64,000 nucleotides of DNA from Craspedostauros australis (lineage: Eukaryota > Bacillariophyta > Bacillariophyceae > Mastogloiales > Achnanthaceae): NCBI GenBank assembly GCA_026770025.1, contig JAMXDE010000051.1, positions 124,001-188,000 of the forward strand, read 5' to 3'. Each line of letters begins with the position of its first letter. Positions within the stretch are counted from its first letter, which is position 1. Of the stretch, positions 1 to 64,000 are shown in pieces. A program made the position numbers and the translations under genes. Below the pieces are notes generated by a model that did not search any database, had not been told where the DNA came from, and worked only from the letters and a program-made list of their open reading frames with translations.

Positions 1-126
1 CGGCAATAACACAACCGCGGTCATACCAAACCGCCATCCCATCGCATCGCTTTACACACAAGTACGGACATCAGCCGTGTCGCATCGTAACACAGCCCCA
101 AGACCAGAACACAGCTCGGAGTCAAC

Positions 127-2205
127 ATGGAGCAGCACCAGCAGCCAGACGAGCAGAGAGATCAGCAGATAGGTCAGCAACAGCAGAATCAAGAAGAGAT
201 GGAGGAGCAAGGGCGACGCCAACCACAGCACCTGGAAGGACAGTACGAGAGACAGACAAGTGAAGGCTCACAAGTTGGCCTGTTTCAATACCTCAAATTC
301 TCGTCTTCCAATGATAGCGACAACCATAATCGAATCAGCAGCCGCAACAATAACAACAAGGAAGGAAGCCACGTCTTGGGCAACAGGGTGGAAGTAGCGA
401 TGAAGATCGCGGCACCAAGCGACGCGTCGGTGGTATCCATTGGATCTGCCGCGACTTGGTCGTCTGCGATGCAATCACCTGCTCCGGACATGCAGCAAGC
501 ACGAAGCATGAACGTTCGAACATCAGGCAAAGAGAAACGAGATCTTGCGGCGTCGCTGTCGAAGCTCCTGTCGACCGCAACTGCTTCGACCGAACCATCG
601 TGCGATTCTTCGCTTCTGTCGTTTCAAACGCCGGTGTCGACATTGTCTGCACTTTCCGTTCATTCACCATCTTCGCGGCCAGTCTCGCCATTTGATGAAC
701 CGGCCTTGTCTTCCAACAGCACGCGCGTTTCGGATATGGAGATGGAGATGGAGGCGCAGCAGTCTCGTGATCGCAAGCGCGGCCAGGGTCGCCGACGTGG
801 TCAATCACGTGAACGCCCACGCGGGCACAGGCGCAGCCAAGGCAAGAAGCAAAAGCGCAGCAGCGATGATAGATCAAGCAAGAGGTCGAAAGAGGCAGCG
901 ATGTCCAACGATGTGATGTCCGTTCCCAGGAAGCGCACCGTGCACTTCCCCGAAGACATCGTTCAGGTGCGGTACATCCCGAACCTGAAGGATATCTCTG
1001 CGGAAGAGAAGGCGGATGTGTGGCTCACTGCTTCGGACCACGAGCAGATTCGACGTGATATCGTCGCTGTGCTCGAGGACATCATGGCAAGTCGCAACAA
1101 CAGTGGCGCAAGCAGCAGCAACTCTGGTAACAGCCATCGATCCAAGAGCACCAGAAATCAGCCGTGGAACAACTACACTCAGAACAACGCCAACATCGGC
1201 CGTTCCCATCAGCAGTCGTCGAAGTCGACGTCCTCGTCCATCCCACCCTCGGCAGCCTTCAAGACATGCCATCGCGACATGCTGCGTGGCCTGGAGGCTC
1301 AGATTCCAGAGCTGTGCTACGGGCATCGCGCGCTGATCGCCGAGGCGCAGGAGGCGGTGCTGGAGGAACAGATGATCCAGAGGGGATGTCACTACTGCGA
1401 CGACCAAGCCATCGCGACGGTGTACAGCACCTTCAGCCGTTCGGCCCAGGATGTCGCCCAGCTCATTGCCGTGCGTGATGCAATGGCCTGCCGTGAGACG
1501 TTCACCAAGCCCACCACCCGACGAACTCGCACACAGTCGCGCGCCCGCGGACGGATCAGCGGAAGACGAACGCGCGACAGCTCGGTGCCATCGTCAGCAT
1601 CACTGTCATCGTCGGCATCGTCGGTCGGTTCCTCCACCACCGATGCGAGCAGCACGTACAAGAGGCATCGCCACCAGCACCATCATCATCGCAATCATCA
1701 TCACCACCGTGTCATCAAGACCAACGGTGCGAACTGCATCGACAGAGTGCAGCATTCCCGAAGGTCAAAGAATGCAGGTGCGCATGTCAGCAGTAGCGCC
1801 AACAGCAGCAGCAGCAGCAGCAGCAGCCGGGCAGCTTCTCTCCGTTCTCCCATCGCCGCTGATGCTGCTGCGGAAGCAAGCAAGCGCAAACACCAACGCC
1901 GTCAGCGCTCACAGCAGCCATCACGATCCCAGGCATCCGCCAGAACAACAGCGACAACGTCGCTCTCACCGACACGCAAACCAGCTGCGGCTGCTTCTGC
2001 GTTGGACGCGGTGGTGAGCAGACATGTCAGCCTGTCACCAACACCCACCAAGAGACGGCACAAGACTCACAGACACCGCGCACGGCAGCAGCGGTTCATC
2101 TCGTCCTCCTTGGCAACACCGGAGAAGTCGTCGTCGTCGTCAGCGGCGAGCAACAGCAGCTCATCATCGTTGACATCCATGTCATTGGATCGTGCGATGA
2201 ACTAA
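127..2205 (+). CDS. Low-complexity hypothetical protein with a conserved diatom-type core
   Basis: Single-exon 692-aa frame. Two stretches stand out from Ser/Gln/Arg/His-rich disordered sequence. Residues about 267-325 carry a VHFPE...V..IP...D.SAEEKADVW motif followed by a helix. Residues about 381-455 carry RGLE, then a helix ending in a YSTFSR..A..A...A pattern. I recall this two-block arrangement (W-x-E/I helix, RGLE, Y-S-x-x-S) from many uncharacterised diatom proteins; its function is unknown. The C-terminal third has poly-Ser, His-rich and RRSR-like basic runs, which suggests a nuclear or RNA-associated disordered tail, but that is inference. The start is the first ATG of the frame, preceded by an AC-rich leader. 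A codon-periodic low-complexity frame this long is unlikely by chance, and the conserved core supports a real gene. Confidence 0.75.
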   Translation: MEQHQQPDEQRDQQIGQQQQNQEEMEEQGRRQPQHLEGQYERQTSEGSQVGLFQYLKFSSSNDSDNHNRISSRNNNNKEGSHVLGNRVEVAMKIAAPSDASVVSIGSAATWSSAMQSPAPDMQQARSMNVRTSGKEKRDLAASLSKLLSTATASTEPSCDSSLLSFQTPVSTLSALSVHSPSSRPVSPFDEPALSSNSTRVSDMEMEMEAQQSRDRKRGQGRRRGQSRERPRGHRRSQGKKQKRSSDDRSSKRSKEAAMSNDVMSVPRKRTVHFPEDIVQVRYIPNLKDISAEEKADVWLTASDHEQIRRDIVAVLEDIMASRNNSGASSSNSGNSHRSKSTRNQPWNNYTQNNANIGRSHQQSSKSTSSSIPPSAAFKTCHRDMLRGLEAQIPELCYGHRALIAEAQEAVLEEQMIQRGCHYCDDQAIATVYSTFSRSAQDVAQLIAVRDAMACRETFTKPTTRRTRTQSRARGRISGRRTRDSSVPSSASLSSSASSVGSSTTDASSTYKRHRHQHHHHRNHHHHRVIKTNGANCIDRVQHSRRSKNAGAHVSSSANSSSSSSSSRAASLRSPIAADAAAEASKRKHQRRQRSQQPSRSQASARTTATTSLSPTRKPAAAASALDAVVSRHVSLSPTPTKRRHKTHRHRARQQRFISSSLATPEKSSSSSAASNSSSSSLTSMSLDRAMN

Positions 2206-5200
2206 TCAGCCAGTCAGTCAACCGAACGAATCAACCAACCAACCAACCAACTATGCAGTCAACGAACCAACACACAACCTTTCACCAAGCAAATATGTCC
2301 AGCTTCGACATATACTAGCTACCACTACTACTGCGACTACACAACAACGCAGCCTACCAAGGAAGCAAAACAGCAGACCAATGCTGCACCATATCCTCAC
2401 AACGTGAGAAGGCACCGCTGATCTTGATGTCGGTGCGGCACTGCGGAGGGTCCAGTGTTCGTACGAGTATGGTACAGGCACCGAGAAGAGTCCCGTCCTT
2501 GTGTGCAACACGCATGATACAAGTACGGGGATATACTCGAAGTGGTACTATGCCATGCATACGAACACTTTTCCCTCATACAAGCAGGAGACTACGAATA
2601 TCTTCGTCGAGAGATAAAGAGACAAGAGAGAGCATGGGGCGAGTACACATTTTGCGTCAGCCACGTTCAAGACTGGAACAGGGCGCTGAAGAGCAACACA
2701 TGTACAATGCATGTTACTCTCTCTCTCTCTCTCTCTTAATACATTACATTATAATATTACACCACACGACATTGCATTCAATAGTTGTACTTCCACGTAC
2801 ATAATTTTATATAATGCACACTACGCAGTACGCAACACACAATAGTGCACAATGCACAATACAGCTCTGCCATACGTGCTCAATTTGATTCGCATGACCA
2901 AGAGCCGCCGCCATCTGTCGTTTCGCTTCGTCGCATCATGATGTTGATTTGGTTGATGCAGGAGCCTCTTGGTGAGAAAAAGGTATCTCGTGTGGCCAAG
3001 AGGGTTCAAGTGGAGGAGAAAGGAGAACCATCGAACCCGCTCCTCGGATGGCTGCCACATCGCTTGGCTGAGCACAAGAGAGACCAGCTGATCGGTGCCA
3101 CCAAGTGCGCAGGTATCATGAGGAAGTCATCAAACCCACGGAGCAAATGCAACAAAGATACCTCTTTTCAAGATCCGAAACAGCTGACCAAAGGCTGTTG
3201 CCCGCTGGTTTCCAGTCCACTCCGAACAATCTGCCAATCATGATCCAAGCAACCTTCCTCGCTTCAACGACACCGTTGCCAATTTCTCAAAAAATTGTGA
3301 GCGATGTTGTGTGCGACACGAACATCGCTGATCCAACGGATGACGCATAACCGTCTTCGACGTTATGTGCACAGTATTTCCCCGTTATCGTCGCCAAGGA
3401 TGTCATCACACATGTTGTGAGAAAAGGCGAACACAACGAGAAAGCTTGTCGCGGTGCGCCAAAAGGGGGTCGCGAAATCGCTGAATCGTGTTAGCGATTG
3501 TGTTGTTTGCTGTCGTCCCCCTTCTTCACGGATTGGACCACCTGGTGACGTCATGTGCCAACAAAGAACTAGACGGACCTCGTGAGTCGAATCAGACCTC
3601 GTGGTATCCAAGAGAAATGATTGGTTCGTTGTGGATGTCGCAATTTTCGTCAAGCGACATTTGATGCGACTCCAATAAGTCTCACCCGTGTCGCTGTTTG
3701 ATGCTCACATTTTGGCCACTGCAAAAAGTTGAGGACAGAAATGAGAAGCGTCGTGAACGAATCATGAGTTGGCTGTTTGTTTGTGGTGTTTGGTGTGTCG
3801 CATTTTGTGTTGTGTCGTGTTGGTGTGCGAGTGTTGGTGCTTGCAGCCTCATCGTTGCCGTTTGTCGTCGTTTGGTGATGTCTGTGTTGCGATTTGTGTG
3901 GGCAATTTATCGTCGTTGACATTGGTCGTTGTCTGTTTACAAAATGCAGCGATGGCGCAACCTCGTCACGAACGTTCTCACTGGTCGTTGTGTTGGCAAC
4001 TGCGCGACAACGAGCATGTGTTTCAGTTGCCATAACCAAAGTCCGGCATTGTTCGTCCTGTCCGAGTACTCACTCTGCTCGCCTTCCGCGGATGCGCTGG
4101 ACAGACACAATGAACAGCTTTTCGCCAAAGACGAGAACTGGTCACAGACTACAGAACAGAAGCATAGAATGGATGGATGGTAGTCGCAGAGACTCAAGGA
4201 ATGTCAGCAAATGGAGGAGATGCCGATCTATCAGGTCAACAGTGTTGTGATGCAATCAGAATGGACCAAGTGCTGCTCTGCCTTGCTGTTGTCACTATTC
4301 TCCATGTGTTGGTATGAGCACGGGAGATCATCACACTCGCATACCGCGCCGCGGTGAAGCTGAGTGCGCCTCACACTCTTCCGTACTTGGACCAAACTTG
4401 AGCTGAACTCGTGCGCATGATCCGTGTGGCGCGTATGTGTATGTAACAAAGTGGATCTTTCCACATGCTGATGGCCACAAAGGTAGCCGTTGATCTCGAC
4501 GACAGAGCCGTTGATCTGGCGGACACCTTCAGTGCTCATCTCACCGTATCCAGGCCCGCCACAGCATCGGCCACCATGACTACTGGTCCTCTCAGTTTTC
4601 CTCTGCGAATACAAGTACAGGAACAGTGTTGATGGAGACGCACAATCTCGGCCATCGAACATGAAGGCAGTTCAGTGTCGGCATTGCTGCCGCTGCTGCT
4701 ACTGTTGTCTTTGATGTCATTGTTGTTGTTGCTCCTTGTGATGCAATCGCCCCATGGTTGACAACACACGATCCAAGGCCTACGAGTCGGCAGAGGCATA
4801 CTATGCGAGTGGAGACATGAATCTCGATCCGTGTTGTATTCATTCTTCTCTCCTTCAACCATGCGCACTTCAACAACGTTCGGGCACGTTCCGCGCGAGG
4901 AGGAAGATCGTTGCGGATAGGCCAATGTTGTTGGAGGAGGAAAAGGCGCGTTGGTGTCACGGGATTTGCGTCTTTCCACACTCTCCTTGGCATGTGTGGG
5001 ATTGGGAGAAATGAATGAGGCAGTTGCACCCTTCTTTTCGCCCTTGGTAGAAACTAATTGCGCGGACAAGTGAGTGAGTGAGTGAGCGAGTGCGAGAAGT
5101 TGTGCTGGCAGATTACGTGTATGGAGCTCGCAGATCAGACACGGTCCAAGGCAATCGTATTTGTATGCACCAAACGATGCCATCGTTGAAGGCGGTAGGG

Positions 5201-5982
5201 AATGTACGCGTGCTTGGCAATTCGAGGTTTTCGACGTAAACGACGAATGACGTTGGGCGACGTGGGACTTTTGTGCGACAAATGTGCGACATATGTGCGA
5301 CTTTTGTTCTTATGTGACGCGTACGTCACGGTTCCATGTTCCGTGTGTTCCATAACAGATGGAGGAATGATCAGTTTGACGCACCTGGAAAATGCTGACG
5401 TGTGTCTTGTTCCTTGCACTGACGTGGCCTCTGGCTGGCGTCACTTTCACCCATTTGCACAAAGACACGGCCCCCACACGGCTGCCCCCAAACCAATCGA
5501 AAAGATGAGGAGATCCATGTGACGTCCTCATCTCGATCTGTGTCTGTACCGCGCGGTACTGCGGCGTCGTAGATCGCAGAGTACCGCATCGCACGTCATG
5601 TCCTACTCAAATGCACCCTGCTGTACCATCCTGTACAAAGTGGTACTGGGGCACATCCTTGTCGCCCAAATTGAAGTGGGAAAAACGCGACAAGACGCGA
5701 AAAGACACGAAGGAGGAAAGTCATGAACCAGGACAAGGCCATCATCATTCTCGTTTGGGTGAGTGTTTGTGTGCGTCTTTCCGCGTTGATGTCGGCGACG
5801 GACGGGAAACACGGTCGCGAGTTCACTCTCCTCCATCAACCACTCATCATACGATCATAAAAACAATTGAAGTTGCACTCCCAACCTCACAAAACCAAAA
5901 GAGCAGCAGTTGACACCCAAGTCCTCCTCCTCATCACCACCACCCACAACAAAACAACAACAACACTCATATCAACATCAAG
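2206..5982. other. Gene-poor intergenic DNA (3.8 kb)
   Basis: No frame here shows a family I recognise. The longest open frame is 215 codons on the minus strand (4536-5183). It reads as low-complexity Ser/Asn with no domain, and I do not support it. The stretch holds a (CT)10 microsatellite at 2717-2736, GT-rich DNA around 3770-3900, and an AC-rich leader just upstream of the gene at 5983. Confidence 0.5.
2717..2736. repeat. (CT)10 microsatellite
   Basis: Pure CT dinucleotide run about 510 bp after the stop of the preceding gene. It is one of at least nine similar GA/CT tracts in the window. Confidence 0.95.
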
Positions 5983-6969
5983 ATGAAGTTCACCAGCCAG
6001 ATCCTCGCCTTCTGCGTCGTGCAGTCCGCCATCCTCGGAGGCAACGCGTACGTCGTCCAGAACAACAACAAGCAGCCAAGCAGCAACGGACAGCTGAACT
6101 CCCAGGCCTCCAGCTACACCGAGCGCTCCACTTTCTCCACCGGAACCGTCTCGGCCAAGGACGACTTCATTGACAAGAAGAACACCTACAACCCAGCCCT
6201 CGCTGCCGACACCAACAACGCCGGTGACATGCAGCTCGTGAAGAGCGTCTGGGAGACCGTCAAGCCAGTGACCGTCCAGGGTGGATCCCTCCGCACCTGC
6301 GTGCCACCGGCCTCCGCCGGCCTCGTCCAGGTCCTCCTCAAGACCGACGGACGCCCGCTCAACGCCAACGTCGAGCTGTGGCAGGGACCAGACAACACCC
6401 CGCAGAAGATGGCCGTCTACATCGAGGACGGCGAGCTCCGCCCATTCAACTGCGCCATCGCCACCCCACGCTCCAACAACGCCATCGCCATCCGCAACAC
6501 CGGACACCTCGAGTTCCCAATGGCCGCCTGCGTCGAGCCCGATGTCGGCAACGCCGTCGGCTCCGTCACCAAGAAGCTGGCCGCCCTCTCCATCCCAAAG
6601 ACCATCCAGGGAGGAGCCATCCAGACCTACCCATTCTCCCCTGCCGTCTCCAGCGTGCAGGTCATGCTCAAGACCGACGGACGTCCACTCAACGCCCGCA
6701 TCGAGCTCCTCCAGGGACCAAACAACAACAAGCAGGTCATGGAGGTCTACACCGAGGACGGCCTTGAGCGCCCATTCTTCGCCGTCATCGAGACCCCAGG
6801 AGTCGGCAACGTCGTCCGCGTCGTCAACACAGGAACCGTCGAGTTCCCGCTCTCCGTCAACGTCGAGCCATTCCTCATCGACCCAGATGCCAATGAGCAC
6901 GAGAGCGTCTGGGACAACGACACCAGCTGGGACAACGGCGGCGGAAGCTTCTTCTTCGGAAGCCACTAA
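5983..6969 (+). CDS. Secreted or plastid-targeted protein of two tandem homologous domains
   Basis: A 328-aa single-exon protein. Residues 1-22 form a signal peptide (MKFT, then a hydrophobic stretch) with a likely A22|Y23 cleavage; an aromatic +1 residue is compatible with, but weaker than, the Phe of the diatom plastid ASAFAP motif. Two homologous domains follow, at about 92-186 and 203-297. Each runs from an IQGG/VQGG start through VQV-LKTDGRPLNA, a glycine-rich GP turn, an EDG and a TG-EFP strand to a VEP end. The spacing suggests beta-sandwich domains. The tail is Asn/Asp/Gly/Phe-rich and acidic. Codon use is extreme (C- or G-ending, CCA for Pro), which implies high expression. I have seen similar duplicated-domain proteins only as uncharacterised algal/diatom entries, so no function is assigned. 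Confidence 0.9.
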   Translation: MKFTSQILAFCVVQSAILGGNAYVVQNNNKQPSSNGQLNSQASSYTERSTFSTGTVSAKDDFIDKKNTYNPALAADTNNAGDMQLVKSVWETVKPVTVQGGSLRTCVPPASAGLVQVLLKTDGRPLNANVELWQGPDNTPQKMAVYIEDGELRPFNCAIATPRSNNAIAIRNTGHLEFPMAACVEPDVGNAVGSVTKKLAALSIPKTIQGGAIQTYPFSPAVSSVQVMLKTDGRPLNARIELLQGPNNNKQVMEVYTEDGLERPFFAVIETPGVGNVVRVVNTGTVEFPLSVNVEPFLIDPDANEHESVWDNDTSWDNGGGSFFFGSH

Positions 6970-9900
6970 GTTTCCAAGCCATCACCTAGCGTGATCACCG
7001 GTTCGTGTGCCTGGTGCGGCGACGGTCACCTTCAACGGTGGCCCGAGCAGCTCCGGCATGCGGCTTCGAGACCCTACGGGAAGGCTCTGTCCTTCCATCA
7101 CAGGTAAGCAAGGTACAAACAAGGTACGAGAAGGAACGAACGACGATAGGAACGAGACAACTGGAGGTAGGTGAGCAGGCGACGGGGTGAGTTGGCAGGG
7201 TGAGTCGGTGGGTGGATTCCCACGTCTCTCTGTCTCTCTCTCCCTGTTCCGCCTCTCTCCGATCATCAAGACTTTACACCCATCAATCAATCAATCACAT
7301 GAATCAATTACATCAATGCAGACATCCGGTGGCAATCCTGTGCCACCAGCCATCTGCTCTCCCCTCTGCCTCTCAACGACAGCACATCGAAGACGATTGC
7401 GACACGAACCAACCAACGAACGGACTGAACTGGCGGTGCAACATGCGTGTCCACCACCACAACAGCCAAGTCAAGCAAAATCAAGCAACCAACAACAACG
7501 CAACGAGTAACAAACAACAACAGGAATCAACAACGGCAGCAACAACGGCCAACCAAAAAAGAAACGAAGAAAAAGAGAAAAAGTAACCAGAAATAACAAT
7601 TATATGGGGGAGTTTGAGTCAACAACACAACAACCATAACAGCATCGACCTACCCGCGTTGCGCACAACATGCCATGCCAGTACGAACAACAATGACAGC
7701 GGCAATGACGGCAGCGACGGCGAAGGCAATCACGACAACGACCAACACGATGACACTTTTCATGTATGTGTGAGCTAAAGCAACAGCAAACAACTAACGA
7801 GCAATGACGAAGAGCAACATGCAAGTAATTAATTACAAATACTCGTAACCAACACAGTGTAAAGTCAATGCATTACTCCAACACAATTGAATCAACTCTT
7901 CATGATCGTCAATCGGAGCAGGACGATGGGCAACCTCTCTGTTGGACACGAGTGCATCCATCGATCCATCGATCCGCAGCTCCATCCACCCTCCGAGCAC
8001 CCTGCTCTCTGCATGTTGAAGCCATCATGCAACACATCATGGTTGACACCATGTCTTTGTTGTGCATCTTCTGTGTGTTCTTTCATCTGTTTACCATCAA
8101 GCAGACGATTCGTTACCAGGTCGACCATCCATCTTCCACATCATCTTGGTTTCCCTCCTTTCTGAAGTCCAGGATCCGCTTGTTCTTCGCATGGCGAAGC
8201 GGTACTCTCATGTTAGAGCAGAGTACAACAGGAGCGACCACTGTCAAGAGAGCCGACGAACATCTCCATGGCGCCAACTTCATCAACAACAGACACACGG
8301 CAATCGACGAAAACAGACACGCCATGGTGACGACCTCAAGGGCATCCATCGATTGGAGCATTCCCTTGGTGAGGTCTTCACACACCAACCAATCAACCAA
8401 CCAAATCAAATCAAAAACAAGAAGACCGAAACCAAACAACGACAACAACATGTCCTCATCATACACGAAAACACAAACACACGCACGTGAATTGACACAA
8501 AACGAAAACATGAAGCGAGAGAGAGAAGCCCAACAACAATCGCAACGAGGATGACAGAGGCGACGACAAAAAGCATGAATGAGTGTCAACGAACGGCCAA
8601 TGAACATGAAAAGGAAATGTTCGGTCGCACAAGTTGAAGTTTGTTTTGGGGGTAGGGTTACGTCACAGCGATTGGACGTACGTCTGACGATCCCTTGTCC
8701 CATGCGACCTTCCACGGACGATTTGTTTAGTGATTCGCCGAATGACGCACATGGGACGTGTCCGACCGCCCATCCGGATTGACACCTCCCGGTTGCTGAA
8801 ATCCATTCGATGGCCATGACGTCACCTTCTCGCAAGGTGTGTCGTCATTCGTTGTGATTGGTGGTGATACTGTCCGCCATGATGTTGTTCGGCGAAATCA
8901 TCTTGTGTTCGATAAAGTCTGTTGTGTCAAGATATCCGTTTGCACCAAACCGTCGTGGCTGTCAGTTTGAACGTATCGACAGACATGGTCACGACTGACA
9001 AATGCGCTTCACTCACGATAAGAAAGTATCATTCACGAACAAGATAAACGGGATTGTAGCAAAAACTACCTTCGCTTGTAGCTCGTTGCGCGCAGGTCGT
9101 GCATGATAGATGAATGCAGACTGAATTTGTGCGGGAGACGCAAGAACGGGGAATGTGACAAACCAACTCGTTAAGTAGGAATATCACCGTCATTTGTACT
9201 GATGACCATGACAGAGGGAACGAGGACGGAGGGAGAAGTCGGGGAACTTTTCGTCTCTCCTCGGCACCAAGCACGGAACGACGGTGTGTCCACGTCGTCA
9301 CGACAAAAGGTGCGTTCCGCGTAGCTGCCGAGAATCGCGTTGGGCAGTCATCGCGGTGGTGAAAAAACAAGCGTGGTTGGTCGTTGGGAGCCCTTGCGGT
9401 GTTTCGCCGCGTTTCTGCACGTCCCGTATGTTGTCGTGTTGTGTCTTTGCGTGTGGAGACCGTGTGAAGCCTGTCGTGAAGTCCGTAGCAAGGCGCAATT
9501 CTTCCCAACAAATGGTGGCATGTCGTGTGGCAGGTCACAGCACACCAAGAAGAGCGAAAAGAAGAAAACAGAGAGAGCGGAAAGGAGAGAGGTGGAAGTC
9601 CCCTTGTGTGACAAAGAGCTCATGCATGAGCGGAGAGACAAAGGCAAAGCATCAAAGAAGCACCAACAGAGAAGCACCAACGAAGAAGCAACAAGAACAA
9701 AGACAAAGCAAGAGACAAGAGACAAGAGTGAGGCAAGAAAGAGGCAGAGATCCATCCCATCCCATCCCACTCCATCCGATCTGCCGATTGATCGTTCTCC
9801 AATCCAATCCTGATCTGCCACAACTGCAACTGCAACTGCAAACACTATCACTATCACTATCACCGCCAGAACAAGTTCATTCATTCATACGACCACCATA

Positions 9901-10529
9901 CGGACATACCAACGTATTGATCGTATAGCATATCGTATAGCAGATAGATAGATAGAGAGAGCCACAGAGAGAAGCATTTGCGTTGAGGAGAGCAAGAAGA
10001 CAGCAGCGGGGGAAGCCGTGAGCGGCAAGCCACGAGCCTGAGTCGGAGAGAGTCCGACGGCTTTGCCAGTCTGCGTTCCACCACAGTTGGCATTGTGCAA
10101 CATCATACCACACCACACCATACTCTTCTGCACTTCACTCTGCTCTGCAGACACCTTGCAACAGACAAGCAGGCAGGAAGCAGGCTATCATACCAAACGA
10201 GGCAGCACCATCTCCATCTCGAGAGGCCAAAAGGCACGCAAGGAAGCGAAGGCAGAGGCAATCAGGTAGAGAAGGAGACAACCACAGACAGATAGACAGA
10301 TAGAGAGCAAGAGAAGACGAGGCAAACACAACAGAGCGGAGTGGATCGGTTCTGTGAGTGACTGTCTTGCCTTGCCTTCCATACTCCTGGACTGCGTGTG
10401 GACTGTTTGTGGACTGCTCTCTCTTGAGTGCTCAGATTGGACAAAGCACAACAACAGCAACACAACAACAACAGCACAACAGAACAACACAACAGAACAA
10501 CACAACAACAGCAGAATAGCAACAGCAAC
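6970..10529. other. Gene-poor intergenic DNA and long leader of the OSCA-like gene
   Basis: Open frames here (for example minus 8113-8835 and plus 7868-8554) lack recognisable domains and follow AC- or GT-rich composition, so none is called. There are purine-rich and AAC-rich stretches around 7450-7590, short TGCAAC and TATCAC tandem repeats near 9820-9862, and an AAC/CAG-rich leader at about 10446-10529 that runs into the next start codon. Confidence 0.5.
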
Positions 10530-13500
10530 ATGGCGACCCTGACGGCAATCTCGTTCACTTTGGCGGGCGGCATGGGATGCTTCGCCATCTCGCTGGGCAT
10601 GTTCGGCTGCGCGCTCAAACGTCGCCACCCCTTCGTCGCGGCACGCTGCACAGCCAGGCCGTCCAACGTCATCTACAACCCATCGGCCGACGCTCCGGAA
10701 TGCCAGCAGCGCGGCAATCCCATGCTGCTGGGATGGATCGGCTGGATCATGAACCTCAAATTCGAAACCATGCTGCAGGGCATACCGGGCACGGGCACGA
10801 GGAGGGACGGCCTGGGAGGCAGCCTCCTCAAGGTCAACCTAGACGGCATCATCCTGCTGCGCTTCCATCATCTGTGCCTGCGCGTGTCATCCCTGGCGGT
10901 CGTCCTCTACCTATGCATCGTGCTGCCCATCTACTCATCCATCTCCCACTGCCAAACATCCGAGCAGTGCTCCGATCACAACCTAGAGATGATGCCCACC
11001 AACCTCACGGACTACCAGCACCTCACGCTGGCCAACGTACCCAGCCTCAGGCTCACCTACGAGGCCAACGAATTCACCAAGGTCCTCAGCTCCTTCTTCG
11101 AGCCAAATCACAACGGCATCCTGGGCCGCCTCTACATCGTCGTCCTTTGCTCATGGATCATCACGTGGTACGCCATGCACCAGCTCGAGATAGAGTGGGT
11201 CGACGTCCTTGCCCTGCGCAGGGTCTACTACCTCGAGGCGGATCACTGGAACGATCGAAGGGATGAGCTAGGGGAGACCCTGCTTGCCGACGACAATGAT
11301 CACAGATACAACACCAAGCCTGACATCTCCAACAATGACGACAAAGACAACAATAACAACGATGACACCAACAACTTTGATAACAGCTTTGGCAGCAACA
11401 TACTCGAGTCTGCGGCTGGTCCGCCCCATCCCGGAGCGCAGCATCACAACAACCACAACAACGACAACCACAACAACAGCAACATGAACGCCAGCACCAG
11501 GGAACTCGACAAAACCAACAAGAGCTCCACATCCACGGAATCGACAGCATGCAAAGACAAGATGACGCATCGCGATCCATGGGTGCCGCATCCGGAACAG
11601 AGGGACACAGTGCCCAGCATCGACCTCTACTCCATCCTCGTTGGCGGCCTCCCCTCCCTGCCGGCGCAGATCCAAGACGCCAACAACTCTAACGTCGAGA
11701 ACATATTCTCGCGCAAGCAATCCATCGACTGGCAGCTATCCGTCACCACAGCCTTCTTCGATCACTGCGTCCCCAACCAGCCGGGATTCAGCTCCTCCGT
11801 CGCCGCCGTCACCATCCTCCCGGCAGCCTCGCATCTCACGGAGGCATGGAAGAAATGGTACAACGCGGCCGGCAAGCTGCGAAGGCTGCGCTACATCCGA
11901 CAGCAGATCGCGGAACGCCGCAGGCAGAACGGAGAGAGCGACAGCGACAGCGAAGCAGCCGTGGATGACATGGAGCAAGGCAAGCTCTACCGACAGCAGA
12001 CCATGGACAACGACGATTACGACAGCGACGAATACAACCGCCTCTACGGGGACGACGATGACGGCCTGGAAGATGAGTACGGTGCCGACACCTCCAAGCT
12101 GCGTCGCCGCAAGAACGGACGTCAGATGCTGCAGCGCCAGAACTCGACGCGCAACGTCTACCAGGACTCACTCGCCGCGCACAAGTACTACCAGGAGGTC
12201 CTGGGCACCAACACGGACCTAGACGTAGAATCCAACCTCCTGCACGCCCTGCACTTCGGGCCAGAACAGACCGCCGTCTACAGCCGCGAATTCGCGACGG
12301 GCGCTGCGGGCATCGCGCCAAACGGCTTCTGCACGAGCCTCGTAGAAATGGCGACGCTCGACGAGCTCATCGAGATGGAGGAGCAGGCGGCGTCGGAGGT
12401 CCACGAGGCCAACACGGCGCTGCGGCGCGTGCAGGAAGCCCTGGCCAAGGACGAGCGCAGCACCGGCGATCTCCTCGACGAGGAGAGCATCTCGCATACG
12501 CAGAGTCCCATGAACATGCGGGAGAGCGTACAGAGGCGGCAATTCGCCATTGGCGATTTCAACGAGCGCGGTCTCGAAGGGCAACCCCTCGATTCCATCA
12601 TCCCGGAGGAATCGTCGGTGGCCTCCGACATGGACGACTTCGAAGACGGGGACATGCAGGCCATCATGGCGGCGGCGGCCAGCAATCCCGCCGGTGGCAG
12701 CATCATCGGCAAGAGCAGCAACTCCACGCGCCAGAACGATGCCCTTCCCGGTGATGAAAGCAACTCCACGCGTCAGAACGATGCCTTTCCCGGTGATGAA
12801 AGCAACTCAACGCGACTGAATGACGCTCTTCCCGGTGACGACAGCAACTCCACGACCCAAAATGAGATCGTGCTGGACATCAGCCACGTGAAGAAGGCAG
12901 CCAAGAAGAAGAAAAGGAACTTCTTCAGCAGCGGCAGCAGGCACCTCAGCCGCATGTCCACCCGCTCCTCCTCCGTCGACGGCGAGAGCTTCGCCGATGA
13001 CGGCACGGAACTGGGAGATGACAACATATCAACCGCCGAAATGTCCTTCCGCAAGTCCTCCATGGGCAAGATTGCGCAATTGGCCAATGTACGTGTTTCC
13101 GCAGGCGCTGTGATCGGCGGCGTCAAATCGGTCGCTGGAGGCGTCAAGTCCGTCGCCGGTGGTGTCAAATCGGCAGCAGTCGGCAGCGTCAAGACGGTTG
13201 CCGGCGGAGTCAAGACAGTGGCCGGAGGTGTCAAAACGGTCGCCGTCGGCAGTGCCAAGACGATGGCCGGTGGTGTCAAGACGGTGGCTGGCGGGGTCAA
13301 GACTGTGGCGGGTGGCGTCAAAACAGTCGCCACGGGTGTTGCGGACGGAGTCAAGAACGTGGCTACCTTTGGTAATCCCGAACTGCTCGACGGCTTCGTC
13401 CCAAAGCGAGAACCTCGCGAACGTCCCAGCGAACGGCGGCGTGGCGATGTCTCGACGACGCAGCTGCCTGACAACCTGGGATTGGAGTCGGAGCTCTTTC

Positions 13501-16500
13501 GACAATCCGCCACCATCCAGGCGGCTCGATCTGCCAGCATGCACGAAAAGCGCGGTTCCAACCGCAGCTCCGCCTCACGTCATCACGGGCCCAACGGACG
13601 CAACAAACCACCTGGCCGTGCGGCCAGCTTGCAGGTCAAGCCGCGAGATTCCTTGACGACGCCACGCAGGCAGTCCAACCCAACGCGACGAGCGAGGTCG
13701 GATGGTGCCAAACCGGAGCGCAAATCAACCTGGATGGCGAGTTCTGTGGAATGCATCGACGAGGAGGAAGACGAAGAAATGAGATCGACCTCCATCCGTG
13801 GATTCACGTTGCCGCAACCACCCTCATCACTTGCACCAGCGTCAGCGTCGGCGTCAGCAGCGCCACCTCCGGTACCACCACCATCGGGATCTTTCTCCGC
13901 AATGCCAAAAGCATCATGGCAATCCAACCTACCAGCGAAAGACGATGCCTTCGTCAAGCTCTCTGGAAGTTTCGATGCCGTGGCACGTTCCAGCAGTGCT
14001 GGTGCTGCCTACGGCCGTAGATCAAGCTTCAGCAACAGCTACGCGTCCACAGAGAGTACATTCATGGACAGGCAGCAATCGACCATCTCGGAAGATGAAG
14101 AGTACGAAGATAACAGCGACAGCAACCACAGTGGCAAAGTCGATGGCGATGGAAATGGAAATGAAATTTCCAGCGCTGATGACCACGCTGACGAACATGT
14201 GGTTGACGACAACGGCGACGATAACGACAGCAACGATGTGGGCACTGGAAATGATGCAGAGCATGGTGCTGGCCAAGAAAATGCGCATGAAGATGGATAT
14301 GAAGCTGACATCGGCAACATGAAGTATCCTGATACCGACGACGATGATGACGTGGACGCCGGACAGGACCATGATCATGTTGAACTTGCATTTCTGAGCT
14401 CCCCCACTCGATCTGGTGGCACCGGTGACAGCGGAAGCGTGAGCACACACGAATCCTCCGTGTGGGACAAGCTTGAGGAAGACAAACGACGGAAGCACGT
14501 GATCCGCGCACGATTGACCTCCTTGAAGGCGCTGTCATCAGAAGAAAGCAGCTTGGACACGCACGATACGGATGATTTTGACAATGAAGATGACGGCGAT
14601 GATCACGATGTCAGCCATCTGCGCAGTGGTGAGAAGTTGATTGAATTTGGAGGCATCATGAAGAGCAATTCATTTCCAGACGACGAAGCGCCACACCGAC
14701 CGACCACCATGAAGGGACGTCGGCCAAGCACGCGCCACAGCAACAGCCCACACAGGCGGAGAGTGTCGAACCGTCAATATCTCGATCTCCACCATCCAAA
14801 TGGCGCTCTCGCCGAAGATGCGCTCAGCATGGTCGACAATGCTCGTGGCGATGATGACGATGACGAACATGATGACATGGTTGATGTTAACTTCGGTGAC
14901 AGCAATGGAAACAACAATGCTGTTGCTGTCCAAAACAGCCACAGCCACGATGAAAACGATGATGATCATGTTCGTGTGAATACGAAAGCCCAAACAAGCT
15001 CGCTGTCGGTAGGCCGAACATATTCAAAATCAGTCGATTCGGATGCAAATGACAGCGACGATGGTATGGAGAGCGATGGTGACGAGCATGCAAACACGGC
15101 ACGACCGCAAATGCCAATCATGGTGCCCCCGCTTGCTTCATCACCGCATGTGCACTTTGGCAACCAAATGAAGGAAGGCTGGAACAAGTCGGCGCAAGTA
15201 TCGCGCAGTACGACTGCAAGCACGGTCGATGCCAACAATTCCGTTTCCAACCATTCCACACTGACTGCCGGAATCCTGAAACAACCATCCATGAGCAAGT
15301 TGCCGATCAACGAATTGTCACCAAAGCCAAAGAGTGCCAAATTCAGCACCACTCAAGGTGCTCTTCCCGCGACATCTGCGGGAACATTGGACCGTCGCCG
15401 TGATGACATGGCTCGATCCTACTCCGTGCGCTCCGCCGTTTCTCTCGAATCGCAGTCAAGCACGCAAGCCGCCGACGAGAACCTCAAGATGTCAGCGCGT
15501 TTCGAGAACTCCGCAGGATTGCGATCGATGGAGACAGCCGAACCGGTGGTCACGAACGAAGGCGCAATGAAACGCCCCAGCGTCCAGTCGCGCCAAAAGT
15601 GGAGCAAGGTGGAGGCCATCGTTCGCGATAACACCACCGAGAAATTCAAGGGACATCGCATCTCGAATGGCCGGTGGAAGGTGCCAAGCATCGAACGCGT
15701 CTTCGGCGTGGCCACCGCCCTCGTTGGTCGTTTGGTCTGCTGCTCTGTCGGGCGTGTCGTGCACAGCCAAGACATGGTGGACGAGCTTGCCAAGGATTCC
15801 ACGTACGCAGTCGTCACGTTCACATCTCGTCAGGCCGCTGTGGCAGCCAGGCACTGTCTTGCCGACTCCCGTGGTGGTGGGCGGTGGATCCCGGTGCCAG
15901 AACTACCGGTCGCACCGTTGGCCGATGCGGCGTCTGGAAATGTCATGTACTTCCGCGGCTGCTGCCGTCCCGTCACCCTCAGTCTCAACGACAACCAAAA
16001 GCTGATCCGCAACTACCTTGCGTTGGCGGCGCTTGGCATGCTGTACTTCTTCTACACCATCCCTCTGGTGGCGGCCCAACGCCTGGTGTCGCCGGAGAAG
16101 CTGCAAGCCATCTTCCCGGACATCTTCGAGTGGCAGGAAAAGAGCGACATCCTCGCGAACCTGTTTTCCGGTGTCATCCCGGCCTTGGTTTACACTGGAT
16201 TCTTCGCCCTCTGCCCAGCGATCTTCAAGCTGATTTCCAATTTCGGTAGCAACGCCACGAGCTTCATGGCGTCCGAGAACGCCGCCCTGAAGTACTTTTG
16301 GTGGTTCATGATCCTCGCCGCATTTTCGGGCACGTCGTTCAGCACGGCCGTCATCGAAGGCTTCGAGCGAGGCATCTCCATCGGAACCGAAGTGCAAGAG
16401 GTGATTGAAACGGTCGCGAGGACCATTCCGACGCAGGTGTCGGCGACGTGGTTGAACTGGCTAATCATCCGATTCTCCGTCGTCCTGCCAACGCAGTACC

Positions 16501-17555
16501 TGCTTCAGCTGAACACGTTCATCTTCTCCTTCCTGGGCTTCCAGTGGGCATCCCGGGTCGTGCAGGGTGGTGGTGCCGGAGGTCCAGTGCCGTACCGCAT
16601 CTACGTCGACAGCGGCGTTGTGATGTTGTGCGTGTTCGCTCTGGCACCTGCGTCGCCTCTGATCGCGCCCGCCGCCTTCATGTACTTCGCGGCCTGCGTT
16701 CCGTTGCTGCGATGGACCATGATCTTCCTCTACCGCCCTCTCTTCGATGCGGGCGGACAACGTTTCCCGTTCATCTTCGACATGATGGTGAGCGGGATGA
16801 TCGTCGGTCAAGTGCTCCTGGTGGCGATGATGTCGCTGAAGCGCGCCATCGGTCCAGCCCTGTTTGCAGCGATGCCGATGATCCCGACGCTGGCATTCCG
16901 CATCATGCTTCGACGACGCTTCCTGCCAGCATTCGAAGACGCCGCGCTGTTGCAAACGTCGCTGCTCGATGGATGGGACACGAACGAAGAGGCTTCAGAG
17001 GACAAGCGAGAAGAATTCCGTAGATTCTTGGTGGACAGCCACAAAGCTGCCTATGTTCCCGTTTGTATCGCCAATGACCAGTCCGTGGTTATCACGGCGG
17101 AACCCGCGGTGGTTATGCCGCAGGAAGCCGACATTGAGAATGGCTCCTACGCGCATGATTTGCTCAGCCACGATGGCAATGCGTCCATTGGGCATTCCGT
17201 TGCCTTCTCCGTGACGCCATCCATCGCACCGTCGATCACGCCATCCATCACGCCGTCGCTCGCTCGTTCCATTACACAAGGCGGCAGGTTGGGCATGCGC
17301 GGTGGACATTTGGGACCACAGCACCAGCACGGATCGATGATGAGACGCGCATCCGCCGCCATCCCTCGCCGACGCGTGTCGGTGGCGCAGTTCGATGTGC
17401 CAGACAATGGAAGCGTCGGAATGTCCTCCCGTCCACCCGTCACCAGAATTCACCAACTGCACTCACCATCGCGCTTCTCGATGATTTCTCCAAGACCAGC
17501 ATCCCGAAAAGTCGTCGTGCCAACCGCCATGGCTCCCATCAGTCCCATCCTGTAA
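10530..17555 (+). CDS. CSC1/OSCA-like (DUF221) membrane channel with a giant insertion
   Basis: Calcium-permeable or mechanosensitive OSCA/TMEM63 family by architecture. It is a single exon of 2,341 aa; family members are usually 700-1,000 aa. N-terminal membrane segments lie near residues 5-25, 110-135 and 195-215. The cytosolic RRM-like domain (PHM7_cyt) begins near 365 (SILVGGLP) with its coiled helix at about 439-465. It resumes only near 1758 (YAVVTFTSRQAA...A) and closes at about 1810. The RSN1_7TM channel region spans about 1828-2135, followed by a 200-aa tail with SI-P repeats. The intervening ~1,290 aa are acidic, Ser/Asn/Asp-rich and disordered, with two internal repeats. I chose the ATG at 10530 because the upstream in-frame ATG at 10428 would add only a Gln/Asn run read from the AAC-rich leader. 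Confidence 0.9.
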   Translation: MATLTAISFTLAGGMGCFAISLGMFGCALKRRHPFVAARCTARPSNVIYNPSADAPECQQRGNPMLLGWIGWIMNLKFETMLQGIPGTGTRRDGLGGSLLKVNLDGIILLRFHHLCLRVSSLAVVLYLCIVLPIYSSISHCQTSEQCSDHNLEMMPTNLTDYQHLTLANVPSLRLTYEANEFTKVLSSFFEPNHNGILGRLYIVVLCSWIITWYAMHQLEIEWVDVLALRRVYYLEADHWNDRRDELGETLLADDNDHRYNTKPDISNNDDKDNNNNDDTNNFDNSFGSNILESAAGPPHPGAQHHNNHNNDNHNNSNMNASTRELDKTNKSSTSTESTACKDKMTHRDPWVPHPEQRDTVPSIDLYSILVGGLPSLPAQIQDANNSNVENIFSRKQSIDWQLSVTTAFFDHCVPNQPGFSSSVAAVTILPAASHLTEAWKKWYNAAGKLRRLRYIRQQIAERRRQNGESDSDSEAAVDDMEQGKLYRQQTMDNDDYDSDEYNRLYGDDDDGLEDEYGADTSKLRRRKNGRQMLQRQNSTRNVYQDSLAAHKYYQEVLGTNTDLDVESNLLHALHFGPEQTAVYSREFATGAAGIAPNGFCTSLVEMATLDELIEMEEQAASEVHEANTALRRVQEALAKDERSTGDLLDEESISHTQSPMNMRESVQRRQFAIGDFNERGLEGQPLDSIIPEESSVASDMDDFEDGDMQAIMAAAASNPAGGSIIGKSSNSTRQNDALPGDESNSTRQNDAFPGDESNSTRLNDALPGDDSNSTTQNEIVLDISHVKKAAKKKKRNFFSSGSRHLSRMSTRSSSVDGESFADDGTELGDDNISTAEMSFRKSSMGKIAQLANVRVSAGAVIGGVKSVAGGVKSVAGGVKSAAVGSVKTVAGGVKTVAGGVKTVAVGSAKTMAGGVKTVAGGVKTVAGGVKTVATGVADGVKNVATFGNPELLDGFVPKREPRERPSERRRGDVSTTQLPDNLGLESELFRQSATIQAARSASMHEKRGSNRSSASRHHGPNGRNKPPGRAASLQVKPRDSLTTPRRQSNPTRRARSDGAKPERKSTWMASSVECIDEEEDEEMRSTSIRGFTLPQPPSSLAPASASASAAPPPVPPPSGSFSAMPKASWQSNLPAKDDAFVKLSGSFDAVARSSSAGAAYGRRSSFSNSYASTESTFMDRQQSTISEDEEYEDNSDSNHSGKVDGDGNGNEISSADDHADEHVVDDNGDDNDSNDVGTGNDAEHGAGQENAHEDGYEADIGNMKYPDTDDDDDVDAGQDHDHVELAFLSSPTRSGGTGDSGSVSTHESSVWDKLEEDKRRKHVIRARLTSLKALSSEESSLDTHDTDDFDNEDDGDDHDVSHLRSGEKLIEFGGIMKSNSFPDDEAPHRPTTMKGRRPSTRHSNSPHRRRVSNRQYLDLHHPNGALAEDALSMVDNARGDDDDDEHDDMVDVNFGDSNGNNNAVAVQNSHSHDENDDDHVRVNTKAQTSSLSVGRTYSKSVDSDANDSDDGMESDGDEHANTARPQMPIMVPPLASSPHVHFGNQMKEGWNKSAQVSRSTTASTVDANNSVSNHSTLTAGILKQPSMSKLPINELSPKPKSAKFSTTQGALPATSAGTLDRRRDDMARSYSVRSAVSLESQSSTQAADENLKMSARFENSAGLRSMETAEPVVTNEGAMKRPSVQSRQKWSKVEAIVRDNTTEKFKGHRISNGRWKVPSIERVFGVATALVGRLVCCSVGRVVHSQDMVDELAKDSTYAVVTFTSRQAAVAARHCLADSRGGGRWIPVPELPVAPLADAASGNVMYFRGCCRPVTLSLNDNQKLIRNYLALAALGMLYFFYTIPLVAAQRLVSPEKLQAIFPDIFEWQEKSDILANLFSGVIPALVYTGFFALCPAIFKLISNFGSNATSFMASENAALKYFWWFMILAAFSGTSFSTAVIEGFERGISIGTEVQEVIETVARTIPTQVSATWLNWLIIRFSVVLPTQYLLQLNTFIFSFLGFQWASRVVQGGGAGGPVPYRIYVDSGVVMLCVFALAPASPLIAPAAFMYFAACVPLLRWTMIFLYRPLFDAGGQRFPFIFDMMVSGMIVGQVLLVAMMSLKRAIGPALFAAMPMIPTLAFRIMLRRRFLPAFEDAALLQTSLLDGWDTNEEASEDKREEFRRFLVDSHKAAYVPVCIANDQSVVITAEPAVVMPQEADIENGSYAHDLLSHDGNASIGHSVAFSVTPSIAPSITPSITPSLARSITQGGRLGMRGGHLGPQHQHGSMMRRASAAIPRRRVSVAQFDVPDNGSVGMSSRPPVTRIHQLHSPSRFSMISPRPASRKVVVPTAMAPISPIL
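12717..12860 (+). repeat. 42-bp coding tandem repeat (about 3.4 copies)
   Basis: Units start at 12717, 12759, 12801 and 12843, and each encodes 14 residues of the form SNSTRQNDALPGDE. The copies differ at a few bases and the last is partial (SNSTTQNE). The repeat lies within the disordered insertion of the OSCA-like protein and keeps frame. Confidence 0.95.
13110..13362 (+). repeat. Coding heptad array GGVKTVA
   Basis: About ten 7-residue units (GGVKSVA/GGVKTVA), with two 8-residue variants carrying a VG-S insertion. They cover residues about 860-944 of the OSCA-like protein. Unit spacing is 21 or 24 bp. The composition (Val/Ala face, regular Lys, Thr/Ser, Gly) resembles amphipathic lipid-surface repeats such as those of synuclein- or perilipin-type proteins; that comparison is inference. 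Confidence 0.9.
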
Positions 17556-17902
17556 TTCGGTGTCGCCTCACTGAAGCGAGATATGGAGCCGGAGCTGGAA
17601 CTTGAGTAGGAGTCGACGTCAACGTTAACGTCTGGTTGAACAGCAGCCAGCTCTTTCGAGTTGGTGTGCCAGCAGCCGGAATGGCAGGAGGTGGAACTGT
17701 GCAGAATTGAATGAAAATCAGCTCGAATGAGATGTGACGAGTACTGCAGTCCAACGAATATCGTCATGAACAATAGCAATGACAGGACGAAGCAGAACAA
17801 CACAAGCTCATCCCGGTCTGGTGTGATGGCACTCGATGGCAAAATAAACTTACGTAGGCAGACTCGTAGAGATTGAAAGTACGAGCATAAACTTTGTCTC
17901 TC

Positions 17903-17935
<33 letters not shown>

Positions 17936-18306
17936 TGAAGGAGAGAGTTCTAAGTTTACAAGCAGCGACCAGCCGTTCGATTATTGAGCCGAGGACTAGT
18001 GCGGTGTCATTGCCGAGCAACAGACCAAATCGTTTGATGGTGTCGTTGTTGTTTATTGTTGTCGTCGATCCACTCGAAGCCAGCTTCACCACAGTCATGC
18101 AAGTGCATGTAGAAGAACTGCAAGGAGTGTGCTTGGGCATGAGGTACCGACCTGGATGAGACGGCAAACTTGTGGTAGCGTTCGTACATTGCTTTTCGCC
18201 TCGTTTTTGTTCGACTACTATTACTACCACTAGACACGTACAGCGACCCGTAACCGTGCGAGCATTGTTCAAGTAATTGCATAGGGCGAGTAATACACAT
18301 GTCTAC
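17556..18306. other. Convergent intergenic region
   Basis: This lies between the 3' ends of the OSCA-like gene (plus) and the cyclophilin gene (minus), so it should hold both 3' UTRs and terminators. No coding frame is supported. A long GA tract sits at 17904-17931. Confidence 0.6.
17904..17931. repeat. (GA)14 microsatellite
   Basis: Pure AG/GA run between two convergent genes. Confidence 0.95.
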
Positions 18307-20526
18307 TCAAATTAGACTCGAACTCGACGTCATCTTGGATGCGGCCTCCGTGCCTTGCACCACCTCTCCGAAACTGGACTTTTTCAATTTCACTAGGTTC
18401 ATGAGGCCGAACCCATCCACCGTGGTGGATTCGATGACGTCGCCCGGCTGCAAGGAGTTGAAGATGTCGTACCCACGCACGATGTATCCGAACGGCGCGT
18501 ACTCTCCGTCCAGCAAGTACCTCGAATCCGCTTCCATGGACTCTGGCGACAATCCGAAGAACTCAGCGGAGGCGCCGTTGGCTTTGCGATCGGGGTGGTT
18601 GAAGGCCACCAAGCCCGGTGTGTCGAAGGTCAGCAATGGTTTGCTGGTGACGTACGGGATGAAGGACTCCTGTGCCGACATATCGGTCGTGGAGCTCTCC
18701 GACAGCCCCGTCGCCGCATAGGTAAGCTTTGGTGGAGATCCCTTCTCCAGCCGAATGATCTCCAGCGGTATCGTTCGTAACTTGGCCGTGAGGGGATCGT
18801 AGAAGCCCTCCTTGTAGGAGCCGAGCACGTTGACCGTGCCCGGCACGTATTCCGATGTCGGGCCGAATCGTTTGCGCTCGTCCTTGACTGGTAATCCGGT
18901 GTAGAAATTGCGCACGCAGAGATCGATGAAGCAGCCTGCCGAGATGGGCGCCGTGTATCCGTCGGCTATGATGGTGATATCTCCCAGGATGTTGTTGCCT
19001 CTCTTGATGCGAAAGACTACCTTTGCACGCCCCAACAGGCGCGGGAGGTAAGCGAAGGTTCCACGCGATGGGACCTTGTAAGGGAACTCCTTGACGAGGA
19101 GCTCGCCGATGTAGCCCAAGGCCAGCAAAGCGTCCTGCTGCTTTTCCAATGCAAGGGTCTTGTTGAAGACGTTGGTGGCAATGATGAGCTGGATGATCTC
19201 GTCTCGCAAATTTTCGATCATGACCTCGCAACGTTCGGCCTTGGTGATGGTGAGGATGGTGCTTTGCTCTGGATCGAAGGCCGGCTGCAGCTGGGTGCGT
19301 TTGTTGTCGAGCAGTTTGAGAGCGGAGGAGACTGATTTTTGGGTCTTGGTCCATGTAGCATTGCGGGACGCCTCGTCTCTCTGCTCGAAGTCTGGTGGAA
19401 TGCAAGGCAGTGCAGCGTGGTGTACCGTAACGTGACGTAATGTGATGTTGGAGCATGGTTATGATGAGGATGAGGTACGTACAGAGGGGTTGGAGAGAAT
19501 GAAGAGGAAACGAGTGAGCATTGTGCATCGTGAATTGCGGTTTCCTTCGATCAGGAGGGAGAGCACTGAGCAAGCATTGGTGCCGAGTCAACCGTCGAAC
19601 GAGCAAGGGACGAGTATGGGTGTGACTCAAAGTGTTGCATCCTCTCCATTCTCACATCAACAGAAGAACCAGACTGCGAGCACACAGATATGTATGATGA
19701 AACGTCATGTCACCATATGCCATTCCTTGCCATGCATGCCATCCGCATGCGAAAGAGTGCAGATGAGTGCATTCATTTCCGACCCACCAGAGCACTGTGA
19801 ATGTATCGTACCTTCAACGCGCAAAATGGACAGCGACTCGATTTGCTGTTCCAAACCCCTAAAGACAGGATTCTTGACGGGCAGGGTCCGTAGCAGTGCG
19901 TACTCCGAACTCAAGGTCGGCACGGGCACATCGACTTGCTCCGTCCGCAATTCTTCGAGGACCTCCTGACGTGGATTTTCCGTGACGAAGCGCGGTTTTG
20001 AAAGTCGTCGTCGTGAAAAGAAGGACGGCTCGGCCTTGGCCAGCCATGAGGTGGTGGAGGTCGCCATGAAGAAGGATGTGAAGAGGCCCGCTGTAGAAGC
20101 CATCAAGAAGGATCGTCGTTGGTTTTGGCACTGTTGCTGTTGTTGCCGCTGCTGTTGCCTAAATGAATTTGGCGTGATAGTGCGATCCACCTCGTTGGTT
20201 TCATGTGCTCGGCCTTTGTTGCTTTGGTACCAACGACGGCGATGGCTATGGGACAGACATGACGTCGCCCTGCAACGACGTTTTTGCTTCATCTGCATCA
20301 GTTGCTGCTGCTGTTGCTGTTGATGCTGTGGTCCGGTGATCGGCAGATTCCCATCCGTACGCTGCGCTTGAGCGAGTCCGTTGGACACAAATTGCAGCTG
20401 CACACCATTGCTCCGATCGGACGATGTGAATGTTGAGGTCGTTGTGGACACTGATGCTGGCAACGAAGTGTGAAATGATGAGGCTTCATTCACCAGCAGG
20501 AACAGCAGAAAGAGCAATTTGCTCAT
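18307..20526 (-). CDS. CYP38: Thylakoid-lumen cyclophilin, CYP38/TLP40-like
   Basis: Two exons, complement(18307..19391, 19812..20526), give 599 aa. The intron is GTACGA...CCACCAG in phase 1 and rejoins as ILRVED-FEQRDEAS. Residues 1-17 are a signal peptide ending EASS|F18, a diatom ASAFAP-type plastid tag. A twin arginine (137-138), a hydrophobic stretch to about 160 and AKA163-165 form a Tat-type lumenal signal. The mature part matches CYP38: an N-terminal helical bundle, then a cyclophilin-like domain with YKVP, DGYTAPISAG.F.DL, EGFYDP, R-TIPLEI, LLDGEYAPFGY and LQPGDVIES. CYP38 assists photosystem II assembly and is not known as an efficient isomerase. The leader has poly-Gln runs, so its length may vary. 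An upstream in-frame ATG at 20793 exists; I chose 20526 because it places the signal peptide at the N terminus. Confidence 0.9.
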
Positions 20527-21869
20527 GAATGGCGAAGGCGAACGCTGCGATACTCGTGAATGCGCTGCCGCGTTCTTGTGCAGAATGGGTCCCATGGTTC
20601 TCCCTGTTCGTGCTCGGATTATGCGTGGCGATGGTGACAACGATGGTGATAACGATGATGCCAATTGGCGCTGATCCTGCTGGGAATGCCGCTGGTGATA
20701 GAGTGACGATGGCGGCAACGGTGATGATGATTTTGATCGTGTTGCTGACTTGTGCCGAGAATGATGTGCAACGACTTGTGAAGAGTTGTCCACAGCTTCT
20801 CAACCAGCCGATTGATGAAACGCCGATGATTGCTTCCTCCTCGTATTCCGGAAGTGACGGGAAGCTTCGCCGATTGCAGTTGTACGATTATTGCTGGTTC
20901 TCCCTCGAGTGGCAGCGCCCCACTCGCGTGGTCGTGCACGCAGACTCTTTCTTCTCCCGCCAAAGAGGAAGATTGCCCTCCAAACGCCGACAGATGGGGT
21001 GTCTTGTGCCGCAACACTCCCAATCGATGGCCGAAAATTATCCGTGGAGATGGATCGTCGTTGTCTCCCAACTTTCCTGTTCTATCTGATCTGTCAAAGA
21101 TGCAGCATGCAATGCGATGTATTTTGCGAGTAGAGCAATAGAGTAGCTCGGATACACTCACTCCATCGTTCGCAAGGCGTTTGTGTGGTACGACCTACGA
21201 CCACGTATGGGATGGGATGGCACCAACAGAGAGACAGGACATGACGCGACGGAATGTTGGTGGACATCAGGAGACTGCAGCGTGTGTGACGAGAAACCAT
21301 CACAAGAACAACATGACATCTGCCGATCCTGTCTTTGCGACTCGTTGAAGATGGGGATTTGCTCCAGCTGACGTCATCATGTCGTCACGTGCCAGCTGGT
21401 ACGACACGAAATACGGGATCGAGGCGCTCCAATCGTGGAAAAAGCAACCAGTAGTCCACGCAACACGGATGCGTCCCGCGCTCAGCAGATCCGCCGTCCA
21501 CTCGCGAGGAATGCTCGAGGCAGCAGCAGTTGCTGCAAGTAGAGTTTGGAAACAACAGGACACTCCTTGCATGCCAACAGAAAGGTATAATAGAAAGCAT
21601 GATGCTTCATATTGTAATGCATTAATCGTAAATATCATCGTACTCATATGTATCCGTACCAACGCCAACATCTTCCACCCGGCCATTCGCAGTGCGTGTT
21701 GAGTCTGCACCGCGATGCACACGAGGAGCGTGATCATTGATCTGTCATCCTGTGTCATACCATACGCCCCATGCAAGTTTGCATGTTATGGTTCTGTTGA
21801 ATTCATGTCCGAGCACGAGTGCACAGTGTTGCATGTTGGCGTTGCTGATCTCTCTCTCTCTCTCTCTCT
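20527..21869. other. Intergenic region upstream of the cyclophilin gene
   Basis: The cyclophilin promoter should lie in the left part. The plus-strand frame 20529-21089 overlaps the cyclophilin leader in antisense and has no recognisable domain. Nothing else is supported except the CT tract at 21850-21871. Confidence 0.5.
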
Positions 21870-21871
21870 CT
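21850..21871. repeat. (CT)11 microsatellite abutting a stop codon
   Basis: On the coding (minus) strand, the TAG stop of the SGNH-like gene is immediately followed by a run of GA dinucleotides, so the tract starts the 3' UTR. Confidence 0.95.
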
Positions 21872-24800
21872 AAGACCAATACAAGTGAGTGACCTTGAAC
21901 TCCTTGCAGCCCTTCATGCGAAGGCCGACCTGGACGTCCTTGACGGCGCCGCCGTTGAAGGTGGGTTCGTCCAGCAATGTGACGAGTTCAACTACGCGCT
22001 GCGCTTGTTTGCGGATGCCGGTGTTGAGTGGATTCGGGTTTTCGGCTGTGGCGCCGGTGAATTGGGTGCGATCAAACGACTGCACGGTGCCATCGATGGA
22101 GACCTCGAAGAGGAAATCGTCGCAGTACGGTTCTGGTCCAGGCTTTCCCAATCTGCGATGGGTGTCGGGTTCATCTCCATTCCACAGCTGGTCTTCTCTC
22201 TCTTCCGCTTCCATCATCAATCGGCGTTCGTCGTTTTCATTGTTAATACTGGTCCAAGCCTTCGTCTTTGTCGCCTCGTACTTCCAATGCCAGGTCTCGA
22301 GCTTCACGACAATGAACCCGTTCTCCACTTTGGGGATGTTGAAAAGCATCCAGCCGCTCTTGCCGTCCATCAGCACGCCGCCACGGTCGTCGTTGTGTCC
22401 GTACAAAATGCAATCGAACTTTGCGTCTCTCTTGCAGAATGAATCCAGCGTGCCGTCGCAAAATCCGGACGGGAATATGGAGACGTGTCCCTTTCCAGGT
22501 TTCTGGGTCATGGTGTCGAGTCCGGTGACCGTGTTGTCGTAAAAGTCCCCGTCTTGCGGGCGCAGAACAGGGCGGAAAGGCGGGCCGTTCGCCACGATGT
22601 TGAGCACGTCGACCTCGCCGGCTGGGGGATAGATCAGTGGGTTGAACACGTCCGGTGGTTGGTACGCAACCGGCGGTGGTGGGTCGATGAATTCGCGCTG
22701 CTCTTGCGGCATGATGGCTCGCAGCGATGTTTGGTCAGGGCGTGTGCGGGGCGTGAATTCGGTCCGTCCCTGTTGTTTGTTCGTGCACATGATGGGTGGA
22801 GAGATGGAAGTTGGCAAAAGACGTGGACGAACAAGTGATGTGCCATTCGTGACGTGATCAACCACAAAGAGAACGCAGAGGTGAGATCAACAGTGGGGAA
22901 CACGCCGCAAAGCGATCGAAGGAGGCCACCTTGCCGACAAGTAGAGTGCCTTCACTTGTAGATGCGGTACACCCGCAAGCATCTCCATGAATCCAAAAGT
23001 CCACAACTCCACGAGTCAATCAAATCAATCCGTTGATGACCTTACCTTCATTGGAAGACTGCAAAACTTTCCTATCCCATTGGCATTCATGCCATTGCAC
23101 TGGACGGTTCCTTCTGGCATCTCGTTCACCTTCTTTTTCATGGCGGCATAGTAGGCGGTGACGTGCCATGCATCATCCTGGAGCACGAAATCAGGGATCT
23201 GGCTCCATTCGTCCAGAACTTCGTGTAGAGCCTTGAGGATGGTGAAGGCGAGAATTCTGCCGATGAGTTGGTGATAGCGATTGCCAGGATGCCAACCGGC
23301 CCGTCCGCCTGGCGCTGGGCGTTGGCTTGCGGGATTCCAATCTTCACGGTGGATCCAGCACGTGCCATTGTACTTGTTGCCGCCGCAATGCTCAGCATTG
23401 ATATCCGGGCCGCATTTCAAGTATCGCGCAGCCCAGGCGACATTGTTCAGCTCCTCCAAAGTGTTTGGAGATGGAAGTCCGATCTGAGCATTTCCCGGGT
23501 AACCAACGTCAACATCAGCATGCTCAGCCAAGGGTTTCAAAATGCCAGGAGGGAAGTACCATAGAGCGGGCACCTTGATGCCACCGAGAAGGCCCTGTCG
23601 GGCCATGATGTCGATGTCGGCACCTGACTTTTCGGTCATTCCGGAGTCCTTTCGTGTGCAATAACGCAGTGTTGGTGGCGGATTGCATTGCGTTGCATTA
23701 CGTTGGACGATAGCGTGTGATTGTCAAGACAAGAGGTGCAGAGAGAGAGAGAGAGAGCGAGAGAGGGAATGGTTGAAACGTGAGATGAAGAGTACATGGG
23801 GAAAGAAGCAGCAACATTCACATTCTCGAAGAGCAAGCTCATGCATCGTATGTGTGGAGCAATGCTTGTGTTCATGTCATCTCATCGACGCATTGCGAGT
23901 GGCGAGATGCACATGGTAACGCCGCACTCGTGCATACTAGTACCAGTGCCAGCACAGGTAGACATGAGTAGGCACGGAGCACTTACCCACATGAGGATAT
24001 CAACATCTGGACCGTAGAGGCTCCCGGCAGCAATGCCGTTTTGCAGAGTGCCAAGACCACCGTTTCCAAAGTTCCTGGATTCGTGCTTGATTCCAAGGCG
24101 GGCGAAGATGGGCTCCAAGATCCACGCGACTTGAAGGCTGTACGACTGGGAGAAATGATTTCTGGAGGCAGGACGAGTTCGATGTTGTCGCAATGTGTTG
24201 TGTATCGTGCATATGTAGTGCATGGTCGTGAGGAAGGAGAGAGAGAGAGAGAGAAAGACATAGTGTGTGAGATGGGAGGCATACCATTGTGATGTGCAAC
24301 CTCCGGCATGGCGCATATGTAGCACGAGTAGCACTCTCTGGTTGTACATGGGACAGAAACCAATCGTCCGTATGTCGACTTACCCGTGGCCTGCAGCAGC
24401 AGAGTGACCCCCCATGGCGAAGACGAAGGAATCTTCCGTGACCAACGAATGCAGCAATCTTCGCTTGATTCCGCTCCAGCTCCTTGGAGTTGACCATCCT
24501 CCCCCATCAAGGCCTGGCATGGCATTGGTTGCGCTCAAGTCTGCGTCTGGAATCATGCTGATTTGGAACATCTTGGCTCGTTCCTCGAAGGTACCGCCGG
24601 ATCCGTCCTTGACGCCATTGCCATACTCAGACAAGATGGCTTCCATGGCGCGCATGGCCAGAGCCTTGCCTTCGTTCAGGTAGTGGGTCATGTAATCCGA
24701 GTTCTTCTGCCATGCGTTGGCTGGCAAGTCTGCCCATGGGAAGTCGCGGTGCTCGTACTTGGCGTAAAACTCCCTCATGGCAGCCTTCGGACGCAGCGGC

Positions 24801-25339
24801 TCATCGTCCCAGGTCCAGGTGCCATACTCGGCGCGAAGCTTGGTCCTTTCTTCATGCGTGATTGGTTGCGCGCGGCTTTTGTACGTCCAGCAGTCCTTGT
24901 CATCGCATGCCTCGTTGGAGACAGCAGCCTGCTCCGTGGCAGGGGTGTTTGCTGGCACCGTGGCTGCTGCATTGGGTCCAGCGGCTGGCTCCGATGCCGG
25001 AGCTTCGGCTGGATTGTCGGCCGGAGTCCCACCACCAGCAGCAGCGGCTTTGTTGGCGTCGCTGTCACTCGCAGTGGCGTTCTTCTTCCATTGGATGATG
25101 CCGTCCATGCTCTTGCTGTTGGAGGAGTCCTTGCTGACTCTGATCTCCAGGGAATCCGTCAGCAGCAGCGCAATGACGCCCATGAGGATGCAGATGACCG
25201 CCTTCCATCCTCCGCCAAGGCCGCCACCAGCACCGCCCCGCAAGGCAGGCAGCAATGATGGATGCACGCGGATCAGGCCATCCACCTCCTCTCCCAGATC
25301 GCTGCCGTGGCGTCTCCTTTCTCGCTTTCCGGCCGCCAT
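21870..25339 (-). CDS. Type II membrane protein with an SGNH-hydrolase-like ectodomain
   Basis: Four exons, complement(21870..22769, 23046..23648, 23987..24161, 24384..25339), give 877 aa. Donors are GTAAGT, GTAAGT and GTAAGG; the joins are GHG-NHF, LMW-DSG and PMK-GRTEF. The first three are phase-consistent and convincing; the last acceptor is the least certain. A basic N terminus precedes one membrane helix (about 46-64) and an Ala/Pro-rich stalk. SGNH-like blocks follow: GGHSAAAGHGN (candidate nucleophile Ser313), NGGLGT (about 353-358), DILMWDSG and a GWHPGNRYHQ block V (His497). The C-terminal ~300 aa look like a beta-rich accessory domain. By family analogy it may be a Golgi or cell-surface esterase or acetyltransferase acting on glycans; that is inference. 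Introns 1 and 3 carry CT tracts on the sense strand. Confidence 0.8.
23739..23767. repeat. GA tract in an intron
   Basis: Near-pure GA run (one interruption) inside the third intron of the SGNH-like gene. On the sense strand it is a pyrimidine tract about 90-120 nt before the acceptor. Confidence 0.9.
24236..24254. repeat. GA tract in an intron
   Basis: Pure GA run inside the first intron of the SGNH-like gene. It is pyrimidine on the sense strand, about 75-90 nt before the acceptor. Confidence 0.9.
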
Positions 25340-26089
25340 GGTTCCTTCGCTCTAGCTCGTCGAGTGGAGAGTTGTCTCGTCTCAGTGATGGTCCTCTTGC
25401 TGCTCGATGGGCAATTGCCGCGCAGTTCTTTTGTGCGAAGATGGACCTCTCTGCCTCTCGCCATGATCGTGTGGGGGCACTTGCGCGCAACATCACGAGA
25501 GATTCATCAACACGCAGTAACAACAACACACGACAAAGATTTCGGGGAGAACAACACGGACAACTTCCGCGTCGTGTCGATTTGGTGATGACCGTTGTAA
25601 CCGATCCCGCGGGACAACAGCGACATACACGAAATCCGTAATATGACGTCATCAACTCGTCATTCAATGAAGACCAACACGGCTACTATCTCTAGAGAGA
25701 GAGAGAGAGAGAACAAGTCGACACGCCCAAACAAGCAAGCAAGCAACCAAACAAAGATGAACAAGGGTAGCTGATCCACCCCAAGCATCACAACATGATA
25801 TCTTGCGACCTTGGTAAATCAACGCAATACCTGCAAGCAAAAGCCTTCCATGATCTGTTCGCATCGTTTGCTTTGTGTGTTGTGGCTAGTGTACGATTAT
25901 TGGAGAACAGCACTGTCATAATATGTAGAATCAATGTGGAGCACACAACTGTTCCATTCAATGGATCGTTGTGTGGGTGGGTGTGAGAGAGGCAGCGGTG
26001 CTCCCTGTGTCGGTGTCATCATCTCCGCCGCAATCGTTGCTGTTGCGAGGATGGCGCCTCTCGGGCTTGTTGCTGTGAACGGTAGGGAT
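25340..26089. other. Intergenic region upstream of the SGNH-like gene
   Basis: This holds the probable promoter of the SGNH-like gene and the 3' flank of the small gene at 26090. A GA tract lies at 25694-25712. No gene is supported. Confidence 0.5.
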
Positions 26090-26921
26090 TTACTTGCTCG
26101 ATTTGCTGGACTTGCCTCCCTTGCCTTTGCCCCCCTTGCCTTTGCCTTTGCCTTTGCCAGGCGCCTTCGTGGACTTGCCCGCGGAGGCATTTCGCTGCCG
26201 AAGGCGGTTCTCTATTCTCTGGCGTTCGTCGGCATCGTCTTCTGGCTTGGGATTGCGCCCGCGGACATCGTCGTTGTTGTCGCTCACTTGCGACGACTGC
26301 TGGAGAATGCGCTCCCAGAATCTGTCGGTCTGTGCAGTTGGTGTGAATCGGGAGATGGGTATGTGACAGAGCGTACGGAGGAGAGTAAAGTAGAGTAGAA
26401 TAGAGTAGAACAATCAAGTGTCAGCGAATGTTGGTTCGGACGCAGAATGAGCACAGACACTCCAGTCGTTGTACCGTGGATCATATTCAATACAGCGTGC
26501 TGTTGGTATCTCATTGCGCACTCACCTGCTGGTCATTGGCGATCCTCTCGTCTTCGTCCACGATGAACAGATGCTTTCTGGCGCCAGTGACCTCGCCCTT
26601 GCGCTCGTGCTTTTTGCCACCCCGCTGTAGGTTCAGACAATGGAAACGACGACGAAGAAGAACAAGAGGCGAAGAGACGGAGTTGAACGATTGACGAGAA
26701 TGTGAGTGCGTTGTGTTGCAGGTATTGGCGATCTATCAATTTTGGAGGGAGGATTGCGGGCGAAGTGCAGAGTAATGCACGAGTGTTTTCACTTGATGTA
26801 CCTTGCCGGGGTCTTCGGCGTTTCGTCGGCGACGAACGCCTGGAGCGTTTCTCGAATCGACCGTCGTGAGGTGGGCTGCGATCGCGAGCAGGATGATTGC
26901 GGTTCTTTTGAGTGGCATCAT
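26090..26921 (-). CDS. Small secreted/ER protein with a Lys-Gly-rich tail (three exons)
   Basis: Assembled from three short phase-0 exons, complement(26090..26329, 26526..26624, 26802..26921), giving 152 aa. Donors are GTACAT and GTGAGT; acceptors are ACCTACAG and ACTGCACAG. Exon 1 gives a signal peptide (MMPLKR, then IILLAIAAHL) and an RRRR site. Exon 2 is basic and then acidic (LFIVDEDERIANDQQ). Exon 3 has a WERIL helix, charged residues and a GKGKGKGG...SSKSSK end. The exons join with no shift, and the residues are charged and non-random, which supports a real gene. I do not recognise the family. The DEDERIANDQQ..RFWERIL segment looks helical and may be a conserved small-protein core. The tail could bind polyanions such as silica precursors or nucleic acid, but that is speculation. 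Confidence 0.6.
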
Positions 26922-29900
26922 TTTGTCTGTGTCGAGTGCTGTATATTATGGTTTGGTTTGGTTTCGTTGTGTCGGATGGTTCCTAACTGGGTTGAATCTG
27001 ACTGCTGGATTGAATGTTTGAGTATGCGATTGCTGATGGCTGATCTTCAGTTGTGGCCTGTTGACTTGTGTGAAGTTATGATTCGTGATCGTGTTGATAG
27101 GCTGATTGGATTGGATTGGATTGGTTCAGTTGATAGTTGACTCTTTCTGTTGTTGTTCAAGGTAGAATTGTGAGTTCACTACCATTGGCATCGTCTCAAC
27201 TGTTCATTCTTCATCGGCTCCTCGTTGCCTCTTCTCTCTCTTGCGTCGATACATCATCGGTATGCGTTGTTTCGGTTTGCTTGTTGGTGGGGTTTGTTGT
27301 GTTGGCGGAATGGCAAAAGTTGGAAAATGTGAAGGGAACAGACCGTTACAGAGACAGCCAAGACGTTGTTTTCAGAACGAGCAACATAATTAGCACTGTC
27401 ACATACGACATGCCGGCCGATCGAGTTGGATCGTGGATTGGTGCTTGCCGAAAACAATGCACGCCCAACAACGGTTTTCTTTCTCGGAACAATTAATAAA
27501 ACGTCATGCGCAAGTCGCGCTGGTGACAGCGTGCGCAGCTGAATTCGTTTATCCGCAACAACGCCAACGAGTTCCGAAACCGATTGCGCAATCCGTACCG
27601 ACAACGAGTTCCAACAACAAGTTCGCAAAATGTATCGCGGTCACAAAGAGCGAAAGGGAAGCAAGCGATGCAACACGTGAGACGAGAGGACGTTGTTCTC
27701 TTTGGGGTAGCCCGTACGGCTGTTGGTGAAGAGATGACAGTGCGGCTCTTGGTTGAGCCTCCTGCCGACGCTCTGTCATTTCTTTCATGTGTGTTGCCGC
27801 ACGCTTGGATTTTTCAAAACATCTGCTCGGGAAGCGCGGTAAAGTCTCTTTTTGCGTCGATTTTCGCTTTGTTCACGCTTGGGGTTTGTTGTGCGGTTTT
27901 TGGGTCTGTCGAGTCATGCGCTCATGGGACTACTAGAGCACGCCTTTCCCGTGTCGACATGACGTCGCGCTGATTTGCGTTCGTGGTTGCGATGTCGCAC
28001 ACTGTTCGCACATGCCAACGATGTCCCCTTTCCTCGTTCCACCCTGTTGTGTCTGTGCCAACACATCCCCATCCCAGACCCACGACACAACACGACATGG
28101 CATCAATGCAGTCACACAATTGCTTTCCCTCTTTGGAAAGAAGTGGCTGATCTGCAATCATCATTCGTGTTCTCCCCTCCCCTTGCTCAGGTAACTTTCG
28201 TACTTGTCCGATCGGTTCCTTTTCGCACCGTCGTTGATTACCACAGAGCGCTCCTCCAACCACAAGCTGTCCGTTGTCCTGCTAGCCTACTGAACTTCGT
28301 GTCATCAACTGTCACACTCTGCACCGGGAGCAGCGCCATTCCTCCACGTTCCTGTATTAATGCGCGCTACGTTGTTGTGTGATCACTGTCGTGGTCGTGT
28401 CCATTGTCGGAGGTGGTGAACCCACCCCCGTCCAACGTTTGTTTGGCTGTGCGGCTCAGGTGCTCGTTGGTGATTCTCTGGGTTCTTCGTATGACAAAGT
28501 GGGACTCTCTTCAGCGAGCGTTGGTGTCTGGCAGTCTTCTTTCTTGGGGGTGTTGCCACGAGGGCACAAAATTCGCTTTGCGTTCCTCACGATGCTTGTC
28601 CAGTGCGTCCGAGATGCAAACTCAGAAAATAGTATTTACAACGTCAAACAACGGAACATGGCGCTTTCCCGAATACCCCATCAGTGCAATTGTTTGCTTG
28701 CTCTTTTCAAACCAGGACACCAACCACGCGCAAACTCAACAGACACAGGAAGCTATCGACGATCATCACGTTTCGTGGTTTTGACAGTTGAGCTATTTGT
28801 TCCTAGTACAAGGGATGGGCTAGTTATCGTGTGTTCTGTGCATCTGTTTGGGCAGCCTACCCGTCGCATGTCTCTTGCATCACAGGAACAACATCAAACG
28901 AGGGCAAGCCATCACAGAGTTCAATTCGAGTCAGTGTTGCTACTGTGTTGAATGCGCTTCAGGTGCATGCGTTAACAGTGCTTGATTCGCCTGTTGTCAG
29001 TTGGAGGCAGCGGCGGAGGATTCCATCCGCACAGTAAGCTGGCGCAAAGACACAAGGCGCCCCACAGCGTCCAGCATCAGCGCATCCGACTTTGTGACGC
29101 GCTCACTTCGGTTCCAGTCACTGGCGAAAGACGGAGAAATCGCCCCAAACGCCACACAGCAACGAGCTGGCTGTCGCCATCATCCCCCATGGTTGGAACT
29201 GCAACACGAACATCGCAACGCACACGAGATGAGCAGAATTTGTCTTGGTTTGGTGATGGGCACGCCCGCTGTGTTCACCGTGACAGAAGCAGTCATGATT
29301 GGTTGCGCGGCGAAGTGCGAGAGAACAGATGAGGCTGTGTGCGTTGCGATTGGGTGTCGGACAGCGCATGCGACACGACCTTCACTCTCCGCTGTTCATG
29401 TGATTCACCGCGATGTTTATTGCTGATGTCATCACGCGCGTCCGTCTGCGAGGAGTCGCGGTAAAGCACATCGAGATGATAACGGTAGCAGTTTCCTCAA
29501 TTTGAAAATGTAGTGCCGCGCGTGGCGAGAACACGTTTCCTGGATGCGAACCTCCGCGAAGCAAGCATGCGAAAGGCGGTTACGCAACAAGTGAACGATG
29601 TTCGCATGAGTCCCATACACAAAATGATGGAAGCGAAGCACGATCAACATGTATGCCCCTGCAGCTCTTTGTGTCACAATGTTCAGTGCTCGGGGTATTT
29701 CCTGCGGATAGCACAGGCGCCTATTTATGGGGTTGAAACAGGCCGACCAACGGAACGGACACTAGTTTCTCCGCACGCGTGCGTTGAGCGTCACTGTCAT
29801 TCGCAACGCCCCTTGTACAGCCCAGTGTGCGAAGTCGTACCTATGTCGTGTCCAAGTCGTGACAGGGTCGCGTCCAAGTCGTGTATCCATTGCACCAATG

Positions 29901-29954
29901 TCACATCGAAGGCACGTCTACGTCGCGTTCACGTCGTGCTCACGTCGTGCTCAT

Positions 29955-30035
29955 GTCGCGTCCCTTGCACGTCCCCTTGCTCGTCACTTGCTCGTCCCCT
30001 TGCTCGTCACTTGCACGTCCCCTTGCTCGTCGATT
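29955..30035. repeat. Minisatellite block 1 (CCCCTTGCTCGTCACTTG units)
   Basis: Tandem units of about 23 bp built from CGTCCCCTTGCTCGTCACTTG with small changes. Looser GTCGTG-rich repeats precede it from about 29840. Confidence 0.85.
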
Positions 30036-30337
30036 CCTGAAAAATCGACATGTCCCTTACCGCACTTTACTTATAGAGAGATGTCACAGTATCGTAGGTG
30101 ATCAGTCTGGAAACGCCGCGATGCAAAACTCTGTTATCGATTGTGTTTCAGAATAATGTTGCGATCAAGATCAAACACGTTTGCTAGCATGATATGGATA
30201 GTACGCTTACATTCATGCAGTCTATTTTTGAAAAGTGCACTCTGCCGCCCTTTAAAATACAACTAGATTAGACATCGTAGTATGGTCTACTTTCGCGACA
30301 TGTCACACCGACAAAACCACGGTAATTGCGAGAAATT

Positions 30338-30395
30338 TGGTCGTCACTTGGACGTCCCCTTGCTCGTCACTTGCGCGTCCCCTTGCTCGTCGATC
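30338..30395. repeat. Minisatellite block 2 (same unit)
   Basis: A second cluster of the same units about 330 bp downstream. It ends in CTCGTCGAT like block 1 and is followed by loose GTCGTG repeats to about 30480. Confidence 0.85.
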
Positions 30396-33300
30396 CGGTC
30401 CTCTGTCGTGTCTGTCGCATGTTCATGTCGTGCTTGTCGCACGTCCGTGTCGTGTCCAAGGCGTGTTCATAGGGATCCCATGTCGATCCTGTGTCGTGAC
30501 CATGTCACTACCAACGCATGCCGCTTAACAAACTCAGTGACGGTTACGCGAGTGCCAATGCGCGTTCACGAGTGCGAAACTTCGGAAGAACACCGATCCG
30601 ACGGGGCTTGGACACTGGAGGGTGTTCTCCCCCATGTATTGCCCCTCCCTCTTCGATGTGCGGGTGCGTTCGTCACGTCGGTCACTGTAGTTTCACCGCT
30701 CCTCATCTGTGTTGGGGCATAGTATCATGATACTCACATGTGCCGAAAGCGCTCGTGTTCGCTGGAAATCCGAGACGAAGAACGCGCTATCATTCCCAGG
30801 TACTGAGCGTGACTCTCAATGACTCAACGGACAAATACAGCCTGGGGGATGCGGGTAACCACTAATAGATTGGCAAATCAGTCAGCACCGCGTCCGATCG
30901 TCACGATCATGCAGCGGTCAACCTCACCAGCGGAAGAACAACCATGAAGATGTCTGCTACCGGGCCCTCCTCAACTCGAGCACCATCAAACGTGCATCAT
31001 CGGTCAGGCCAATCCACGTTCGGGATAGACTACCGTTGTTTGAATAGTCAGACATGAACATACACGTACAGTTTTCAGAAGTATTACCTCAACTCTTCAC
31101 GTCTAGCAACAATGTCAATGAGCGCAAATGAAGATGTTACCAATCTATCTTGCAATCTGTGTGGTTGCATACATGTGCTATCGCATGTCTAGCTTGGTGT
31201 CTCAAAGCCATGTGTCTCGAAGATAGGAAAACTGGCAGGAGCGAAAGCAGTGACTGGGTGTCTCTTGCGAAGCAGTACTTCGAACACAACCATTGCACTC
31301 TGCGCATCTCTTCGAACACCCAACACAAAACAAGTGATCCTGGAGGAGGGGCTATGTTGAGGTGAACTGTTCCGCGTGAGGGAAGAGAGCCCCTCGTTTC
31401 CGACATGTCGCTCACATTGCGCACCACAAACAAGAAGTTGACGCAATCATGCCTGATAATCAATGATCACGAGTTCAACTCGTCTCGCATGGCACATAGC
31501 CGTGGCCCAACTCTTCTGTGGACGACGAATGCCGGCAGCTTCCTGTGCTCGTCCGGTCCAGATGATGTGCTGACGTTTCCCCAACCAGGCTGAGCGAAAA
31601 GAGAACTTCTCCCCATTCGTGTGAGTCAGACTCGAGATGACAAGTGATCGGGCAACGTGCGGGAATGACCTGCTCCCACATCAGTGACTACGAAAGCAAC
31701 GTGAAGGCCGATGCGATCTGCATCATCGTTCGCGCTGGTGGACACTCACTGCGTCATTTCGAGTCATGTGACGCCACGAACCTTGCGTGTTATCTGCGCA
31801 GTCAAACAATTAATCGCATGGATTGTGGTGCGGTCTCGCATGACCACTCCTCATGCATTGTGACGTCATAGAAGGCATAGTTGTTCCGCCATCTCCTGTT
31901 GCTGTAGGACAAAACGCTCGTCCTCATCAAGATGAAAAAATCGCTTTCGGACATTTGGACAGCCAAGCCGCCCCGTGTATCAATCATCGTACTGGCGAAT
32001 ACCGCTTCGAAGTTCACGCCAACTCCATCCACCTTCTCTTCCTATCGCCCTTGCCTCAGTTTGCAAACGGAACATGTCATGTCACATTCGGCGAGCGGGA
32101 TGTGTCTGCTCGCACTCGCAGGCTATTCTGGTCAGAACATACGTGCTTCCTGTACCACAGAGTACGCGCGAGGCGTTGCCCTCTACCTGCGTTCGTGGTT
32201 GCGCTCACTGTTTCCGCTGTTGAAGCAAGACTGCACAACGAAGATCAAGCCCAGAAAGCGCGTACCTGGGCGATTGGCCTTGACACCGATGGTGGCAACA
32301 TGTCCAAAGACATCCAGCCAAAAATTGATGGCGCAGACGCTGGCTAAGCCCCGTCGAACTGTCCTGCACTGGGCAATCAATGGCAACAGAAGTAGCTCCT
32401 AGTGTTCATAGCCTCGCTCACAGGACGTCGATCACACGTCTACAGTAGTACCTTTGCGTTTTGTGATGCCAAGCGCACGGACTAAATGGACTACTAAGGC
32501 AGTCCCATTGGAAAACGACGCCAAAAACGTATTTACCGCGGTTCCCTCGGCAAGCATCAAATTCCAGCTGGAGGAACAGGAATTCGACGGTTTGGTTTTT
32601 GATACGTGATGTGCGATGTGTGATGTGCGCGATGTGCTCTGTCATGACGACCATCATCCATCATCCATGATGCTCAAAGCGCCGAACTGACCCAAGGGCA
32701 AATTCAGTGCGAGTTCCTCCGTTGTTCCGCTTTGTGCCGCTTTCTGTGTCTCTCTCTCCTCTTCAGAGAGAGAGAGAGAGATCATCAATGGTCGCTTTTT
32801 GGCGTCGCTGTATCCGTGCCATGCCATGAGCACTCTCCGGCACCACTCAAATTTCTTGTCTGCAATGTTTGTTCATGTGGAGTAGATCATGTGGAATCAT
32901 AGAATGCTTGTGTTGCATCCGGCTACTCTGGTAGAATCGATGTGATCATGGCGACGATGAATTGGACTTTTCCAGTTGCCGTCAGCACATGGTATGAACA
33001 AGAGCGTGAGCGTTGTGTCCGCAACAGCGGAATCTGTCGCGATTTGTTGTCCAATCACTCACACCAAGAGAAGAACATTGTTTAAATCGTGTTTGAGAAG
33101 TCACTTGCTCTACCCTACTTGAAGTATCTGCAAGCGATACATCTTTGGAGGTACACAGTACTCCGTACTTCTCCCAGATTCGGAGGTGTTCGACGCAGAC
33201 GTGACATTGCAGAAGAGGTCAGCAAGACTATTTCCCTCCGACCGACCAAGAATGAACAGAAAGAACCAACACGATGAACAACATCCACAGCGACCCCAAC

Positions 33301-33562
33301 ATCGCGTCGCTACCAAAAAAAAACAAAGGAAGAAAGCCTGTGGCAATGATTGTTTCGGACCAGCAAGAGGAGGGTTAGGCGCAGCAAAGAAGATCACAGA
33401 AGGAACGTTGCGGTGGGGTGATACTGTCTGTGACGAGCAGGCGCAAGTATCCTTGGAAGTGGAAGCGCAGGTGGAAGCGCAAGGAGACACTCTACTCTAC
33501 TCTACTCTGCTTGTCAGAAGCGACATCGGCGCCACCAAGACCACGAGGCTCATCATCCCATC

Positions 33563-35317
33563 ATGACCGACAGCTCCCAAGACCAACACATTGTTCACCG
33601 CCTGGCTTCGACTGCGTCTGATGTGCTGTTGCTTTCGTCTGCGTACGGACTGCCCGTGCCATCATGGGCAACGACAGCCATCGCGATGAGCAATGGAAAC
33701 TCCAACATCTTGCATCGCTCATCTTCCGTGCACAATGCAACAGACGGAGGTGGCAACCACGGTGCAAACAACAATGGCAACGATCATGACAGCAGAACCA
33801 GCGCAGATGAATTCATGGGCTTCATTCCCTTGTTGCAAAAGCTCGTCATCTACTGGAGCATAGCCATGGTGATCCTCTCGACATCCGTGTTGTCCTACGG
33901 ACTGTTCTACATCATTGTGATGCCATCCCACGACATCACGATGCCACTCTACTTCGATTACACTGGGATGTCCACCCATCCAACTGAACATCATCTCGTG
34001 CAACAACGGTGGTTGGAGCTGCAGCAGAAACAGATGCAGATGCAGATACAGGAGGATGGAAAGCATCAACTGGAGAATGAGCTGGTACAAGAATGCAAAC
34101 AAAATGAGACAGATATCGCCATCAATCATGATGGCAACAGCAGCAAGAGCAATCACGAGGCTTGCGTCAAGTCGCAACAGGAGACAGTCTCCCACTCATC
34201 GCCATCGCATGAGCAAGCTCAAGCTCAAACTCAAGCCCAAGCACAACCTCAGATGCCACCGCAGAACCAAATACCCAATCTTTCAGTCGATCAGCGGCGT
34301 ACCTTGCAACAATCGCCTTGGGCGGCTGCCGACCTTTTCACCAAGCACACGCAATGGGAACCATACCTTGACGGCCACCACCCCAAACCACAATCTCGCT
34401 CCGTGTTGAAGGCAAACCAACCGTACACCATCGAAATCGCGCTGGAACTTCCAGAATCGCTGACCAACCAAGAGTTGGGCATCTTCGGTGTGCACGTGAC
34501 ATTGCAATCCGCAAATGGAACGACCCTGGCAACATCTGTGCGATCCACGCAACACCCGCACGAAAGTGACTGGATATCGCTGATTCGAAAATGGACGCTG
34601 CTGGTGCCACATCTCGTCGGTGCCATCCCAGAAACTCGAACCATCGTGATCCCGTCATATCATTACGTCATGGAACGAAAGCAGCATCCGTTACGGTACA
34701 TCACTGTTCGGTTAGTGAGCAGAACAAACCGGCGACGACGGACACAGCGCGCAAGCTCTCCAACAGCGTCGATAGAATGGACAACGTCTCACGATGACGA
34801 TCTCTACAATGACGATGTGCAAGTCAGCGCAGCCCACGTCCGTATTGGAAGAGAGCTGAAGCCATACCAGTACGTTCTGAAGCACTGGTTCTTCACGTGT
34901 GCGATGATTGGTATCAGCGCCATCTTCGTATTCCAATCCACCTCTGTAACCCTGCTGATGTATCTGTGGGAACGCCGACGGCAAGGTCTTGAAGAAAGAG
35001 CCAGCGATGCTTCGCTTCAACTGGAACTGGATGGATCGTTAGATTTTAATGGCGACAACAATGGTGGGGTTGAGGAACATGATGACACTGATGATGGACC
35101 CTGGTTGAGCACCTTGGTGGATGGGGCGCAGGCGTCGCCAGAGCCACAGTCGCAGTCGCAGGTGGATGCCGTAGTCGGTGAGGATGCCAACAGTACCAAT
35201 GGCCAAAACACCGACGGTGATACGACCAGCCCTGATGTCGACCCCGATGTCCACCCCAATGCTGACGCTGAAACCTCCCCTCGAAGCGAGTCTCCAGCAA
35301 TCATTGTGGATGAATAG
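33563..35317 (+). CDS. BSCL2: Seipin (lipid-droplet biogenesis protein)
   Basis: A 584-aa single-exon ER membrane protein. TM1 lies at about 89-119, ending in a PSHDI..PLYFDY segment typical of seipins. The lumenal beta-sandwich core is at about 280-440: KANQPYTIEIALELPES, N..LGIFGV, L.S.NGT.LA.S, VPSY...ME, PLRYITVRL, then VRIGRELKPYQ. TM2 is at about 440-470 (WFFTCAMIGISAIF). The C terminus is a 115-aa acidic cytosolic tail. Between TM1 and the beta-sandwich sits a Gln/Met/His-rich, low-complexity lumenal stretch (about 145-260) that is longer than in animal seipins. Seipin oligomers shape nascent lipid droplets at ER-droplet contacts. The start is the first ATG of the frame; a second Met at residue 42 is possible. 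A miniature LTR element has inserted 53 bp after the stop. Confidence 0.92.
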   Translation: MTDSSQDQHIVHRLASTASDVLLLSSAYGLPVPSWATTAIAMSNGNSNILHRSSSVHNATDGGGNHGANNNGNDHDSRTSADEFMGFIPLLQKLVIYWSIAMVILSTSVLSYGLFYIIVMPSHDITMPLYFDYTGMSTHPTEHHLVQQRWLELQQKQMQMQIQEDGKHQLENELVQECKQNETDIAINHDGNSSKSNHEACVKSQQETVSHSSPSHEQAQAQTQAQAQPQMPPQNQIPNLSVDQRRTLQQSPWAAADLFTKHTQWEPYLDGHHPKPQSRSVLKANQPYTIEIALELPESLTNQELGIFGVHVTLQSANGTTLATSVRSTQHPHESDWISLIRKWTLLVPHLVGAIPETRTIVIPSYHYVMERKQHPLRYITVRLVSRTNRRRRTQRASSPTASIEWTTSHDDDLYNDDVQVSAAHVRIGRELKPYQYVLKHWFFTCAMIGISAIFVFQSTSVTLLMYLWERRRQGLEERASDASLQLELDGSLDFNGDNNGGVEEHDDTDDGPWLSTLVDGAQASPEPQSQSQVDAVVGEDANSTNGQNTDGDTTSPDVDPDVHPNADAETSPRSESPAIIVDE

Positions 35318-35364
35318 GTCTATTGTTGGATCGTTGGCAAGACTTCGTCGTTGGGAGCGACGGG

Positions 35365-35370
35365 AGACAC
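35365..35370. repeat. Target-site duplication, left copy (AGACAC)
   Basis: Six bases directly before the left terminal repeat. They match 35728-35733 directly after the right one. Confidence 0.8.
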
Positions 35371-35463
35371 TGTCGCGACATGGGTTATAAGCGTTAATTT
35401 CTTGTGTTCATGCAGGGCGTGGACTGGCTCCGTGGTTCGATTCCGCAGCGCGCTATTTTAACA
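35371..35463. repeat. Left LTR of the miniature element (93 bp)
   Basis: Starts TGTCGCGACA and ends TTTTAACA. By eye it is identical to the right copy across all 93 bases. Confidence 0.9.
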
Positions 35464-35634
35464 TGGTAGCGTGGCCTAAGGTTCGATTCCGTCGGCTGGT
35501 ACCCACCCCTGCTACAAAAACACACAGAAACACCCGAAACTTGCCGACTGCCTACAGCGGCAGTATAAAGATAGAGTGTGGGGGGTCCTCATGATAGGGG
35601 GGCTCAAGGGCATGAATCCAAGAATTAGGGAGGG

Positions 35635-35727
35635 TGTCGCGACATGGGTTATAAGCGTTAATTTCTTGTGTTCATGCAGGGCGTGGACTGGCTCCGTGGT
35701 TCGATTCCGCAGCGCGCTATTTTAACA
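35635..35727. repeat. Right LTR of the miniature element (93 bp)
   Basis: Identical to 35371-35463. It is preceded by the purine run AGGGAGGG and followed by AGACAC. Confidence 0.9.
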
Positions 35728-35733
35728 AGACAC
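35728..35733. repeat. Target-site duplication, right copy (AGACAC)
   Basis: Matches 35365-35370. Confidence 0.8.
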
Positions 35734-36542
35734 ATGGTTCGAAATTCTCCATTTGAGAACATCACGCTTTGCGCTCGCGCCGTGAGTCGCCCACCCTATC
35801 ATGCTCCGCCGTGTGCAAGCTCTACTCTGCCCCACTTGAGCATGCACCATTCCATTCTCATGCTGAATCGTCAAGGTGAGAAGGCGCGCTTCATCGATGA
35901 ATCACTTTTTGTTGGGATGCCAACGGATCTTTCGCAGTTGGGGCACGGTCAGAGATATAGGAACATAGAAAGCGTTGCCGGTGGTGCATGAACGGCAGAA
36001 CAACCTCCGCAACTTGGGACAAGGACGACAATTTCAGTGGCGATGGCTTGATCATCTCGACAACAAGCGAGATCGCCTTGCACTGATGAAGTATCACATG
36101 TACATACCACATAGTAAGATACCGTCGAGATATTGATAACTTTTAGCGCACGCCTCAAAGCAGTCGAAGACGTGCGCTCGTCTGACGACCCGCTTGTACT
36201 TCCGCTCCTTCTCCTGCTATTTTGGTGCGTACGCACGTTACACTACAGATGGACATCGCAAAGTTGATGATGCGAGACCATGAATCTGGTGTCCAACCAT
36301 GCAAAAGCGCGAGCATCACCCAAAGATCAAAACCTGAGATCTGTTTTCCTGTCTATCTCTGCTGCTCATGTGTGCAGATGAATGGTTGATGAATGGTGAT
36401 TGCAGGTTTGACTTATATTGCGGTATGTGGACATGCAACACGATGACTAACATTAGTGATTCCACTTCCATCTGACCAACGGGTCAAGTCCTTGGTCCTC
36501 TATTCCACATGTAATAGGTACATACTAAATCATACTCCTGCA
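35734..36542. other. Intergenic region without a supported gene
   Basis: This lies between the miniature LTR element and the 3' end of the first CRAL-TRIO/DUF6824 gene. Short frames only; nothing is recognised. Confidence 0.5.
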
Positions 36543-38847
36543 TCAAAAATGCTTCTTTCGAGAGATGGGCTTGGTTGATTTGCTTGATTTCGATGGTGCT
36601 CGCCTCGTCCGTTTCTTCGTTGCTGGCGGCAATCTCCCATCTCTTCTTGCCCGAAGGAGATCCATCTCACGCTTCTTGCGGAAGCCATGCGCGGCCTTGT
36701 CCAGTGCTTCCACGTAGGTGGCCTCGACCCAACAGCCTGTCTCCTTGCACTGCTTGAGGAAACGGCTCTTTCGTTCTTGCATCTTGCGCACCAGCTTTTC
36801 AGCGACGTCCAGCTTGGACCACCTTGGTGCTTTGTCATACTCGTCGAACATATCAGCAATGACTGCCTTCATGTACTGATTGCCGGAGTGCTCTTGAAAC
36901 GGCTTTCCACGTCCCATCAGAATGTCAACTTCAGTTGGACTGCAACTTGGACGAATGCTGTTGCTTTCAATTGGATCAGCCGCCTCGAGTGGTAGCAATG
37001 AAGGAGGTTTTGGCAGCTGTGACGGCGGCAGTGGTGGCATTGACGGCTGTGGCGACACCTGCCTTGGCGAAGTTGAGAAAGTTGGTGATTCAATATCATT
37101 CTTGACTGCAGTTTCCGGGATATCTCCATACAATTCTGCTAGTTGGAGATCTACAGCAGTATTGTTGCCCTCTCCTTCAGCGTCTTGGACGACTTGCATC
37201 TCCGCTACGTCATTGGCACCATTGCGCTCAGGATGATCGTAGGGGACAGAGGAATCATCCCCGTTTCTCATCTGCGTGGTCATTGCGGTTCGGTAGGCCT
37301 CCAACGCTCTGCGTTGCATCATCCAAGCACTGGCTCCGACCATTTTGAGCATCCCCCCGGCATCGAATGGCAAGACCTGAGGTGACACACCGTGCGAAGA
37401 GAGGCTCTTGATGTTATCAGCCAGCGTACCGAAGAATGGCTTGAATCGGTGGCGAGTATGACGGGCCAGCGAGAGCTGAAAGATGTCTACCATGGCCCTC
37501 ATCTCCTTCGTATCGTCTGATAGGAGGTACATCCTCTTCACGTTCACCGGTGTGATCGTGATGGTCTGCGCGCAAATGTACATGTTCAGCCGTTGTTTTT
37601 GCGTTACATTTGGCATCATCTTGTCCAGGTCATGCACCATCACTACTCCGTTCTTCTGTGCGTCGACGTCTTCCACAACCGTCATGGCTGCATAAAACAG
37701 GGCCCGGGCATTCGCCAAGGTGTCGAACATGCTCGGGACGAACTCTGTCGCTGCGATTATGCGACCTCTATGAGCATCCTTGCATGGAAGCGGTTGTACA
37801 TTCCCAGCTTCCAGCAGAGCGATCGCTCCTGGGCACAGATCGGACAGCAGCACGTCTCTGCCGAGCACATGCGGACCGAACAAGTGCAGCTTGGCATCGC
37901 ACCAGGCGATCAATCGCATCGCGGCTTTGTATGAGTCGAAGGAGGTGCAACGCAGGAACTTGAGGCGCAGGTCCGTGTCTTCGATGTAGGCTTGATCCGT
38001 CTGCCTGGCGATGTTGTAGGCGGTCGTGTTGCTGGTCGCCATGGCCAGCTCCATCTCCATGTCGTCGAGCTTGGCGCTCAGGAACTCGGGGGTCTCCTCG
38101 CAGGGAGTGGAGCCCCCGGTGATATCCTCATGTATGTGCGTGCGTTCTTCGGATGACATCGCGTGCAGCTCTTGCGCGATGATATCAAGGACCTTGAATG
38201 TGTTCAAGATGTCCTCGTTGGTCAACCTTGTGGTTTGCTGCGCATCTGCTCCTATTGCGGCGTTCACAAATGTGTCTGCGCAAGCAGGATTGCTGTGGTC
38301 AGTATCCTCATTCGGTTTCCCGATCTGGGCATGAAGAGAGAGAGAGAGAGACGACGACGACGACGACGACGACGATGGATTGTGAGCTGTTTCAACCCTG
38401 CGGTTTCGTCGATGTTTTTCTCGTGAATGTGCTTGCGGTCTGCAACCTCAGTTTTCGACCGCTGTTGTGGTTGCATCTGTCAGTATGCGCGTCTGCGCTC
38501 GTGAATTTTACAGACGCGTCCTGTGGGATGTCGAAAACATCCATGAGGTGGGGAATCATCATCAATAGTCGCACGCAAGTGCTCACCTTTCCATCATCGT
38601 CACTAGCAGTACTGTCGCCGTGGTTACATTTGCAGCGGCCGCCAGTCTCTGAGTTGAGGCCTGATCCGAATTCAACAATTCCATTGCCAAGCATGTGACC
38701 ACTCTGCTCGCCCTCTTCGGCATCGTCATGGGATGGAAAGCAGGTTTTTAAGAAAGAGCAGTCTGGTAAGAAGAGATCATCATTATCGACGCAAAGCGCG
38801 ACCTGCTCATCGAGTTGCTGCCACTCGTCGTCGGAGAAGATGTTCAT
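36543..38847 (-). CDS. CRAL-TRIO-like / DUF6824 fusion protein, copy A
   Basis: Two exons, complement(36543..38324, 38587..38847), give 680 aa; the phase-0 intron runs GTGAGC...CATGCCCAG. Exon 1 is an acidic 87-aa leader (IFSDDEWQQLDEQ). A SEC14/CRAL-TRIO-like lobe follows at about 207-407: LRLKFLRC.SFD..AA, LFG...L.RDV.L.DL, ALFY..MT.VED...QKNGVV, RHRFKPFFGT..., and a G-SPQVLP end. This pattern is widespread in diatom proteins. A Pro-rich linker leads to DUF6824 at about 551-640 (VDILMGRGKPFQEHSGN, RFLK, GCW.E) and a basic tail. CRAL-TRIO folds bind lipids; DUF6824 is a stramenopile-enriched, possibly DNA-binding domain of unknown role. The start was chosen by alignment to copy B. Lipid-responsive regulation is only a hypothesis. 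Confidence 0.85.
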
Positions 38848-39205
38848 GGTGAAAGTGTCGGCCTCAGTGCCTGCGGTCGTGGCTGATGTTTGGGCGGAAC
38901 TCTGACGTGTGTGTCTGATGCTTGAAGTGATGTTGTAAGTATACCAGTAATGCGCAAACCTGAGCTGAGAAGAAGTGAGCTGAACTGAACTGGCTGCATC
39001 CGGTTCCATGGCAGGAGTGCAGCAAAACGTCAGCTTTGCAAAAGCTGCGTAGTTGTCGTTGCTTGTGATGCTGGGAAGGGTTTCACGTGGGGACTGGCGT
39101 AGAGCTGATACTGCGTATTGCTCATACTGCGTATTGCTGATGTGTGGTACGAGTACATGCTTCAAGTTTGTTCCGAGTGAAGTTCGCTCCCGTGGCTAAA
39201 CGCTG
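36580..39205. repeat. Segmental duplication, unit A
   Basis: The gene body, intron and upstream flank of copy A align with 42140-44640. The 3' edge lies just inside the last codons, where the two C termini diverge. The upstream edge is fuzzy, with TGCTTC..GTTTGTTCCGA shared near 39160 and 44590. Confidence 0.8.
38335..38350. repeat. (AG)8 tract forming a splice-acceptor pyrimidine tract
   Basis: On the minus (sense) strand this is a CT run ending 10 nt before the CCCAG acceptor of copy A, preceded by TCG triplets. Copy B has a shorter run in the same place. Confidence 0.85.
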
Positions 39206-42101
39206 GGTAGGTTCCATTATCATGTTCTTGTGTGGCGTTGCCGCGGGATTCTTCGAGCACGTGGTCGAACCAGAGGCAATGACTGAGACACGAGCAGGTC
39301 TTCGTTGGTGCGGATACTCGTACGTACAAGTACGCGTGTTCGCAATATCCCCTCTTCCCAGTGTTGGGATGTTGAGCAGATCGTGCCCGCGCGAGCCGGG
39401 GAGATGGCTCTACTCTACTCCACCGCGCAGTGTCTGTTTGAGTACGCAAATTATGAGGCGTCGCGACTATTCGTGGTACTCGTGCCTGCGGCATTGAATT
39501 GATGTCGTACCAACGTTCTGGTATTTACCGTGCAGTTTTGCGCATGGCCACTCCGCAGCTTCTCGCACAACGCGAGGCACACTCCATGGAACAGTTTCGA
39601 AAACGTTCTATGGAGTGGTGCGCCAGCGAATTCCTGAACGATGAACACTCGCGAGACAGAAGATTGCGAGGAACGAAAGGTGCATGAGGAACCATTGAAT
39701 TCCACTAGCTGCTCGAAGGGGAGAAAAGAATTCCAAGATGCGAGGGCCATGACCTCGAGATATTAGCAGAGAGCCAGCTATTTCAATACTCGTTTGCTGG
39801 AGTAGTCGGCTGTTCGAGTAACCTATTGTTGTACAATAGCAGAGTATGGTGCACCCGCGTGCTGATGAAAATGCTAAACAGAAGATGAAGGAATGTATTA
39901 CATAATATCTGTAGCATTCCATTCCATTACATTGTACTTGTTTTGAAGACGGGTGAGAGGTATTGCATGTAGCTATCAAGTTCTCTCTCTCTCTCTCTCT
40001 CCCGGAGCGGCTCTGTCGAGCATTATCTTGTTGAGGATGGCAGCATGATAGGATGACGGCGCAGCACAAGAATTGGGCCGGGACCGTTTCTCCTCGTAGT
40101 GGCATGGTATGAGTGCGACACTTTTGAGATTGAGGCATTCAAGTTGCCGAGAAGGTTCGAGATTGCAAGGCAATTGGTGTCGACGAAGTGTCTCGCAGTG
40201 CGGAGTGAAGTAAAATCCTCACAGAGCGATCATCCTTTCCAACTGCTCACGATTCTATGATGGCTGTTCAAATAATGACCACCGGTGTCGGGTGTACTCG
40301 GCACGGGCGGAGTTGCTCTGCGTATTTGCAGATCTGCAAAGATGTGAGCCAACAATGATTTCGCCTCGTATCTATCCAGAATGAGATCTGACTTCGCCAT
40401 GTCCGCGAATAGAAAGCTGGTACACTCGCGCATAGACGGCGTCCAGTGCAGTCCAATAGAGTCGCGCGCTGCGTTGTGCTTCTCTATACGCTATGCAAGG
40501 TCCCACCTGATCACGTGTGTCAGGTTGGTACTTGATGTGATCGCACCCCCGTCGCAGAGTCCTGTGCGTTGTGCGCTCTTGCATCTTGTATGCCATCGCA
40601 CAAATTGTGATGTATGCAACCGCCTCCAACCTCATTCATGGTTGCTTTTTTCAGCAAGGTTGTGCCATGCGATAATGCTGTCGTCAGGGGCATCTCGCGA
40701 CTGCCTGTGCTGAATGCGCGAGGGCCGAGATTCCTCGTCGCGTGGTGAAGCGGGGCTCCTCAGAGTCTGTTCGTGACCTTCCATGCACATGCCAATGAGT
40801 GTCGCTTTTGCGTTCGCTCTCGGCTTCTCATCTGCTGGTTTCCGTCCTTCTCGTTGCCTCTGGAAATGACGCCATTGGTCGCAGATGACGAAGGAAGGAT
40901 CCGAGTGATCAAGACGGGACGAAGAATGGACTGTTCTCAGTTGTCGTCTGGTCCCCGATCTGACTCGTCAAAGGGGTGCACCGTGCTCTTGACCGATGAA
41001 CATCATTCTCCAAGCCATTGGGTGATGTCGTCGCACATGCTGGTGCAGCCGTCACATTGATGTGATCACGTGAAGTTGTCATTGTCGTTTTGCGTCGTCG
41101 GGAGTTTTGTGTCTTTCCCTCTGTTCTGTCCAGTTTGCTCACTTTTCCTGTGATCCACGGAAATTGTTCCCTCCGACTCTGTTCCGTTTTGTTCTTCGTT
41201 TTGGGACGGCTCAATCTGCGCTTCCACTGCCAACCAGCATGGAACTATTGAGCGCTGCAAGGACATGTGTTGATCTGTCATCAATGCAACAGCAAGGTGT
41301 CACTACAGTTACGTCCTGACGAGACGGACTCATTCCACTCGTCTGGATATAACGAGCTAGATGACCAGCGCGAGTCTGGAGTAGCATGATTGTGCTTCGG
41401 GATGAACGTCTGGGGCGGACAAAGAATCGTTGGGATGTGCTCTCTTTAATCTGTTTCCCAAATGATGTTGAGAGAGGTATTGGGTAGATGTTTCCTCCCT
41501 CATTATGCGTATCGTTGAGTAGCTCACTCTATACAGTGGTGCTTCTCTCATCCGAGGTCATCAGACGTTCAGATATGGTCTTGGTTTGACCCATACGTTA
41601 GGTCTGGAATAATAACGGACATTCACGAACAGCGTTTGTTGGAACTTCGTCGAAGCTCCTCGAATAGAATTTGGTTTGTGTGTCCCGTATTCGTCTCAAC
41701 CATATGGTATTGTCATTTGCTGCAAGGGTGTCCCGATGAGTGGTTGTATATTGTCATGAGGTCGTGACTCCAGTGACTTGGCTGGACCTACCAAAGTACG
41801 AACACGAAACATAACATTGATGGGTCGCCACTGGCACGGTGAGCTCAATGGGAATAGGTACGCGCAGGGTAGAGCTAGGACATGCGTCTCCAGCCGCTGC
41901 ACCAGTAATGAAGCTCCCATTCAAGGTTCACTCCGCCACGATCATAACAATGACTTCAACATGACTTTTACCCTAGTTTTTCAGTCTTGGTACTTGTGTG
42001 CGCACAATACTCGCATGGACCTGAAGGAAGCCATCTCCATCCAATCAACGGATCGTTCCTGTGATGTTCCACTCTGTGCACGCACAGATCGTATCTTGTC
42101 A
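38848..42101. other. Intergenic region between the duplicated genes
   Basis: Apart from about 350 bp of duplicated upstream flank at the left end, nothing is recognised. A CT tract lies at 39982-40001. Open frames of 60-180 codons on both strands show no domain. Confidence 0.5.
39982..40001. repeat. (TC)10 microsatellite
   Basis: Pure TC run in intergenic DNA. Confidence 0.95.
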
Positions 42102-44315
42102 TCATAGACTTCCGTTCAGGGAGGTCACTGCAGCGCGCTTGCTCGATTTCGATGATGCTCGCCTCGTCCGTTTCTTCGTCGCGGGCGGCAGTCTCCCATC
42201 TCTTCTTGCCCGAAGGAGATCCATCTCACGCTTCTTGCGGAAGCCATGCGCGGCCTTGTCCCGTGCTTCCACGAAGGTGACCTCGATCCAACAGCCTGTC
42301 TCCTTGCACTTCTTGAGGAAGCGGCTCTTGCGCTCCTGCATCTTGTGCACCAGGTTTCCAGCGATGTCCAGCTTGGCCCACCTTGGTGCTTTGTCATACT
42401 CGTCGAACATATCAGCAATGACTGCCTTCATGTACTGGTTGCCGGAGTGCTCTTGAAACGGCTTTCCACGTCCCATCAGAATGTCAACTTCAGTTGGACT
42501 GCAACTTGGACGAGTGCTGTCGCTTTCAATTGGATCAGCTGCCACGAGTGGCAGCAATGAAAGAGGTTTTGGCAACTGTGGCGGCGGCAGTGGTGGTATT
42601 GACGGCTGTAGCGAGACCTGCCTTGGCAAAGTTGAGGAAGTTGGTGATTCAATATCATTCTTGACTGCAGTTTCCGGGATATCTCCATACAATTCTGCTA
42701 GTTGGAGATCTACAGCAGTATTGTTGTCCTCTCCTTCAGCGTCTTGGACGACTTGCATCTCCGCTGCGTCATTGGCACCATTGCTCTCAGGATGATCGTG
42801 AGTGACAGAGGTGTCATTCCCGTTTCTCGTCCGCGTGGTCATTGCGGTTCGGCAGGCTTCCAGCGCTCTGCGATACATCATCCAAGCACTGGCTCCGACC
42901 ATTTTGAGCATCCCCCAGTCATTGAATGGCAAGACCTGAGGTGACACGCCGTGCGAAGAGAGACTCTTGATGTTATCAGCCAGCGTACCGAAGAATGGCT
43001 TGAATCGGTGGCGAGTATGACGGGCCAGCGAAAGCTGCAAAATATCTACCATGGCCCTCATCTCCTCCGTATCGTCTGATAGGAGGTACATCCTCTTCAC
43101 GTTCACCGGCGTGATCGTGATGGTCTGCGCACAAATGCACATGTTCATTCGTTGTTTTTGCGTTACATTTGGCATCATCTTGTCCAGTGCATGCACCATA
43201 ACTACTCCGTTCTTCTGTGCGTCGACGTCTTCCACAACCGTCATGGCTGCGTAAAACAGGGCCCGGGCATTCGCCAAGGTGTCGAACATGCTCGGGACGA
43301 ACTCTGTCGCTGCGATTATGCGACCTCCATGAACATCCTTGCATGGAAGCGGTTGTACATTCCCAGCTTCCAGCAGAGCGATCGCTCCTGGGCATAGATC
43401 GGACAGCAGCACGTCTCTGCCGAGCACATGCGGACCGAACAAGTGCAGCTTGGCATCGCACCAGGCGATCAATCGCATTGCGGCTTTGTACGAGTCGAAG
43501 GAGGTGCAGCGCAGGAACTTGAGGCGCAGGTCCGTGTCTTCGATGTAGGCTTGATTCGTCTGCCTGGCGATGTTGTAGGCGGTCGTGTTGCTGGTCGCCA
43601 TGGCCAGCTCCATCTCCATATCGTCGAGCTTGGCGATCAGGAACTCGGGGGTCTCCTCGCAGGGAGTCGAGCTCCCGGTGATATCCTCATGTATGTGCGT
43701 GCGTTCTTCGGGTGACATCGCGTGCAGCTCTTGCGCGATGATATCGAGGACCTTGAATGTGTTCAAGATGTCCTCGTTGGTCAACCTTGTGGTTTGCTGC
43801 GCATCTGCTCCTATTGCGGCGTTCACAAATGTGTCTGCGCAAGCAGGATTGCTGTGGTCAGTATCCTCATTCGGTTTCCCGATCTGGGCATGAAGAGAGA
43901 GAGACGACGACGACGACGACGATGGATTGTGAGCTGTTTCAACCATGCGGTTTGGTTCACAGTCGGCATTGCGGTTGCAACTTCATCCGTACTATTATGG
44001 TAGGCATTTCCGCGGTCGTAGTCGTCATCATGGGCTACGGAGAATCATCGCCATTGCGCAAGTACTCACCTTGCCGTCGTCGTCACGGAGAGTGCTGCCG
44101 CTGAAGTCACAGTTGCAGTTGCTGCTGGTGTCTGAGCCGAGGTCTGATCTGGCTTCAACGATCTCATTGCCAAGCGTGCGAATATCAGGTTCACCATGAC
44201 ATGGAAAGGAGGAGTCTAACATCGAGCAGCTTGTCATGAGGAGCTCATCGTCATCGTCGCAATATGCTAAATACTCATCCAGTTGCTGCCACTCGTCGGC
44301 GGAGAAGATACGCAT
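42102..44315 (-). CDS. CRAL-TRIO-like / DUF6824 fusion protein, copy B
   Basis: Two exons, complement(42102..43883, 44070..44315), give 675 aa; the intron is GTGAGT...CATGCCCAG in phase 0. It has the same architecture as copy A, and exon 2 is exactly the same length (1,782 nt). Exon 2 proteins differ at only scattered residues through the CRAL-TRIO-like and DUF6824 regions. The last ~12 residues are unrelated (RAAVTSLNGSL versus STKPISRKKHF). Exon 1 (82 aa) is much more diverged but keeps IFS.DEWQQLDE at the start and DDDGK at the junction. An in-frame ATG at 44351 adds 12 residues; I chose 44315 because only that Met is shared with copy A. An apparent start at 43946 lies inside the intron and is not used. 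The gene is intact and probably functional. Confidence 0.85.
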
Positions 44316-44640
44316 GGTGAGAGTGTCGGCCTCAGTGCTTGCGGTAGTCATCGGTATTTTGTGGAAGTTTGATGCCTGTGCTCGTTGTTTGAAGTGATCT
44401 GTGATCGCGCTGCGTTAGCCTGAACTGAGCTGAAATGAGCTGAGCTGAGCTGGAATAAAATTGAGCCCGCATTGTCTCACAGCATCTTTGTTTGATGTCA
44501 GATTTGTGGAAGCAACAGCAGCTGCTGCTATTGACAATTTGGTCAGTGGATACGGGTGAACACTGCGCACACGTGCGGTACCATAGTTCGTGCTTCGGGT
44601 TTGTTCCGATCAAAGTTCTCCTTGTTGCAAAACGCAGCGG
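42140..44640. repeat. Segmental duplication, unit B
   Basis: Direct-orientation copy of 36580-39205, offset by about 5.5 kb. The intron is 76 bp shorter than in unit A (186 versus 262 bp). Confidence 0.8.
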
Positions 44641-47600
44641 GGCGGCACGGCCGCGCTGCCGTAGAGAGTCACGTGATTTGCCTGCCGCCTTCCGGTGCTT
44701 TGCTCACATTGGTGTGAGATTCCTTGGATACGCGAGCGAATTGGAGAGGCAGTTCAAGCAGGGAGCAGCTGCCTGTTGACAAATCCTGGTCCCGTCTTTG
44801 CCAGGATTTGTGCAACAACCACGTGCGGTTGTGTCTGTTGCTGTGGTGTGTCTTTTTATGGTGTCTCTGTCTGCCGGGCTTTTGGCGAATGGTCAAGTTG
44901 TGTGTTTTGGAGGGCACCAAAGCTGAATCACCTGGAACACTTTCGAAGAAATCATCCACGAACGAATCCTCGTCCTCTTCTGTTCCCGAACACACGGCCA
45001 CACAACCCGAACCCGTCGGTGACCAAGGATAGGAGGAGGAATCAGAACATGGAGTCCCACGACACTCGACCGTACTATGCATCATAGAGACAACCAGCTC
45101 CCAACTCGGAAATGTTCCTTCTCATGCCCGAAGGCAGATGCGGATGGTGGAGAGCTGTGGCTGCTGGATGTGGCACGATGGATCATGGAAGTCTTCAGGA
45201 AGATGGTTGAGTCCTGTCCAGAGAGAGCTTGTCATTCTTTGGCATTCCCCCAACGAGACGAGATGATGCAACACAAGTAGAAAGTAGCGGCAGATCAAAG
45301 TCACGTGCTTCTCGGCGTTTTGCGCATCACTGATCCGCGGTATTGTAACTCCTTGCTCGAGACAGCACTGCCTATTGTATTTACTCTATAGAGCAGCCGA
45401 AGACGCACGACAAGAAGCTTGCGAGTGCTATCAGGCTGTTCCGTGCAGCATTGGCTGCCAAAGATACCTGCTTGATGGGATAAGTGTCAAACTTGACAGT
45501 ATAGCAATGGTGACGTGTCAATTATGCATGCGCGGGTGCCAGAAGACTCGGGTTGAGGCTGACTCTGTTCGTAAGGACTGGTATGCCTGCTCGCCATTTG
45601 CGAGATTGAGATATTCTCCATCCAAGGAAGTTCAAGATGGTGTAGACGTAGCAAGACAGCCTGAGGATGTCTTCCATTGCAGAATGGAATGGAGGGCTCA
45701 GAAAGTGATTGTACTTTCCGGGTGTGTCTTGATCTACAGTGGATGTTCGAGTGGACATCGATTCACGATACGATTGTGAGGGATTCAGCTCCTGTGTGCC
45801 GTGGGTCCACCGAGGTCCATGCCAGGCGACCATTTCTTCGGGAGCGCTTTCGCTCCTGTAAGAGTGGAAAACGAAGCGGTGGTGGACGTCCATTGGAGGG
45901 ACGGCTGCCTGCAGAGTCTTCGGTGCCTTTCCAGATTGAGGTCCAATTGCTGAGGCTGGGAATAGGACGCTGGCGAAACTGTTCGCCAATGGATTGTGTC
46001 GACCAGTACGCGTATGCACCGCATTTCGCGACTGCGAGGGACTCGATTGATCACATGTTTGAGGCTGGGTCTAACACTGAGCGTTATTGCGTGCTTGGTG
46101 GCAGCTTACGTATGTATGTATCGCTTCGTACCATGCTATACGTATGAGGTAACGCTTTTGAGCACGTCTCTGGCGGGTCAAATTCTTGATTCTGCACGTA
46201 ACGAGGCCATCCCACCCCTATGTTCCTGTTGCAAGGCATACATGCTAGTATGCCAGTACCCTCGAAGTGTAAAGCGTGAGGGCGCTCGATCTACCTCGTC
46301 CGTGATCTTTTGAATTCACGCACTCCACGAGCATTCTACTCTACTTTGAGGAGGGTACTCGTACGCACAGCATAGCGGCTGTGGCAGTTCGCTCATCTCT
46401 CCAAGCGCTGCTTCCCTTCGACTTGGGTTGCGAGCACCCATCAGCTCCTTCTTTGTGGTCGCTGAGGAAGAGGCTGCAAGTGACGAAAAAGGGATTGGAA
46501 TGTCCAAGATGAGACGAAGAGTGGTTGGGTCTCAATTCGTCTCAACATCCCCACTTCAACTTGTAGAATACTCATCGTGCTCGGGAGAGAGAGCATGGTG
46601 GAAAAGATGACATCATCCCACCCGCAAGTATCGCATGGCTGGCACGAGCCAGGTCCCAACACTTGGTTGTGCTGTCGCACATAGAACCGCGTTGCCAGCA
46701 CGTCCATGTGTCCACGTGAAGCTGTCTCCGATGTCTGCGTCAGAGACATTTTTGTGCCCCCAACATCATGTTGTATCGATCGCGGCGCCTTCCGTGGAAA
46801 CTGACCGGCCTGATTCTGTCTGATGTTGTTCTCTTCTTGCCTCTTCTCACAGCAACCTGCGGCGCGACTCCGTTTGTTCATCTCGGACGAATCAAAGAAG
46901 AACATGCAGGATGCATGCGTGGGTATGAGTAGCTCGTGGCCACGTTCGGGATGAGCCGCACACCAACATGTGGACACGTGCTCTCACTGTACATGTCAGG
47001 ACTCGTATCCAAAGCCGAACCAAGCGCTACCACCGTCGTGTCACGGTGGTGTGTGTTTATGCTCCAAACCGAGCAAACAACGCAAACGCAAACGCAACCG
47101 TGCCAGATTCATCCGTACAATGTTATGTCTGCACGTCGTACGTGTCGGGCGATGAATTATGAGTGTATTTTATCAATTACCGCAACTCCTTTCTCAGCGA
47201 GAAGCAATGTGCAAATCGGCACTATATTTCGGATGGACTTGATTGCAGTTCAACCGGGGAGAGAGCAAAGCGGATGATGTCGGTAGAGTAGTGTAATCCT
47301 CATGTGTATTTATAGTAGCCCGTGCGTGGAGTTGATTGGTTTGCTTGATGGATTGATTGATTGATCAAGCATGACGGAAGGTGATATGTGGGGACAATAC
47401 CGGGCGCAACCATAACATGCCTGGTAACGTGGAGTACGCCCTCCTATAATCGTTGTGGATGCTCGAAGCTATCCTGGTCATGTCCTTTTGCTTCGAGAAT
47501 GGAGCACGACCAGGACAACTACATACTCCTGACTTCCAATCGAGGCAGAGACAGTCCACAGCGGCTCGTTTTGATTGCGAATCGTTGGAGAGCTTCTTGG

Positions 47601-47939
47601 AGCAGGCCGTAGAAGGAGGGACACACTTTGGCGCACATGAGTATCAAGCGATAGGCGCAATCCACGATTGGGTGCTTTGGAAAGAGGCACGTCACCATCT
47701 TGAATGGCCTACTCACTCCATCAGCTTTGCCTGCGATACGGGCGGTGCGGTGCTTGGAACGCACCACAGTGTGCTACATCTTGCTTCCATGATACCGCAT
47801 CCCAGGCAACAGAAGATAGTAGCAGGCGGCCATCATGGCGTCGCGAACACGAGGGTTTTGCTTGAATGGGCTCCAATGGTGTTCTATGCTTTGGTTACTG
47901 AAAGTTGTTTTCCTTGTTTGTTTGCTAGAGACTACAGAT
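44316..47939. other. Intergenic region without a supported gene
   Basis: The left 300 bp is the upstream flank of copy B, with AGCTG short repeats near 44418-44450. Frames of 130-180 codons (minus 44669-45085, minus 45522-46019, minus 46441-46977, plus 47453-47977) have no recognisable domain. They could be exons of a lineage-specific gene or decayed elements. The right end holds the 3' UTR of eS27. Confidence 0.45.
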
Positions 47940-48188
47940 TTAGTCAACCTTCTTTCTGTAGGAGCATCCCTCTGTAAGGCGTGCCTTACCGCCGGTTGGC
48001 TGGCAGAGCATGATATTGCAGTTCCCGCAAAGGACGACTGTCTGCGCGTGGCTGAAGACGGTCGTGATCTGGAAGCATCCTGGGCACTTGATATCCATGA
48101 AGAAGGAATTTGGAGACTGCACAAGTCGCTTCAGCTTGTGAGTGCGGATTTCGGCATCTGGGGATGGATGAAGGAGATCGACTGGCAT
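47940..48188 (-). CDS. RPS27: Small-subunit ribosomal protein eS27
   Basis: An 82-aa single-exon protein aligning end to end with eS27. It has VDLLHPSP at the N terminus, [13 protein letters not shown], the zinc ribbon CPGC...[18 protein letters not shown], and [15 protein letters not shown] near the end. It is a structural component of the cytosolic 40S subunit. The human protein has 84 residues; this one is shorter by two at the N terminus (MPVDLL against MPLAKDLL). No intron is needed to explain the start. Codon choice is typical of the other genes in the window. Confidence 0.97.
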
Positions 48189-49756
48189 GATGGACGTGTT
48201 GGGTTGTTGCTGGCTGAATAAGGTTTCCGCGGTTGTTCCTGTTGTGTTGGTGCGCGTTTGGGTTCGCGTTGTGAGATCAGTGGTCAGAGGGCGTCGATTG
48301 CGGCGTGTTGAAAGTCACGAGCGGAACAAAGAGGCCGAAGCAGCGGGGTATCGTTTTTGTGAGTTGCTTGATGTGCTTGATTTGTGTTGTGAAATGACGA
48401 TGGAACGAGTACTGGAACTTCACGATCGGTGGTGTGTGTGTGTGTGCGCGCGTGTTTGGGGTGGTTTTTGTTGGTCTGTTCTCAAACAGACCACTGCGAT
48501 GCACCACGAGGTGTCACCGTTGTCATGCGTCGACCGCCAACGGAAGTGCGCTCTTCTTCTCTCCGCCGTTGTTGCTACCTTCGTCGCTTCCAATCATGCC
48601 TTGCCTTGCGCTGCCTTGATGTTGGCTGCATCACTCGAGGCAAATGCCGGCGTAATCATCATCGTCATCGCCAACGCTGTCGTCTTTCACATCGATGTTC
48701 ACCACGGCGCACACACACAAACACATCCACAGGAGCATCAAGGTGGCCATTTCCAACGCTCCTGGCATCGTTCGGACCGCCTCTTCCATCGATTTCCTGT
48801 CATCTTGATGCCGTCATCCTGGCGCGCCATCGCGGGGCCGTCATGGTGCTTTCATCGTCGTCATTTCCACCATCGTCGACTCACCTCAGAGGATGATTTT
48901 TGGTGTGGTCAGTGGCGAGATCTGGGCTTACCACAAACGTCGTAGGATTTCGCGTAGGCGACTTTAGTGAAGAGGGAAGCGATAAGATACGGATGCACGG
49001 CCAGACGGCAGCCTTCGTCAATTTCCTTGTTGGAATTCTCGTGGTCTCGACTCAACGGATTGAGAACAACACGATTGTGTGTTCCAAACGTGCACCGGGC
49101 GATATTCAGACGTGGATAGATGCAGAAGAATTCGAAGAGCGTCGCAAAACGCAAGCCCAAATGTGTCGTGTGTTAGACTACGATCTGGAGTCCTCATGGG
49201 CACATGCTCGAATTCGTGATACGGCACCATGTCCTGCCCTTCTCTGTTCTGTTCTAATAATAGATCGTACAACTAACATATACTATAATATTGTAATGCA
49301 TTGTTTCTCTCTAGATGTGTTAGATGTGATTGGGTTGGGATACAGCGCTGTGGTTCACTTCGCTCTTTCGATGTCGGTCGCACCCCAGGAAAATACTAAA
49401 CATGACGGGAGCAATAGTCGAGGATGTGCAATGCAAACCTACGATCTATCGTAAAGGATTGTATCATACGTATCACAGCAGAACAAAGCAAGCGCATGCC
49501 TTGTACTCGTGAGTATGTATAGTCTAGAGGAGAGAGATCTGCACTCAGAGCAGGCAGGTAGACACGAATACGCGTACTCTGTACCTGGAACACATCCACC
49601 AGCAGTCAAAGTTGGACGCGTGCAGTGGGTGACAAGCAGACAGATGGAGTTCTTGGTGGTACGACCATGCAATTCTAAAATACATGCAAGTATTGTAGGA
49701 TAGTTGGAGGGCGACGCTGATAGCAATGATGACACTGATGCTGTTGTTGTAGCGAC

Positions 49757-49790
49757 GATGGTAACGATGGTAACGATGGTAACGATGACA
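49757..49790. repeat. GATGGTAAC 9-bp tandem repeat
   Basis: Three full units plus a partial one in intergenic DNA. Confidence 0.9.
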
Positions 49791-50093
49791 CTGCCCTCCC
49801 TTTTTGCTCCGTGGTGCTTCGGGAAGATGGGGGTACGGAGCGAAGTTGTGAAGAGAAGTTTGGAGTCAGGGGAAGTTTGTCCCGAACTGACATTGATGTC
49901 ACCGTTCAGACGTTATCCGTATCCGTTCGTTGGCTAAAATAGTAACGAGTTTGGCGCGTTGTTCTGCGACAAAAATTAAAAATTCGGCAAGAGACACAAA
50001 ACAAAAAGGGAGGTGATGCCCACAATCCTTTGCTCCCTTCGCCTCCGAGGAAAAGATTTTCCTTCTTTTCTTTTGCTCTCCCCTTGTCGTTTG

Positions 50094-50094
50094 C

Positions 50095-50122
<28 letters not shown>
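50094..50122. repeat. (CT)14 microsatellite
   Basis: Long CT run about 1.0 kb upstream of the TPC-like start codon. Confidence 0.95.
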
Positions 50123-50126
<4 letters not shown>

Positions 50127-51154
50127 TGCTCCTTCGATTTGTTCGTTGGTTGTTTGGTTGGCAGGTTGGTTGGTTGGCTTGTCGATGGGGTGACGTTCAT
50201 CATCTCCATCCAAGGGAAGAAGCCAAGAACCAACCAGTCATCGGCGCATCAACCACAAAGGCACAATCACAAACGCAAGCACAGCCGACTGCAAAAGCAG
50301 CGGACAAGGTTGTGAAGCGAGATTTGAATTGAGTCGGTCCAAGTTGAGCAAACTCCATCAACTGCCTCCACTCTCACTCGTGCGACAAGCGGTTCATCAC
50401 AACCATCCACATCCACACAGAACACGGACACACATTCTACTATATACCATATCATAGTACCATAGGTCGTACCATTGTAATATACGGCTTATTAGAGTAC
50501 ACACCCCTCTCACCAGCAGCGTTGGTATCGGTATTAGTATTGGCACCCATCCACCGCGGAGACAATAGAAAGGCGTTGGCGGCAGACATCTGGAGTGACG
50601 AGAGCGGTTGGGAGAATCACGCAGATGCCAGGGACAAGCAAACGAACACAAGCAAAACGAACACAATCACAAACACAATCACGGTGAGCAACCAGGTTGA
50701 CATCCACCAATACGATCTAGAACACCTCTCCACCCACGCAGAGTGCTGGAGCATCGTGTTCTCTGTATCCGCAGAGAACGAATCAGGAGGTCGTATCCCA
50801 CTCCGGCAATCGTGGCAGCACCAATACTCACACAAATACGGGCAGTGCCCCAACGCAGGTGCACATACCAAGCAGAAGACGCATACCAAGGCGAAGACAA
50901 AGACAGAGCTGCGAAGGATTCGCGGTTGTCGCTGCTGAAGCTGGGAGAAACCGAGAGAGTGCGCAACACAACCACCATCGTTGCATGCCCTTAACCTGTG
51001 CTGTATTGCTTCCGAGTTCATCACCAATTGTGCCCATCATCTCACTGTGGGTTGCCCCTCACAGCAACGCACAAGCAAAGCGAATCGACGTGAAAGGGCG
51101 AGCGCTGATCGAATCGTACAGCCCAAAGCAGGAACGTGGGCGTCCTCAGCAACC

Positions 51155-54100
51155 ATGAACCAGGGCGACGCATTCAACAACCGCAGGCAGCGCAGGCTGC
51201 ACAAGCAGAGGCAGAACAGACGCAGAAAGCCTGACAACGCAGGTGTGGATTCGGATGATGAAGATCCAGAAGCGCTGCAGGCGATGCACCAGTTCCCAGA
51301 TGTCCAAGACTCCGGCGAAGCAGTGTCTGCCGGATCGCAATCTCACCTACATCAGCATCCCCATGAATACCAACGTGAGCATCAGCATGGACATCAGCAT
51401 GGACAAGGCCTGAGAGTTCCGGCAGGTTCGGGATCCACAGGGCTGGAGGGATACGGCTCCATGCAGGATGGTGGAGGCGGGCCGGACGGTTATCCCGGCG
51501 CATCACCAGCATCCCCATCATCGCCACCATCACCAGCGCAACCTCTGAACTCTTCCGCCATGTCGGTGTCAGCCATGGAATATTCAGACACCAGCGACGA
51601 CTACTACTTCCAAGCGGATGCAAAGACCCGGATAGAGCGTGGACAGCGGGCGACGTTGGGCGAATCCACCTTCCGTCAGATGCGTGATGCGTCCTTCTGC
51701 GATTCGTCGCGCATCGTCCGAATTGGCTCCTCCTCGCCATCCAATCGACTTTCCCCGACCAGCCATTTCGACCGCAACTCTGCCAACCTCATGGCCCCGG
51801 ATCCATCCACGCCGATCATCTACCCGCCACCGGCCGACCCCTACAATCACATGCACGCCAATGCCAGCATCAACGGCAGCATGAGCGACAACAACGGCAG
51901 CTTCCGCAGCTGGATCTCCAATCTCGCCTACTCTTTCCGATCGCCTGCCCGTCAGGAGGAAAGGCACGGCAGCGGTCTCAGCGGGATCGTGCCCAGCGAG
52001 ATGGGAGGCTTGGCCACGCGACCGACGCACCGACATCAGCTCTCGTCCGCCACGATGGAGTACCCCTACCGCGTCAGTCCCGACCCGGACAGTAAATCTT
52101 CGATGACGGCATATGGCTCCGCAAGCAACATCCGCAGCATCTACGCTGGTGTCGGCACAAATTATCCAACTGTCGGTACGCCGGTTGCTGGTGTGGGCGG
52201 CGCTGGTCTCAATGGTCCAGCCAGCAACGCTGCTACCGCCAACGTGGGCAACATTGGGAACAACAGCAATGTCAATGACAACAGCAGCAACAACAACAAC
52301 CGCAACCACGCCAATAATACCAACAACCAAAGCAACAATGGGGCACCGACTGATGGAAACTGGGAGACGAGCCCCTTGCTCGCAATCCCGACGCTGCCAT
52401 CGCCACGAACGGGGTACGTTAAACCGGAGGATGCGCAAGGCAGCATGTACGCGAATGCCAATGCACACCTTCACAAGAAGGATCACCCACTCCATGCGGC
52501 AGATGCCAGAAAGAGCAATGGCGGAAACACGGCTTCCATCCTCAGCAGCGACAAGCACTTCGGCGACAGCCATCATCAGGCCAGCACACGGTCGGTCTCG
52601 CTCCACGACATCTTCGAAGATGAGCCGTCCAAGTCACACTTCACTCAACTCTCGTTGGGAAAGGCCACCATAATCGCAGCGTACTTCTTGAAGGACTACG
52701 AGGCAGGTCGGCCACCCACGATGTCGCAGAACTTTCACTACATCACACCATCGCAGCTGCAGCTATACAGAATCTGCATGTCGTGGACGTGGCGGTGGCT
52801 GGGATTGTCCATCGCAATCCTCTTGCTCTTCTACGCACACACCCAGAACCGATTGCTGTCGGCGTGGCTCCACACGTGGGCCATCGTCATCTTCATCGCC
52901 GACATCCGCATGCGGGATGAGATCCGCGGCAGCGATCACGTCACGCCCAACGCGGCAGCCAGGGCCAGTCTCATACGTCCCATGATCCTCTTCCTCGTGC
53001 TGCTCGGATTGGAGAGCTGGTTCTGGTACGTCATCGCACCTCACGATCGATACCCCCAGCTCCTCACGGCGCTCTTCAAGCCGCTGGTCTTCTTCTACGT
53101 CAGCTCCAAGGCGCAGGAGGCCTGCGAGGCAGTCTGGAGGATTGGGGGCATCGTCTCGCGAGTTCTCCTCATCGAGGTCTTCCTCATCCTCGGCTTCGCC
53201 GCCGTTGCATGCCGCATGTTCCATGGCTACGCCAGTTTTGAAAACTTGTCCATGGCCTGGCTGTCCCTCTTCGAGCTCTCCACCACGGTCATCAACCCCT
53301 CGCTGTGGATGCCAATGTACAAGGCGTCGCGCACATCGGCCTTCTTCTTCGTCTTCTTCATCGTCGTCGCGGTCTTTTACCTGCATTCCTTGGTCCTGTC
53401 GGTCGTGTTCCAGACCTACATCCAGGCGGCGTCCGAAATCCATGCACGGCCTGCTGCCGATCGGGAAGAGGCGATCCGACTGTCCTTCGCGGCGCTCGCG
53501 GCTGCGGAGTTCCAAAACGAGAATCGGATCAACGTAGCGAGCGTGCGCAAGACCTTGCAGATCGTGCGTCCGCACTACAGTTCCGCCAAGGTAGGTCGCC
53601 GTCGTCGTCGTCTTATGTGGGAGGTGTGCATGGGAGAATGTTGCGTTCCTGTTGCAGTTTCTGTTGCTGTTGATACTATGGAGAGCTTGAACCTCAATTT
53701 GCACGGGACATACTCCAGTAGAGTACTGCAGTATGTGATATCCATACTTACAAATGATTTGCGCCAATCCATGGACACTTGCGCCATCTATCTATCCCCT
53801 TCCCTCATCCATTTATTCATTCATTCACCATCATCCTTGCTTGTCCGTCATCGGTCATCGTGATCCGACAATGCAAACAATACGACAACAACGATAACAA
53901 CGGCTCGAACCATAACTTCGCAGGTCAAAGCGTTGGTGGACATCATCGATCCTGACCATGTTGGATCCATCGACTACGCCACGTTCCGAACCAAGATACG
54001 ACAGGCGCTGAACGCGTCCATTCGGACATCGCGTTCTAACAGCACCTTCGCCATGGTCACAGAGCTCATCGCTGTCGTTGTCGCCGTGCTGAACTTCATT

Positions 54101-55465
54101 TACGTCGTCCTTCTCACGTCGGCATTCGAAGCTGTGTGGTTCGATCAGATCATACTCTGGGCCGGCTCCGTGATCACGATCCTTGGTTTTCTGGAGCTGA
54201 TCATCCGCTTCAATCCGCTCCGATGTTCCAATTTTGCGCCCATCACGCGACTGAACAGCGTTTTTGATGGGCTTGCATTCTGCGCGGCCTTGGTGTCGCT
54301 GTATGGAATCGGTCTGTTCTGGGTCGAGTCGTACGGTCTCGCGGTGGATTATATCCTCCTCGGGCGTGCAATTGACATGATTCGAGTGATGCGTTTCTTC
54401 CCCATCTTCCGCGATGTGGTGCGACGCAGCTCGGATGTCTTCCCGGCGCTCGCGGGGCCGCTATTCCTCATGCTGACGTGCATGCATATCTTCGTTTACT
54501 TCGGCATGGTGCTGTGGGGCGGCGCAATTGACACGGAAGTGTTGGCAACGAATATGGACCTCACGCCTTTGTACTACCTCAACAACTTCAACAGCTACGG
54601 CGAGGGACTCGTGGCGTTCTTCAACATCATCGTGATGAACGATTGGCCTGCCATGGCAGAGGTCTTCTTGTACGCGGATCGATTCTCCAGCCCGTTCATC
54701 GTGTACCCGTTCTTTGTCGTGGCCAATCTGGTGGCGGTGTCCATCATGCTGAATCTGATCACAGCCTTCTTCGTCGGATCCTTCGTGACCAAGCTGGACG
54801 ATTTGCGATCGGACGGTGACGATATCAACAACAATGTGCCGAACTTGGACCGTGACTTTCGCATCCAAACGAGCGAACGGCCCGTGACGAAGATCGCTTC
54901 CGTGGTGAACCTTGCCTCGAAGATGTACGGCAGGTCGGATGAGAACGATGACGGCAGCAACCACAGCGGAACCCCGAAGTCCATCACCGCGCGCGATGTC
55001 AACCGCAGCGACGTGCTGACATTCGACGTGTACGAACGCGAGGGGTACGATCGCATCATGAAGACGGTCGCTGGGATGGCGGAAGAATCCGAAGCCTTCG
55101 CCGCCAGTGTATGCGACTACCTGGAGATCTTTGAGAACCTCGCTCCCGGACGCGAGAAGATCGGATACGTGGTGTGCTGCCAGCAAACCAAGACACGGTT
55201 TGGCAACCGGCGATTCCAGGCGATCGGAGACAACTTCATCGACTCGGAGGTTCTGTACCAGGTCGTGGGCGACATGCACACTGAACTGCTGGCCCTGACG
55301 TCGAGCCGGGCATTCGCGGACAGGAGTTTGGTGCGGATGTTCCGCCACAGAACGGATCCGTCGCAGCGGATGGAAATCTCGGCATCGTTGCTGCGACAAA
55401 CTCCGGCCGTGTCGTTGTTGGTGGCGAGAGCGTTCGAAATGCAGGAGACGGCGTCCAATTCCTAG
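51155..55465 (+). CDS. Two-pore-channel (TPC)-like voltage-gated cation channel
   Basis: Two exons (51155..53590, 53924..55465) give 1,325 aa; the phase-0 intron is GTAGGT...CTTCGCAG. The first ~530 residues are disordered (Asn/Ser/Gly/His-rich). Domain I spans about 536-745, with pore-helix SFENLSMAWLSLFELSTT (694-711). An EF-hand loop, DPDHVGSIDYATF (about 821-833), sits in the inter-domain linker exactly across the exon junction. Domain II starts near 850, with an Arg-bearing S4 (IDMIRVMRFF, about 961-970), pore II FFNIIVMNDWP (about 1044-1054) and S6 to about 1100. The 12-TM duplicated plan with a central EF hand fits TPC1-type vacuolar channels; usual length is 700-870 aa. A C-terminal 220-aa tail is unassigned. 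Met 51155 is favoured over the in-frame 50981 because the extension is Cys/Ser junk-like. Confidence 0.85.
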
Positions 55466-55787
55466 TTGGACTCGAGTACTCGTCCATGGAGCATGTACAT
55501 TCCTCCGCAGCGCTCTCCGAGTAGTTCCATATTTACGTTTCGTATGGGCTGGCATGATGAAAACGAGCTGGCGAATGTGAATGCAGCAGCAATGTGTTAA
55601 ATGTTACGTTGTAAGTTCAGTCTTCGCCCGTCCGTTTCCATTGGCGCGAGCCGTATGTTCCGTGATAATGCGGTAGTTGGTTCATCTAAAATTGGCATAG
55701 TAGAATTCCACATTCGAACTCTGTCGAGAGTAGAGAAGCAGCACAAGGTGAAGGAGGCAGGGCCCACTGCCATCTTCACTGCCATCT
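55466..55787. other. Short convergent intergenic region
   Basis: This separates the 3' ends of the TPC-like gene (plus) and the metallo-hydrolase gene (minus). A 12-bp CATCTTCACTGC tandem repeat lies near 55766-55798, reaching into the hydrolase 3' end. No gene is seen. Confidence 0.6.
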
Positions 55788-56600
55788 TCACTGCCATCCA
55801 TTCCGTAGCTTCGCCTCTTCCCACCAGTCTTGCGGGCGCTGGATGGCAGCCGCGACGAATGGATTGGATTCCTTCTCCTTCCTGAGGAATGTCGCGGTTG
55901 TGTGACCCGAAAGGACGATGGAATCATCATGAAACTTGTCATACACGCGGTACAGACTGGCGTACAGATCATCGATGGAAGCGTTGGGAAAGTCGGTCCG
56001 CCCTACAGAACCCCGGAACAGCAGATCACCGCTGAGGATGACGGACCCGTCGGTGTCATCCGATGGCCGATCATCGCAAAAGGCCACATGCCCCGGCGCG
56101 TGGCCTGGCGTATGCACGGCCTGCAGCCGGATGCTGTCCCCGATCGCAATGCGCTGCCCATCGACGATCTCATCTGTCGGTTGCGGCAACGGCAGATGAG
56201 CAGGCTCCGTGAAGTGCACGCCGAATTGCCGGCCCACCTCGGCCGCCTGATCGTAGTTCTCCTGTTCCAATCCATGCAGATGAAGCGACGCACGCGGCCA
56301 TTCTCGCAAGCATTCCTTGACCCCAATGACATGATCGCAGTGGCCGTGCGTCAAGAGGATATGGGAGACGGTGTAGCTGTTGCCGTCACTGCCATGATGA
56401 TGGATCGAAGCTGCATCTTCCAGAGATTCCAGCAGAACCTCGAATTCATCCGGTGATTGGCAGGATGGATCCACAATAGCTGTCTGCTTGGTGATGTCGC
56501 ACATTAAGGCGTACGTATTGCACATCAACGGACCGAAGGCTTGGTACATCAACGAGTACCCACGGCCCTTGATCGGCACGCGGCGGTGGAGCGGTCGCAT
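55788..56600 (-). CDS. Metallo-beta-lactamase-fold hydrolase (glyoxalase II-like)
   Basis: A 270-aa single exon. The metal-binding set is complete: THGHCDH at 84-90, His167 in HTPGHAPGH, Asp192 in SGDLLF and His233 in LSGH. GSVGRTD (198-204) and KE..NPF (243-248) follow the pattern of glyoxalase II/YcbL-type hydrolases rather than of ETHE1 sulfur dioxygenases or beta-lactamases. Probable substrates are glutathione or other thioesters; the exact one is unknown. No clear targeting peptide is seen, and the N terminus is short and basic (MRPLHRRVPIKGRG), so a cytosolic site or a missing upstream exon are both possible. It lies convergently with the TPC-like gene. Confidence 0.88.
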   Translation of the reverse strand: MRPLHRRVPIKGRGYSLMYQAFGPLMCNTYALMCDITKQTAIVDPSCQSPDEFEVLLESLEDAASIHHHGSDGNSYTVSHILLTHGHCDHVIGVKECLREWPRASLHLHGLEQENYDQAAEVGRQFGVHFTEPAHLPLPQPTDEIVDGQRIAIGDSIRLQAVHTPGHAPGHVAFCDDRPSDDTDGSVILSGDLLFRGSVGRTDFPNASIDDLYASLYRVYDKFHDDSIVLSGHTTATFLRKEKESNPFVAAAIQRPQDWWEEAKLRNGWQ

Positions 56601-57838
56601 CGTGATGTGTCGTGAATGTGTAGTGGATGCGTGGAGGATGTGAGTGGATGTGAGTGGATGGCAGGGCAGGTATTCGTCGAATGCAATTGCTTGCCCTCTC
56701 TATGCATCCATGCTGCTCCACGCTCTGGGAGCACGCTGCTCTATTGTAACGTGTTTGTATCGTTACACACGAACTTGCTTCGGTGTACGGCGATGGTTGA
56801 TGGATGGGTGGATGGATGGATGGATGGATGGATGGATTGGGCTGGTTGTGTGGCGCGTGTTTCTGTTTTTGGTGGCGTCATTTGAGTTGATGTTCGTCAC
56901 GTTGACATTTTGTTGAGGAACAAAAAAGAAGAGGCGCACAACGTGTCAATCGATCCAGTCGACTCAACCGTTGTCGACACAGTCGTCCAAGTCGTCACAG
57001 AAGAAAAGCGCACGTCTGGAGATGCTGCAAACGTGCCATGAGAAACGCGCCAAAACTGGACCACACAAAAGATGAATCGCCACAAGATGGGAACTTTGGC
57101 AACGGCATCGTTGATTGCAGGAGCATCTTCACAGTGGTCCCCTGCGATGCACCACCATGCATTGTAAAGAAACCCTATCCATGTCGCCGATGCCCGTGCT
57201 CCGAGAGTTGGCTGATTAGATGGCAGGCGCATCCGTACCCAACAGGCAATGGAACAGACGTGCGAGAATTGCGGAACGCCAACCCGAACTCGGACCCAAC
57301 AAGAGTGCATGGGATGGCGTCTGCGTGCAGAGGATTCTGTGTGAGGACATCATCCCAAACCCGAAGTCTGAGGCAGCGCGACAACGCTCTTGGGGCAGGT
57401 AGTGGCGTCTGATCGATGGAGACGCTCCGGCACCATCTTCAACTCAAGCGCAGCATGTCACGGCTGTGCACAAGACAAAACGTCGCCACGATACGGTTGT
57501 CGTCATTGTTGGGCCAACGAGAATCCGAAGAAGAAGAAACAAGAAGGGCGGACGTCCTGCTCTCCAAGAGCATCTCGATGCACCAGAGATGAGCACGGAG
57601 TGGGTCAGCGTGTTGGGGGAGGGGAGACAGAGAGATCTCTGTCTGGTTCCGGCTCGTCTCGTGGCATGTCTTCGCGCTGGTGAAGTTGAGGCTTGCCTCT
57701 GTGGGTCTGTGCCAGCGTTCGTGTTTGTGATGATGTATCGACTCATAAAATCGCGCAAAGCATATGCACAGTACCACACTTGATAGCAACACAATCGATA
57801 GCAACAACGACACAACCAACATCACGCCAGAACGCACC
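56601..57838. other. Intergenic region, divergent promoters
   Basis: Lies between the metallo-hydrolase (minus) and the acetate transporter (plus). It contains a GATG tetranucleotide array at about 56798-56837. No coding frame is supported. Confidence 0.6.
56798..56837. repeat. (GATG)n microsatellite
   Basis: About nine GGAT/GATG units with one early interruption. Confidence 0.9.
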
Positions 57839-58702
57839 ATGTCTACCCAACCTCTTCGAAACAAGGCAGCCATGAATGAGCCATACATGCTCGTTGACGA
57901 GATCCGCAATCTCCATCCACACATCAATCCCAAAGTGCCCAACCCAGCACCTTTGGGTCTGTTCGCATTTGGCCTCACCACGGCGCTGCTGCAAACGAAG
58001 CACACGGGATTGGCTGGCAATCAGGAGGAAGACGATGAAGGCACGGAAGCCCTCGTGCTGGGATTCGCCATGTTCTTCGGCGGTCTGCTGCAGGTCATTG
58101 CCGGCTTGAGCGAGGTCCGCCGCAACAACATCTTTGGCTACACCGCCTTCTTGCTGTACGGCGGCCTCTGGATGTCGCTGGGCACGGTGGACATCATCCA
58201 GCTCCTCGCCACGGATATGGAATCCATCAGCCCCAATCCCAAGGCGACTGAGGCCATGTTCGCCCTTGCTGCCATCTTCACCACCATTCTGTGGTTCGGC
58301 ACCTTCCGCCTCAATCGCACCATCTCCCTCCTCTTCTTCCTCCTGGCGGTCACGTTGTATCTGCTGGCCGGCGGCGTGCGCGATGAAACGGTCGACAAGG
58401 TCGGTGGCTGGTTCGGCCTTGCTACATCCGCCGTCGCGTACTGGCTCGCGGGTGCGGAACTGCTCAACGACCTCTACGGCTTGGACGAGGACGGCAACGA
58501 ATTCATCCCGCTGGGCCATTTCGAGAAAAGAGTCCGCAAAGGACGCCAGCAGCGATCGACGGCGGCCGACGGCGTCGACAACGAAGATGGATCCAACGAG
58601 AACACCGCCGGAGATCTGGAAGCAGGCGCACCTCACGAACATGGCGAGGCGCTGACGAAGCGGCTGGTAGTCGCTGAGCAGGCTCCGCATACACATGTAT
58701 AG
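57839..58702 (+). CDS. GPR1/FUN34/YaaH (SatP-type) acetate transporter
   Basis: A 287-aa, six-helix membrane protein. The family signature NPAPLGL at 35-41 opens TM1 ([12 protein letters not shown]). Further helices follow: [19 protein letters not shown], the [16 protein letters not shown] motif, [31 protein letters not shown], and a last helix from [19 protein letters not shown]. Members move acetate, succinate or ammonium with protons in bacteria, fungi and algae; which one is used here is unknown. The tail is hydrophilic and disordered. I chose the ATG at 57839 (ACCATGTCT). An upstream in-frame ATG at 57764 would add 25 residues rich in Thr/Asn/Ser that do not resemble family N termini. 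Confidence 0.92.
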
Positions 58703-59280
58703 AGTTGACTTTTCGCAATACATGTATCCCAACACGCAGCATTCCATTCACTATTACATATTATTTAATACATATTCGTAGAGTACTCAGCTTTTCTCTG
58801 AATTTGAAGAAATACGACCTTTCAGGAGGTGCTGTGGACTTCATCCTAAGATGTTGGAGGGGTGGTTATCCCAATCATTCGCGTTTGTCGTAGAGCTTTG
58901 TTCGGCTCCGCCGAACACGCTGGCAACACCTTGATGCTACTACGAGTACTTCGCACAGCAAAAGTACGAAGAAGCACCACAGCAGCACCACCAAACGAAA
59001 CCAAACCACAGAGTCCATCCCATCACAGCACTTGCACGATCTAAGACCATGGCAGACATACTCGACATCACTCCGCAAAGATATGGTACTCTACATGTAT
59101 AGTCATGTTACATGTCAAGATTACCATTACATCTTCCCCCAGCACTCCTTTAATTACCACATTTGCATGGAGGAACCCTCGTTTCCGTACCCGGACTGGA
59201 GACAACCAATATTCGTGCTCTGACGACTGACCACCTCTTCATGTATGAGGAAGTACACTTTGATTGCGAAGAACAAGCCT
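58703..59280. other. Convergent intergenic region
   Basis: Holds the 3' ends of the acetate transporter (plus) and the VASt gene (minus). Nothing else is recognised. Confidence 0.6.
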
Positions 59281-60183
59281 TCATTGCGCATCGCTTGCCG
59301 TTGCCATCGATGCAACGCCGAGCTTGGATTGAATGCATTCCGCGAACGTCTCAAAGAATTCTGCCGTTCCCGATCTCATCCCATTCCGGATCTGGTTGGC
59401 CAGAAATGACATGGGTCTGCCGTTGGGATACTCTGGTTGGACGGAACAGATCAGACGGCTGGACGACGTCCCTTCCTGCCGCTTCACCTCCATCTGCGTC
59501 CATGTCACGAACTTGCTACCGAATGGTGCATCGGGAGTGTTGGTTCGGAATCGCAGCACGAAATGGTCCTCGTCGTATCGCAGGAGCTGCTGGGTCTGGT
59601 AGGCCATGTAGGTTCCGGCGAAGCGGGATTTGGGCATTTCGTAGCTCGTCTCCCGCGTTGCACAGGGCTGGTGGCTGTCACTGCTGTCGTCGCCAAAGTC
59701 CTGGCATGTCTCCCAATCTCCAACAGTGGTGTTCTGATACCGACATGATTGCTGAAAGACAGCCTTCTTCCAAAAATCAGATCTGGAGGAAAGCATGGCC
59801 TTGGCGAGGACATCGTAGGACACATCCAGAGTTCGATCGAGACCGACATGCTGCAGCGATCCGATTGCTTCGAGAGGCGTGCGGTCCTGGCTGTCGTCAT
59901 GAGGATGATGCGATGCGACTTCGATGAAGTCTGTGCAGTGCAGCTGTTGTTGTTCTTGTTGATTGTCGCACTCATGCAGACTGTTTTCGACTGCGCTGTC
60001 GGCAATCATGGCAGATGAACATGCTAGATTGGTGTTTCGCACGTCATCGAAGCAGATGCGCGTGCTGGCCATGACAAGCGGCATCATCATCATCATCATT
60101 ACCACCACCTTCATCGCCGTCGTCATCGCTGGAAGGACGGGGCGTCGTCCGACAGCTGCCTCTCTCTTTCTCGCCATCGTCAT
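59281..60183 (-). CDS. VASt (StAR-related lipid-binding) domain protein with an N-terminal hydrophobic segment
   Basis: 300 aa from the chosen start. A hydrophobic Val/Met-rich segment (residues about 24-40, ending VMAS) could be a signal peptide or anchor. From about residue 120 to the end it resembles a VASt domain: LDVSYDVL..AML, FWKK, W, RETSYEMP, Y.TQQLLRYDEDHFVLRF, TPDAPFGSKF...TQMEV, SRL, and a C-terminal helix with FFETFAE. Known VASt proteins (GRAMD1/Aster, yeast Lam, plant VAD1) carry sterols between membranes and usually have a GRAM domain, which is absent here. The start is uncertain: the frame opens at 60414 and ATGs at 60183 and 60126 are both plausible. The Met run is encoded by a CAT-repeat microsatellite (60082-60099). 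Homology is by pattern only. Confidence 0.65.
   Translation of the reverse strand: MTMARKREAAVGRRPVLPAMTTAMKVVVMMMMMMPLVMASTRICFDDVRNTNLACSSAMIADSAVENSLHECDNQQEQQQLHCTDFIEVASHHPHDDSQDRTPLEAIGSLQHVGLDRTLDVSYDVLAKAMLSSRSDFWKKAVFQQSCRYQNTTVGDWETCQDFGDDSSDSHQPCATRETSYEMPKSRFAGTYMAYQTQQLLRYDEDHFVLRFRTNTPDAPFGSKFVTWTQMEVKRQEGTSSSRLICSVQPEYPNGRPMSFLANQIRNGMRSGTAEFFETFAECIQSKLGVASMATASDAQ
60082..60099. repeat. (CAT)6 coding microsatellite
   Basis: Encodes the poly-Met part of the hydrophobic segment of the VASt protein on the minus strand. Confidence 0.85.
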
Positions 60184-61549
60184 CGTGATTGTCTCAGTCG
60201 CTGTTGCTGTTGCTGTGTGTAGGTGTTGTAGGTGTTGCCAAGTCGAGTTGGATTGAATTGGATGGATTTGGATTGATCGTCTTCCATCTTTATGACACGG
60301 TTCGTATTCGTTTGGCATGGCACGGTGCGAACAAACGCCATCCTCCCAATTCATGTCCAACGATCTCGTGATGAGAAAGTCAAAGATCAGATTCCCACGT
60401 TCTTTCTCTTCCATTGTGTCTTTCGTGGGGGTTCGTCACGTTCGTCTTTCGCGTTTTGTTCCGTGGAGGCGTGGAGAAGTGGGCGATCTCGCGGACTCCC
60501 TTTCTCGTTGCGCAAAGATCTGAAGAAACGCAACTGATTGGCGTAGACATCAATGACTGAAGCTCACTTGTCATTGGGACATGGTAGACACCGAGGACGT
60601 CGTTGCGACAAGAACAAGTTTTGATACGTTGCGGTAAAATACTATTTACTTTAGTTGCCCCATTGTCGCAAAACGGTACAAATGAGTTTGGCGTGTTTTT
60701 TTTAGTTCCATTGGAATTCGGAGACCAGTGGTCGACACCACCAACAGCAACATAATCGATCATCTGCTGCCCCATTGTGTTCCTGTAATACTAGACAAGC
60801 GATGCAGTCTTACATTGATGTAGGTCCCTGGTTTACGATTTACGTTCATGCCAGCGTGTTATAGGCGTTGGCTTGTCGCACGAAACCTTCGTCATTCAAG
60901 CACAGTTGTTTGCAACACAGACGGCGGGATTGTTTCCATGCTGGTCTCATGTTGGCGAAGCGGCGCGATGCTGGCATGGGATGCAACATTCGCGCAGTAT
61001 GCTTACGGGACATCTCCGTTTGGTGCTTTCTTTATCGTTCGCATCATGTCGCATCGCATCGCGCCGTATCGTAGTGTATTGCATTCCCTGCCTGATTACG
61101 AGTATGGTGAGCAGAGTTGATGATGATCTTTGTGTCTCCATCCATCAGTCCATCTGTCCATCTATCGATGTATGGTTCTGCGTATGCTTCTGCTGACTTG
61201 ATTGCTCGCTTGCTGTCTCTCATTCGCAAGCGGATTGATGATGCGGAGTATGCTCCGCCACTCCATTTCTTGTTCGAAGACTATGCTGTTGTCTTCGACT
61301 TTCTTTTCCTGCGACTCGCTGGACGATGTGTGATGGTTGGACCGCCGGCGATCGATCCAGCGATCAGACAAGAGTATGATCCTGGTTCTTGGGTGTGATC
61401 ACAGCACGACACATCGATCATGGCAGAGTATGCGCACGATTTCCCCCTGCGCAGTTGGTAGTGCCAAATGGCGTAGAAGCGCATCGTGTAGACCACATTG
61501 ACCGCACATCCATTCAGCCTGCATTCTGCCTCAATGGTGGTTCGCCCTC
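60184..61549. other. Intergenic region without a supported gene
   Basis: Promoter side of the VASt gene and 3' flank of the TTD14-like gene. Short frames on both strands show no domain. Confidence 0.5.
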
Positions 61550-62498
61550 TTAGGTTCCCACAATGCTATTGACAACCGTGAGCAGTCTCCCGAGCTTGCC
61601 CGCAAAATCCGTGGAGTTATCAAAGACGTGCATGTGGGGGTGATTATCCCAGGCTGCCAGGGTCTTTTTATCCAACGCGATGGCCTGCTCCGCCGTCTCC
61701 GTGCGCGCCGCGTTGTTGTCCAAGGTGTAGAAGGAAGCGGCTCCGTCCGCGGCCGTGACCATGTGAAAGACGGCGTTGTATCGGTCGTCACACAGGGAGG
61801 CTTCGGTTGCGCCGCGCTTGGCCAGGAGGTTGGCCCACTCCTTCTGCGTGAGATACGCGGCGCCGTCCATGGGGCCACGGTCGCAGAGCAGCACGGCGGG
61901 TTTGCCCGAGGCGCGCAGGACGCTCTCCATGGCGTCCTCGAAGGATATCTGCAGATCCATCACGCGGTTCTGAATGACGTTGGCCATGCCCTCCGTGGCG
62001 AAGAGGTCGTAGGACATGCCATTGGAGACCAGCATCGTGAATGCCTGGCGAGAACAGAGTAGGGCGGGGAAGGGAAGCGAAGCATGAGACGAATGAAGGA
62101 TGTGACGAACGGAGGTTGGAAATCGGAGATGAGATGATCATGAACACTCTGGAGTAGAGTGGAGTAGACCAGCGCAGCACCCCCACTGTGGAATAGGAAG
62201 AGCATCGACTGTATTGCACCTTCAGCAAGCAACCAAGCAACGCAAGACCACAGAACACTGAAAAAGAACACTGAAGAAGAGCAGAAAATGCCGATCGACT
62301 CACCTCCGGGACCGTGATGACCTGAAAGCCAGCCTCCTTGAGGTGATTGGAGATGTGCGCGATGGCCGTGGTCTTGCCTCCGCAGGGTCCACCCGTGATG
62401 ACGAACTTGTAGAACTTGCTGCTGCGGTTCTGCAGGTTCCGCTCTGCTTCCGTCAGCAGCATTGGATCGTCGCCTGCGCACATGTTGTCTTCTTTCAT
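61550..62498 (-). CDS. TTD14-like AAA_28 P-loop ATPase/GTPase
   Basis: Two exons, complement(61550..62044, 62304..62498), give 229 aa; the phase-0 intron is GTGAGT...CTCGCCAG and rejoins as ITVPE-AFTML. The Walker A is GGPCGGKTT at 36-44, followed by the SNHL..AGF.V helix-strand. LLCDRGPMDG holds a Walker-B-like acidic pair, and H.VTAADGAASFY plus DNSTDF..K complete the fold seen in TRPL-translocation-defect 14 (TTD14) proteins. TTD14 in flies binds GTP and phosphoinositides and acts in trafficking. Those proteins usually continue with a CYTH-like C-terminal domain; this one stops right after the P-loop domain (SIVGT-stop), so it is a single-domain form unless a downstream exon is missed. Frames 61788-62498 and 61960-62481 are read-through or shadow frames. 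Confidence 0.82.
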
Positions 62499-62980
62499 TC
62501 CGTTGCTTCCTCTCTTTGCTTCTTTGATTGTCTCTTCGGTTGTTGTTGCTCGTTTGGTTTGTATTATATAATTTAGAATAGAATAATAGATTGCTGCCGA
62601 TGATGGTTTATGGATGGTCGTTGCCGTTGGGACGGACAGGGAGATTATGGCATGGAGACGAGATCGAGTGCGAGAATGAGTTTGGGCATGTGTGGTGTTG
62701 GCTGCACTGGTTGTCGCGTGTTGTGTTGTGTGGTGGTGGTGTACACAGGTATTCCGATTTCTATCAACCGTTTTCGGCGCATCTTTGGTCGCCCCAGCCT
62801 CACGTGGTTGGTGGATGATGGCTGACGAGACGAATTTGTCTCGTCACGATGCGTGTCTCAGGGTGCCTTGGGACCAAAACTGCCTCACACAAAAGGAGCT
62901 AAGTTAGAACCAGTTTGTCCCTCCGAAGGCTACTGTTGTCCAAGTCCAGAGAGCCAGAGAGACTTCACGAGTACGGCGCA
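62499..62980. other. Intergenic region
   Basis: Promoter of the TTD14-like gene and 3' flank of the Dnmt2 gene; both genes are on the minus strand. No gene is seen. Confidence 0.6.
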
Positions 62981-64000
62981 TCAGCATCCACTCCCCACAC
63001 TACTCGACTCTCCCTGCACGAGCTCCCTCACCACATGGGAAACAACCGTCACGTTGATGGAATTCCCAATGAGCTTGTACTGCGTTTCCAGCTTCAACGA
63101 AGACGGCATTGCAAACTCCGCTGGAAATCCGAACAATCGAAGCAGCTCGCTGGGTGAGAACCGTCTCAGACGACCGTGGTACTGTATCATGTCCGTTGGA
63201 TCCTCCAAAGGAACGTCGGCGACAGCGTGGGGATAATCCGCGAGCAGCAAGCTACCGGACGAGGCATGCAAGATACGCCCGTACGCAGCCGTGAAGCATC
63301 GCGTGACGCGGTCGAAAGCTGAAACGACGGGCAGGTCCTTCGCCCACGGTTGCTGCAACGCGGTTTCGGTCACGAAGCATTGCACATCATCGATAGCATG
63401 CGGTTGCAGGTACTCGCTGATGGGACGCACCACATCCATCGCCGGCCGCACCTGATAGTCTCCACGCCGCGTTCCAAATCGTTGCGAATGCAGCTCCGCG
63501 ATCATGTAGTACCGCATGCGGTGGTTGGGAATGCCAAAGTGCATCGGCGTCCACAGGAACTCCTTCCATGCGTACCCGCAGGCCTCCAGGCAGTCGTACC
63601 ATTCCTGGATCATCTGAGACGATGCGAATCCTTGCACGTTTTCCAGCAGCAGCCATTTTGGACGCACGTCTATTGTTCCGCGCGGAAGCGAGTCCTTGCT
63701 CCTCTTCTTCTTCTTGCGTCGTCCTCGTCGTTGCTGTTGCTCTTCTTGTGCTTTTTGCTGCTGCGCTTCATTTTCACAAACGCTCGCGGGAGCGGCATCG
63801 GAACAGCTCTGGCGCAAGAAATGCATGATGGCACGAAATCCAGCGGTCCGTTTATCCTCCCCATCCAACTGCTTGGCCATGCGCGTCTTCGTGAAGGGCT
63901 GGCATGGCGGCGACATGGTCCACAGATCGGCAGGGCGGTGCTCGCCGTTGGGTGTGTGCGCCTCACGGAACATCAAATGCTGCTCGGGTTGCAGCTGCTC
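62981..64000 (-). CDS. TRDMT1: Dnmt2/TRDMT1 tRNA (cytosine-5) methyltransferase, 5' end outside the window
   Basis: The visible 339 residues are open to the window edge; motif I and the start codon lie beyond it. Present are motif IV (MSPPCQPFT, catalytic Cys), motif VI (LLLENVQGF), motif VIII region (HFGIPNHRMRYYMIA), the Dnmt2 hallmark CFT followed by Ala-Ala-Tyr-Gly (CFT-x-x-Y-G in the family), and motifs IX-X (LRRFSPSELLRLFGFP, QYKLIGNSINV). Dnmt2 methylates C38 of tRNA-Asp. An insertion of about 35 residues, Gln/Lys/Arg-rich with an RRKKKKR-like run, separates motif IV from motif VI and could act as a nuclear signal or tRNA-binding patch. The family is usually near 380-420 aa, so only 60-100 residues should be missing. 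Confidence 0.93.
   Translation of the reverse strand, partial: EQLQPEQHLMFREAHTPNGEHRPADLWTMSPPCQPFTKTRMAKQLDGEDKRTAGFRAIMHFLRQSCSDAAPASVCENEAQQQKAQEEQQQRRGRRKKKKRSKDSLPRGTIDVRPKWLLLENVQGFASSQMIQEWYDCLEACGYAWKEFLWTPMHFGIPNHRMRYYMIAELHSQRFGTRRGDYQVRPAMDVVRPISEYLQPHAIDDVQCFVTETALQQPWAKDLPVVSAFDRVTRCFTAAYGRILHASSGSLLLADYPHAVADVPLEDPTDMIQYHGRLRRFSPSELLRLFGFPAEFAMPSSLKLETQYKLIGNSINVTVVSHVVRELVQGESSSVGSGC

Follow-up and report, generated by a model that had tools for sequence, protein, structure and literature searches.

Just behind a seipin gene in the window, i.e., the whole 64,000-nucleotide stretch of diatom DNA analysed here, there is a miniature LTR retroelement (TRIM) whose LTRs appear to carry tRNA-derived sequence. 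We consider it likely, with good confidence in both the anatomy and the way of mobilisation, that this is a young non-autonomous TRIM whose LTRs hold tRNA-derived sequence lacking the anticodon arm, and that it would be mobilised in trans; the primer step is kept apart from this judgement. For that step we put forward, tentatively, the possibility that these TRIMs encode their own primer: a small anticodon-less tRNA-like RNA would be trimmed, CCA-tailed and paired with the primer-binding site (PBS) of its own element. The initial annotation of the locus did not recognise that the LTR is tRNA-derived, that a second family exists or that the PBS matches the LTR of the same element.

The annotation of the element as a TRIM is borne out by short LTRs with TG..CA ends, the position of the PBS, a polypurine tract (PPT), a noncoding interior, perfect target-site duplications (TSDs), dispersed copies and solo LTRs. 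With 357 bp in total and 93-bp LTRs, its size is that of TRIMs (<1 kb, short direct LTRs). Self-comparison, alignment and genome search place the LTRs at 35371-35463 and 35635-35727 (all features of the element given here are on the plus strand, except the TSDs, which have no strand). As had been claimed, the two LTRs are identical (93/93 bases); they start with TGTCGCG and finish with TTTTAACA. A TATAAG at LTR positions 16-21 (35386-35391) is a possible TATA-like element and is present in 30/35 LTRs of the family. The TGG-leading primer site described before is seen as TGGTAGCGTGG directly after the first LTR, from 35464, and we define the PBS as TGGTAGCGTG (35464-35473), complementary to the tail CGCGCTA of the own LTR plus CCA. 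The purine run, GGGAGGG, lies immediately 5' of the second LTR (35628-35634), and the perfect 6-bp flanking duplication is AGACAC, with the same letters at 35365-35370 and 35728-35733. The interior measures 171 bp (35464-35634) and was rightly taken as noncoding, as no ORF of at least 100 aa lies within the element; a 107-aa ORF in the ORF list of the window starts in the 3' LTR and extends into the flank. The neighbouring ORF 33563-35317 is indeed seipin (PF06775, E 1e-36), and the element starts 53 bp past its stop codon. Further along the window, the segments 36580-38409 and 42139-43956 form a direct repeat of ~1.8 kb with 94.8% identity, overlapping a 574-aa ORF (36543-38267); this is probably a gene duplication.

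We have searched the genome assembly (74.8 Mb in 90 contigs) for further members of the family, here called A, and all copy counts are lower bounds. The whole element as query finds at least 22 places, comprising 13 full-length copies and nine lone LTRs; the LTR alone finds at least 35 LTRs plus one weak 22-base match, and the interior alone finds the same 13 full-length copies at 98–100% identity. The initial annotation had proposed such a search and had named a repeat found only at this locus as the result that would speak against it, and copies do exist elsewhere. Over the whole element, the 13 full copies are 99–100% identical; the PBS TGGTAGCGTG and the PPT GGGAGGG are kept in all of them, and their TSDs are perfect 6-bp duplications in 13/13 cases, mutually different. 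Since each of the 13 full copies has its own, different, perfect TSD, the element is not a product of chance. Between the two LTRs of the full copies we count only five differences in total over 13 x 93 positions. The earlier argument that identical LTRs imply a very recent insertion needs to be shifted in level: for a single copy, identity over 93 bp says little about age, but family A taken together appears young.

The lone A LTRs show various states of preservation. Those on contigs C12 and C2 have a perfect 6-bp TSD and that on C6 has one with 5/6 bases; those on C28 and C36 have no TSD, and both are followed by TGG. The lone LTRs on C66, C60, C82 and C22 share their flanks among all four, so they probably represent one old insertion carried in a duplicated segment. 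Overall, the pattern of copies indicates that family A is recently active, with ordinary solo-LTR decay. No match to the element was found in plasmid records or in the viral_contigs collection. An ordinary tRNA gene can be rejected as the identity of the element, since ARAGORN predicts no tRNA either in the window or in five TRIM loci, and a SINE is excluded by the TSDs and LTRs. In Rfam, nothing exceeds the gathering score in 35300-35800, in three copies or in the other stretches searched, and the best hit in the element is cyano_tmRNA with 16.7 bits, on the T-arm. That is, ARAGORN and Rfam give no sign that the interior belongs to a longer cellular RNA gene, the alternative that had been raised earlier.

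A second, diverged family (B) of the same plan is represented by an element which adjoins the A LTR on C28 in the opposite orientation, with an LTR of 97 bp and an interior of 170 bp. Its ends are TGTCAG..AACA, it has a TGG primer site, and AGGAAGGG stands before its 3' LTR. A genome search with family B finds 10 places, i.e., three copies (on C28, with the 3' LTR cut, on C51 and on C19), one diverged copy on C6 in two pieces, and five lone LTRs. The TSDs of family B, read from the flanks, are also 6 bp long; they are perfect in the C19 copy and the lone LTR of C22, and have 5/6 equal bases in the C51 copy and the lone LTRs of C2, C25, C3 and C19. Both families share an interior motif, CAGCGGnAGnATAAAnATAGAGTGTG, at 35555-35580 of the window; searched in the genome with up to three mismatches, it gives 17 matches (13 A, three B and the diverged B-like copy on C6), and the control gives none. 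Another pattern, the B box followed by ACATGG, has 22 matches in the genome (control 1), of which 19 are in A or B elements; those outside the known elements are at C2:2583235, C4:1532380 and C7:2224248. By their common interior motif, the A and B families are related. Two loci are of special structure. At C28:42070-42529, an A LTR is fused head-to-head to the family B TRIM with the cut 3' LTR, an arrangement suggestive of recombination or template switching. At C6:282150-282760, the diverged family B copy has ~170 extra bases between its LTR and the PBS-like region.

Judging from its letters, the 3' half of the LTR is tRNA-derived: it contains the B box GGTTCGATTCC, a T-arm and an acceptor-like stem, the anticodon arm is missing, and in family A a TTTT follows. 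We take GGTTCGATTCC to be the exact B box/T-loop of tRNA genes. It occurs in the LTRs of both families, and both interiors contain a second B box. In the seipin element, the tRNA-like segment of the 5' LTR spans 35414-35455, as delimited by sequence, folding and T-arm numbering, and is composed of a 5' acceptor-like strand AGGGCGT, a D-like arm GGACTGGCTCC, the T-arm GTGG-TTCGATT-CCGC, a 3' acceptor-like strand GCGCGCT and an A at tRNA position 73. Its B box is at 35434-35444 and is found in 33/35 A LTRs (13/13 of the 5' LTRs and 11/13 of the 3' LTRs in full copies). The second B box, at 35480-35490, is present in 13/13 full A copies, with GGTTCGAGTCC as the counterpart in family B. The TTTT at 35456-35459 follows the segment directly in 34/35 A LTRs and may be a Pol III-type terminator or a 3' trimming site. 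Family B has no TTTT, a point against the overall reading.

For comparison with real tRNAs, we have used 28 distinct ARAGORN sequences, organelle tRNAs and end variants included, among which nine nuclear types can be told by anticodon reading. With regard to the organelles, identical ORFs that we recognise as mitochondrial are found on both C83 and C89, and C90 carries psbV and a tmRNA; the assembly includes organelle contigs, one of them apparently in duplicate. For a plastid PsbV protein of this assembly, the best PDB matches are 8iwh, 6jlu and 6j3y, entries of diatom photosystem II, in line with a diatom as the source. Against these 28 sequences, the interior of family B matches nuclear tRNA-Ala(cgc) at 16/16 bases (E 9.6e-5), and the LTR of family B matches tRNA-Ala(tgc) at 13/13 bases of the T-arm (E 0.006) and, weakly, at 9/9 bases of the D-arm end (E 1.4). 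In family A, the LTR and the interior each match the T-arm of tRNA-Ala(tgc) at 12/12 bases (E 0.023). In folding, the whole family B LTR forms a junction of acceptor, D and T-arm together with another hairpin, and none of 200 shuffles is as stable. The isolated tRNA-like segments do not stand out in stability: for that of family B, 16/200 shuffles fold at least as well, and for that of family A, which takes the same topology, 186/200 do. When the family A LTR is folded whole, another hairpin is preferred. All 35 A LTRs have a G-G mismatch in the acceptor-like stem, and 6/35 have one more pair broken. The spacing from the T-arm to the tail is exactly that of a tRNA in the LTRs.

By tRNA numbering, counted from the T-loop, A85 in LTR A and A87 in LTR B correspond to position 73. 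With CCA added at this point, the tail of A (CGCGCTA-CCA) pairs with TGGTAGCGTG through nine Watson-Crick pairs and one G-U pair out of 10, and that of B (CACCTTA-CCA) pairs with TGGTAAGGTC at 9/10 positions. This tRNA-numbered offset is the best of all offsets in either LTR. At the fixed offset, shuffled interiors match as well in 10/20000 cases for A and in 241/20000 for B. On the other hand, shuffled LTRs reach the same Watson-Crick count at some offset in 2023/20000 (A) and 1703/20000 (B) cases; as such matches are frequent when any offset is allowed, what gives the observation its weight is that the offset is fixed by the tRNA numbering and that the two families agree. The fixed-offset test is also partly post hoc, since the inverted repeat was seen before the tRNA numbering was worked out. 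Still, because the tRNA-like tip of the LTR matches the PBS of the same element, the element may supply its own primer.

The comparison between the families bears on the same point. Among the seven tail-PBS pairs, two have changed on both sides between A and B, one is G-U in A and A-U in B, one is not formed in B and three are invariant. Across families the pairing drops, with three Watson-Crick pairs of seven for the A tail with the B PBS and five of seven for the B tail with the A PBS. In the covariation set (12 rows, T-arm included, six with a PBS and one of these from B), two double changes are reached by 12/500 column shuffles, and 0/6 slid versions show a double change; the covariation score is reached by 335/500 shuffles and the percentage paired by 58/500. 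All the covariation comes from the single B row, and, as A and B are homologous, they do not count as independent cases.

The same letters can be read without a self-made primer. In one such reading, which we regard as rather unlikely, the LTR tail and the PBS (CGCGCTA/TAGCGTG) pair with each other as a U5:PBS hairpin serving packaging, dimerisation or the control of priming, and some cellular tRNA is the primer. U5-PBS structures exist in retroviruses. As this reading uses the same pairs as the self-primer, the sequence alone cannot separate the two, and the compensatory changes fit both equally well. In addition, both junctions fold as hairpins: the A LTR-PBS junction folds as one of 9 bp at -11.3 kcal/mol, and the B junction as one at -8.8. 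However, a hairpin gives no reason for TGG to lie precisely at the site that would pair with CCA, nor for the T-arm, tail and A73 to be spaced just as in a tRNA; a cellular primer would also be required, and we have found none among the tRNAs tested.

With a similarly low probability, the tRNA-like sequence could be a captured Pol III promoter only, or a vestige in a TRIM driven by Pol II, and the PBS match could be chance or the leftover of a duplication of the acceptor strand into the interior. The PBS of B, TAAGGTC, does resemble the 5' acceptor strand TAAGGTG of its own LTR, the T-arm is repeated in the interior of both families, and TATAAG is available at LTR positions 16-21. Against a mere promoter or vestige, both families show the match at the same fixed offset, and two of its positions have compensatory changes. 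Moreover, TATAAG is absent from five A LTRs, which are the most diverged lone LTRs (5/9 of the lone ones), whereas all five keep an intact B box.

The initial annotation had expected the PBS to match the 3' end of a nuclear tRNA, and with the tRNAs tested (nine nuclear types) this expectation has not been confirmed. Over the first 10 PBS bases, the own LTR reaches nine Watson-Crick pairs in both families, and the best cellular tRNA reaches seven in A and eight in B (nine nuclear types). Over 12 bases, the own LTR has nine pairs against eight for the best of the 28 tRNA sequences in both families, and over 14 bases the values are nine against nine (iMet) in A and 10 against nine in B; that is, the lead of the own LTR over cellular tRNAs does not extend beyond about 10 bases. 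The method itself can find a true primer, as shown by the positive control, in which the PBS of a Copia element on C36 matches the anticodon region of nuclear tRNA-iMet at 14/14 bases.

The initiator tRNA-Met, acting through a short PBS (7 nt) or through a split one like that of Ty3, is another candidate, which we consider improbable. In its favour, it gives in A seven contiguous pairs including CCA (TGGTAGC), longer than any other exact match that starts at PBS base 1 among the 28 sequences, it equals the own LTR at 9/14 bases, the T-arm-like stretch of the interior could add contacts, and the C36 Copia does use iMet, through its anticodon region. For B, the longest exact run from PBS base 1 is likewise seven, with a plastid tRNA. 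But beyond TGG, iMet pairs at only 4/7 positions in A and 3/7 in B, compared with 6/7 for the own tail in both families, so that it fits A poorly and B worse.

An ordinary nuclear tRNA unseen here, be it outside the assembly, with an unusual T-loop or with one mismatch, is the least probable primer in our judgement: the letter-by-letter comparison covered nine nuclear types and nuclear tRNA-Arg(tcg) pairs with seven of the first eight PBS bases of B, yet a canonical T-arm followed by a fully Watson-Crick tail fitting either PBS occurs in the genome 43 times and always in the LTRs (34 A and nine B). Outside the LTRs this pattern has zero matches, with 4.0 expected by chance when the TRIMs are masked and 43 for the reversed control pattern; as zero lies slightly below the chance expectation and the reversed control gives 43, we treat this absence with caution. 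A looser pattern, allowing G-U for A, gives 58 matches, namely 34 A LTRs and 24 others, and the latter are at the level of the control (28) and below the 61.7 expected. Fourteen of these 24 came without their letters, and one of those with letters, at C2:3744026, resembles a T-arm. An acceptor-pair pattern for a cellular source of the PBS has a single genome match (control 4), which is not tRNA-like by eye.

Returning to the self-encoded primer as first choice, we can sketch how the element might move. An RNA would be made from the LTR, at least partly through promoter elements of the tRNA type (Pol III). By eye, a candidate box A (TRGCY ... YGG) can be read in both families, as TGGCCTGGTAGG with TGGCC in B and as the weak GGGCGTGGACTGG in A. 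In each it stands 6 nt from the B box of the LTR, closer than is usual in a Pol III promoter, and the interior B box lies ~50 nt downstream of it, a normal Pol III spacing. The primer would be a CCA-tailed RNA from the tRNA-like segment of the LTR, its 3' end trimmed back to the base before the TTTT. An autonomous LTR element would then provide, in trans, for uptake of the TRIM RNA into its particles, reverse transcription and integration, with an integrase that makes a 6-bp stagger; the 6-bp TSD is a property of the partner's integrase and not of the TRIM.

In the genome searches, no partner sharing the LTR, the interior or the interior motif was found outside the TRIMs. The PBS pattern has 17 genome matches, 15 of them in TRIMs (control 15), and in the two others the 91–101 bases read contain neither an LTR end nor a B box. 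The A LTR on C28 with its TGG is rejected as part of a partner, as it is fused to a family B element instead. The other lone A LTR followed by TGG, on C36, has no second A LTR on its contig in the LTR search, and it adjoins the Copia element mentioned above. This Copia (C36:241018-251154) has LTRs of ~763 bp, a TSD read as AAGAC (5 bp) and a half-tRNA iMet primer site, and its LTR ends are read as AG..CT. Owing to the 5-bp TSD, the AG..CT ends and a PBS directed to the anticodon region of iMet, it is not an obvious mobiliser of the TRIMs.

Retroelements and retroviruses primed by tRNA are thought to borrow it from the host. If confirmed, self-priming would be a route for a retroelement to escape the dependence on host tRNAs; PBS and primer would then co-evolve within one element instead of relying on a host tRNA. 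The small size of the element makes this idea directly testable. Among the matches listed in a search of titles and abstracts in the open-access literature, we have recognised no report of TRIMs in diatoms or stramenopiles, of TRIMp3, or of self-encoded primers.

Among the known systems, the SMART element (292 bp) and plant TRIMs are likewise miniature noncoding LTR elements, and the introduction of PMC10886601 describes no tRNA-derived LTR for them. Cassandra, also a TRIM, has like ours an LTR derived from a Pol III gene, as described in PMC10886601, but there it is 5S rRNA and the hosts are land plants. Copia elements with a half-tRNA iMet primer are LTR retroelements too, and the one on C36 differs in TSD, LTR ends and PBS. 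The closest likeness is to Helenus (TRIMp3; Kojima 2024, PMC10886601), a group of TRIMs with tRNA-like LTRs which that paper places in fungi, animals and Selaginella with TSDs of 5 or 4 bp; neither diatoms nor stramenopiles come up when its text is searched for these terms. The tRNA-like LTR of Helenus has been proposed to be no more than a Pol III promoter that was captured. In the elements described here, as in Helenus, tRNA-derived sequence with a B box is found in the LTR. Unlike Helenus with its 4-5 bp, they have 6-bp TSDs in 13/13 full copies, and they further differ in the diatom host, in the missing anticodon arm and in a PBS complementary to the own LTR, as compared with nine nuclear tRNA types. 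The PBSs of Helenus match cellular tRNAs, and PMC10886601, the single study found to have asked whether tRNA-like LTRs prime their own elements, reports no complementarity between tRNA-like LTR and PBS, whereas here two related families show it where the tRNA anatomy predicts. Overall, what sets these elements apart is a TRIM LTR of tRNA derivation in a diatom, together with TSDs of 6 bp and a PBS matching the LTR of the same element; if confirmed, this would extend the TRIMs with tRNA-like LTRs to the stramenopiles.
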